NCBI GenBank assembly: GCA_021736985.1
Contig: JAIPEW010000026.1
Coordinates: forward strand, 1 to 40,253
Length of the DNA stretch: 40,253 nt
Direction of reading: 5' to 3'
Source of the DNA: Clostridiales bacterium
GTDB taxonomy: Bacteria > Bacillota > Desulfotomaculia > Desulfotomaculales > VENG01
Made by a program: the position numbers and the translations under genes
Notes under the pieces: model-generated
Told to the model about the DNA's origin: nothing
Seen by the model: only the letters and a program-made list of their open reading frames with translations
Database searches by the model: none
In this document: positions 1-40,253 of the stretch, one piece after another
Position numbering within the stretch: the first letter of the stretch is position 1
Layout of the letters: every line of letters begins with the position of its first letter

Positions 1-76
1 GGGAAAAAGAAAAAGTCTTCGCAGCAGACTTCCTCAAATTATCACACTTCCCACCTCCCACATCACACTTCGCAAA

Positions 77-165
77 TGACGGGCTATGCAGCGCACCCAG
101 ACTCCGCTACCTTCCGGAAATCCCCCGGCCCTGGCCATAGTTTTCAGGAAGTTTTCTATTTAAAC
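77..165. repeat. 89-bp direct repeat, copy 1
   Basis: Positions 77-165 match 348-436 over 89 bp with only three substitutions, all near the middle (ATCCCCCGGCC here against ATCCACCAGTC in the other copy). Similarity stops abruptly at both ends. The unit starts TGACGGGCTATGCAGCGC and ends TTTTCTATTTAAAC. It contains the short dyad TTCCGGAA and no open frame of note. Family unknown. Confidence 0.85.
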
Positions 166-347
166 GCCCACGAGCTTAAAGCTCACAACGGAAAATGAAA
201 ACTCTTCTGACAGTTGGGTGGAGGGCCGGTGGTTTCCTCCAGGAGACTCCGTATTTTTACTGGGAGCATAAAGTATGTTTTAGAAACCCGCTTAATGATA
301 GTGCATATCAAATTTTTCATGCCCTTAGCAGCCAGGGTTTCGGGATT

Positions 348-436
348 TGACGGGCTATGCAGCGCACCCAGACTCCGCTACCTTCCGGAAATCCACCAGT
401 CCTGGCCATAGTTTTCAGGAAGTTTTCTATTTAAAC
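348..436. repeat. 89-bp direct repeat, copy 2
   Basis: Second copy of the 89-bp unit, same orientation, 271 bp downstream of copy 1. The DNA between the copies (166-347) is unique in this window. No terminal inverted repeats, transposase or target-site duplication are visible. It could be a dispersed intergenic repeat or a remnant of a tandem duplication. Confidence 0.85.
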
Positions 437-534
437 TATAAAAAAACTTTTTATACATGGAAGGTAATTACAAATCTGTAGAGAATATACTGATTTATTA
501 GAAAAAAATGTAAACAGGTAGGTGAAAGCAAATT

Positions 535-1929
535 ATGGGAGGACAGCTTTGTACTCTTACTGATTTATTAAAAAAGACGTTGTTTTTTTTTGAATCAATG
601 ACAGTAGAAGAAATTACTCCTTATGTTCATCGAGAGATTTTAAAAGATTACAGTATTGATCATGTTTCAGAAAAGGTGAAACTATGTTTACAGCAGCATC
701 CTTGTTTCTGTCATAATGATAAGAAGCAATGGTATTTAAATCTTGAAGGTGAAGATAATAATGAGCAGTTTTATAATTTATTATTAACCAAACAAAAACC
801 AGTAAGCCTGAAAGAATTACAAAAGATTAACAGTAAAAAGAAAAAAAAGAAAGTAGTTGCTGAAGAAGCTGCGCTAATTTCTGATGGGAGATTTGTGCAA
901 TTAAACAATGGGTATTGGGGATTAATAGAATGGGTAGTAGAAAACAGTAACTATACTCTTAAACAGCTTGTAATAAAAGCCTTAAAATGGCATCCAACTG
1001 GTTTATCATCGCAACAACTTTTTGATATTGTTAGCAATTGGAAGGAGATAACAATTCATGATATAGATGAAATATTAGCTAAATTCCCTTATTTTGAACA
1101 AATTGGAGAAGGTGTATGGTGTTATAACGGGCAATTGCACCTGACATATGAGAATATTCTCAAACGATTTTTAACCGCACTGGAACGGCAAAGAAAAAGA
1201 TGGCACCGGGATAGGGAATATTGGCGGAGTCAAGTAGAAGTGCTGCAAAAGCAGCTTCAGGAAGTTAAATGTTCGTACAAAGAAGTGTCAGCAGCTCTCG
1301 CGCAAAAAGTAGAAGAAACAAATAAGAAGGACAGTTTAATGACTTCATTGGCTGAAAAGGATTTATTACTTTCACTGCGTAAAAAAGAAATTAGCAGGTA
1401 TAAAGAACATTTAAGTAAATCTGAAAATAGGGCTAATAGTATATTACATCAATGCAGGCTCTGGGTACAAAAAGCACGTAATACTGAAAAAGAAAATAAA
1501 AAGCTGCAGGATACTATAACTCAAAACCAGGAGAGTTTAGAATCATTATTTACCAAACTGCAGCAATATAAGGAAAAAGACAGAGAAAACAAGGCTAAAA
1601 TAGCAGAGTTAAAAGATATGCATACTACCAGGGTAGCAGAGCTGCAAACTGAAATAGTAGAATTAAAACAAAAATTGGAACGTTTACAGGATAATAATCA
1701 GGAAGAAGAAAATAAGTTAAAAGAAGAAATTAGTCTTTTAAGCAATGATCTGAAAGAAGCATTAAAAGTAAATGAAGACCTCCAAAGATCTTTAAAAATG
1801 GCCCACCAGGAATTGAATCGTGCTAAAGACGAGTATAAAAAGATGGAGAACCGGCTAAAAAATCCGTTTATTCGCATAATATTAAAGTTTTGTGGATTAT
1901 TAGACCATAAAACAGGACAAGCTTTATAA
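535..1929 (+). CDS. Winged-helix and coiled-coil protein of unknown function
   Basis: Encodes 464 residues of no family I recognise by name. The first ~215 residues read as repeated small helical modules of the HARE-HTH/RpoE-delta winged-helix kind: each has a leucine-rich helix run followed by a short 'F-x(n)-W-x-L' type strand end, at about residues 20-70, 80-135 and 140-200. A lysine-rich patch of six consecutive K lies near residue 102. Residues ~215-445 are a long heptad-rich coiled coil rich in K, E, Q and L. The last ~20 residues are hydrophobic and basic. There is no signal peptide. ATG at 535 follows a modest AGGTGAA site. The gene stands alone, with a hairpin overlapping its stop codon. 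A DNA-binding, filament-like or chromosome-organising role is possible but is only inference. Confidence 0.7.
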   Translation: MGGQLCTLTDLLKKTLFFFESMTVEEITPYVHREILKDYSIDHVSEKVKLCLQQHPCFCHNDKKQWYLNLEGEDNNEQFYNLLLTKQKPVSLKELQKINSKKKKKKVVAEEAALISDGRFVQLNNGYWGLIEWVVENSNYTLKQLVIKALKWHPTGLSSQQLFDIVSNWKEITIHDIDEILAKFPYFEQIGEGVWCYNGQLHLTYENILKRFLTALERQRKRWHRDREYWRSQVEVLQKQLQEVKCSYKEVSAALAQKVEETNKKDSLMTSLAEKDLLLSLRKKEISRYKEHLSKSENRANSILHQCRLWVQKARNTEKENKKLQDTITQNQESLESLFTKLQQYKEKDRENKAKIAELKDMHTTRVAELQTEIVELKQKLERLQDNNQEEENKLKEEISLLSNDLKEALKVNEDLQRSLKMAHQELNRAKDEYKKMENRLKNPFIRIILKFCGLLDHKTGQAL

Positions 1930-1963
1930 CCACAGGATATACCACAAGGTATTTCCTGTGGTT
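1928..1963 (+). terminator. Hairpin after the coiled-coil gene
   Basis: AACCACAGGA (1928-1937) pairs perfectly with TCCTGTGGTT (1954-1963) around a 16-nt loop; the stem begins inside the TAA stop. The following bases are alternating AT rather than a clean T run, so termination strength is uncertain. Confidence 0.55.
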
Positions 1964-2022
1964 ATATATATGGTTTTAATGTAATTTGTTTTATATAGAA
2001 TTAATTTATGGTATAGTTAACT

Positions 2023-3624
2023 ATGAATAAATTTAGTAAACAAGGGGCTGTTAATGTGGTAAATAATAATATTTTAAGGGAGAGAGTGATGCAAGAAGCT
2101 TCATTGGATCCTATAGCTCAAAAAATATGCATGGAATTGGACCCCCCCAGCCTCTCTAATAACCAGGCAGATGTAGATAAAGCAAGACAATACCTGGAAA
2201 ATGTGTATGGAAATATAAGAATACCTTTGAATATAATGCAAAAATTATCAAGTGCTTGTAAAGCAGGAAATTGGAAAATCAGTGGTATAGTAGGAAAAAG
2301 AAATTCAGGATGGGAATTAATTGATGCAGCGGAAGATCATAATATACAGTCACTTTATGGGATAGCTGTTGATATTGGTACTACTACTGTTGTCGTGTAT
2401 CTTATAGATATGGAAAGTGGGAAAATTATAGATATACAGGCAAGTTATAATAAACAAGTTGATTTCGGAGAAGATATATTAACCAGGATATTTTTAGCAG
2501 GAGATGAAAATGGACGGCAGCAAATGAAGAATGCGGCTGTTGAAACATTAAATATTTTAATAAGACAAATATGTGAGCGAAAAAATCTGAAAATAAATGA
2601 AATTTATGCTGCGGCTGTTGCAGGAAATAGTACTATGATACATCTATTGCTCGGGCTAGATCCCTCAAACATATGTATATCACCTTATATTCCCGTGGTT
2701 AATAACCCAGGTTTTTTAACTGCAGGTGAAGTAGGACTGGAAATAAATTCTGGTGCGCCTGTGTATTGCTTACCGGGTGTAGGAAGTTATGTTGGTGGAG
2801 ACGCGGTAGCTGGAGTTTTAGTTAGTGAGATGTATAAAAAGAAAGAAGTTTGTCTGTTTGTAGATATAGGTACTAACGGAGAAATAATAATGGGCAACAA
2901 AGATTGGCTTGTAGCATGTGCAGGTGCTGCTGGTCCAGCACTGGAAGGCGGTGTAGCTCAATCTGGGATGAGAGCAGAACCGGGAGCTGTAGAAGAAGTC
3001 GCAATTAATATGGATAAAGAAGTTCAATACAAAGTGATAGGTGATGAAAAGCCTAAAGGTATTTGTGGTTCAGGGCTTATAGATTGTTTAGCCCAGTTAT
3101 TTCTGGCAGGATTGGTAGACAGGGGAGGAAAATTGACCTGTGAGGATTACTTTGTTATTGTACCGGGAGCGGAAAGTGCAACAGGAGAAGATATATTAGT
3201 AACACAGCAGGATATAGATAATCTTATGCGTACCAAGGGAGCTGTGAGTGCTGCACTTGATTACCTGGTAGAAAGCGTGGGAGTTTCTCTAAGTGAATTA
3301 GGTTATTTTTATACTGCCGGTGCTTTTGGACAGTATCTAAACCTGGAATCAGCAGTTAATATAGGATTATACCCGGATTTACAAAGAGAACGTATGATAA
3401 GATTGGGCAACAGTTCCGGGGAAGGAGCACGCCTGGTTTTAATTTCCGACCAGAAGCGTAAAGATTTAGAAGCAATTACAAAAAATATAACTTACTTTGA
3501 ATTAAATGCTAGCAATGTTTTTATGAATAAATTTGTTAGCAGTAAATTTTTGCCGCACACAAATTTAGATTTTTTTCCTACCGTAAAAGAAAGGCTTATT
3601 AAAAGAGGTATTATAAGCGAATAA
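2023..3624 (+). CDS. RACo-like ASKHA ATPase lacking the ferredoxin domain (DUF4445 family)
   Basis: Encodes up to 533 residues. It resembles the C-terminal parts of RACo proteins, the ATPases that reductively reactivate corrinoid proteins. A linker region occupies residues ~25-105 and an ASKHA actin-like ATPase core follows: phosphate-1 motif VDIGTTTVVVYL (~116-127), AGNST (~200-204), VDIGTNGEI (~280-288), and glycine-rich CGSGL and GAFGQYL motifs further on. RACo proteins are normally ~630 residues and start with a [2Fe-2S] ferredoxin domain; none is encoded here or just upstream. ATG 2089 (residue 23), 4 nt after AAGGGAGAG, may be the true start. The target is unknown: a corrinoid methyltransferase system elsewhere in the genome, or a partner of the activase encoded nearby. 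The family call is firm; the physiological role is inferred. Confidence 0.85.
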   Translation: MNKFSKQGAVNVVNNNILRERVMQEASLDPIAQKICMELDPPSLSNNQADVDKARQYLENVYGNIRIPLNIMQKLSSACKAGNWKISGIVGKRNSGWELIDAAEDHNIQSLYGIAVDIGTTTVVVYLIDMESGKIIDIQASYNKQVDFGEDILTRIFLAGDENGRQQMKNAAVETLNILIRQICERKNLKINEIYAAAVAGNSTMIHLLLGLDPSNICISPYIPVVNNPGFLTAGEVGLEINSGAPVYCLPGVGSYVGGDAVAGVLVSEMYKKKEVCLFVDIGTNGEIIMGNKDWLVACAGAAGPALEGGVAQSGMRAEPGAVEEVAINMDKEVQYKVIGDEKPKGICGSGLIDCLAQLFLAGLVDRGGKLTCEDYFVIVPGAESATGEDILVTQQDIDNLMRTKGAVSAALDYLVESVGVSLSELGYFYTAGAFGQYLNLESAVNIGLYPDLQRERMIRLGNSSGEGARLVLISDQKRKDLEAITKNITYFELNASNVFMNKFVSSKFLPHTNLDFFPTVKERLIKRGIISE

Positions 3625-3645
3625 ATAAATATAAAGTAAGTTTGA

Positions 3646-3864
3646 TTATTCTTCATGAAAAAAAATATATCTGCGCCATAAAAGGTAGATAATTAAACCT
3701 AAAAATATAAAACTTCCCCCGAATAATCCCCAGGTAATGTATTCACTGGGAGGGCGCTGGTGTTTTTTGGCATCCAGGGCAATCCATATGCCGGAACCGG
3801 CCATAAATGACAGGAAGAATATTTGTATTATTGTAGAAAATATTGTATTAATCTCTATATCCAT
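3646..3864 (-). CDS. Small two-helix membrane protein
   Basis: Encodes 72 residues with two predicted transmembrane helices (about 8-30 and 44-64) separated by a short basic loop with KKHQRPPSEY, and ends WRRYIFFHEE. Its ATG lies 1 nt after the stop of the activase gene, and the ribosome site (GGAGAG) is inside the activase coding end, so the two are translationally coupled. The layout resembles short phospholipase-D-nuclease-N-terminal-like or other small two-helix proteins, but I do not recognise the family. It may anchor or accompany the activase at the membrane; that is inference from operon position only. Confidence 0.65.
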   Translation of the reverse strand: MDIEINTIFSTIIQIFFLSFMAGSGIWIALDAKKHQRPPSEYITWGLFGGSFIFLGLIIYLLWRRYIFFHEE

Positions 3865-3865
3865 T

Positions 3866-4831
3866 TTAACTCTCCTCCACGATATCCCACCGGTTGCAGC
3901 GGGAGCCCCAGCGCCCTATTATCTTCCCATCTTCAAAGATTTCAACAATTTCACAAGCATTTGGACAGCCGTCGCATTCAAAACTATTAGTTCGGTAATT
4001 TAAGTTGGTAATTTCAAATCCCTTAAAATTAGTAAATTTATTATTTTGTATTGTTTCTTCACAAGCCAGCATAGCTGCACCTATAGCTCCCATTATGCCG
4101 TGATGTTGGGGTACTATTACTTCTGTATTAAGAGATTTTTCAAAAGATTTTTTTATACCAATGTTTGCAGCTACTCCGCCCTGGAACATTATTGGTGCCA
4201 GAATTCCTTTTCCTTTTCCAACGTTATTTAAATAGTTGCGTACTAAAGCTTCACAGAGGCCGTTAATTATATCGCATAAATTATGACCCATTTGTTGCTT
4301 GTGAATCATATCTGATTCTGCAAATACTGTACATCTTCCTGCAATTCGTACTTGATGTTTGGACTGCAGGGCTAATTCGCCAAACTCTTTTATGTCGATA
4401 TTTAACCTGGAGGCCTGTTGGTCTAGAAAAGAGCCTGTACCTGCTGCACATACAGTATTCATGGCAAAATCAACCACAATGCCCTGCCTTAAAATAATTA
4501 TCTTTGAATCTTGACCGCCTATTTCCAATACAGTTTGAACATCAGGTATAATGGATGAAGAAGCTACGGCATGAGCTGTAATTTCATTTTTTATAATGTC
4601 AGCACCTATTATAGCACCGGCAAGTTGGCGACCACTTCCCGTTGTGCCTGCTGCACAAATTTCTATATTATCTGGGGCGCTTTCATGTATTTTTTTAAGT
4701 CCAGTTTTTAAAGTTTCTATGGGTTTCCCCTGTGTGCGCAGATATTCGCTGGCAATAACACTATTATTCCCGTTTAGTAAAACAAAATTAGTACTTACTG
4801 ATCCTAAATCAATGCCAAGATAACCTTTCAT
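3866..4831 (-). CDS. CoA-substrate-specific enzyme activase (BadF/BadG/HgdC family)
   Basis: Encodes 321 residues of the ASKHA activator family that drives electrons into 2-hydroxyacyl-CoA dehydratases or benzoyl-CoA-type reductases at the expense of ATP. Visible motifs: GIDLGSVSTNFVLL (residues 6-19), AGTTGSGR (61-68), GGQDSK (105-110), CAAGTG with C128, AGRCTVFAESDMI with C167, and GGVAAN (218-223). C128 and C167 match the two cysteines by which a homodimer holds its shared [4Fe-4S] cluster. A ~45-residue C-terminal extension carries four more cysteines (C286, C289, C293, C312) in a CDGCPNAC...C pattern that short activators lack. AGGAAG lies just upstream of the ATG. No dehydratase subunits are in the window, so the client is unknown. 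It is transcribed divergently from the leader ORF/DUF3786 unit. Confidence 0.88.
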   Translation of the reverse strand: MKGYLGIDLGSVSTNFVLLNGNNSVIASEYLRTQGKPIETLKTGLKKIHESAPDNIEICAAGTTGSGRQLAGAIIGADIIKNEITAHAVASSSIIPDVQTVLEIGGQDSKIIILRQGIVVDFAMNTVCAAGTGSFLDQQASRLNIDIKEFGELALQSKHQVRIAGRCTVFAESDMIHKQQMGHNLCDIINGLCEALVRNYLNNVGKGKGILAPIMFQGGVAANIGIKKSFEKSLNTEVIVPQHHGIMGAIGAAMLACEETIQNNKFTNFKGFEITNLNYRTNSFECDGCPNACEIVEIFEDGKIIGRWGSRCNRWDIVEES

Positions 4832-4876
4832 GAATTGTCACTTCCTAGTTACAGTTTTAAAATATTTAAAATAAAT

Positions 4877-4914
4877 TTCTATCGAATTAAAAATAAAACG
4901 ATAGAATTTTTTTT
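4877..4914 (+). terminator. Terminator-like hairpin in the divergent gap
   Basis: TTCTATCG (4877-4884) pairs with CGATAGAA (4899-4906) around a 14-nt loop and is followed by eight Ts (4907-4914). It looks like a plus-strand intrinsic terminator, yet no plus-strand gene ends upstream. It could end a short transcript, or act as an operator for the activase gene. Confidence 0.4.
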
Positions 4915-5061
4915 ATGGAAAAAAGTAATTAAAGGTATACTGTAGGAGAGTAAACATAATAAAAAAGAGCACTGGGTATACCTATGCTATCAACCCGAAT
5001 CCTCTTGAATGTAATAAATGTGTTATTTATAATTAATATTCTTTAAAAAGAAAAAAAATCC

Positions 5062-5093
5062 TTTTACAAATTTCGACTTGTAAAAAAAGGAGG
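5062..5093 (+). promoter_or_regulatory. Leader hairpin touching the ribosome site of the leader ORF
   Basis: TTTTACAA (5062-5069) pairs with TTGTAAAA (5078-5085). TCC at 5059-5061 could also pair with GGA at 5089-5091 across a short bulge, which would partly cover the strong AAAGGAGGT site (5085-5093) that serves the nine-codon leader ORF. The layout resembles translational-attenuation leaders. Confidence 0.4.
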
Positions 5094-5104
5094 TAAAAAA
5101 CGGT

Positions 5105-5134
5105 ATGTTAGAGAATTTATTAATATCTAAATGA
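5105..5134 (+). CDS. Putative nine-residue leader peptide
   Basis: ATG at 5105 opens a nine-codon frame (MLENLLISK) ending TGA at 5132-5134. It is preceded by a near-perfect AAAGGAGGT ribosome site ending 11 nt upstream, and ends 6 nt before the next ribosome site (AGGAGGG, 5141-5147) of the DUF3786 gene. Three of the nine codons are TTA leucine. Size and position fit a regulatory leader peptide or a translational coupling device. Translation is not proven, and chance is possible because the frame is so short. Confidence 0.4.
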   Translation: MLENLLISK

Positions 5135-5153
5135 GATTTAAGGAGGGATTGCA

Positions 5154-5762
5154 TTGGCTCTTATGAACTTAGAACCGGCTCATGAGACAGCAATATATGA
5201 ATTTTCGTCAAAGTTGCCGGAAGAAATGGCTGGGAATTCGCTTGCGAATTATGATCAGGTACAACAAAAATTTTCTATAGAATATTTACAAAAAGAATAT
5301 TATATAACTTATCCAACCGGTGAAGTAGAAATGGCTGGTTATGAGCAAGAAGTCTCCAAGTCCTTACAGATATTGCTACTTCATTATCTTACTCAGGCAA
5401 CACCAGTACAAGTAAAAAATAAGTCTATATCTTTTAAAGAGATGCCAGGTGGAATGATGTACATACAACCATTTACAAATAGAGCTATACGGCCTCTTGT
5501 GGGGATATTTGGAAGTAATCCGCAGAATTTGATTAAAGCAGGCAAGAGCCTGGGAGGAATTGCTGGAAGTATAGGTGATGCTGCTGTAACATTGACAGTT
5601 TTACCTAAAATTCCGGTAACATTTGTAATTTGGGAAGGTGATGATGAGTTTCCTCCTTCTGGAAATATAGTTTATGATAGTTCTGCAGTTCATTTATTAC
5701 CGACTGAAGATTATGCATTATTGCCTTCTCTGGTACTATCTGAAATGAAAAAATATATTTAG
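5154..5762 (+). CDS. DUF3786 domain protein
   Basis: Encodes 202 residues. I place it in DUF3786 from its overall pattern: an N-terminal helical part, the central 'SISFKEMPGGMMYIQPF' region (residues ~96-114), a 'FGSNPQNLIKAGKSLGG' turn, and a C-terminal 'LPKIPVTFVIWEGDDEFPPSGNIVYD' core typical of the family. Function is not established; members occur in anaerobes, often near corrinoid or CoA-activating enzymes. The start is TTG 5154, 6 nt after AGGAGGG; the ATG at 5163 is an alternative. The gene follows the leader ORF and its stop is 20 nt before the NUDIX start, so the two form one unit. Nearby ASKHA activators suggest a shared metallo-enzyme theme, by inference. Confidence 0.75.
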   Translation: MALMNLEPAHETAIYEFSSKLPEEMAGNSLANYDQVQQKFSIEYLQKEYYITYPTGEVEMAGYEQEVSKSLQILLLHYLTQATPVQVKNKSISFKEMPGGMMYIQPFTNRAIRPLVGIFGSNPQNLIKAGKSLGGIAGSIGDAAVTLTVLPKIPVTFVIWEGDDEFPPSGNIVYDSSAVHLLPTEDYALLPSLVLSEMKKYI

Positions 5763-5782
5763 TGTTAAGAGGTGTGCAGGTA

Positions 5783-6316
5783 TTGAGTGAGCTAAAAGAA
5801 AAGAAATTATTTTCGGAAACAATCTACGAAGGTAAGATCTTGAATTTAAAGGTAGATACTGTTGAACTACCAAATGGTAATATAAGCAAAAGAGAGATAG
5901 TAGAATATTCCGGAGCAGTCGCAGTTGTTGCTCATACACGAGATAATCAAATATTATTAATACATCAATATAGATATCCAGCTGGCGAACAGCTCTTAGA
6001 AATACCTGCCGGGAAGCTAGAACCCGGGGAAGAACCTTTACATTGTGCTAAGAGGGAGTTAAGAGAAGAAACAGGTGCCGAAGCAGAAGTGTGGCAGAAA
6101 TTATTTTCTTTTTATTCTACACCGGGTTTTTCCACTGAAAAGATGCATTTATTTTTAGCTTCGGAATTGCAGATCAAGGAACAAGATTTAGATGAGGATG
6201 AATTTGTTGAGGTAGAAAAAGTACTTTTAGATGAGGTTATACAAAAAATTAAGGAAGGTAAGATCTGTGATTCAAAAAGTATTGCAGGTATTTTAGCCGC
6301 AAAAGAAATTTTATAA
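5783..6316 (+). CDS. NUDIX hydrolase, ADP-ribose pyrophosphatase type
   Basis: Hydrolyses ADP-ribose or related nucleoside diphosphate sugars to AMP and a sugar phosphate. Counted from the chosen start, the NUDIX box lies at about residues 77-99 and reads G-x5-E-x7-REL-x-EE-x-G with every consensus residue present. The preceding LLEIPAGKLE and the N-terminal 'IYEGKILNLKVDTVELPNG' are typical of the ADP-ribose pyrophosphatase (NudF/YqkG) subgroup. I chose TTG 5783 because AAGAGGTG lies 8 nt upstream and the N-terminus then matches relatives; an upstream in-frame GTG at 5774 and one overlapping the previous stop exist. Length is 177 residues, normal for the family. It closes the DUF3786 transcription unit at a shared bidirectional terminator. 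Confidence 0.9.
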   Translation: MSELKEKKLFSETIYEGKILNLKVDTVELPNGNISKREIVEYSGAVAVVAHTRDNQILLIHQYRYPAGEQLLEIPAGKLEPGEEPLHCAKRELREETGAEAEVWQKLFSFYSTPGFSTEKMHLFLASELQIKEQDLDEDEFVEVEKVLLDEVIQKIKEGKICDSKSIAGILAAKEIL

Positions 6317-6343
6317 GCCGGGCAGATAACCCGGCTTATTTAT
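6315..6343. terminator. Bidirectional terminator between NUDIX and minC genes
   Basis: AAGCCGGG (6315-6322) and CCCGGCTT (6330-6337) form a perfect 8-bp stem with a 7-nt loop, followed by ATTTATTTTTT on the plus strand. The stem overlaps both convergent stop codons: TAA of the NUDIX gene at 6314-6316 and TAA of minC at 6336-6338. Confidence 0.85.
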
Positions 6344-6950
6344 TTTTTATAATAATGTTATCTCTGGATATTTTAGCTTTGTGTGGGGTTCTTTGTGCAG
6401 GGACGGGGTATTGTCCGTCAAAAATAATACCTGCTATTGACATTCCCTGTGGATGCAAATGAAAGGCAGTTATAGTTGCAGTTTTATCTCCTGATATACC
6501 TGCGTTGGTTGTTCCGTAACAGTTTCCCATCACTAAAATATTCTCTCCGGCATTAATTTTAGCTCCCCGGTGGACATCTCCTAAGATAACAATATTTGTT
6601 GGGTGGGTAATCTTTTGTCCTGATCGTAATGTTTTATTTAATAGTAGGGCAGGTTCTCCAGGCATAGAGTATTTTTTGGGAGAAAATATGGGATCTAGAT
6701 CAGAAACAGAGGGCCCGGAATCGGGATTTAAACCGTATTCTCTGCATATAGCTTCTAATTCAAGTTGTTGATCAGGAACCAGCTCTTTATCTTTTGAATA
6801 TAAAGTACATTTAGCACCTGTAAAAAAGCCCCGGGATGATTCCATCTTTTTCTGTAATTGTTGCTTTATTTCTTCGAACCTATGATTTGCTTCTAAGAGT
6901 ATAACCAGCCCGTTTTTTGTCCCTTTAATATTAATTGTATTTTGATTCAT
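6336..6950 (-). CDS. Septum site-determining protein MinC
   Basis: Encodes 204 residues. The N-terminal domain (1-~100) is the FtsZ-antagonising part. The C-terminal right-handed beta-helix has the hallmark 'NIVILGDVHRGAKINAGENILVMGNCYGTTNAG' run, followed by 'GDKTATITAFHLHPQGMSIAG'; this domain dimerises and binds MinD. Together with MinD it blocks Z-ring assembly at the poles. GGAGAG lies 7 nt before the ATG. In most Clostridia minC sits in an mreBCD-minCDE cluster; here it is alone, convergent with a NUDIX gene, and no minD is in the window. Termination is shared with the NUDIX gene. Confidence 0.9.
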   Translation of the reverse strand: MNQNTINIKGTKNGLVILLEANHRFEEIKQQLQKKMESSRGFFTGAKCTLYSKDKELVPDQQLELEAICREYGLNPDSGPSVSDLDPIFSPKKYSMPGEPALLLNKTLRSGQKITHPTNIVILGDVHRGAKINAGENILVMGNCYGTTNAGISGDKTATITAFHLHPQGMSIAGIIFDGQYPVPAQRTPHKAKISRDNIIIKNK

Positions 6951-6976
6951 GCGCTTTCTCTCCAGTAAAATATATT

Positions 6977-7006
6977 ATAATACTTATTAATTTCGATATT
7001 TTTCAA
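6977..7006 (-). promoter_or_regulatory. Possible minC promoter
   Basis: On the minus strand TTGAAA (7006-7001) is separated by 18 nt from TATTAT (6982-6977), which overlaps a TATAAT. This is a plausible housekeeping promoter about 27 bp upstream of the minC start. AT richness of the region weakens the call. Confidence 0.35.
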
Positions 7007-7306
7007 ATATTTCCTTCTCTAAATCAAAATATTTTTCCAAGTTCACTATAATTTATATATATATTTTAAAATCTGCAGTTCTATTAGCTCAAAAACTGTA
7101 GTTCAGACTTTTTACAAACCAAAAGTTAAAGAGTTTTTTATTTTTGGGAGTATATAAAACTGTAAAATTATAATTTAGTTTATAATTGTTAATATCTCAG
7201 AATTATTGCTTTAATTTTTTTATTGTTTTACAATTTGACAGGTAGGGAAAAAATATTAAAACCAGATTGTTTACATGGAGGTTTTTATATACTGGAGGTA
7301 AGTGAA

Positions 7307-8686
7307 ATGACTGCGAGTGAACAAAGTTTTGATATACCAGAACACTGTAGGGGAATTGGTGAAGGCAAATTTGTGTTTGTCTATACATTTGGGTGTCAGA
7401 TGAATGAGCACGATTCTGAAGTTGTTGTTTTGCTGCTGGGGAAAATGGGTTATACAAAAACGGAAGATAGTACAGCTGCAGATGTAATAGTAATAAATAC
7501 TTGTTGTGTACGAGAGACTGCTGAGAATAAGATTTTTGGGCTTTTAGGACGATTGCGCAAGTTAAAAAATAAAAATCCTAACCTTATTATTGCCGTAGGT
7601 GGATGTATGGTTCAGCAGGAAGGCATGGGAAAAAGGGTAAAAGACAGGTTTCATCATGTAGATATTGTATACGGTACTCATAACTTGTCTAGGCTGCCTG
7701 AATTAATTACAGAAGTTTCTAGTAGTAGAAAAAGAGTTTTAGAAGTTTGGCCTAATACTCCTGAGCAGTTTGATGAAATTCCTGAAAGAAAAGTTTCAGG
7801 TGTACATGCATGGGTTTGCATAATGCACGGGTGCAATAACTATTGTACTTACTGCATAGTTCCTTATGTCCGGGGACGAGAGAGGAGCCGGTTACCGCTC
7901 GAAATAAATGATGAAGTTAGAAACCTTGTAAGCCAGGGTATAAAAGAAATTACTTTGTTGGGTCAGAATGTAAATTCTTATGGTAAAGATTTAGAAAAAA
8001 ATATTGATTTTGCAGATCTCATTATGATGCTGGAAGAAATAAAGGGCTTGGAAAGAATCAGGTTTATGACTTCTCATCCCAAGGATATCTCAGATAAACT
8101 AATAGATAGCATGTCCAGGTCGAAGAAGGTCTGCGAACATATTCATTTACCAGTACAAGCTGGAAGCAATGCTGTACTAAAAGCCATGAATAGAGGTTAT
8201 ACTAGGGAAAAGTATATTGCTCTGGCAGAAAAAATTAAATCTGTAATTCCGGGAGTATCTTTAACTACAGATATAATTGTCGGTTTTCCGGGTGAGACTG
8301 AAGAAGATTTTAAGGAAACTCTGGAAATGGTTAAAAGGATAAATTTTGATAGTGCTTTTATGTTTATTTACAATAAGCGGAGTGGAACTCCTGCAGCAAA
8401 GATGAAGAACCAGGTTTCTAATGATATTAAAAGCAGGCGAATACAAGAATTAATTCAAGTTCAAAATGATATTACTATAAAAAGTAATGAGTCTGAAGTT
8501 GGCAAAATTTTTGAAGTTCTAGTAGAAGGAAAGAGCAAAACCAGGAAAGATAGATTAAGCGGTCATACCCGGACTAATAAAATAGTTGTTTTTTATGGCA
8601 GTGATGAACTTATAGGTATGCCAGTGTCTGTAGAAATAACAAGTTATAGTCTTACTCATCTGGAAGGAAAAGCACTTTATAACTAG
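7307..8686 (+). CDS. tRNA-2-methylthio-N6-dimethylallyladenosine synthase MiaB
   Basis: Radical-SAM methylthiotransferase that converts i6A37 to ms2i6A37 in tRNAs reading UNN codons, acting after MiaA. Encodes 459 residues. The N-terminal UPF0004 domain has its three cluster cysteines in FGCQMNEHDSE (C30), NTCCVRE (C66) and GGCMVQ (C100). The radical-SAM motif is GCNNYCTYC (C176, C180, C183), followed by IVPYVRGRERSR. A TRAM domain fills the last ~65 residues. ATG 7307 follows GGAGGT with 7-nt spacing; an in-frame TTG at 7223 has no site. The YlbF-family gene follows, an order shared with Bacillus subtilis (ymcB-ymcA). miaA is also in this window at 19058. Confidence 0.95.
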   Translation: MTASEQSFDIPEHCRGIGEGKFVFVYTFGCQMNEHDSEVVVLLLGKMGYTKTEDSTAADVIVINTCCVRETAENKIFGLLGRLRKLKNKNPNLIIAVGGCMVQQEGMGKRVKDRFHHVDIVYGTHNLSRLPELITEVSSSRKRVLEVWPNTPEQFDEIPERKVSGVHAWVCIMHGCNNYCTYCIVPYVRGRERSRLPLEINDEVRNLVSQGIKEITLLGQNVNSYGKDLEKNIDFADLIMMLEEIKGLERIRFMTSHPKDISDKLIDSMSRSKKVCEHIHLPVQAGSNAVLKAMNRGYTREKYIALAEKIKSVIPGVSLTTDIIVGFPGETEEDFKETLEMVKRINFDSAFMFIYNKRSGTPAAKMKNQVSNDIKSRRIQELIQVQNDITIKSNESEVGKIFEVLVEGKSKTRKDRLSGHTRTNKIVVFYGSDELIGMPVSVEITSYSLTHLEGKALYN

Positions 8687-8746
8687 AACCTATTAAAAAA
8701 AGGTATGAATTATTACCTATTTTTATATTAATAACGGAGGGATAAT

Positions 8747-9136
8747 ATGAGTAATCCAGTTCTAGAAAAAGCCAGAGAATTAGGCGATGAATTAGTAAAA
8801 TCGAAAGAATTAACCGAAATGAGAGATGCCCAGGAGAAAGTAATGCAAAATCAAGAAGCAAAGGCCATATTAGATCAATTTCATGAGAAACAAAAAGTAT
8901 TATATGATATGCAAAATCAAGGACAAGAAATTACGGAAGGTCACAAAAAAGAAGTTGAAGAAATAGAACAAAAAATGATGGACAACAATCTCCTGGCTGA
9001 ATTCATTAAGACACAGCAAAGTTTTGAAAAAGTGCTTCAGAGTATAAACGACATGATATCACAGGCAATATCTGGAGAAAAGGAATCATCTTGTGAAAGT
9101 TGTTGCCCTTCCTGTGATAGCGGATGTGATGCATAA
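8747..9136 (+). CDS. YlbF/YmcA-family protein with cysteine-rich tail
   Basis: Encodes 129 residues. Residues 1-~110 are the all-helical YlbF/YmcA (com_ylbF) domain, highly charged with K, E and Q. In Bacillus, YlbF, YmcA and YaaT form a complex that carries Fe-S clusters and affects RNase Y activity, sporulation and competence. Position directly after miaB and before mutS matches B. subtilis ymcA (ricA), so this is probably its positional counterpart. The C-terminus adds CESCCPSCDSGCDA, with five cysteines (C116, C119, C120, C123, C127), well placed to bind a metal or Fe-S cluster. GGAGGG lies 7 nt upstream of the ATG. Family call is firm; the exact paralogue (YlbF or YmcA) is less so. Confidence 0.85.
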   Translation: MSNPVLEKARELGDELVKSKELTEMRDAQEKVMQNQEAKAILDQFHEKQKVLYDMQNQGQEITEGHKKEVEEIEQKMMDNNLLAEFIKTQQSFEKVLQSINDMISQAISGEKESSCESCCPSCDSGCDA

Positions 9137-9170
9137 ATAGAGGTTTTAATTATTCTTTGAATAACATTCT

Positions 9171-9210
9171 GGCCCGGGGAGCAACCCCGGAGGTTTTAGG
9201 GGCCCGGGCC
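9171..9210. other. GC-rich nested hairpin element
   Basis: In AT-rich intergenic DNA, GGCCCGGG (9171-9178) can pair with CCCGGGCC (9203-9210). Alternatively CCGGGG (9174-9179) can pair with CCCCGG (9185-9190), and GGCCCGGGCC at 9201-9210 is itself palindromic. The first two pairings exclude each other. There is no T tract, so it is not a standard terminator. No family recognised. Confidence 0.55.
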
Positions 9211-9339
9211 GGTAATCCTCAAAATCGCGTATTTTACAGCCACCCTTTTTCCTTCCAGTAATTATACTCCCATAACGAGATTTTCCTATGGTTTAAAAAT
9301 AACTTTACCAAAAAAATTGTGCAATTTATGCTGTTTCCT

Positions 9340-9522
9340 TTATTGAAAATAAGCTTTTTGTTTTTTAATGGAGCCGTAAAGTTCTGCTCCTACTTTACCT
9401 GTTTCATTTAAAAGTGGAGATGAATCAGGTAAAAAGCCATCCTGGTAAATATCAACTGCAACATAATCTACTATTGTTGCCCCCAATAAATACAATATCC
9501 TTTTTTGTAATACTCTTCGCAT
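9340..9522 (-). CDS. Possible 60-residue small protein
   Basis: A 60-residue frame. The N-terminus is basic (MRRVLQKR); the rest, including ATIVDYVAVDIYQDGFLPDSS and TGKVGAELYGSIKKQK, has balanced protein-like composition in an AT-rich gap. AAAAGGGG directly abuts the ATG, which is poor spacing. I do not recognise a family. It is antisense to its neighbours, and no clear terminator follows. It may be a real small gene or chance. Confidence 0.4.
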   Translation of the reverse strand: MRRVLQKRILYLLGATIVDYVAVDIYQDGFLPDSSPLLNETGKVGAELYGSIKKQKAYFQ

Positions 9523-9797
9523 CCCCTTTTCAGTAATTTATATTTTGTTTAGTAATATCAATAAATTGTTTTTGTGTGACATAAAATTAGTTTATAACTG
9601 TTTATGCAACTAGTATAGTTTGTAGCCATATGAGCTGTTACATAAGTAATTGTTTATGGAAAATAATTATTGAAGTGATAAATGATATGGTATAAAAAAT
9701 ACTATTGTTCTTCAGGTATCTATAATTGTTAATAATGTTGCTTAGTAATTTTATAAAGGAAGAGAAAGTAATATCTAAGGAGGATTTAAAACCAAAA
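9523..9797. other. AT-rich gap upstream of the membrane protein gene
   Basis: No coding region, RNA gene or strong hairpin is visible. It presumably contains promoters for the flanking genes. An upstream in-frame extension of the next gene (TTG 9726, ATG 9735) lacks a ribosome site. Confidence 0.4.
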
Positions 9798-10331
9798 ATG
9801 AAAAAGCTCGGTTTAAAGGGGCAAAGATGGTTAAAGGGAATACATATTTTTCTTTGCAGTCTCTGGTTAGGTGCGGGGATATCTATTACACTCTTGGGAT
9901 TTACTAAGTGTTATATACCTGATGGAGATATGCTTTATGCTGTTCATGAATGTATAAAAATAATTGATTATTTTGTAATTATCCCAGCTTCAAATGCGGT
10001 ATTAATTACTGGTATTATTTTCAGCTTGTTGACTAATTGGGGTTTTTTTAAGTACAAGTGGATTTTAGTTAAGTGGCTTTTTATACTTGGACAGATCTTA
10101 ATAGGTACTTGCCTGCTGGGACCATGGCAGAGTAAGGCCATGGCTGTTGTTAGGGAACATGGTGCGCAAGCACTGCAAAATGACATGTATTTGTATAATA
10201 TTCAAATGATGAATTATGTCGGCTTGCTGCAGTTTATACTTCTTGTGATCGTTGTATTTATCTCGGTCTTTAAGCCGTGGGGAAAAAGAAAAAAAGTGAC
10301 TAATAAGACTTCTAAAACTGAGAGTGCGTGA
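9798..10331 (+). CDS. DUF2269-like integral membrane protein
   Basis: Encodes 177 residues from ATG 9798. Four hydrophobic segments are visible, at about residues 10-31, 50-75, 85-110 and 138-160. The first contains LKGIHIFLCSLWLGAG, with the histidine and W-L-G-A pattern seen in DUF2269/CopD-like membrane proteins; a conserved-looking LLGPWQSK follows the third. The tail is basic (KPWGKRKK). Function is unknown; heme or quinone-linked roles have been proposed for related families. AAGGAGG lies at 9778-9784, 13 nt upstream, a long but usable spacing; 24 further residues could be included with earlier starts. The wrecked regulator that follows may once have been part of the same unit. Confidence 0.65.
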   Translation: MKKLGLKGQRWLKGIHIFLCSLWLGAGISITLLGFTKCYIPDGDMLYAVHECIKIIDYFVIIPASNAVLITGIIFSLLTNWGFFKYKWILVKWLFILGQILIGTCLLGPWQSKAMAVVREHGAQALQNDMYLYNIQMMNYVGLLQFILLVIVVFISVFKPWGKRKKVTNKTSKTESA

Positions 10332-10463
10332 ATAGAATGTAAAATTATTAATAGAAGCAGCCAGGTAGAGCTTAAGAGGTTTTTATGCCTGTGTATAAAA
10401 AAATTAATCAGCAGGGGTTGTCTTTTTATAAGGCAATCCTTGTTTTATTTGTGAGATGGTTAA

Positions 10464-10648
10464 TTTATTCTATTACAAACATATTTGAAAATAAATATAA
10501 CTCAGAAAGAGTTTGCTGAAACCGTAAATAGTACGCAGGGAGATCATTGTTTACCTGGACAGGATAAATACTGCCTTTATTAGAACTGGCTTATAGAATA
10601 GCAAGATTTTTAGAAGTTCACATTGAGGATGTCTTTGAATTTGATTAG
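10464..10648 (+). pseudogene. Xre-family HTH regulator remnant with two frameshifts
   Basis: Three reading frames together spell a typical small Xre/Cro regulator. Frame one (10464-~10538) gives LLQTYLKINITQKEFAETVNST. Frame two (~10537-10572) gives REIIVYLDR. Frame three (~10574-10648) gives PLLELAYRIARFLEVHIEDVFEFD followed by a stop. This matches the family pattern 'LTQEEFAE-VxxSRQTI-xIExxKYxPSLELAxRIARFLxVxIEDVFEFE'. No intact start is visible, so the gene is dead unless the frameshifts are sequence errors. The DNA before it (10332-10463) contains a 44-codon frame from ATG 10385 with a hydrophobic middle and no recognisable family; I regard it as unlikely to be real. Confidence 0.7.
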
Positions 10649-10691
10649 TCTGAATCATTAATACAAAATTCTAGAGATCATCGGTTATCTT

Positions 10692-10718
10692 TTGGATAAA
10701 TTAGCTGTATGTTATAAT
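10692..10718 (+). promoter_or_regulatory. Probable mutS promoter
   Basis: An extended -10 box TGTTATAAT ends at 10718, with TATAAT at 10713-10718. A weak -35 (TTGGAT, 10692-10697) sits 15 nt upstream. The ribosome site AGGAGGGG and ATG follow within 20 nt, so the leader would be very short. Confidence 0.5.
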
Positions 10719-10736
10719 GTTTCCAGGAGGGGTGCT

Positions 10737-13304
10737 ATGAAATATACTCCCATGATACAGCAATATTTGCAGATAAAACATGAATATGAGGATACTGTTC
10801 TTTTTTTCCGCTTAGGAGATTTTTATGAGATGTTTTTCCAAGATGCAGTAACAGCATCCAGAGAATTGGAATTAACGTTAACTGCCAGGGATGGTGGTGG
10901 AGAAAAAGTGCCTATGTGTGGTGTTCCTTATCATTCCGCGGAAATATACATAGGACGTTTAATTAAAAAAAATTATAAAGTTGCTATATGTGATCAAGTT
11001 GAGTCTCCAGAAGAGTCAAAAGGTATAGTACGTCGTGAGGTAACGAGAGTAGTTACTCCTGGCACAATAACTGAAGGAGACTTAATAGATGAAAAATCTC
11101 ATAATTACGCTGTTTCAATAGCTTTAGAGAATAATTCCTGGGGGCTTGCTGCTGCAGATATTACGACCGGTCATTTTATTGTAACTCAGTTTGATGGTAA
11201 AAATGCAGGAGAGTTGTTATTAGATGAATTGACCCGGTTGCAGCCAAAAGAAGTACTGGTTTCTCAAGAGTACAATGATCAGTTGGGACAGCTAAATTTA
11301 AATTGCATGATTACTCCAGCAAATATTGGGACAAATAATTATACTCAATCAAAAAATTTAATTGAACAACACTACAGCATTGATCTAGAACATAATGAAT
11401 TGCGTTTTTACCCGGCAGCAATTTGTGCCGCAGGAGGACTTCTGGGTTATTTTTATGATACGCAAAAGCAGAAATTAGTGCAGTTGGGAAACATACAACT
11501 TTATTTCCTTGAAGAATTCATGGTTTTGGATGAAGCAACCCGCCGGAACCTTGAAATAACTAATTCTATAATTGACAGTAGTCGACGTGGAACGCTTCTT
11601 TCGGTTTTGGATTATACAAATACTGCTATGGGCGGTAGAATGTTAAAAAGATGGTTGCAGCAGCCGCTTATGGATATAGAAAAAATTGAGCAGCGGCAAG
11701 AAGCTGTACAAGAAATAATTGATGATATTTTCTTTAAAGAATCGATACGCAGTGCATTAGATTTAGTTTACGACCTTGAAAGGTTGAGCAGCAAATTAGC
11801 CAGCGGCAATGCAAATGCTCGTGATTTGACAGCATTGAAGCAGTCATTAGGTTCGGTGCCTGATTTAAAATCAATTTTATCAGGAAGTAAAAGTGTAAAA
11901 TTAAGTAGTTTATCTGAAAACATGGATGAATTAGCAGAAATTTATGACTTATTGGATAAATCAATTGTTCGTGATCCACCGGTTTCTAGTAGAGAAGGTG
12001 GCATTATCTGTTCGGGATATAATGAAGAAGTAGATAACCTGCGAAATTCAAGCACTAATGGAAAAAAGTGGTTGACCGAGTTAGAAAACAGGGAGAAGAA
12101 CAGGACGGGGATAAAATCTTTAAAAATAGGTTATAACAAGGTGTTTGGTTACTATATTGAGGTTACCCGGGCAAATCTTCAACATGTGCCTGGTGATTAT
12201 ATTAGGAAACAAACGCTGGTAAATGCAGAAAGGTATATAACTCCTGATTTAAAAGAATATGAGAATCTAATATTAGGTGCTGAAGACCGGCTTGTGCAAT
12301 TAGAGTATGAGATTTTTTGTAATATACGTAATGAAGTGTTAAATGCAGTTTCTCGACTTCAGCAAACCTCAGAATGTATTGCCCGGGTAGATGCACTTTG
12401 GTCGCTTGCTGAGTCTGCACTACGAAATTATTATGTACGTCCTTTGTTAAATAATTCCAAGGAGATAAAAATAAAAGAAGGAAGGCATGCTGTTGTAGAA
12501 GCAGAATTAGGTGCGATGGAGTTTGTACCAAATGATGCATATATGGAAGAAAAAGAGTTTTTATTACTTATAACTGGACCCAATATGGCTGGAAAAAGCA
12601 CTTATATGAGACAAACGGCCTTAATTGTGCTCATGGCCCAGGTAGGTAGTTTTGTTCCCGCTGAAGAGGCTTTAATAGGGATTGTAGACCGTATTTTTAC
12701 TCGCGTAGGAGCTGCTGATGACCTGGCTGGTGGCAGAAGTACTTTTATGGTTGAAATGACCGAGTGCCGGACTATTATGGAATATGCCAGCGATAAAAGC
12801 TTAATTATAATGGATGAAGTAGGTAGAGGAACAAGTACGTATGATGGAATAAGCCTGGCACGTGCCATGGTGCATTATATACACGATAAAATAAAAGCAA
12901 GGACATTATTTTCTACTCACTATCATGAATTAACTGACTTGGAGATATTATCAAGTATTAAAAATTATACAATTGCTGTACAGGAACAGGGCGATGACAT
13001 AGTATTCTTGCGTAAATTAAAACCTGGAAAGGCAGACCGCAGTTATGGTATTCATGTAGCCCGCCTTGCTGGAATACCTGAAGAAATATTAAAAAATGCA
13101 TGCAGCATTTTAGACAACCTGGAAAATTATCAGAGCAATATGCAGCATGGGAATAAGCAGCAGGGGAATAATAATACTAAAGAAATTACATATGAAAAAC
13201 ACCCGGTTTTAGATAAATTGAAAAATAAAAACATATTAGAGATGACGCCGCTTGATGCATTGAATTTTATTTATAAGCTTCAAGAGGAATTGCAAAATTA
13301 TTAG
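10737..13304 (+). CDS. DNA mismatch repair protein MutS
   Basis: Encodes 855 residues, normal for MutS1. It recognises mismatches and small loops and recruits MutL in an ATP-dependent manner. The mismatch-binding domain has the expected FFRLGDFYEMFFQDA, with the Phe-x-Glu wedge (F-Y-E) within residues ~25-45. Walker A GPNMAGKST is at about residue 614, followed by Walker B LIIMDEVGRGTST at about 688 and the signature FSTHYHELT. ATG 10737 follows AGGAGGGG with suitable spacing. A shorter, asparagine- and glutamine-rich stretch near residues 800-820 precedes the C-terminal clamp-like helix. It leads a unit that continues through the hydantoinase-like gene, the deacetylase-like gene and mutL. 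Confidence 0.97.
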   Translation: MKYTPMIQQYLQIKHEYEDTVLFFRLGDFYEMFFQDAVTASRELELTLTARDGGGEKVPMCGVPYHSAEIYIGRLIKKNYKVAICDQVESPEESKGIVRREVTRVVTPGTITEGDLIDEKSHNYAVSIALENNSWGLAAADITTGHFIVTQFDGKNAGELLLDELTRLQPKEVLVSQEYNDQLGQLNLNCMITPANIGTNNYTQSKNLIEQHYSIDLEHNELRFYPAAICAAGGLLGYFYDTQKQKLVQLGNIQLYFLEEFMVLDEATRRNLEITNSIIDSSRRGTLLSVLDYTNTAMGGRMLKRWLQQPLMDIEKIEQRQEAVQEIIDDIFFKESIRSALDLVYDLERLSSKLASGNANARDLTALKQSLGSVPDLKSILSGSKSVKLSSLSENMDELAEIYDLLDKSIVRDPPVSSREGGIICSGYNEEVDNLRNSSTNGKKWLTELENREKNRTGIKSLKIGYNKVFGYYIEVTRANLQHVPGDYIRKQTLVNAERYITPDLKEYENLILGAEDRLVQLEYEIFCNIRNEVLNAVSRLQQTSECIARVDALWSLAESALRNYYVRPLLNNSKEIKIKEGRHAVVEAELGAMEFVPNDAYMEEKEFLLLITGPNMAGKSTYMRQTALIVLMAQVGSFVPAEEALIGIVDRIFTRVGAADDLAGGRSTFMVEMTECRTIMEYASDKSLIIMDEVGRGTSTYDGISLARAMVHYIHDKIKARTLFSTHYHELTDLEILSSIKNYTIAVQEQGDDIVFLRKLKPGKADRSYGIHVARLAGIPEEILKNACSILDNLENYQSNMQHGNKQQGNNNTKEITYEKHPVLDKLKNKNILEMTPLDALNFIYKLQEELQNY

Positions 13305-13342
13305 ATGTCTAAAATACTCCTCTTTTGCCTGGAGGTGTTTTA

Positions 13343-15025
13343 TTGTATATTGGAATTGATGTAGGTGGAACGTTTACAGATGCGGTTCTTCTAGACAATG
13401 ATGGAGTCAGGGCGACTGCAAAAGTTGCAACCCGGGATGATCTTTTGTCTTCATTGCTTGATGTGCTGGATAAAGTAATGGACAATATCTCTGGACATAA
13501 AATTAAGCGTGTTGTATTAAGTACTACCATGATTACAAATTTAATACTGGAAAATAAGTACGATCCAGTAGGCCTGATATTAATTCCGGGTCCCGGAGTC
13601 AGTCATAATAATTTTATGTATAATGCTGATACTAAAATAATATCCGGTGCTATTGATTACCGTGGTAGAGAGATTGCACCTTTAAAGAAAAATGAAATAG
13701 CGGAAGTAGCTAATGATCTTGCTGAAAAAAAATACAAAAAAGCAGCTGTCATTGGCAAGTTTTCTCCACGCAATAAAAGTCATGAAGTAGAAGTTGCAAA
13801 AATATTGGAAGAATTTTATCCCGGCTGGAATATTGAACTGGGACACCGGGTTACCGGCCAGCTCAATTATCCCCGCAGGATAATATCAACTATGTTGACA
13901 TGTGCATCAAAAGAAAAATACAAGTATTTTATTAATTCTGTCCTTAATGCTCTCGAGAAACGCGATATTGATGCTTCAGTGTTTATGTTAAAGGCTGACG
14001 GGGGGACAGTTCCAATAAAGAATTCTGCAGATGGTCCTGTTGAAACCATATTTAGCGGTCCTGCGGCAAGTACAGTTGGCGTACAGGCTCTAACTTCAGC
14101 CGGTGAAACTGAGGTTGTAGTTGATATAGGAGGAACCACAACTGACCTGGCTCTTATTTTAAATGGGCAGCCTTTAATTTCATCCCAGGGAGCATCAATT
14201 AAAAATTATATTACACATGTACGTACGCTTTCAGTAAGATCTGTAGCTGTAGGCGGAGACAGTAAAATAGAGTGTTCAGGGGAACAAATTGTTGTTTGCC
14301 CTAGGCGCGAGGGACAGCCTTACTGCCTGGGGGGGCCGTCTCCAACTCCAACTGATGCACTAAGATTCCTTGGGTTAACTGAACTGGGTGACAAGAGTAA
14401 GGCTGAAAAGGCAATGGAGATGATAGGTGGTATTACAGGGAGAAGCTCTGAAGAAGCAGCAGAGAAAGTAAAAGATTTAGTTGTTGATACTATAACCAGG
14501 GAAATACAAGACATGTTTTATAAATGGGAACAGGAACCTGCTTACCGGGTATGGGAAGTTTTACAGAGAAGCAAGGAAAAACCAAATATTGTAATTGGCG
14601 TCGGTGGCGGTGCTGCCGGTTTTATTAAACAGATTGCGTTCAGGTTGGATGCTAGTCCCTTAATACCACAGTATGCACCTGTTGCAAATGCCATAGGGGC
14701 AGCTGTATCTATGCCTATCTTACAAGTTACACTTAGAGCAGATACAGAGCAGGGATATTACTCTATCGAGGAAGAAGGCTTGCAGTATAAAATTAAGGAC
14801 CAGAAATTTTCTGAAGGCGAAGCAGTTGACCTGGCGTGCGAATTCCTTGACAAAAAGGCAAATGCAAATAGTTTTAACATGGGACAAAACGAGATAGAAG
14901 TGATTCGCCGGGAAACATTTAACATGGTGAGAGGCTTTGTCACTACCGGCAAAATATATGATATATGTGTTCAAACCCCAAGAAAACTTTTGGGTCGTTT
15001 TGGAGAGAAGGGGGGGGGTAAGTAA
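13343..15025 (+). CDS. Hydantoinase/oxoprolinase family protein (HyuA-type ATPase)
   Basis: Encodes 560 residues. Phosphate-binding motifs of the ASKHA-like HyuA superfamily are clear: YIGIDVGGTFTDAVLLD at residues 2-18, VVDIGGTTTDLALI around 258-271, and GVGGGAAGFIKQIA further on. Family members open hydantoin, 5-oxoproline or acetone-type substrates with ATP, usually with an HyuB partner; no HyuB is present, so the substrate is unknown. TTG 13343 lies 6 nt after GGAGGT and gives the canonical N-terminus. The 3' end has nine consecutive G (15010-15018), which also provides the ribosome site for the next gene; the stop overlaps the next ATG as TAATG. Its place inside the mutS-mutL block is unusual for a metabolic enzyme. 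Confidence 0.85.
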   Translation: MYIGIDVGGTFTDAVLLDNDGVRATAKVATRDDLLSSLLDVLDKVMDNISGHKIKRVVLSTTMITNLILENKYDPVGLILIPGPGVSHNNFMYNADTKIISGAIDYRGREIAPLKKNEIAEVANDLAEKKYKKAAVIGKFSPRNKSHEVEVAKILEEFYPGWNIELGHRVTGQLNYPRRIISTMLTCASKEKYKYFINSVLNALEKRDIDASVFMLKADGGTVPIKNSADGPVETIFSGPAASTVGVQALTSAGETEVVVDIGGTTTDLALILNGQPLISSQGASIKNYITHVRTLSVRSVAVGGDSKIECSGEQIVVCPRREGQPYCLGGPSPTPTDALRFLGLTELGDKSKAEKAMEMIGGITGRSSEEAAEKVKDLVVDTITREIQDMFYKWEQEPAYRVWEVLQRSKEKPNIVIGVGGGAAGFIKQIAFRLDASPLIPQYAPVANAIGAAVSMPILQVTLRADTEQGYYSIEEEGLQYKIKDQKFSEGEAVDLACEFLDKKANANSFNMGQNEIEVIRRETFNMVRGFVTTGKIYDICVQTPRKLLGRFGEKGGGK

Positions 15026-16368
15026 TGCAGAGTAGGACCGGGCTTATATTTTTTCCGGCTTTTGATTGGGCTATTTCAAAAACTCACCCTGAGCGTGAAG
15101 AAAGGCTCTTATATACCCGGGATCAGATTTTTGAGGAAGGTATTATGGATCTTCCCGGGGTTGAGGAATATACCCCCCGGGTGTCCGATTTTCATGATAT
15201 TGCAAGAGTTCACTTTTGTATTCCCTCAGTCCGGAGCCAGGTCACAGAGGCACATCTTATTGCATCAGGAGCTGCTCTGCAGCTGGGTGATGCTGTAATG
15301 TCGGGAGAAATAAAAAATGGTTTTGCCCTGGTACGCCCTCCGGGACATCATGCTATGAAAGTTGTTCACGGCAACAGGGGGTTCTGTAATATTAATAACG
15401 AGGCTATTCTGGTAGATTATTTGCGCAGTAAATACGGGTTAAAAAAGATTGCTATTGTAGATTCTGATGTTCATCACGGGGACGGCACGCAGAATATTTT
15501 TTACCACGATCCCGATGTATTATATATATCTTTTCACCAGGATGGGAGAACCCTTTTTCCTGGAACTGGGTTTACTAACGAGTTAGGGGGCCCGCAGGCC
15601 TATGGTACTACCCTTAATATACCTTTACCTCCCGGGATGTGTGATGAAACAATGGATAATGTGGTTAGCAATCTAGTACTACCTGTACTGGAAGATTTCC
15701 AGCCTGAACTAATTATAAATTCCGCCGGGCAAGATAACCATTACTCAGATCCCCTGGCAAATATGCGGTTTACTTCTAAGGGATACGGTCGATTTACTGA
15801 AAAATTAAAGCCTGATATAGCTGTGTTAGAAGGTGGATACGGGATTGAAGGGGCCCTACCCTATGTAAACCTTGCTATCATATTAGCTTTGACAGGTTTT
15901 GATTATTCATATGTGAGTGAACCTGATTATGATCCGGAGCTGTTTAAAGAAAAAAAAGAAAATGTTAATAATGTACAGCAAACAATAGAGTATATACGTA
16001 AAACCTGGGATAATCGGTACAATATTGATTTAAACAAAATTTTTGGAAGTGAAAAATACTATAAGCGAAGAAAATCTATTTTTTATGATACTGATTTTAT
16101 AAATGAAGAACAAGTTGAAAAAGTAAAAAGATGTACTAATTGTTCCGGATATAATGAAATAGAATCAAAAATCAGGGATGACGTTAAGGTATATTGTGTT
16201 TCAATACCGTTTTATGCTTGTGGTAGTTGCCGTGATCAAGCATATGAAGGTTATTACAGAGCAAAGGCTTTAAAGCAATACGATTATGTTTTTTTACAAG
16301 ATAAATATAATGATGTTTGCTTATATTTCAATAATGAAAGCAGTATTGAAGAGTATACAGAAGGATAG
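15025..16368 (+). CDS. Histone deacetylase-family hydrolase with C-terminal Cys4 motif
   Basis: Encodes 447 residues. Residues 1-~300 are a class II-like deacetylase/acetylpolyamine amidohydrolase fold. The catalytic histidine pair is in RPPGHHAM (H108, H109), zinc ligands are in DSDVHHGDGTQ (D148, H150) and SAGQDNH (D236), and the catalytic tyrosine is in LEGGYG (Y272). The substrate may be an acetylated amine, polyamine or protein lysine; bacterial members act on all of these. Residues ~300-447 are an extension with CTNC (C370, C373) and CGSC (C399, C402), consistent with a zinc ribbon. The ATG overlaps the previous stop, so translation is coupled to the hydantoinase-like gene; mutL follows after 12 nt. 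The deacetylase call is firm; the substrate is not. Confidence 0.87.
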   Translation: MQSRTGLIFFPAFDWAISKTHPEREERLLYTRDQIFEEGIMDLPGVEEYTPRVSDFHDIARVHFCIPSVRSQVTEAHLIASGAALQLGDAVMSGEIKNGFALVRPPGHHAMKVVHGNRGFCNINNEAILVDYLRSKYGLKKIAIVDSDVHHGDGTQNIFYHDPDVLYISFHQDGRTLFPGTGFTNELGGPQAYGTTLNIPLPPGMCDETMDNVVSNLVLPVLEDFQPELIINSAGQDNHYSDPLANMRFTSKGYGRFTEKLKPDIAVLEGGYGIEGALPYVNLAIILALTGFDYSYVSEPDYDPELFKEKKENVNNVQQTIEYIRKTWDNRYNIDLNKIFGSEKYYKRRKSIFYDTDFINEEQVEKVKRCTNCSGYNEIESKIRDDVKVYCVSIPFYACGSCRDQAYEGYYRAKALKQYDYVFLQDKYNDVCLYFNNESSIEEYTEG

Positions 16369-16380
16369 GGGCGTCATTCA

Positions 16381-18228
16381 GTGAACAGAATCGAAGTACT
16401 GGACAATTTTACAGTAGGGCAAATTGCTGCCGGAGAAGTAGTACAAAGGCCGGTATCTGTAGTTAAAGAACTTGTAGAAAATTCTCTTGATGCTGGTGCT
16501 GACCAGGTTGTTATAGAAATAACTGAAGGTGGGAAAAAAGGAATTATAATATCTGACAACGGCATTGGTATCAGGCATGACGATATAAAGCGGGCTTTTT
16601 ATCGTCATGCTACAAGTAAGATTGCATCTGCAGGCGATCTATACCAATTGTCTACTTTAGGTTTCAGGGGAGAAGCTTTGCCCAGTATTGCTGCAGTGTC
16701 AGACTTGATTTTAGTATCCAGATCTCCGTCTGAGCAAGCAGGCCAAAAAATACATTTAAAAGGTGGAGACATTATATCTGTAAAGGCAGCAGGCTGCCCG
16801 CCTGGCACCTCAGTTTCTGCGACTGACCTGTTTTTCAATACTCCGGCCAGACGTAAGCATTTAAAGTCAACGGGGACTGAATCCAGCCTGGTAGCAGATA
16901 TTGTTCAGCGTATGTCGCTTGCCCGCCCCGAAGTACGTTTTGTATTTAAAAACAATGATCGTGTAGTTTTCCGATCACCGGGAAGCGGGAAGTTAATAGA
17001 TGCTGTATCTTCTGTATATAATGTAGAACTAGCAAAATATATGGTAGAAGTAGATGAGCAAAATGATATTTTATATGCTGAAGGTTTACTGGGTAAACCT
17101 TCATTTAACCGTAAGACACGTTCTCATATATATTTAATAATCAATGGTCGTTATGTGAGGAATAAAGCTATATACCAGGCTGTAGATGAAGCATATAGTG
17201 GATTAATTCTTTCCGGGCGGCACCCGGTAGCAGTTATTAGTTTACAGTTAAACCCTGCACTGCTGGATGTTAATATACACCCGGCTAAGATGGAAATTAA
17301 AATTGACAAAGAAAATGAAATTGCAGATTTATTAAAATGTTCTATTCGAGAAAAATTAAAAAACACTTTATTAATCCCTACTTATAAAAGTTATAAGAGT
17401 AATAATACATCTAAAAAAGAAGATATAAATGAGAGCAATAATATAACAAGCATAATTAATGAAAATCAAAAAAAATTAAATATAAATAATAAAGATGATA
17501 ATTTTATTAAAATAAAACAAGATGATACTATTTATAACTTATCGCAGGATAACTTAATGCATGAAAAAGAATCTGAGCAAACTGGTAACAAAATAACAAA
17601 TAATATAGATAATAATTATGAAGAATATAAAAATGATTATAATCAACAAATTAAGTTGCCTTATTTACAAGTAATAGGACAGTTATTACCGACATATATT
17701 GTTGCTGGTGGACCGGATGGATTATATATTATTGATCAACATGCGGCACATGAAAGAATTATGTACGAAAAACTTTTAAATACTGAACATGAAAACAATG
17801 TTCAATGGCTTTTAACCCCGGTACCTTTAGAATTAAGTTACAGCACTTCTGTTTTTATACAAGATAATATTTTAAAGTTTAAACAAATGGGTTTTATAAT
17901 AGAGGAATTTGGAGAAGAGACATATATTATACGGGCTGTGCCTGCACATCTTTCTACAAATGAAGGGATTATACAATTTACTGATTTAATAGAAGAAATT
18001 GCGGCAGCAGAAAATAATCGCGAAAATACTTTTTGGGACAAATTTATTACTAGTTTATCGTGTAGAGCTGCTGTAAAATCAGGTGAAATACTATCAAATG
18101 AAGTTATGAACAACCTGGTGAATCACCTTTCTATGGCAGAAGAACCGTATACTTGTCCACACGGAAGACCTACCCTGGTAAAAATTACAGAAAATGAGCT
18201 ACTGCAAATGTTCAAAAGAACAAATTAA
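16381..18228 (+). CDS. DNA mismatch repair protein MutL
   Basis: Encodes 615 residues from GTG 16381, with AGGGG 9 nt upstream. The N-terminal GHKL ATPase is intact: ELVENSLDAGA, DNGIGI, RHATSKI and GFRGEALPSIAAVS. The C-terminal domain has the endonuclease metal motif DQHAAHERIMYE at residues 452-463, and ends with SCRAAVKSGE and CPHGRP, so this is the nicking type of MutL found in bacteria without MutH. The linker (about residues 335-425) is extremely rich in Asn, Lys and Ile, and the DNA there is almost pure A/T. It is co-transcribed with mutS and the two intervening genes, and the RsmJ-like gene follows 18 nt later. Confidence 0.96.
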   Translation: MNRIEVLDNFTVGQIAAGEVVQRPVSVVKELVENSLDAGADQVVIEITEGGKKGIIISDNGIGIRHDDIKRAFYRHATSKIASAGDLYQLSTLGFRGEALPSIAAVSDLILVSRSPSEQAGQKIHLKGGDIISVKAAGCPPGTSVSATDLFFNTPARRKHLKSTGTESSLVADIVQRMSLARPEVRFVFKNNDRVVFRSPGSGKLIDAVSSVYNVELAKYMVEVDEQNDILYAEGLLGKPSFNRKTRSHIYLIINGRYVRNKAIYQAVDEAYSGLILSGRHPVAVISLQLNPALLDVNIHPAKMEIKIDKENEIADLLKCSIREKLKNTLLIPTYKSYKSNNTSKKEDINESNNITSIINENQKKLNINNKDDNFIKIKQDDTIYNLSQDNLMHEKESEQTGNKITNNIDNNYEEYKNDYNQQIKLPYLQVIGQLLPTYIVAGGPDGLYIIDQHAAHERIMYEKLLNTEHENNVQWLLTPVPLELSYSTSVFIQDNILKFKQMGFIIEEFGEETYIIRAVPAHLSTNEGIIQFTDLIEEIAAAENNRENTFWDKFITSLSCRAAVKSGEILSNEVMNNLVNHLSMAEEPYTCPHGRPTLVKITENELLQMFKRTN

Positions 18229-18246
18229 AGTGAAGCAGGTATATAT

Positions 18247-19065
18247 ATGGTAGAATATTTAAATTCGTATATAATAACGACCTCATTTAATCCGACTGTA
18301 AAGCAAGTAAAGAGAGCTTTAGAGATAGCAGGTGAAACTGGTAAACTATACGTAGAAAGAGAAAAATATTCTCTAAAAAAATTATTTTTTATGTATAATG
18401 TTGATAAAGCAATTATAGTATCTAAAAATAAAATCTCTTGTTATCATAATTCAGGTGAATTTTTTTTCCACCCGGATAAAAGTAAACTGCGTATAAAACA
18501 GATCGATACTGGGAAAAATGACCAAATGATTGAAGCGATGAATGTTTGTGCCGGTGATACAGTTTTAGATTGTACGCTGGGGTTAGCTACGGATGCCATA
18601 GTAGCCAGCTACATGGTTGGAGATCAAGGTAAGGTAGTAGGAATTGAGAAATCACCAATAATTGCTGTATTAACTAAGATTGGTTTGAATAATTATAATG
18701 ATAAAAATAAGCAGCTTACTGAATTTATGCAAAGGATAGAAGTGGTGCATGGTGATTGCGAACAGTATCTTGATAATGCAAAGCCCGGTTCATTCGATGT
18801 AGTGTATTTTGATCCCATGTTTAGAAGTCCGGTAAATAATATGCAGCATCCCTTGGATAGTTTGAGACCGCTTGCTGAGAAGAAGCCTCTGGACAAAAGT
18901 ATAATAAATAAGGCGTTAAAAGTAGCAAAAAACAGGGTTGTTATGAAGGAATCAAGGCGCAGCAAGGAATTTGGTAGGTTGGGTGCCAATGTGATTACAG
19001 GCGGAAAATATTCTCCAATTGCTTATGGTGTATGGCGAAAAGAAAAGGTGTTTACTAATGGTTAA
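18247..19065 (+). CDS. Class I SAM-dependent methyltransferase, RsmJ-like
   Basis: Encodes 272 residues. After an N-terminal ~85-residue part, the Rossmann core shows VLDCTLGLATDAIVAS (SAM-binding motif I, ~107-122), VVGIEKSP (acidic loop, ~133-140), VVHGDCEQYL and the catalytic-type VVYFDPMFRSP (~186-196). DPMF is typical of RsmJ/DUF548, which makes m2G1516 in 16S rRNA; the order mutL-methyltransferase-miaA occurs in other Clostridia. No substrate can be proven from sequence. A weak ribosome site (GAAGCAGG) precedes the ATG. Its end overlaps the miaA start by 8 nt, implying coupling. Confidence 0.8.
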   Translation: MVEYLNSYIITTSFNPTVKQVKRALEIAGETGKLYVEREKYSLKKLFFMYNVDKAIIVSKNKISCYHNSGEFFFHPDKSKLRIKQIDTGKNDQMIEAMNVCAGDTVLDCTLGLATDAIVASYMVGDQGKVVGIEKSPIIAVLTKIGLNNYNDKNKQLTEFMQRIEVVHGDCEQYLDNAKPGSFDVVYFDPMFRSPVNNMQHPLDSLRPLAEKKPLDKSIINKALKVAKNRVVMKESRRSKEFGRLGANVITGGKYSPIAYGVWRKEKVFTNG

Positions 19066-20014
19066 AAAAGATACACCACTATTGGTAATAGTAGGACCAA
19101 CTGCTGCAGGTAAGACAGCAGTTGCAGTTGAAATAGCGCTAAAAATCGGTGGAGAAATTATTTCTGCAGATTCTATGTCAGTGTATAAGTATATGAATAT
19201 TGGTACCGCAAAACCTGTTGATTGCGAGAAAAAAAATGTAAGACATCACTTAATTGATGTGGTTTATCCTGATAAAGAATTTAGCGTTGCATTATTTAAG
19301 TCACTTGCAGAAAATGCAATTAAGGAAATACAAGATAGAGAACGATTGCCTATAATGGCAGGGGGAACAGGGTTATTTATACATGCAGTGTTATATGGTT
19401 TTCAATTTGGCGAAGTAGGTATAGATTATAAATTGAGGGAAAGTTTAAAGAACTATGCCTGCAAATACGGGAATGAGGCATTACATAATAGTCTTCTAAA
19501 AGTAGATTTTCAGACTGCTCAAAAGCTTCACCCTAATGATCAAAAACGAATTATAAGAGCTTTAGAAATATATGAAAAAACAGGAAAGCCAATGTCTTCA
19601 AGTATTCAAAGAAATAATAAACCTGCATATAATGCTTATACGATTGGTTTATATATGTCGCGTGAAAAACTTTATGAAAAAATTAACAAAAGAGTAGATA
19701 ATATGCTTGAAGAAGGTCTTGTACAAGAAGTTAAAAATTTATTATCAAGAGGTTATGACAGCAGTATGGTATCTATGCAGGGGCTGGGGTACAAAGAAAT
19801 TATTTCATATCTCAAGGGTGAAGTAGAATATGAAGAAGCAATTTGTTTGTTAAAAAGAAATACCAGGAGATTTGCTAAAAGACAGTTGACCTGGTTTAGA
19901 CGAGATGAACGTATCAAGTGGTTTAATATTGAAGATTTTAATTATCCCGGAGAGGTAGCAGAGGAAATTGTAAAAGTAGCAGGAGGAGATAAAGAATATA
20001 TGTCGAACCTGTGA
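19058..20014 (+). CDS. tRNA dimethylallyltransferase MiaA
   Basis: Transfers the dimethylallyl group from DMAPP to A37 of UNN-decoding tRNAs, providing the substrate for MiaB. Encodes 318 residues. Visible motifs: P-loop VGPTAAGKT (12-20), the DSMSVYKYMNIGTAKP substrate loop, HHLIDVV, MAGGTGLFIHAVLYG, and the C-terminal QGLGYKEIISYL...KRNTRRFAKRQLTWFRRD. ATG 19058 lies 7 nt after AAAAGGTG; upstream in-frame TTG 19019 lies inside the preceding gene. It is followed by hfq after 42 nt, the same order as in Bacillus and Escherichia. Confidence 0.96.
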   Translation: MVKKDTPLLVIVGPTAAGKTAVAVEIALKIGGEIISADSMSVYKYMNIGTAKPVDCEKKNVRHHLIDVVYPDKEFSVALFKSLAENAIKEIQDRERLPIMAGGTGLFIHAVLYGFQFGEVGIDYKLRESLKNYACKYGNEALHNSLLKVDFQTAQKLHPNDQKRIIRALEIYEKTGKPMSSSIQRNNKPAYNAYTIGLYMSREKLYEKINKRVDNMLEEGLVQEVKNLLSRGYDSSMVSMQGLGYKEIISYLKGEVEYEEAICLLKRNTRRFAKRQLTWFRRDERIKWFNIEDFNYPGEVAEEIVKVAGGDKEYMSNL

Positions 20015-20056
20015 ATAATCACATATAATGAAAAATATTCCAACGGAGGGACTATA

Positions 20057-20305
20057 ATGTCAAAGCCGCAAATTAATTTGCAAGATGCTTTTCTAAATCA
20101 AGTTAGGAAAGAAAATATTTCTGTTACAATTTATTTGGTGAATGGTTTTCAATTAAGGGGAATGGTACGGGGTTTTGATAATTTTACCGTTATTTTAGAG
20201 AGTGAAAATAAGCAAATGATGGTTTATAAACACGCAATTTCTACTGTTAGCCCGGTAAAGCCAGTTAATACTTCTTTTTCAGAAGTAAAACCGGATAACC
20301 AGTAA
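20057..20305 (+). CDS. RNA chaperone Hfq
   Basis: Encodes 82 residues. The Sm1 motif region ([28 protein letters not shown]) and the Sm2 motif ([13 protein letters not shown]) are complete, including the YKHAIS signature of the RNA-binding proximal face. Members form homohexameric rings that bind sRNAs and mRNAs. The ~15-residue C-terminal tail is short, as in Firmicutes. GGAGGG is placed well before the ATG. The gene closes the miaA-hfq unit at a hairpin. Confidence 0.96.
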
Positions 20306-20308
20306 AAG

Positions 20309-20340
20309 GAAGCGGTCTCTCTGTTGGGGGACCTTCTTTT
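20309..20340 (+). terminator. Terminator after hfq
   Basis: GAA plus GGTC (20309-20317, 2-nt bulge) pairs with GACC plus TTC (20330-20336), and TTTTT follows (20337-20341). It is an imperfect but terminator-like hairpin. Confidence 0.6.
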
Positions 20341-20354
20341 TAGGTAAAAAATAT

Positions 20355-20395
20355 CCTCACCTGTCGTATAATAATATTAACATAATACGGTGAGG
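20355..20395 (+). promoter_or_regulatory. spoVK promoter inside a long dyad
   Basis: TATAAT (20367-20372) is the likely -10 box; no good -35 is visible. It lies inside a dyad: CCTCACC (20355-20361) with GGTGAGG (20389-20395), extended inside by GTAT (20366-20369) and ATAC (20385-20388). The right arm contains the ribosome site of spoVK. Confidence 0.45.
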
Positions 20396-20400
20396 TGATT

Positions 20401-21345
20401 ATGTTGGTTGGATTTCGCTGGGGAAGTAACTCTATTAACCGGGATTCAGCCCGGGATAATAGTTATAAAAAAAATAAAAACGGCAGTAATTCATTAATTA
20501 CAAATAATAGTAATGCAGATGCTTGTTTTAGTGTAGAAGATGAAAAAAAAGAATTGTATGATCTAATAGGTTTGAAAAATGTAAAAGACAATATAGAAGA
20601 AATCTGTGCATTTTTAGAAATTCAAAATAAACGAAAAAATCAGAACCTGGCTGCAGAATCACAAGTGCTCCATATGATTTTTAAAGGTAATCCCGGTACT
20701 GGAAAAACAACTGTGGCAAGAATATTAGCACGTATACTTTATAAATTAGAAATATTATCTAAAGGACATACATTGGAGGTAGAGAGGGCAGACCTGGTTG
20801 GTGAATATATCGGCCATACTGCTCACAAAACAAGAGAGCAAATAAAAAAAGCTGTAGGAGGTGTGTTGTTTATTGATGAGGCCTATTCACTGGCCAGGGG
20901 AGGCTATAAGGATTTTGGAAAGGAATCTATAGATACCCTTGTTAAGGGAATGGAAGAACATAAGGATAGTTTGGTGTTGATTTTAGCCGGTTACCGTGAT
21001 GAAATGGAGACCTTTTTAGAAAGTAACCCCGGGCTGCGTTCACGTTTTCCCGTACAGATTGATTTTCCTGATTATAATACCAGTGAACTATTGAAAATTG
21101 CTGACTTTATGATGGAAAAAAAACAATATTACCTGGAAAATGGCGGCAGGGAAGAACTTGGTCAAGTTATAGAAGTAGAGTCAACAAAACACAGGCATAG
21201 TGGAAATGCAAGGTTAGTTAGAAATATTATAGAGCGTGCTATGCGATTACAGGCAGTGCGTTTAACTAAAAAGTCGCATGTTACCAGGGAAGAACTTATG
21301 AAAATTACAAGAAGAGATATTGCAAGTGCTAGGAATACTTGTTAA
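20401..21345 (+). CDS. AAA ATPase, SpoVK/CbbX type
   Basis: Encodes 314 residues. After a ~45-residue Asn/Ser-rich N-terminus, the AAA module has 'DLIGLKNVKDNIEEI', Walker A KGNPGTGKTT (~98-107), a pore-loop-like VGEYIGHT (~138-145), Walker B GGVLFIDEAYSLARGG (~159-174), LAGYRDEM, and NPGLRSRFP with the arginine finger. This is the family of sporulation protein SpoVK and Rubisco activase CbbX. Position after hfq and before a ynbB-like gene matches Bacillus spoVK, so a role in sporulation is the best inference. ATG 20401 follows GGTGAGGTG closely; TTG 20404 has better spacing and is an equal candidate. The ribosome site falls in a dyad arm, so translation could be controlled there. Confidence 0.87.
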   Translation: MLVGFRWGSNSINRDSARDNSYKKNKNGSNSLITNNSNADACFSVEDEKKELYDLIGLKNVKDNIEEICAFLEIQNKRKNQNLAAESQVLHMIFKGNPGTGKTTVARILARILYKLEILSKGHTLEVERADLVGEYIGHTAHKTREQIKKAVGGVLFIDEAYSLARGGYKDFGKESIDTLVKGMEEHKDSLVLILAGYRDEMETFLESNPGLRSRFPVQIDFPDYNTSELLKIADFMMEKKQYYLENGGREELGQVIEVESTKHRHSGNARLVRNIIERAMRLQAVRLTKKSHVTREELMKITRRDIASARNTC

Positions 21346-21376
21346 CTATATTACTTGTTACTATATGGAGGAAGAG

Positions 21377-22636
21377 ATGAAATCTATTGATCCTTATAAT
21401 ATTAACCAGTTAGTACAAGAAGCAGAAGATGATGTTAAATCTTGTTTTGATAAATTAGAAAAGATTTCTTTACATAATCAAAAAAGGGTATTAGATGCTT
21501 TTAGAAAATACAAAGTATCGGATTTTCATTTGAAAAGTTCAACTGGATACGGGTACAATGATACCGGTAGAGATACACTGGAAAATATCTATGCAGAAGT
21601 ATTCGGAACTGAGTCTGCCCTGGTTAGAGGACAGATATCCAGTGGGACTCATGCAATTTCCTTGTGCCTTTTTGGTATTTTACGTCCAGGAAACAGGTTA
21701 TTATCTGTAAGCGGTGCTCCTTATGATACGTTGAGAAAAGTTATAGGTGTTAATGGTAAGACAAAAGGTTCTATTATTGACTGGGGTGTTAAGTATGAGC
21801 AGGTAGATGTAAAAAAAGATGGGAATCTTGATTGGGAAAATATTGAACATGCATTAGAAACCCCAGTTGATATGGTAATGCTTCAGAGATCAAAGGGGTA
21901 CAGTTTGCGCGAACCGCTTGATGTAAAAACAATCAGGAAGATAGTAAACCTGGTAAAAAGAAAACAACCCGAGGCTGTAGTTTTTGTTGATAATTGTTAC
22001 GGTGAATTTGTTGAAGAAATTGAACCTTCCATGGCTGGTGCTGATTTAATTGCAGGTTCATTAATAAAGAATCCTGGAGGTGGATTGGCACCGACGGGAG
22101 GATATGTTGCCGGGAGAAGTGACTTAGTGGAAATGTGTGCTGCACGATTAACTGCGCCTGGAATTGGTGGAGAGGTTGGAGCTTCACTGGGATGGCAGCA
22201 CATGTTTTTTCAAGGTTTTTTTCTCGCCCCTTCTATAGTGATGCAAGCTTTGAAGGGTGCTGTTCTGGCTTCACGCTTATTTGAAAAACTTGGATATAAA
22301 GTTTTTCCTTTATATAACGAATCTCGTACGGATATTGTACAAGCTATAATTACAGGATCATCTAAAGAACTTATAGCGTTATGCCAGGCGGTACAGAGTG
22401 TTTCACCAGTAGATAGTTATGTTTTGCCTGAACCATGGGATATGCCTGGTTATGAGGATGATGTTATTATGGCAGCAGGGACTTTTATTCAAGGTGCTTC
22501 ATTAGAGCTGACTGCTGATGGTCCCATGAGATACCCATATGTTGCTTATTTTCAAGGAGGGTTAACATTTGAGCATGCAAAAATTGCTGTATTGGAAGCT
22601 GCTCAAAAGGTAATTGAAACAAGGAGCTCGTTATGA
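21377..22636 (+). CDS. Methionine gamma-lyase family PLP enzyme (YnbB-like)
   Basis: Encodes 419 residues of the PF06838 family, historically called aluminium resistance protein. It is a fold-type I PLP enzyme. The N-terminal part has 'HLKSSTGYGYNDTGRDTLENIYAEVFGTE' and 'VRGQISSGTHAI', typical of the family; the PLP lysine is probably in AGSLIKNPGGGLAPTGGY. The physiological substrate is uncertain. ATG 21377 follows GGAGGAAGAG; upstream in-frame starts lie in the short gap and lack a site. In Bacillus the homologue ynbB sits near spoVK, glnR and glnA, so gene order is partly conserved. The stop overlaps the LysR start as ATGA. Confidence 0.9.
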   Translation: MKSIDPYNINQLVQEAEDDVKSCFDKLEKISLHNQKRVLDAFRKYKVSDFHLKSSTGYGYNDTGRDTLENIYAEVFGTESALVRGQISSGTHAISLCLFGILRPGNRLLSVSGAPYDTLRKVIGVNGKTKGSIIDWGVKYEQVDVKKDGNLDWENIEHALETPVDMVMLQRSKGYSLREPLDVKTIRKIVNLVKRKQPEAVVFVDNCYGEFVEEIEPSMAGADLIAGSLIKNPGGGLAPTGGYVAGRSDLVEMCAARLTAPGIGGEVGASLGWQHMFFQGFFLAPSIVMQALKGAVLASRLFEKLGYKVFPLYNESRTDIVQAIITGSSKELIALCQAVQSVSPVDSYVLPEPWDMPGYEDDVIMAAGTFIQGASLELTADGPMRYPYVAYFQGGLTFEHAKIAVLEAAQKVIETRSSL

Positions 22637-23541
22637 ATTTAAACCAGATAGAAACATTTCTTTGGGTGGCAGAGCTCAACAGTTTTACTGCAGCTGCCAG
22701 GCAATTATTTATGAGTCAGCCGGCTATAAGCTTTCAAATTAAAGCTATAGAGGATGAATTACATGTTTCATTATTTAAAAGGCATGATAAAAAGGTAACG
22801 TTAACCGAGGCTGGGAGTCTCTTTTACAAAGAAGCAAAAGAAATAATTGAGCATTACTACAAAATCACTGAAGGAATTAATAATATTAAAGGTCTTAAAA
22901 AAGGAAAACTCAACCTGGGTGCAAGTACAATACCAGGAGAGTATGTTTTACCTCATTTTATAGGTAGGTTTAAGAAGATTTATCCTGATATAGAAATAAG
23001 TTTAAAAATAGGTGACAGCGGAAACGTGATAAACTGGATAAAAAAGAAGGAAGTTGCGCTGGGCATAACTGGGGCAAAGGTGTATTCTGAAGGAATTGAG
23101 TGTCAGCCATGGATATATGATAAGCTTGTTTTGATTGCTCCGTTTGATTTTCAGCCCGGAGGGAAGGATAATGTATCATTAGAAGAATTAATTACATATC
23201 CTTTCATCGTTCGTGAAAAGAATTCCGGTACAAGAAAAACACAGGAAAAAATACTAGAAGAAAAAGGTTTGTATCTTGATAACCTTAATGTTTATATGGA
23301 GTTAGGCAGTACCAGGTCAGTTCTTACTGCAGTAGAAGCTGGACTTGGTGTAAGTTTTATATCAAGTTGGGCTGCAAGGGATTCGCGGGCCCTTGGAAAT
23401 ATAATTATTTTAAATGTACCAGAGCTTAACCTGGAAAGAAAACTTTACTTGGTGCGCAATACCCTTGCGTTGGGAGGCGGGTTTGCTGCATCAGTCTTCA
23501 TGGAATATTTAGAGGAAAATGACAAATTTATGGAAAGTTAG
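22633..23541 (+). CDS. LysR-family transcriptional regulator
   Basis: Encodes 302 residues. The N-terminal winged HTH is textbook: NQIETFLWVAELNSFTAAARQLFMSQPAISFQIKAIEDEL (listed here in two parts, residues ~4-20 and ~21-45), followed by LFKRHDKKVTLTEAG. The C-terminal periplasmic-binding-like domain (about 88-295) contains GASTIPGEYVLP, typical of the CysL/CysB-type subgroup that senses sulfur or related small metabolites. It overlaps the previous gene by 4 nt, so it is translated with it and may control or sense its pathway. Its stop touches the lexA stop on the other strand, with no terminator between. Confidence 0.92.
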   Translation: MNLNQIETFLWVAELNSFTAAARQLFMSQPAISFQIKAIEDELHVSLFKRHDKKVTLTEAGSLFYKEAKEIIEHYYKITEGINNIKGLKKGKLNLGASTIPGEYVLPHFIGRFKKIYPDIEISLKIGDSGNVINWIKKKEVALGITGAKVYSEGIECQPWIYDKLVLIAPFDFQPGGKDNVSLEELITYPFIVREKNSGTRKTQEKILEEKGLYLDNLNVYMELGSTRSVLTAVEAGLGVSFISSWAARDSRALGNIIILNVPELNLERKLYLVRNTLALGGGFAASVFMEYLEENDKFMES

Positions 23542-24156
23542 TTATACTTTTCGTATAAGCCCGGTCACTTTTCCCAGAATTTTAGCATCACGCGTTATTA
23601 TTGGTGACATAAATTGATTTTCAGGCTGTAGTTTTATGTGATTACTTTCTTTAAAAAATCTCTTCACTGTAGCTTCTTCTTCCAACAGTGCTACGACTAT
23701 GTCCCCGTTTTCTGCACTTGATTGTTTCCTTACTACTACCCAATCACCATCAAATATTCCTGCTTCTATCATGCTTTCACCTTTTATGGAAAGCATAAAA
23801 AACTCACCCTCGCCAGTGAAGTCGTAAGGCAGTGGAAAATATCCTTCTGTGTTTTCAACTGCAAGCAAAGGCTGCCCCGCGGCAACATCTCCAACAATAG
23901 GAATCCAATTATGGTTTGGCAATAAATTATCTTGATATTTATTTTTTGTTACTTCAATAGCCCTGGGTTTAGTAGCATCTCTTCGTATTTTACCTTTATC
24001 CTCCAGTCTTTTTAAGTAGCTATGTACCGTGGAGCTCGATTTTAACCCTACCTTTTCTCCAATTTCTCTAACTGAAGGAGGGTAACCGTTATTTTGTATG
24101 GATGTTTTTATAACATTCAAAATCGTTTCTTCACGTTCTGTAAGTGTTGTAGACAT
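23542..24156 (-). CDS. LexA SOS repressor
   Basis: Encodes 204 residues. The winged HTH occupies residues 1-~70, including [20 protein letters not shown]. The self-cleavage site is A93-G94 in VAAGQP, and the peptidase dyad is S128 (KGESM) with K165 (ATVKRF). It represses DNA-damage genes until RecA filaments trigger autocleavage. I chose the ATG at 24156-24154; the in-frame GTG three codons upstream sits only 2 nt from the ribosome site. An SOS box about 55-67 bp upstream indicates autoregulation. In Bacilli lexA lies near the same neighbours. It is convergent with the LysR gene with zero intergenic bases. Confidence 0.96.
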
Positions 24157-24209
24157 AAAAAACACTACCTCTCTTTTTTTTTAATTATAGCATAAAATCT
24201 TGCAATCTT

Positions 24210-24223
24210 AAAACATGTGTTCG
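24210..24223 (-). promoter_or_regulatory. LexA-binding SOS box
   Basis: On the minus strand the site reads CGAACACATGTTTT. It matches the Gram-positive SOS box CGAAC-N4-GTTYG-like consensus in both half-sites except the last base. It lies upstream of lexA and within the divergent promoter region of the PAS regulator at 24338. Confidence 0.8.
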
Positions 24224-24337
24224 TAAAAATTGCTTAAGAAATTTTTGTTTTATTTTTTAGAAGGATAATTCTGTTAGCTCATAGAAGTGAAATTTGCAAG
24301 AATATAGTGATAATTCAAAAAAATTAGGGTGTGAATT

Positions 24338-25705
24338 ATGGAACAAGTATGTGTAGAATGTGTCTTACGCCAGGAAGATTTATTAAGTGCGTTGAATCTA
24401 TTAGAAGAAGCTGTCGTAATTATTGATAACAAAGGAGCAATAAAATATGTAAATTCTGCTTTTGCAAATATTACTGGTATAGTGGAATCTGAAAAAATTG
24501 ATGAGAGTATATATGATTTTGTTGGAGAGAGAACTCTGACAAAAATGCTTGAGACGGGAGAACCGATATTTAATTATCATACAACTATTATTAAAAATAA
24601 CATTGAAGTTGTTAGTAATGTTACGCCTATTATGTTGAATCAAAAAATAACTGGTGCAGTTATTGTATTTAAAAATTACACAACAGAAAAAAGTTTAATT
24701 GATCAGATACAAGAAAATATGTTAAAAATAAAAAAATTAAATGATAAAATTAACCAGGTAACAACTAGTAAATATACATTTCAAGATGTACATGGAAACA
24801 GTAAGATTTTAAAAAAAAGTTTACAAAATGCAGAAAGGCACGCTAAGAAAGATTATAATATACTTATTAAAGGCGAGTACGGGACCGGCAAGACTTTGTT
24901 TGCACATGCTATACATAATATTAGCAGTAGGAAAAATAATCCATTTCTGCAAGTGAATTGTAAAGGAATTTCAGAACGAATGATGGAATGCGAGCTTTGG
25001 GGCTGTACAAAAGAGTATTATTCGAAAAAGCACAAATATAAAGTAGGAAAATTCGAGATTGCTCACGGTGGCACTATGTTTTTTAATGAAATAAGTGATT
25101 TAAATATTGGTATTCAGCAGAAATTTTTAAATATGCTGCAAAAAATGGAGATAGAAAAAAGTACTGATGTCAGGGTGATTGCTGCTACTAACCGTGATTT
25201 ACCAAAGTTGGTGAGTGAGGGTAAGTTTTCTCATGATTTATATTATTGTTTAAGTACAGGTCAGGTAAATATACCTTCTTTAAAAGAAAGAAAAGAAGAT
25301 TTATCTATGTTGATAAATAATAGTATTATAAAACTCAACAAGAAATTACATAAAAAAGTTAAAGGATTGTCAAAAAATGCTGAAGAATTGTTACATTGTT
25401 ATAATTGGCCAGGAAATGTTAAGGAATTAGAAGATGTTATTGAAAAAGTCATGTTAAAGGTAGATGAAAATTTTTTAAGTAAAGATAGTTTTATACAGCA
25501 TGTTAGTCAATTTAAAAATGTGCCTAGCAGAGATTGGGAAATAATACCCATTGACGAAATAGAACAGATAATGATTCAAAAGGCTATAGCTAAATTTGGC
25601 GATAGTGTAGAGGGGAAGAGAAGGGCAGCAAGAGCGCTTAATATCTCTCTGGCAACTTTATATAATAAGTTAAAGAAAATAAGAACTACCGATTATTATA
25701 GATAA
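24338..25705 (+). CDS. PAS-AAA+-Fis regulator with degraded sigma-54 activator motifs
   Basis: Encodes 455 residues. Domains: a short N-terminus with CVEC (C5, C8), a PAS domain (~14-115), a coiled linker, an AAA+ domain of the sigma-54 activator type (~150-375), and a Fis-type HTH (KRRAARALNISLATLYNKLKKI, 427-448). Walker A GEYGTGKT (179-186) is kept. In place of GAFTGA the sequence is WGCTKEYYSKK (221-231); Walker B is FFNE with N250 instead of Asp; and the usual YYRL is YYCL (302-305). The loop before sensor I is also ~6 residues shorter. It therefore probably cannot activate sigma-54 RNA polymerase, and may act as a DNA-binding regulator like TyrR. Its stop is 11 nt before fumarase alpha, so regulation of this operon is likely. 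Confidence 0.88.
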   Translation: MEQVCVECVLRQEDLLSALNLLEEAVVIIDNKGAIKYVNSAFANITGIVESEKIDESIYDFVGERTLTKMLETGEPIFNYHTTIIKNNIEVVSNVTPIMLNQKITGAVIVFKNYTTEKSLIDQIQENMLKIKKLNDKINQVTTSKYTFQDVHGNSKILKKSLQNAERHAKKDYNILIKGEYGTGKTLFAHAIHNISSRKNNPFLQVNCKGISERMMECELWGCTKEYYSKKHKYKVGKFEIAHGGTMFFNEISDLNIGIQQKFLNMLQKMEIEKSTDVRVIAATNRDLPKLVSEGKFSHDLYYCLSTGQVNIPSLKERKEDLSMLINNSIIKLNKKLHKKVKGLSKNAEELLHCYNWPGNVKELEDVIEKVMLKVDENFLSKDSFIQHVSQFKNVPSRDWEIIPIDEIEQIMIQKAIAKFGDSVEGKRRAARALNISLATLYNKLKKIRTTDYYR

Positions 25706-25716
25706 GGGAGGGATTT

Positions 25717-26562
25717 ATTATCAGGACTATTCAAGTAAGCCAGGTAACTTTAGAGGTTGCCCGCTTATGTAAAGAAGCAAATTATGATCTTAACCAGGAT
25801 ATGCTTAATTCTTTTAACGATGCATATGAAGAAGAAAGTTCTATAACCGGAAAGGATATTATAAAACAGCTTATTGAAAATGCCAGGATTGCTAAAAGTG
25901 AATCAATGCCAATTTGCCAGGATACCGGGTATACTGTAATTTTCTTAGAAATAGGACAGGATGTGTACTTTGAGGGGGGAAGTTTAGAGGAGGCAATCAA
26001 TGAAGGTGTACGAAAAGGATATAGTGAAGGATATTTAAGAAAGTCTATTGTATCTCACCCGCTGGACAGAATAAATACGGGAGACAATACTCCCGCTGTA
26101 ATTCATACCCGTATAGTTACAGGAGATAATTTTAAAATTACTGTTGTACCCAAAGGTGGAGGTAGTGAAAATGTAAGTGCTGTCAAAATGTTGAAGCCTG
26201 CACAGGGGGCAGAAGGTGTAATGGATTTTGTAGTTAAAACTGTTAAAGAAGCAGGTCCTAATCCCTGTCCTCCAATAATTGTTGGTGTAGGAATTGGCGG
26301 TACTTTTGAAAAGGCTGCCCTTTTAGCCAAGGAATCTTTACTCAGGCCGCTGGGACAACCCAGTAAAGATGATTACGGGGTTTGGTTGGAACAGGAATTG
26401 CTGGAGCGGATAAATAAGTTGGGAATTGGGCCCCAGGGATTAGGTGGATCAATTACAGCACTGGCTGTACACGTAAACTTTTTCCCGGCTCATATAGCCA
26501 GCCTGCCGGTTGCAGTGAATATTAATTGTCATGCCAGCCGCCATAAAAAAGTAGAATTATAA
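25717..26562 (+). CDS. Fumarate hydratase class I, alpha subunit
   Basis: Two-subunit, oxygen-sensitive [4Fe-4S] fumarase; with the beta subunit it interconverts fumarate and malate. The three cluster cysteines are in MPICQDTG, PNPCPPI and INCHASRHK. The conserved N-terminal 'RTIQVSQVTLEVARLCKEANYDL' (given as two short blocks in relatives) is encoded from 25723, but no ATG, GTG or TTG exists in frame between the previous stop and ATG 25801. The strong site AAGGGAGGG (25704-25712) points to ATT 25717 or ATC 25720 as the start, giving ~281 residues. Starting at ATG 25801 would delete about 28 conserved residues and has no ribosome site. Resembles MmcB of Pelotomaculum as I recall it. Confidence 0.9.
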   Translation: MIRTIQVSQVTLEVARLCKEANYDLNQDMLNSFNDAYEEESSITGKDIIKQLIENARIAKSESMPICQDTGYTVIFLEIGQDVYFEGGSLEEAINEGVRKGYSEGYLRKSIVSHPLDRINTGDNTPAVIHTRIVTGDNFKITVVPKGGGSENVSAVKMLKPAQGAEGVMDFVVKTVKEAGPNPCPPIIVGVGIGGTFEKAALLAKESLLRPLGQPSKDDYGVWLEQELLERINKLGIGPQGLGGSITALAVHVNFFPAHIASLPVAVNINCHASRHKKVEL

Positions 26563-26584
26563 AATTATTGTGAGGTGCAGGGAG

Positions 26585-27139
26585 ATGAAGCAGGTAAATT
26601 TAACTACGCCGTTAAAAGAGGCAGATATTGCTAAATTGCGCATTGGTCAGAGGGTTTTATTCAACGGAATTATATATACAGGAAGGGATCTGGCTCATAA
26701 GAGGTTATTTGAACTGCTGGAAGAAGGAAAAGAACTGCCTATAAATTTAAAAGAACAGGTTATATATTATGTGGGCCCTTCCCCGGCTAAACCTGACCAG
26801 GTGATAGGTTCAGCCGGACCTACTACTAGCGGGCGTATGGATGTATATACCCCTGAACTATTGGCCCGTGGTTTAAAAGGAATGATTGGCAAAGGGAAAA
26901 GGAGTCCTGAAGTAATAAATGCAATAAAAGAGTACAAGTCAGTTTATTTTGCTGCAGTAGGAGGCGCTGCAGCTCTTATAAGTAAGTCCATAAAATCTTG
27001 CCGGGTTGCAGCATACCCTGAACTTGGTCCTGAAGCAATTCATGAACTGGTTGTAGAAAATTTCCCTGCCATAGTTGTTAATGATATCCTTGGCGGAGAT
27101 CTTTATGAAGAAGGAAAGAAAATATATGCAGTTAAGTAG
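26585..27139 (+). CDS. Fumarate hydratase class I, beta subunit
   Basis: Encodes 184 residues, the C-terminal half of class I fumarase. Motifs include GRDLAHKRL, VGPSPAKP, GSAGPTTSGRMD and AVGGAAAL. ATG 26585 follows GAGGTG by 8 nt; an in-frame TTG at 26570 is less likely. It begins 22 nt after the alpha subunit ends, the usual layout for split fumarases, and forms the heteromeric enzyme with it. The ~200-nt gap downstream to the carboxyltransferase holds no gene I trust; a seven-codon frame at 27228-27251 after AGAGGA is the only feature. Confidence 0.93.
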   Translation: MKQVNLTTPLKEADIAKLRIGQRVLFNGIIYTGRDLAHKRLFELLEEGKELPINLKEQVIYYVGPSPAKPDQVIGSAGPTTSGRMDVYTPELLARGLKGMIGKGKRSPEVINAIKEYKSVYFAAVGGAAALISKSIKSCRVAAYPELGPEAIHELVVENFPAIVVNDILGGDLYEEGKKIYAVK

Positions 27140-27342
27140 TAAATAATTTAAAATTTAACCTGGTACAAGGTATTATATATTTAGTATGTGAAAAAATAAT
27201 AGTAATGAATCCCAGTAGAGGATTTTTATGTATTTGATAGTAATTCTGTAAAATGAACAATATTTTTTTATCTAGACCTGCACTTGGAATGCTGGTAGAA
27301 TTATGTAAAGTAAATAGCAGAGTTAAAATAGGAGGTTTTAAT

Positions 27343-28881
27343 TTGAATATACAAGAACGGCTAAAACAGCTCAAGCAATTAAAAGAAATTGTTCATAAAG
27401 GCGGCGGGGAAAAGAGGATACAAAAACAGTATAATATTGGTAAGAAAACAGCTAGAGAGCGTGTTAATTTATTATTTGATGAAGGTTCATTTAATGAAGT
27501 AAATGTTTTTGCAACAAATGGTGATATGAAAAAAGACATGGAAAATCCTGGAGAAGGGGTTATTACTGGTTATGGTAATGTTAACGGGCGCCTGGTTTAT
27601 GCTTTTGCACAAGATTTTACTGTAGCAGGAGGGTCTCTGGGAGTAGTACATGCTGAAAAAATATGTAAAATGCTTGATATGGCATTGAAGACCGGTGCAC
27701 CTGTAATAGGTCTTGAGGATTCCGGTGGAGCCAGGATTCAAGAAGGTGTAGAGGCTTTAAACGGTTATGGTGAAATATTTTATCGCAATACTATGGCTTC
27801 AGGGGTAATACCACAAATATCAGTTATTATGGGGCCCTGTGCCGGAGGAGCCGTGTATTCACCGGCTATAACAGATTTTGTATTTATGGTGAAAAATACA
27901 AGCCAGATGTTCATTACGGGGCCTCAAGTAATAAAGGCAGTAACTGGTGAAGAGGTAAGCATGGAGCAATTAGGAGGGGCAGATACCCATAACCAGACAA
28001 GTGGTGTAGCCCATTTTTCTGCAGAAGATGAAGAACAGTGTGTTGAAATGATAAAACAATTATTGAGTTTCTTACCTTCCAATAACCTCGAAGATTCGCC
28101 TTCTAAATCTCCCGTTGACCCGCAGGGAGACCCGGAAGAACTTTTAAATATTGTACCTGGTAATCCCCATGTTCCCTATGATGTTAAAAAAATAATTAAT
28201 CTTGTAGTCGACTGCAGCGAGTTTTTTGAAGTACATAGTGAATTTGCCAAAAATGCTGTAGTAGGATTTGCCAGGATGAATGGAAAAACAGTTGGGATAA
28301 TTGGTAATCAGCCTGACTCTTTAGCTGGGTGCCTGGATATTGATGCTTCTGACAAAATAGCCAGATTTGTCCGGTTTTGTGATTCATTTAATATTTCACT
28401 GGTAACTTTTATGGATGTTCCCGGGTTTTTACCGGGTACTAAGCAGGAATACGGTGGAATAATCAGGCACGGAGCAAAGATTCTTTATTCTTATTCTGAG
28501 GCCACTGTACCTAAGGTGACTGTTATTTTAAGAAAAGCGTATGGAGGGGCATACATAGGGATGTGTAGCAGCTCTTTGAAGGCAGATATTGTTTTTGCAT
28601 GGCCTACGGGTGAAATTGCAGTTATGGGGCCGGAAGGTGCTGTGAATATAATTTATCGTAATGAGATAAAAGATGCTGACAAGCCGGATGAAAAAAGAAA
28701 TGAATTAGTGCAAGAATACCGGGAGAAATTTGCCAATCCGTTTGTAGCAGCATCCAAGGGATATGTTGATGATGTTATTGATCCCAGGGAAACGCGAGAA
28801 AAAATAATTACAAGCCTTTCTGCACTTGACGGCAAACGTGTAGAACGCCCGCGTAAAAAACATGGAAACATACCATTATAG
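27343..28881 (+). CDS. Biotin-dependent acyl-CoA carboxyltransferase (methylmalonyl-CoA type)
   Basis: Encodes 512 residues of the PF01039 carboxyltransferase family (transcarboxylase 12S, methylmalonyl-CoA decarboxylase alpha, propionyl-CoA carboxylase beta). It moves carboxylate between biotin and propionyl- or methylmalonyl-CoA. Motifs: TARERVNLLFDEGSF, GEGVITGYG, FAQDFTVAGGSLG, GLEDSGGARIQEGV, GPCAGGAVYSPA in the N-half; DVPGFLPGTKQEYGGIIRHGAK, KAYGGAYI and FAWPTGEIAVMGPEGA in the C-half. I chose TTG 27343, 6 nt after GGAGGT, which gives the usual N-terminus MNIQERL; ATG 27253 would add 30 unconserved residues without a site. Operon context with malate dehydrogenase and a 5S-type subunit favours the methylmalonyl-CoA route. 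Confidence 0.92.
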   Translation: MNIQERLKQLKQLKEIVHKGGGEKRIQKQYNIGKKTARERVNLLFDEGSFNEVNVFATNGDMKKDMENPGEGVITGYGNVNGRLVYAFAQDFTVAGGSLGVVHAEKICKMLDMALKTGAPVIGLEDSGGARIQEGVEALNGYGEIFYRNTMASGVIPQISVIMGPCAGGAVYSPAITDFVFMVKNTSQMFITGPQVIKAVTGEEVSMEQLGGADTHNQTSGVAHFSAEDEEQCVEMIKQLLSFLPSNNLEDSPSKSPVDPQGDPEELLNIVPGNPHVPYDVKKIINLVVDCSEFFEVHSEFAKNAVVGFARMNGKTVGIIGNQPDSLAGCLDIDASDKIARFVRFCDSFNISLVTFMDVPGFLPGTKQEYGGIIRHGAKILYSYSEATVPKVTVILRKAYGGAYIGMCSSSLKADIVFAWPTGEIAVMGPEGAVNIIYRNEIKDADKPDEKRNELVQEYREKFANPFVAASKGYVDDVIDPRETREKIITSLSALDGKRVERPRKKHGNIPL

Positions 28882-28899
28882 AGTTGGAGGTTTTGGAAA

Positions 28900-29094
28900 G
28901 TGATTAAAAAAGATTCATCTGTAAGTCCTTCTGTTGTAGCTGCAATTACTGCTTCTTTATTAGCCGGCGGTTACATATCTAGAGATGAGAGGATTAGTTC
29001 TATTTGTCATAACAAAACAATGAATTTGTGGAAAAGATCCGGTGTAATAGATCAAATGCAAAAACAAGATTTAATGATAAACATTGAATCTTAA
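28900..29094 (+). CDS. Small carboxylase-complex subunit (OadG-C/epsilon-like)
   Basis: Encodes 64 residues from GTG 28900, 9 nt after GGAGG. Residues 8-24 (VSPSVVAAITASLLAGG) and the later NLWKRSGVIDQM match the pattern 'SPEVVAAI-AAV...W-LAGR--L' seen in the short accessory subunits of acyl-CoA carboxylases and decarboxylases. Those subunits help dock the biotin carrier on the catalytic core. There is no transmembrane helix, unlike OadG or MmdD of sodium pumps. Position between the carboxyltransferase and the biotin carrier supports this role. The assignment is by pattern and context, not by a strong domain. Confidence 0.7.
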   Translation: MIKKDSSVSPSVVAAITASLLAGGYISRDERISSICHNKTMNLWKRSGVIDQMQKQDLMINIES

Positions 29095-29126
29095 AGTTTA
29101 AACATTACAGGAGGTTTTTTTTCAAT

Positions 29127-29522
29127 ATGAAGAAATTTAAAGTTAAAGTTAATGAGGAAATATATGAGGTGGAGATAGAAGAAGTTTCTGGAGATTATCC
29201 TCCGGCGCAAAAAACTGCAGTGCAGAAGCCTGTTGAATCACAGGTATCCAGGCCCAGGCCTGTAAAAAATGTACAGGAGTCTGCAAAACCTGATTCCTCT
29301 AATGAGGAAGGAAAGGTTATTTCCCCAATGCCTGGAAGTGTTAATCAAGTAATGGTTGAGCCAGGAGATAATGTTAAAAAAGGTAGCGTATTATTGATTT
29401 TAGAAGCAATGAAAATGCAAAACGAAGTAATTGCACCAATTGCCGGCACGATTCAAGAAATATACATAGAAAAAGGCCAAACGGTAAATAGAGGCGATAT
29501 ATTACTTTTTATAAATAAATAG
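29127..29522 (+). CDS. Biotin carboxyl carrier protein
   Basis: Encodes 131 residues: a short N-terminal strand region, a Pro/Lys/Ser-rich flexible linker (~25-62), and a biotinyl domain (~63-131) with the attachment motif EAMKM (K96) 35 residues from the C-terminus. It corresponds to transcarboxylase 1.3S or the gamma subunit of methylmalonyl-CoA decarboxylase and shuttles carboxylate between the two carboxyltransferase subunits of this operon. GGAGG precedes the ATG. No biotin carboxylase is present, which agrees with a transcarboxylase rather than a bicarbonate-fixing enzyme, unless one is encoded elsewhere. Confidence 0.94.
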   Translation: MKKFKVKVNEEIYEVEIEEVSGDYPPAQKTAVQKPVESQVSRPRPVKNVQESAKPDSSNEEGKVISPMPGSVNQVMVEPGDNVKKGSVLLILEAMKMQNEVIAPIAGTIQEIYIEKGQTVNRGDILLFINK

Positions 29523-30470
<948 letters not shown>

Positions 30471-30498
30471 AGAAAAATAATACAAGAGGTGGCAGGTA

Positions 30499-31896
30499 AT
30501 GACAGCGCCCAATAAAGTTATGGTAACTGATACGACGTTAAGAGATGCACACCAATCTTTACTAGCTACACGCATGAAAATTGAACACATGATGCCCATT
30601 CTAGAGAAAATAGATCAAGCAGGATTTTATTCTGTAGAAATGTGGGGCGGGGCGACTTTTGATTCCTGCATGAGATTTTTAAACGAAGATCCTTGGGACA
30701 GGTTAAAGTTCTTACGGGAGTGTTTAAAAAATACTAAAACCCAGATGTTATTGCGAGGTCAAAATATTGTCGGTTATAAACATTATGCAGACGATGTTTT
30801 GGAACAATTCATAGTTAAAGCTGTACAAAATGGAATGGATATATTTCGTATATTTGATGCCCTAAATGATGTTCGCAACATGGAAAAAGCTATTGCACAT
30901 GTAATTAATGAAGGAGCTCATGCTCAGGGTACTGTAGTATATACAATAAGTCCTGTTCATAACTATGAGTTTTACATGAATATGGGTAGGCAGCTTCAGG
31001 AAAAAGGATGTCATTCCATTTGCCTTAAAGATATGGCTGGTATATTAAGTCCAGGAAATGCTTTTGATATTGTAAAGGGTTGGAAAGAAAATTTGGATAT
31101 ACCTGTACACCTGCATACTCATTATACCAGCGGAATGGCATCTATGGCATGCTTAAAAGCAATAGAAGCTGGGGTAGATGTGATAGACTGTGCTATTTCC
31201 TCCATGGCACTGCAAACTTCCCAGCCGGCAATTGAAACAATGGTCGCGTGCTTAGAAGGATTACCATACAAAATCAACCTGGATATGGAGCTTCTTTCTA
31301 AGATAGCAGAGTATTTTAGAGAAGTACGTAAGAATTATGCCAGTTTAGATACATCTTCTAGTAATCCTGATGTTAATGTTATTAAGTACCAGATTCCTGG
31401 AGGTATGATCTCAAATTTTTACAGTCAGCTTAAAGAACAAAATGCACTGGACAAGCTTCAAAAAGTGTTAGCAGAAGTACCTGGAGTAAGAGAAGATTTT
31501 GGATATCCACCCCTGGTAACACCGTCTAGCCAGATTGTTGGCACCCAGGCTGTTCTAAACGTTTTAGCAGGTGAGCGTTACAAAATGGCTACTAACGAGG
31601 TTAAGCAGTATATGCGTGGCTATTATGGGAGGCCGCCGGCTCAAGTAAATGAAAAAGTACGAAAAAAGATAATTGGTGATGAAGAACCTATTCAATGCCG
31701 TCCCGCAGATCTTATTGAACCGGAACTTCCTGCAGCTAAAAAAGAATGTGCTGAATATATGGAAAAATATGAAGATATAATATCAACAGCTTTATTTCCA
31801 AACGTGGCACCTAAATTTTTAGAAGAAAAAATGGCCGAAAGATTAAAAATAGATTTAGATCTGGCCAGGAAATGCAGCGGATTTTATCCAGTTTAA
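30499..31896 (+). CDS. Oxaloacetate/pyruvate carboxyltransferase (transcarboxylase 5S type)
   Basis: Encodes 465 residues of the carboxyltransferase fold shared by transcarboxylase 5S, oxaloacetate decarboxylase alpha and pyruvate carboxylase B. Motifs: VTDTTLRDAHQSLLATR (9-25), EMWGGATFD, FRIFDALNDVRNM, the LKDMAG lysine (K177), and the metal ligands in HLHTH (204-208). It lacks the C-terminal biotin domain of oxaloacetate decarboxylase alpha; the separate carrier gene replaces it. It transfers carboxylate between biotin and pyruvate/oxaloacetate. It is the last gene of the operon, with AGAGGTGG before the ATG and a terminator after. Pairing with the 12S-type gene suggests methylmalonyl-CoA:pyruvate transcarboxylation. 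Confidence 0.93.
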   Translation: MTAPNKVMVTDTTLRDAHQSLLATRMKIEHMMPILEKIDQAGFYSVEMWGGATFDSCMRFLNEDPWDRLKFLRECLKNTKTQMLLRGQNIVGYKHYADDVLEQFIVKAVQNGMDIFRIFDALNDVRNMEKAIAHVINEGAHAQGTVVYTISPVHNYEFYMNMGRQLQEKGCHSICLKDMAGILSPGNAFDIVKGWKENLDIPVHLHTHYTSGMASMACLKAIEAGVDVIDCAISSMALQTSQPAIETMVACLEGLPYKINLDMELLSKIAEYFREVRKNYASLDTSSSNPDVNVIKYQIPGGMISNFYSQLKEQNALDKLQKVLAEVPGVREDFGYPPLVTPSSQIVGTQAVLNVLAGERYKMATNEVKQYMRGYYGRPPAQVNEKVRKKIIGDEEPIQCRPADLIEPELPAAKKECAEYMEKYEDIISTALFPNVAPKFLEEKMAERLKIDLDLARKCSGFYPV

Positions 31897-31920
31897 AAAG
31901 GCAATTTAAATACCTTTTTT
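31895..31920 (+). terminator. Operon terminator
   Basis: AAAAAGG (31895-31901) pairs with CCTTTTT (31913-31919), and the T run continues to 31920. It follows the last metabolic gene directly. Confidence 0.65.
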
Positions 31921-32105
31921 ATTAAGTAAATTACTTCCGATAATAAGTATTATGTAAACTAGAAAATTTAATTAAATCTAATAGTTTCTAAAGCTTTTTT
32001 TGCAATATCCTTCACGTTACAAAAGTTTATAATGTTGGCCGAAACTAAACATAATAAATTTTTTTCATAATCCCCCCCCCCTTATTGGGTAAAATCTTTT
32101 AAAAA

Positions 32106-32139
32106 ATCCAGGTTTAAAATGTGAATTTTAAACCTGGAT
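32106..32139 (-). terminator. Strong terminator for the helicase-nuclease operon
   Basis: ATCCAGGTTTAAAA (32106-32119) and TTTTAAACCTGGAT (32126-32139) form a perfect 14-bp stem with a 6-nt loop. On the minus strand six Ts follow. The DNA between this hairpin and the metabolic operon (31925-32105) has no gene, and carries a run of ten C at 32072-32081. Confidence 0.8.
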
Positions 32140-32205
32140 AAATCAATTCTACATTTAAAATCTTTCTTCCCGATTGCGGGAGGCCGGTTTTGCATAAGCC
32201 CATGG

Positions 32206-35200
32206 TTAAACCTCATGACATATAAAACTGTAACTACAATAGCTGCATTCTTTTCCCTTATTAGGCGGGTATTTTCCACGCAGTATTGCTGAAGCACTAT
32301 ACAGCAGCTCTTTTTCGACACTAACCTGGTCATTTTTTATTTCAATAATTTTACCTTCAATAAGGTGCCAGAGCTCCAGTGTAAATTGTTTTATGTGCGG
32401 TAAAACCCTTTTAAGTCCACAAGCATATAAATTAAGCTGTAAAGAGTAAAGTTCTATTTTCTCCGGTGTTAATTCCAGGTTAGTTTTAAAGTCAATGATT
32501 TTAATCCGCTCGCCGCTTATTTCTAGCCTGTCTATAAAACCGTTAAAATCTAATTCTCCCTCATCAACTATATATTGAGCATGAAACTCCTTTTCTATAA
32601 AAACATTTTCCGTGCTTGAATCAGTAGCTAATTTAATATAATTTTGAAATGCTTTAACTGCCGTTTTTTTATATCTTGATTCATATCCTTCTGCTGAAAC
32701 CCCCAGCATGAAAGCTTCTTCTTTTATTGCCTCTTCGATTTTTTCTACTCCAAACTTGCATAATTCATAACTTTGTATTGAATTATGCACGATATTACCA
32801 AGTATCCCTGCATCTAAATTTAAGGTGTTTTCACTGCTATCAGTATTTTTGATAAACTCATTTTCAGGAATGCCTACGGCATACTTAAAATAATATTTTC
32901 TCGGGCATTTACGGTACAGGTTCAATTTGGTAAAGCTTAAAGAGACGCGATTACCTTCTTTTAACTCCTGTCTTTCTTTCGGCCAGGTCAGAACGTTATC
33001 TATTTTTAAATCCTCTTTATTTTGAGTGACGGCAGTACTATCCAAATTATCATAATTATCATATTTTCTTTCCCACAATGAACAGTATTTGTTGTCCAGA
33101 TAGCCTTCATGGACAGCACTTTTCAGTTCTTCGTAATAGTTTTGCAGTTTTGAAGACACTTTTGGCCGGGGTTCTGTAGATAATATATAAAGCCTGTCCT
33201 CCGCCCTGGACAGGGCTACGTAGAAAACCCTGCGGTCCTCTTCCAGGGATTCCTTTTGTAATATGTTCTTGTAATTTAATAAACCAAATTCATTTAATAC
33301 TTTTAGCTGGCTCTCTGAGAAAATGTTGCCGTATTTTACCGTTTCTATTATTAATAATCCCAGTTTTTTGTGCCAGGCAAGGTAAGGGCTTTTAGGTGAG
33401 AATGGGAAGCGCCCGGGTGTAACCTGGGCTACAAAAACATATTTATATTCTAATCCCTTGGATTTGTGTACTGTCATAACTTGTACGGCATTTTCTTCGG
33501 CAGAATCAACTTCTTGCTCCTCATTCCCCTGGTATATTTCTAACAGATTGATAATATCATCCAGTCCGGTTACTTCCTGCCTGTTTTCAAAGTCAGCTAA
33601 TATAGTACGAAGCTTATTTAGATTATTCATACTGTGAATAACTTCGTTATAAGGCCGGGTATAAAGAAATTGAAGGTAACCACTTTCTTCAAGAATATAG
33701 TCAAGAAGTGTAGCAGCAGATAAACTACTCCGCAGTACCAGGGAGTTATTCAGTAAATCTTTCAGCCGCTTGAGTTTTATTTGTGTATCGCTGTCGAGGT
33801 TTTTTTTATCAACATCCAGGAATAGAGCTTCATAAACGTCAAGGCGGCGGTTTTTACCTTCCTGTTGCTCCCATGCATTTGCTAATTGATAGATCTGGTG
33901 GTCAGAAAGTCCAACTGGCGGGCGCATTAACACCCAGAGGAGGCTGTTCCTGTCCGCAGGGTCATTGATTAGTTTTAGATAGGCCAAAAGATCTTTTATC
34001 TCTACCCGTTCGTAAAAGCCGGTTCCACCTGAAATAGTATAATGGATTCCTCTTTTTCTAAGGGCGTCTTCAAAGGGTTTGCTGTGCTTTAAGCTTCGAA
34101 AAAGTATTGCAATATCACCGGGGCGAGATCCATTTTTTATTAAATCCAATATTTGAGCGGCAGCTATTTCTGCCTGGGCTTCCTCTTCTTTTAAACATAT
34201 CCTTACATGCAGCTCTCCCTGCCTGGCATCTTCTCGGCCAGGTTCCAGGCGAATTTCCTCTTTTCTGCTCTTAAAAGGTTCTTCCTGGGCAACGGTATAG
34301 TGAGAACAATCTAAAATTCCCTTGCAGGAACGGTAATTGGTTTTTAAAATAACTTCCTTTCCACCCCATTTTTCTACTTTAAAATCTGCCATATTCTCCG
34401 GGCGGGCGTTACGCCAGGTGTAAATACATTGTTTTTCATCTCCCACTACAGTGACGTTAGACATTTTATCATCAACTGCTAGTATACTCAGCAGTTTAAA
34501 CTGTGAAAGACTCGTATCTTGAAATTCGTCTACAAATATGTGTTTAAATTGGTTGCAATAACTTTTTCTAATTTCTTTATAATCCCTGCATAATTTATAA
34601 GCTGTGAATATTAAGTCCGCAAAATCTAGTGAATCCAGCCGGTATAAGCTATTTTGATATTCCCGGTAAACCAGGTAAATAAAATATATCCATTCTTTTT
34701 CCAGAAGAACGGATTCATTTAAGTTTTCCAACCTTGATTTAATAGCTTTCTTGGTACTCCCATGTATTTTTTTCTGTTCCAACTTTTCCGGCAGTTTACC
34801 ATATTTGCAGGTAAATTCATTCAATTTGTTTAATGCTGTATCTAAAAATTCTTCTGGTTCCAGGAAAGAATCTTTTAATTCCTGGATCACTTTATATATA
34901 TCACTGGATTTAGCAGGAAGTTCTGTAAAGGGTAATTGGGTAAAAGAGTACAGATCAATATCTTTCATATCAATTTTTAGATCTAAAACTTTATCTAAAA
35001 CTTCGTTAAATATAATCTTGCTCTCCAGCTCTGTAAGTACTGCAAATTGAGGATCTAAACCAAGGATTAAAGAGTTTTCTCTGGTAATTCTTGAACAAAT
35101 GCTGTGAAATGTCCCTATACACGCGTCTAACATTGTTCCGCTGTGGTATAAAAAATTATGGTTGCGGCATAATGTGTTGATCCTTCCTTTCATTTCCGAA

Positions 35201-35406
35201 GCTGCTTTTTCGGTGAAGGTAAGGGCCAGTAAGTTGTCAGGAGTCCATTCCGGGTTTTCTTCCAGGCAGCGGCTGTAGCGGGAAGTCAGCATACGCGTTT
35301 TTCCAGTCCCTGCCCCCGCTGTTACTTTTAAAGGTTTATCTAGAGGAGCAAGAACTGCATCCTTTTGTTTTTTATTTAAACCTTCAAGGTAAAACTGTTC
35401 ATTCAC
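32206..35406 (-). CDS. UvrD/AddA-type helicase with C-terminal PD-(D/E)XK Fe-S nuclease
   Basis: Encodes 1066 residues from GTG 35406, 8 nt after AGGAGGT. Superfamily 1 helicase motifs are complete: Walker A TAGAGTGKT (29-37), LTFTEKAASEM, VDEFQDTS, TNYRS, and VMTVHKSKGLEYKYVFV. The last ~200 residues are a nuclease: YRKCPRKYYF, FIDRLEI, IIDFKTN and QLNLYACG, ending in CSYCSYSFIC. Those cysteines plus the one in RKCPRK fit the Cys4 [4Fe-4S] nuclease signature. It is the active motor of a RecBCD-like enzyme acting at double-strand breaks. It overlaps the partner gene by 8 nt. Named AddA in most Firmicutes, but Fe-S nuclease sites in both subunits recall AdnAB. Confidence 0.88.
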   Translation of the reverse strand: MNEQFYLEGLNKKQKDAVLAPLDKPLKVTAGAGTGKTRMLTSRYSRCLEENPEWTPDNLLALTFTEKAASEMKGRINTLCRNHNFLYHSGTMLDACIGTFHSICSRITRENSLILGLDPQFAVLTELESKIIFNEVLDKVLDLKIDMKDIDLYSFTQLPFTELPAKSSDIYKVIQELKDSFLEPEEFLDTALNKLNEFTCKYGKLPEKLEQKKIHGSTKKAIKSRLENLNESVLLEKEWIYFIYLVYREYQNSLYRLDSLDFADLIFTAYKLCRDYKEIRKSYCNQFKHIFVDEFQDTSLSQFKLLSILAVDDKMSNVTVVGDEKQCIYTWRNARPENMADFKVEKWGGKEVILKTNYRSCKGILDCSHYTVAQEEPFKSRKEEIRLEPGREDARQGELHVRICLKEEEAQAEIAAAQILDLIKNGSRPGDIAILFRSLKHSKPFEDALRKRGIHYTISGGTGFYERVEIKDLLAYLKLINDPADRNSLLWVLMRPPVGLSDHQIYQLANAWEQQEGKNRRLDVYEALFLDVDKKNLDSDTQIKLKRLKDLLNNSLVLRSSLSAATLLDYILEESGYLQFLYTRPYNEVIHSMNNLNKLRTILADFENRQEVTGLDDIINLLEIYQGNEEQEVDSAEENAVQVMTVHKSKGLEYKYVFVAQVTPGRFPFSPKSPYLAWHKKLGLLIIETVKYGNIFSESQLKVLNEFGLLNYKNILQKESLEEDRRVFYVALSRAEDRLYILSTEPRPKVSSKLQNYYEELKSAVHEGYLDNKYCSLWERKYDNYDNLDSTAVTQNKEDLKIDNVLTWPKERQELKEGNRVSLSFTKLNLYRKCPRKYYFKYAVGIPENEFIKNTDSSENTLNLDAGILGNIVHNSIQSYELCKFGVEKIEEAIKEEAFMLGVSAEGYESRYKKTAVKAFQNYIKLATDSSTENVFIEKEFHAQYIVDEGELDFNGFIDRLEISGERIKIIDFKTNLELTPEKIELYSLQLNLYACGLKRVLPHIKQFTLELWHLIEGKIIEIKNDQVSVEKELLYSASAILRGKYPPNKGKECSYCSYSFICHEV

Positions 35407-38368
35407 TATCAACCACCTCCTGGTTCTCACAAAACGCACTAAAATTGCAAAAATAGCAGTTATTACTGGCGCGGGCAGGAAAATAGCCTGTCTTTATTTG
35501 CTCTATTATTTCATAAAATTTATTTTTAATTAACCCGTTCAATTGCTGTGTGCATATTTCATTCAGTTCTGTTTCGCTATTGACCAGTTTAAACCTACGG
35601 GGTACCGGCCCTTCTTTTAAATAATATAGAGTTAAAAAGTTAATGCTTAATTGGGGCATTATTTCCTTAAGTGCCCAGTAATATAATGGCAGTTGCAGAT
35701 CTTCTGGCTGGTATTCTTCATCGGCGGAGGGGATAAATTTTTTTCGTAAATTTTTATACGTATGCGGCTTGCCGGATTTATAGTCTATTACTTCGTATTC
35801 TCCATTAGAGAGTTTATCAATGCGGTCAATGACACCCCGGAGAATGAAATCAGCTTCTTTCCATTTAAAACGGTGTTCTTTATATACTACCTCCCTCTGA
35901 CATTCCCACTGCTGTTTTTCCACTTGCAGGTAATCTAAAAGCATTTCCCGCGCCCTGCGGCGTTGTCCTTCGGCAACAAGGAATTGCCCGAAGTTAAACT
36001 GGGAGAAAATATCATCCAGTATTTGTTCCATATCAGTTTCTAAATCATTATTACTGTCTAATATTGGGTGTTTAGTATGGAAAAACTCTAATGCTTTGTG
36101 TATGAGCAGGCCAAATTCAAGGTGCTCGCTGCCTTCGTCTTCCAGACGCAATATTTTATTGAAAAAATACTTTCTGGGGCAATTTAAATAATCACTTATA
36201 GCAGAAGCACTCAGGCTAATGGCTCCGTTAAATTTAACCGGTTTCTCGGGTAAAGGAAGGAAAAATTTCGGCTTGTACTCTTCAGGCGGTAAGCCTGCCA
36301 GTATATCTTTTTTTTGTTCCAGTTCATTGTCTATTGATAAAACACGGCAAGCCAATGATTTCAATGCTGTTTCGCGTTTGAATTTAGTAAGAGGAATTTC
36401 TATATCTTTAACTTCGAGCTTATCTGTATTTTTCCAGTTAAGCCCCCAATAAGTGGCTATTTCAGGGGTGACTTCATCGTAATTTAAAAGCGTGTATATA
36501 AAAGTGGAGGGCACGGCATTGGGCATCCCCGGGTATTCTTTTGCAAAAGAGATGTAAACTTTGTTTTTTCCGGCTTTTATAGCCTGGATAAAAAAATTCT
36601 GTTCCTGTAAATATGCTTGTTCCCGGGTTAAGGCACCTTCAGTTTTTAACGGGCCTACTCCGGCAAGCATTGACTCTATTTCATTTTGTGTCAAGTAATA
36701 CTGCGGTTTGCGGGCAGCTGGAGTTATCCCATCCGCTGCACCCAGAATAAAAATATATTCTCCTTTTATATTCTCTGCCGTCCTCATATCAGCCACAGTA
36801 ACACCTGCAGGTTCTTTATCTTCTTCGTATGTTAATTGTAGGCCGGACTGGTTCCAAAGTTCTATAAGATCGCTAATGGAAAATGTTGTTCCGTTTGCTG
36901 ACCGTATGGAGTCTACAAACCTTGTCATTTTCATGAATTCCTTTAGCCGGTTTATTGAACAGACAGCATCTTCTTTTAAAATGGTTTTTTTATATAGTTC
37001 AAAGTTGGTGCAGATTTTTTCCACTGTTTCCCGGGTGCTGCCGCTATCTTCTTTTAATAATTTAAAAACATTGTTAACATGTTGACCTACCTCTACGGGT
37101 AATTCATTTACTATGCCATTTATATATTCTTTAAACTCCTTCCCCTCTTGTTTAGCTTCCCGGGCCCAGCACCTGCATGTATACGGTTCAATTCCTATTA
37201 CCGGGGAAAGGAGTATCTGGCCAAACCGTTTATCAGAGGGATTTTGAATATAACTTAGAAAATCAACTATGAACTTAATATGAGAATCCTGGTAACGATA
37301 ATCATGAGTGTCTAAATTAAACTCTATACCATTCTTGGTTAATAATTCAGTTAAATTTGGATGATTATTTAATTTACGGTAGAAAACAATGCAATTTTCA
37401 GGGGTAATCCCCTGGTTAATTAACTCTTTAATCTTTTCAACAACCCTATAGGATTCATCAGCAGCATATTTAGTTTGAACCAGCATTACGCTGGGGTCAT
37501 CACTAACGTTATTCTTTTCCCCTGGATGAAAAAATCTGGATATAATTCCTGGAATGCCAACTTTACACTCTTTAAGGCTCTTCAAAGCTTCTTCATGAGT
37601 TATACCAAGATAATCTAACTGTATCCTATTTTCCTGGTGGTTTTTAGGAGACATTAGATAATTAACGATATCTATAAATGAAGTTATCTTATCTGTGCTA
37701 GAGGAAAGCAAATAAGTGATTTTTAAGTATACAATATCAATACTTTCGACACCGGCAAAAATAATATGCTCAAATTTATTACTTAGCATTTCGATTAACC
37801 AGCTATTATCTTCTAACTTCTTAACTATTAATTGGCCCAAGCCTGAAGGAGTGTAACAAACTGATTTACGGCATAAATTTTTATAATATAGGTATATATT
37901 GGCCAGGTCTAAAAATTTGGGATTATCACAATTTTTTGCCCATGCAAAAAAATTATCAGCTCGTACATCATTTGCTTGAAGCATGTCTATTAAGTTAGTA
38001 GCATGTAAAATAAAAGATCTATTGTTACGTAAAAAATTAAATTGACTTGCCAGGCTTGTATTCCTTATAGTTTCTTGAAATATTACATATCGTTTCCAGC
38101 CTGTCACTAATTCCAGGTTACGGTTTATCCCTAAAGGAAACTTACTTAAAAGTTTACTGCAAAACCCCGGTCCTGTATTTATCCATAACTCACCATATCC
38201 CTGCGGAAAATGCTCTTTTATCTTTCCCTTGATCTCATTTGCAGCAGTATGCCCAGAGGTTAAAACTAAGATATTATCCAGGGGTATTCCAGTATCAATA
38301 AGCTCTTTGCACTTATTAAAAACTCTGGTTTCTATTTCTCTATTCGGGGTGACCAAACTTATCTGCAA
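35399..38368 (-). CDS. AddB/AdnA-type subunit: inactive helicase fold plus Fe-S nuclease
   Basis: Encodes 989 residues from TTG 38368, 7 nt after GGGGAGGT. The N-terminal half is helicase-like, but the Walker A position (LVLTSGHTAANEIKGKI, ~34-50) has no GKT. Remnants include FAGVE and VTVADMRTAENIKGEYIFILGA (motif V/VI region, ~545-566). The C-terminal nuclease is intact: LNCPRKYFF, VIDRID, VIDYKSGK, QLPLYYWAL, and the terminal CYFCNFSAFC. It pairs with the downstream motor subunit, and is the first gene of this two-gene operon. AddB of Bacillus has the same architecture and also an Fe-S cluster. Divergent promoters lie in the 304-bp gap to the DUF3048 gene. Confidence 0.85.
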   Translation of the reverse strand: MQISLVTPNREIETRVFNKCKELIDTGIPLDNILVLTSGHTAANEIKGKIKEHFPQGYGELWINTGPGFCSKLLSKFPLGINRNLELVTGWKRYVIFQETIRNTSLASQFNFLRNNRSFILHATNLIDMLQANDVRADNFFAWAKNCDNPKFLDLANIYLYYKNLCRKSVCYTPSGLGQLIVKKLEDNSWLIEMLSNKFEHIIFAGVESIDIVYLKITYLLSSSTDKITSFIDIVNYLMSPKNHQENRIQLDYLGITHEEALKSLKECKVGIPGIISRFFHPGEKNNVSDDPSVMLVQTKYAADESYRVVEKIKELINQGITPENCIVFYRKLNNHPNLTELLTKNGIEFNLDTHDYRYQDSHIKFIVDFLSYIQNPSDKRFGQILLSPVIGIEPYTCRCWAREAKQEGKEFKEYINGIVNELPVEVGQHVNNVFKLLKEDSGSTRETVEKICTNFELYKKTILKEDAVCSINRLKEFMKMTRFVDSIRSANGTTFSISDLIELWNQSGLQLTYEEDKEPAGVTVADMRTAENIKGEYIFILGAADGITPAARKPQYYLTQNEIESMLAGVGPLKTEGALTREQAYLQEQNFFIQAIKAGKNKVYISFAKEYPGMPNAVPSTFIYTLLNYDEVTPEIATYWGLNWKNTDKLEVKDIEIPLTKFKRETALKSLACRVLSIDNELEQKKDILAGLPPEEYKPKFFLPLPEKPVKFNGAISLSASAISDYLNCPRKYFFNKILRLEDEGSEHLEFGLLIHKALEFFHTKHPILDSNNDLETDMEQILDDIFSQFNFGQFLVAEGQRRRAREMLLDYLQVEKQQWECQREVVYKEHRFKWKEADFILRGVIDRIDKLSNGEYEVIDYKSGKPHTYKNLRKKFIPSADEEYQPEDLQLPLYYWALKEIMPQLSINFLTLYYLKEGPVPRRFKLVNSETELNEICTQQLNGLIKNKFYEIIEQIKTGYFPARASNNCYFCNFSAFCENQEVVDSE

Positions 38369-38505
38369 ATCATTTACCTCCCCAAAATTAATTTAAAATA
38401 AAGATACTACATATATTGGACAACAGATTATCTTTAAAGTAAATTTTTTAAATTTTACAAGTGGACTATTATATTCTTAAATATTTTATCCTGTTAAACA
38501 ATCTT

Positions 38506-38533
38506 TTGACAATGAATAGCAAGGTTTTATTTA
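38506..38533 (+). promoter_or_regulatory. Possible promoter of the DUF3048 gene
   Basis: A perfect TTGACA (38506-38511) is followed after 16 nt by TATTTA (38528-38533); TATAAA at 38532-38537 is an alternative with long spacing. It lies ~140 nt upstream of the coding start, leaving a leader with a terminator-like hairpin. The remainder of the gap (38369-38672) shows no gene. Confidence 0.35.
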
Positions 38534-38560
38534 TAAACTACGAATTATCTGTAATTTACA

Positions 38561-38596
38561 AAAGCAGGTTTCTGTAAAAAGGAGACTGGCTTTTTT
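38561..38596 (+). terminator. Terminator-like hairpin in the DUF3048 leader
   Basis: AAAGC (38561-38565) pairs with GCTTT (38589-38593), extended across one mismatch by GGTTTC-type pairs with GAGACT, and six Ts follow (38591-38596). No plus-strand gene ends before it, so it may be an attenuator between the promoter and the gene. Confidence 0.4.
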
Positions 38597-38672
38597 GATT
38601 GAAATAATATAATAAGAGATATGTTGTAGAATTAAGTCAAATTAATTAGGAGACAAAGGGGCGAGATTTAGA

Positions 38673-39704
38673 ATGGCTAAAAAAGACATGATATTTTTTC
38701 TGTTGGTGTTCTTATTAATAACAGGTACTGCATGTACCTCTGAAAAGGCTGATAATAATATAAATTCCAAAATTAAACAAGATAATTCTTTAGATAAGGC
38801 TTCAAATGAAGAGCAGCAAAATGACGAGCCTTCCGACGTAGAAGTTACTGTATATAATCCACTTACAGACGAATATATTAAAGAGCTACATAAGCCTGAA
38901 GCAGTGATGATTGATAATTTATATACAGCCAGGCCGCAGCACGGGATTGAAATGGCCGACGTAGTTTATGAAGCAGAAGCAGAAGGGAATATAACGAGAT
39001 TTATGGCTATTTTTTACGGCGAAAATCCTGAAAAAGTAGGTCCTGTAAGAAGTGCCAGGCCGTATTTTTTGAAACTGGTTAAACCCTGGAATCTCCACTA
39101 TGTGCATGTTGGGGGAAGCATGAAAGCTTATGCTGATATTTCAAGACTAAATATAAAAAGTATAGATAACATGAAAGGCGGACAGGGATTTATAAATGAT
39201 AGTTCCCGCAGGGCCCCGCACAATACCTATTTTAGGTTAGAAGAAGTTATGCGTTACAGGGCTACGAGTATTGATTTCCCTGGCTGGGATTTTACGATAC
39301 AAAAAGAAGTAGATCCTGCTTATTCAACTATTAAATTTAAATACAACGATAATAATAACCCCCGGTATGAATACAATTCTCAAAAAGAAGAATATTTAAG
39401 ATATATTAATAACAAGGCTCATACTGATAAATTAACTGGAGAACAGGTAGGTGCAAAAAATATAATATTCCAGCGTGCCACTCATGTATACACTGGAGAT
39501 AAATTTGGACATATAAAAATAAATCTCCAGGGGCAAGGCAAAGCAGAGTACTTTCTTGGTGGAAGGTATGAGACCGGGTACTGGAAATCCAGTTCTAGGG
39601 GCCATATTAAATATTATGATAAAGACGGAAATCAAATAAAATTTGTTCCCGGTAAGACATGGATTCAAATAATTCGCCCGGGTACAAAAATTATTAAATC
39701 ATAA
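38673..39704 (+). CDS. DUF3048 (YerB-like) lipoprotein
   Basis: Encodes 343 residues. The N-terminus is a lipoprotein signal peptide: basic MAKKD, a hydrophobic run, and the lipobox ITGTAC with the acylated Cys at residue 21. A low-complexity Asn/Lys/Glu linker (~22-58) leads to the DUF3048 domain, with VMIDNLYTARPQHGIEMADVVYEAEAEGNITRF split over residues ~79-112, then GPVRSARPYF, FINDSSRRAPHNTYF and the C-terminal GKTWIQIIRPG. It would be anchored outside the cytoplasmic membrane. Function is unknown; Bacillus YerB is the best-known member. GGAGAC and AAAGGGG precede the ATG. Tandem terminators follow. Confidence 0.88.
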   Translation: MAKKDMIFFLLVFLLITGTACTSEKADNNINSKIKQDNSLDKASNEEQQNDEPSDVEVTVYNPLTDEYIKELHKPEAVMIDNLYTARPQHGIEMADVVYEAEAEGNITRFMAIFYGENPEKVGPVRSARPYFLKLVKPWNLHYVHVGGSMKAYADISRLNIKSIDNMKGGQGFINDSSRRAPHNTYFRLEEVMRYRATSIDFPGWDFTIQKEVDPAYSTIKFKYNDNNNPRYEYNSQKEEYLRYINNKAHTDKLTGEQVGAKNIIFQRATHVYTGDKFGHIKINLQGQGKAEYFLGGRYETGYWKSSSRGHIKYYDKDGNQIKFVPGKTWIQIIRPGTKIIKS

Positions 39705-39740
39705 ACAAATAACCGCGACTAACAGCCACGGTTATTTGTT
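39704..39740 (+). terminator. First terminator after the DUF3048 gene
   Basis: AACAAATAACCG (39704-39715) pairs perfectly with CGGTTATTTGTT (39729-39740) over 12 bp around a 13-nt loop. The stem starts at the last base of the TAA stop. The T run after it is short. Confidence 0.65.
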
Positions 39741-39772
39741 CTGTACGTTTAGCTGCGTGTTACGCTACAAGT

Positions 39773-39808
39773 GAGGAACATATAATATTATTCCTCTCTC
39801 TTTTTTTT
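39773..39808 (+). terminator. Second terminator after the DUF3048 gene
   Basis: GAGGAA (39773-39778) pairs with TTCCTC (39791-39796), followed by TCTC and eight Ts (39801-39808). Acts in tandem with the previous hairpin and shields the convergent rRNA operon. Confidence 0.6.
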
Positions 39809-39884
39809 ATACAGCAATGAATTATGTAAACATTAAAAAATATATCTTTCCAAAACTAACTGATATACCTGTTGTCATATATAG

Positions 39885-39909
39885 AAAACCCCTCGGTAAA
39901 TCCGAAGGG
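39885..39909 (-). terminator. rRNA operon terminator
   Basis: On the minus strand CCCTTCGG (39909-39902) pairs with CCGAGGGG (39896-39889), one wobble, with a 5-nt loop; TTTT follows at 39888-39885. It lies 13 nt beyond the 5S 3' end. Confidence 0.85.
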
Positions 39910-39921
39910 CTCCCAAAATAA

Positions 39922-40148
39922 GTCCGGCAACGACCTACTCTCCCAGGGGTAAACCCAAGTACCATCGGCACTGGTGAGCTTAACTTCCGTGTTCGGCATG
40001 GTTTGTACCAACACAGCTTTTTACAGCTTTCAACTCTGGCATATGCGAAAACTGCCAGGATGAATACTTGGATATATACCATTTCTATAAATAAGCTGGG
40101 GCTGGTACAAAAAAAACGGGTGTATCCCCACCGTTATGGTTACCGGAA
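39922..40148 (-). rRNA. 5S ribosomal RNA with a large internal insertion
   Basis: The 5' half (40148-40115) reads TTTCCGGTAACCATAACGG... to ACACCCGTT, and the 3' half (40001-39922) runs from CCATGCCGAACACGG through GAGTAGGTCG to GCCGGA. Both match bacterial 5S rRNA closely. Helix I pairs fully: TCCGGTAAC with GTTGCCGGA, one G-U. Between the halves, where relatives have just CC, about 113 nt are inserted. Removing them leaves ~115 nt, the normal 5S size, so the core is intact. Total length is ~227 nt. It lies 65 bp downstream of the 23S 3' end and is followed by a terminator. Confidence 0.88.
40002..40114 (-). other. Intervening/expansion segment within the 5S gene
   Basis: The inserted ~113 nt opens with TTTGTACCA (40111-40103) and closes with TGGTACAAA (40010-40002), a perfect 9-bp terminal stem. 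It extends inside with CAGCTT (40098-40093) against AAGCTG (40019-40014). An inner hairpin CTGGCA (40058-40053) / TGCCAG (40041-40036) has an 11-nt loop. AAAGCTGT occurs twice (40030-40023 and 40020-40013). No open frame or homing-endonuclease signature is visible. Exact borders may shift by 1-2 nt. Confidence 0.85.
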
Positions 40149-40213
40149 ACTATTAAACTTTTTAATACTCTCTCAAAACTGCACAGCGTATAGCAGGTTT
40201 ACTTTCGCCTTTT

Positions 40214-40253
40214 TGGTCAAGCCCTCGACCTATTAGTACCGGTCCGCTAAACG
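40214..40253 (-). rRNA. 23S ribosomal RNA, 3' end (partial)
   Basis: On the minus strand the sequence reads CGTTTAGCGGACCGGTACTA then ATAGGTCGAGGGCTTGACC, the conserved 3' terminus of bacterial 23S rRNA. The gene continues beyond the right edge. The spacer to the 5S gene (40149-40213) carries no tRNA. Confidence 0.9.

Follow-up and report, generated by a model that had tools for sequence, protein, structure and literature searches.

The window (the whole stretch of DNA analysed, 40,253 nt) ends inside a 23S rRNA gene, the 3' end of which (40215 to 40253) is followed on the same, minus, strand by a 66-nt spacer (40149 to 40214) and by a 5S rRNA gene in two parts. The 5' half of the gene (40115 to 40148, minus) comprises the 5' strand of helix I, loop A and the 5' strands of helices II and III, up to U35, and the 3' half (39922 to 40001, minus) runs from C37 to the 3' strand of helix I. 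Between them lies a loop C insert of 113 nt (40002 to 40114, minus), and behind the gene stands the intrinsic terminator of the operon (39883 to 39909, minus), with an 8-pair stem of -13.4 kcal/mol and a T tract. The 23S end was recognized by its identity to the corresponding stretch of a normal operon on another contig of the same genome (C54), while a longer homologous stretch on contig C65 matched the Rfam model RF02541 up to its last model position. The spacer was identical to that of the C54 operon as well; altogether, the 105 nt upstream of the 5S gene, including the 23S end, agreed with C54 at every position, and the first bases downstream were those common to the normal 5S genes.

The first-pass annotation had described a 5S rRNA gene with two conserved halves, interrupted in the helix III/loop C region by an insertion of about 113 nt, and comparison with the normal 5S of the same genome upheld this description. 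The core was 100% identical over 35 nt (40149 to 40115) and 87 nt (40001 to 39915), i.e., with 0 changes in 122 aligned nt. In E. coli numbering, which was assigned by hand via the RF00001 alignment of a normal 5S copy, the core is interrupted between U35 and C37, right after the last pair of helix III, and the core base C36, which is replaced by the insert, is the sole core difference from the normal gene. Helix I, said to be complementary across the two halves, paired with probabilities of 0.85 to 1.0 in the full 227-nt fold. The normal 105 nt upstream and the terminator provide the context of a functional 5S gene, with the operon promoter lying outside the contig, and the copy has neither the missing terminus or termini nor the position behind a terminator that characterize 5S pseudogenes. 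Judged by its sequence and surroundings, the locus is a genuine expanded 5S rRNA gene within a normal operon context.

The insert is predicted to fold as an arm of its own. Folded alone, it reached -37.9 kcal/mol compared to -20.1 ± 3.0 kcal/mol for dinucleotide shuffles (z = -5.89), and 0 of 200 shuffles were as good, in line with the independent hairpin that had been proposed. The perfect 9-nt complementary arms noted previously were found (UUUGUACCA at 40111 to 40103, pairing with UGGUACAAA at 40010 to 40002), and the stem extends through a G.U and a C-G pair to 11 pairs. Further inward follow stems of 6 and 7 pairs and then a three-way junction bearing two hairpins. Within the full 227-nt fold, the closing stem had pair probabilities of 0.88 to 1.0, its outermost U-A pair being the weakest (0.48). 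Since RNAfold recovered the canonical 5S interior poorly, also for the normal gene, the view that the core is undisturbed is based on a core sequence identical to that of normal 5S and on a hairpin that folds by itself, rather than on folding energies. The insertion has also set eight U residues directly behind a core hairpin (ACGG..CCGU), creating a terminator-like element within the gene (40109 to 40132, minus) with a weak stem of about -6 kcal/mol. With this hairpin and U8 in place, transcription of the 3' half could drop, and partial termination is possible.

At the gathering score, no Rfam match was obtained in the window. With a lax threshold, RF00001 gave 34.5 bits (cut-off, 38 bits) over 40028 to 39922, where the end of the insert was used as a false 5' strand. 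The expectation that covariance-model annotation would miss the gene was thus correct, and it is shown once more that such annotation misses expanded 5S genes, in this case with the 5' end misplaced inside the insert. Likewise, no Rfam model of a group I or group II intron, or of another catalogued self-splicing or mobile RNA, matched in the window.

Expanded 5S rRNAs were compiled by Stepanov and Fox (2021; PMC7812874), whose text reports 89 of them in 15 types with segments of 13 to 109 nt, ranks loop C positions 34 to 37 with those sites of the bacterial 50S subunit that are least obstructed, and mentions genomes in which normal and expanded 5S genes occur side by side. Their occurrence in some Clostridia, Halanaerobiales and haloarchaea, stated in the first-pass annotation, was confirmed. 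The window gene resembles the loop C (34 to 37) types given there for Thermacetogenium phaeum, Halobacteroides halobius, Halanaerobium sp. DL-01 and Lachnospiraceae COE1 in its site, its independent hairpin and its intact core, as well as in the coexistence with normal 5S that is found in some of those genomes. It differs from the published loop C types in the length of the insert (113 nt, compared to 13 to 109 nt) and in its branching at a three-way junction, whereas the published inserts are unbranched. Furthermore, the text of PMC7812874 does not name the order Desulfotomaculales for this site, and, apart from a 28-nt match, the sequence of the window insert was found in none of the other genomes searched.

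The expanded genes of Desulfallas, Desulfofarcimen and Desulfotomaculum (Peptococcaceae/Desulfotomaculales) belong to the same broad lineage. For this lineage (Peptococcaceae in the old sense), the text of PMC7812874 describes 5S remnants that lie behind operon terminators and bear near-identical inserts, a feature shared with the present genome; it also proposes that pseudogenes donated inserts, and doubts the function of several expanded genes. However, according to that text, the insertion sites in these genera are not the loop C site, and for several of them a clash with uL5/uL18 is predicted, whereas the window copy is expanded at the unobstructed loop C site and has normal operon flanks. 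The 5S rRNA of Halococcus morrhuae (108-nt insert) is similar in that a single structured insert nearly doubles the molecule; it differs in being archaeal, in its site (104.1/105), in being the only 5S type of the cell, and in having been seen by cryo-EM, in which the large insert was accommodated with the core undisturbed and was retained in ribosomes (PMC7530397). In the text of PMC7812874, insert retention is taken as confirmed for H. morrhuae and T. thermosaccharolyticum only, excision is named as possible, and no excised insert or two-piece 5S product is reported. A hairpin inserted into an rRNA stem or loop is also reminiscent of the intervening sequences of 23S rRNA, but those are excised, which the window insert may not be. 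With both core halves conserved, helix I closing, a recognized site (loop C, 34 to 37) and extensive internal pairing, the window gene agrees with the class of Stepanov and Fox in all features that sequence can reveal. It is a further example of this rare, already described kind of 5S rRNA, and probably a new structural type.

The other 5S copies of the draft genome (2.84 Mb in 65 contigs) were compared, as had been proposed. This revealed five normal 5S genes, each scoring 103 to 105 bits, and two relatives bearing an insert, namely, a decayed expanded copy (C17:231-456) and a remnant (C3:17000-17150). The C17 copy is located behind a normal 5S gene and its terminator, at a distance of about 110 nt; its identity to normal 5S was 97% in the 5' part and 87% in the 3' part, and its insert, at the same site, agreed with the window insert at 105 of 113 aligned positions. 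The C3 remnant directly follows the 3' end of a 16S gene and consists of a related insert (81/93 positions in agreement with the window insert) that runs into the final 58 nt of a 5S (93% identity), without any 5S 5' half. As neither is near-identical to the window insert, neither known remnant was a recent donor. A window copy that was untranscribed and gathering core mutations while every other 5S copy was normal had been named as grounds for rejecting the proposal; the remaining five full 5S genes did prove normal, but the mutations were found in the two siblings and not in the core of the window copy.

One fold was kept by all three inserts, with 99% of pair cells standard and a single C.C break, in C17, compared to 39 to 46% standard cells in a control in which the partners were slid by 1 to 3 columns. 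The stem changes among the three inserts were all one-sided, mostly to or from G.U, and no pair showed a double compensatory change across them. A test with random placement of the changes gave fractions of 0.18, 0.28 and 0.06 for the copies, which is weak evidence for preservation of the fold, structure statistics from three copies being weak in general. Over the 91 shared columns, 2 lineage-specific substitutions were counted in the window insert, 5 in C17 and 9 in C3. From these comparisons, we conclude that there appears to have been a single ancestral insertion, duplicated later, with two copies now decaying and the operon copy keeping a perfect core.

Some further observations concern the sibling copies. 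Among the specific substitutions of the decayed inserts, 8 of 14 were C to T on the RNA-like strand; the numbers are small, and the excess could reflect deamination of the non-template strand. At C3:17000-17463 (L010, L015), the 16S 3' end is followed by the insert and the 5S 3' end, and the 23S that would separate them is absent. The spacer on the 16S side, CTGTTTAGTTTTGAAAGA, resembles the 23S-5S spacer, CTGTGCAGTTTTGAGAGA, suggesting that the 23S gene was deleted by recombination between the two spacers. Whole-gene 16S and 23S models had no match in the draft, in which the rRNA is collapsed at contig ends.

A search for the loop C insert pattern (about 61 to 121 nt) identified this genome alone among 113 genomes of the order and gave no match beyond it in a 398-genome phylum sample; the search labelled class covered the same 113 genomes as that of the order, and the rarity beyond the order refers to these pattern searches in the two sets. 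By BLAST, the insert matched nothing in the order's other 112 genomes and had a single 28-nt match in the phylum sample (G345; E = 6e-4). In plasmids and phages, the insert had a chance-level 28-nt match or none, and the insert pattern had no match in viral contigs. A loose loop C pattern run over all genome contigs listed almost exclusively normal 5S genes that happened to have CACCYG upstream; once these were filtered out, at least three true loop C expansions were present among the matches listed, all in Oscillospiraceae MAGs (L036, L039 and L078).

These three gut or rumen loci (L036, around 215-330; L039, 155-267; L078, 478-593) are 5S remnants with GC-rich hairpin inserts of 113 to 115 nt, placed at the same loop C site and unlike the window insert in sequence. 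A normal 5S lies upstream of the remnant in L078 and in L039 (there partial, at the contig end), and one helix I strand has apparently been lost in each of the three. Within the set, the relative G017 has a 131-nt 5S (C54:126967-127097, minus), whose coordinates are those given for Desulfallas geothermicus DSM 3669 (NZ_FOYM01000008.1) in PMC7812874, suggesting that the order of the window is Desulfotomaculales. In another relative, G013, several 5S copies (loci L160, L161 and L162) have a common internal deletion around loop C, CCGATCTCGAACACGG, indicating that decay of 5S at loop C also proceeds by loss.

On balance, we favor the reading that the expanded 5S is the last gene of the rRNA operon, with a segment between 35 and 37, and that its transcript is expressed with the arm retained. 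The gene would be co-transcribed with 16S and 23S, helix I would form and be trimmed as for normal 5S, and the insert would extrude from loop C as a branched arm, at one of the central-protuberance sites that the text of PMC7812874 counts among the least hindered on the bacterial 50S. A minority of ribosomes would then carry the arm, up to the share of one in six full-core 5S genes. Such a gene would have originated in one insertion into an ancestral 5S gene and subsequent duplication, after which selection or gene conversion with the normal copies may have kept the core of the operon copy while the displaced copies decayed. The identical core (35/35 and 87/87), the normal flanks, the terminator and the stable fold of the insert argue for this reading, as do the fewest lineage-specific changes in the window insert, the pairing kept in C17 and C3, and the insert retention shown for H. 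morrhuae (PMC7530397) and, according to PMC7812874, T. thermosaccharolyticum. Against it count the five normal 5S genes, which make the expanded copy dispensable, the internal hairpin with U8, the replacement of C36, the weak three-copy statistics, and the doubts about function that PMC7812874 raises for several expanded 5S genes of this lineage.

The decay of the other two insert-bearing copies (87% and 93% core identity, one without the whole 5' half) and the terminator-like hairpin with U8 within the gene would also suit an early pseudogene, i.e., an operon 5S that was expanded, or recombined with a remnant, and is tolerated via the five normal genes, its product being lost by termination at U8 or by misassembly. 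Expanded genes mixed with remnants in this way, with pseudogenes as suggested donors, are described for Peptococcaceae in the text of PMC7812874. Against a pseudogene count the intact flanks, a core without a single change in 122 nt, the weakness of the terminator-like stem, and an insert that has diverged too far from each of the known remnants to have been copied from it recently; we regard this alternative as tenable but not likely. A further possibility is that the window copy is silent or poorly transcribed, with the five normal 5S genes supplying the ribosomes.

Removal of the insert appears improbable. An RNase III-like enzyme could cut out the hairpin at its long, near-perfect closing stem (11, then 6, then 7 pairs), which is akin to those of 23S intervening sequences, leaving a two-piece 5S kept together through helix I and the helices of the core, and PMC7812874 leaves room for excision. 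Yet the text of that paper has no excised insert or two-piece 5S, the insert was retained in both experimentally examined cases, and a two-piece 5S would need to assemble on uL5/uL18 out of two fragments, one about 34 nt and the other about 80 nt long. We give very little credence to a small mobile (MITE-like) or self-splicing element targeting 5S, for which the near-palindromic ends, the three copies and the similar-length inserts at the same site in rumen Oscillospiraceae remnants might speak, as each of the three copies is attached to 5S sequence and none stands free, no target duplication was seen, and the searches gave no substantial phage, plasmid or viral-contig match and no Rfam intron match. 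Finally, an assembly artefact joining unrelated 5S halves is hardly credible: the contig does end 105 nt upstream, in a collapsed repeat, and the whole-gene models find no 16S or 23S in the draft, but two independent contigs, diverged in sequence, share the insert and its position, and a related insert is present on another contig.

If the arm is retained as we favor, an expressed expanded 5S would mark a distinct ribosome sub-population with an extra central-protuberance arm, and a loop C module of about 113 nt may recur in distant Clostridia, given the inserts of 113 to 115 nt at the same site in rumen Oscillospiraceae; both are put forward as speculation that we think unlikely to hold. 5S rRNA is generally regarded as nearly invariant. 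This one genome, in which normal 5S genes occur together with an expanded 5S that is intact and two versions of it that are decaying, offers a natural test of a functional ribosome variant versus tolerated damage, and because the intact copy can be set against the decaying ones, the question of whether the expansion is functional or neutral is directly testable.
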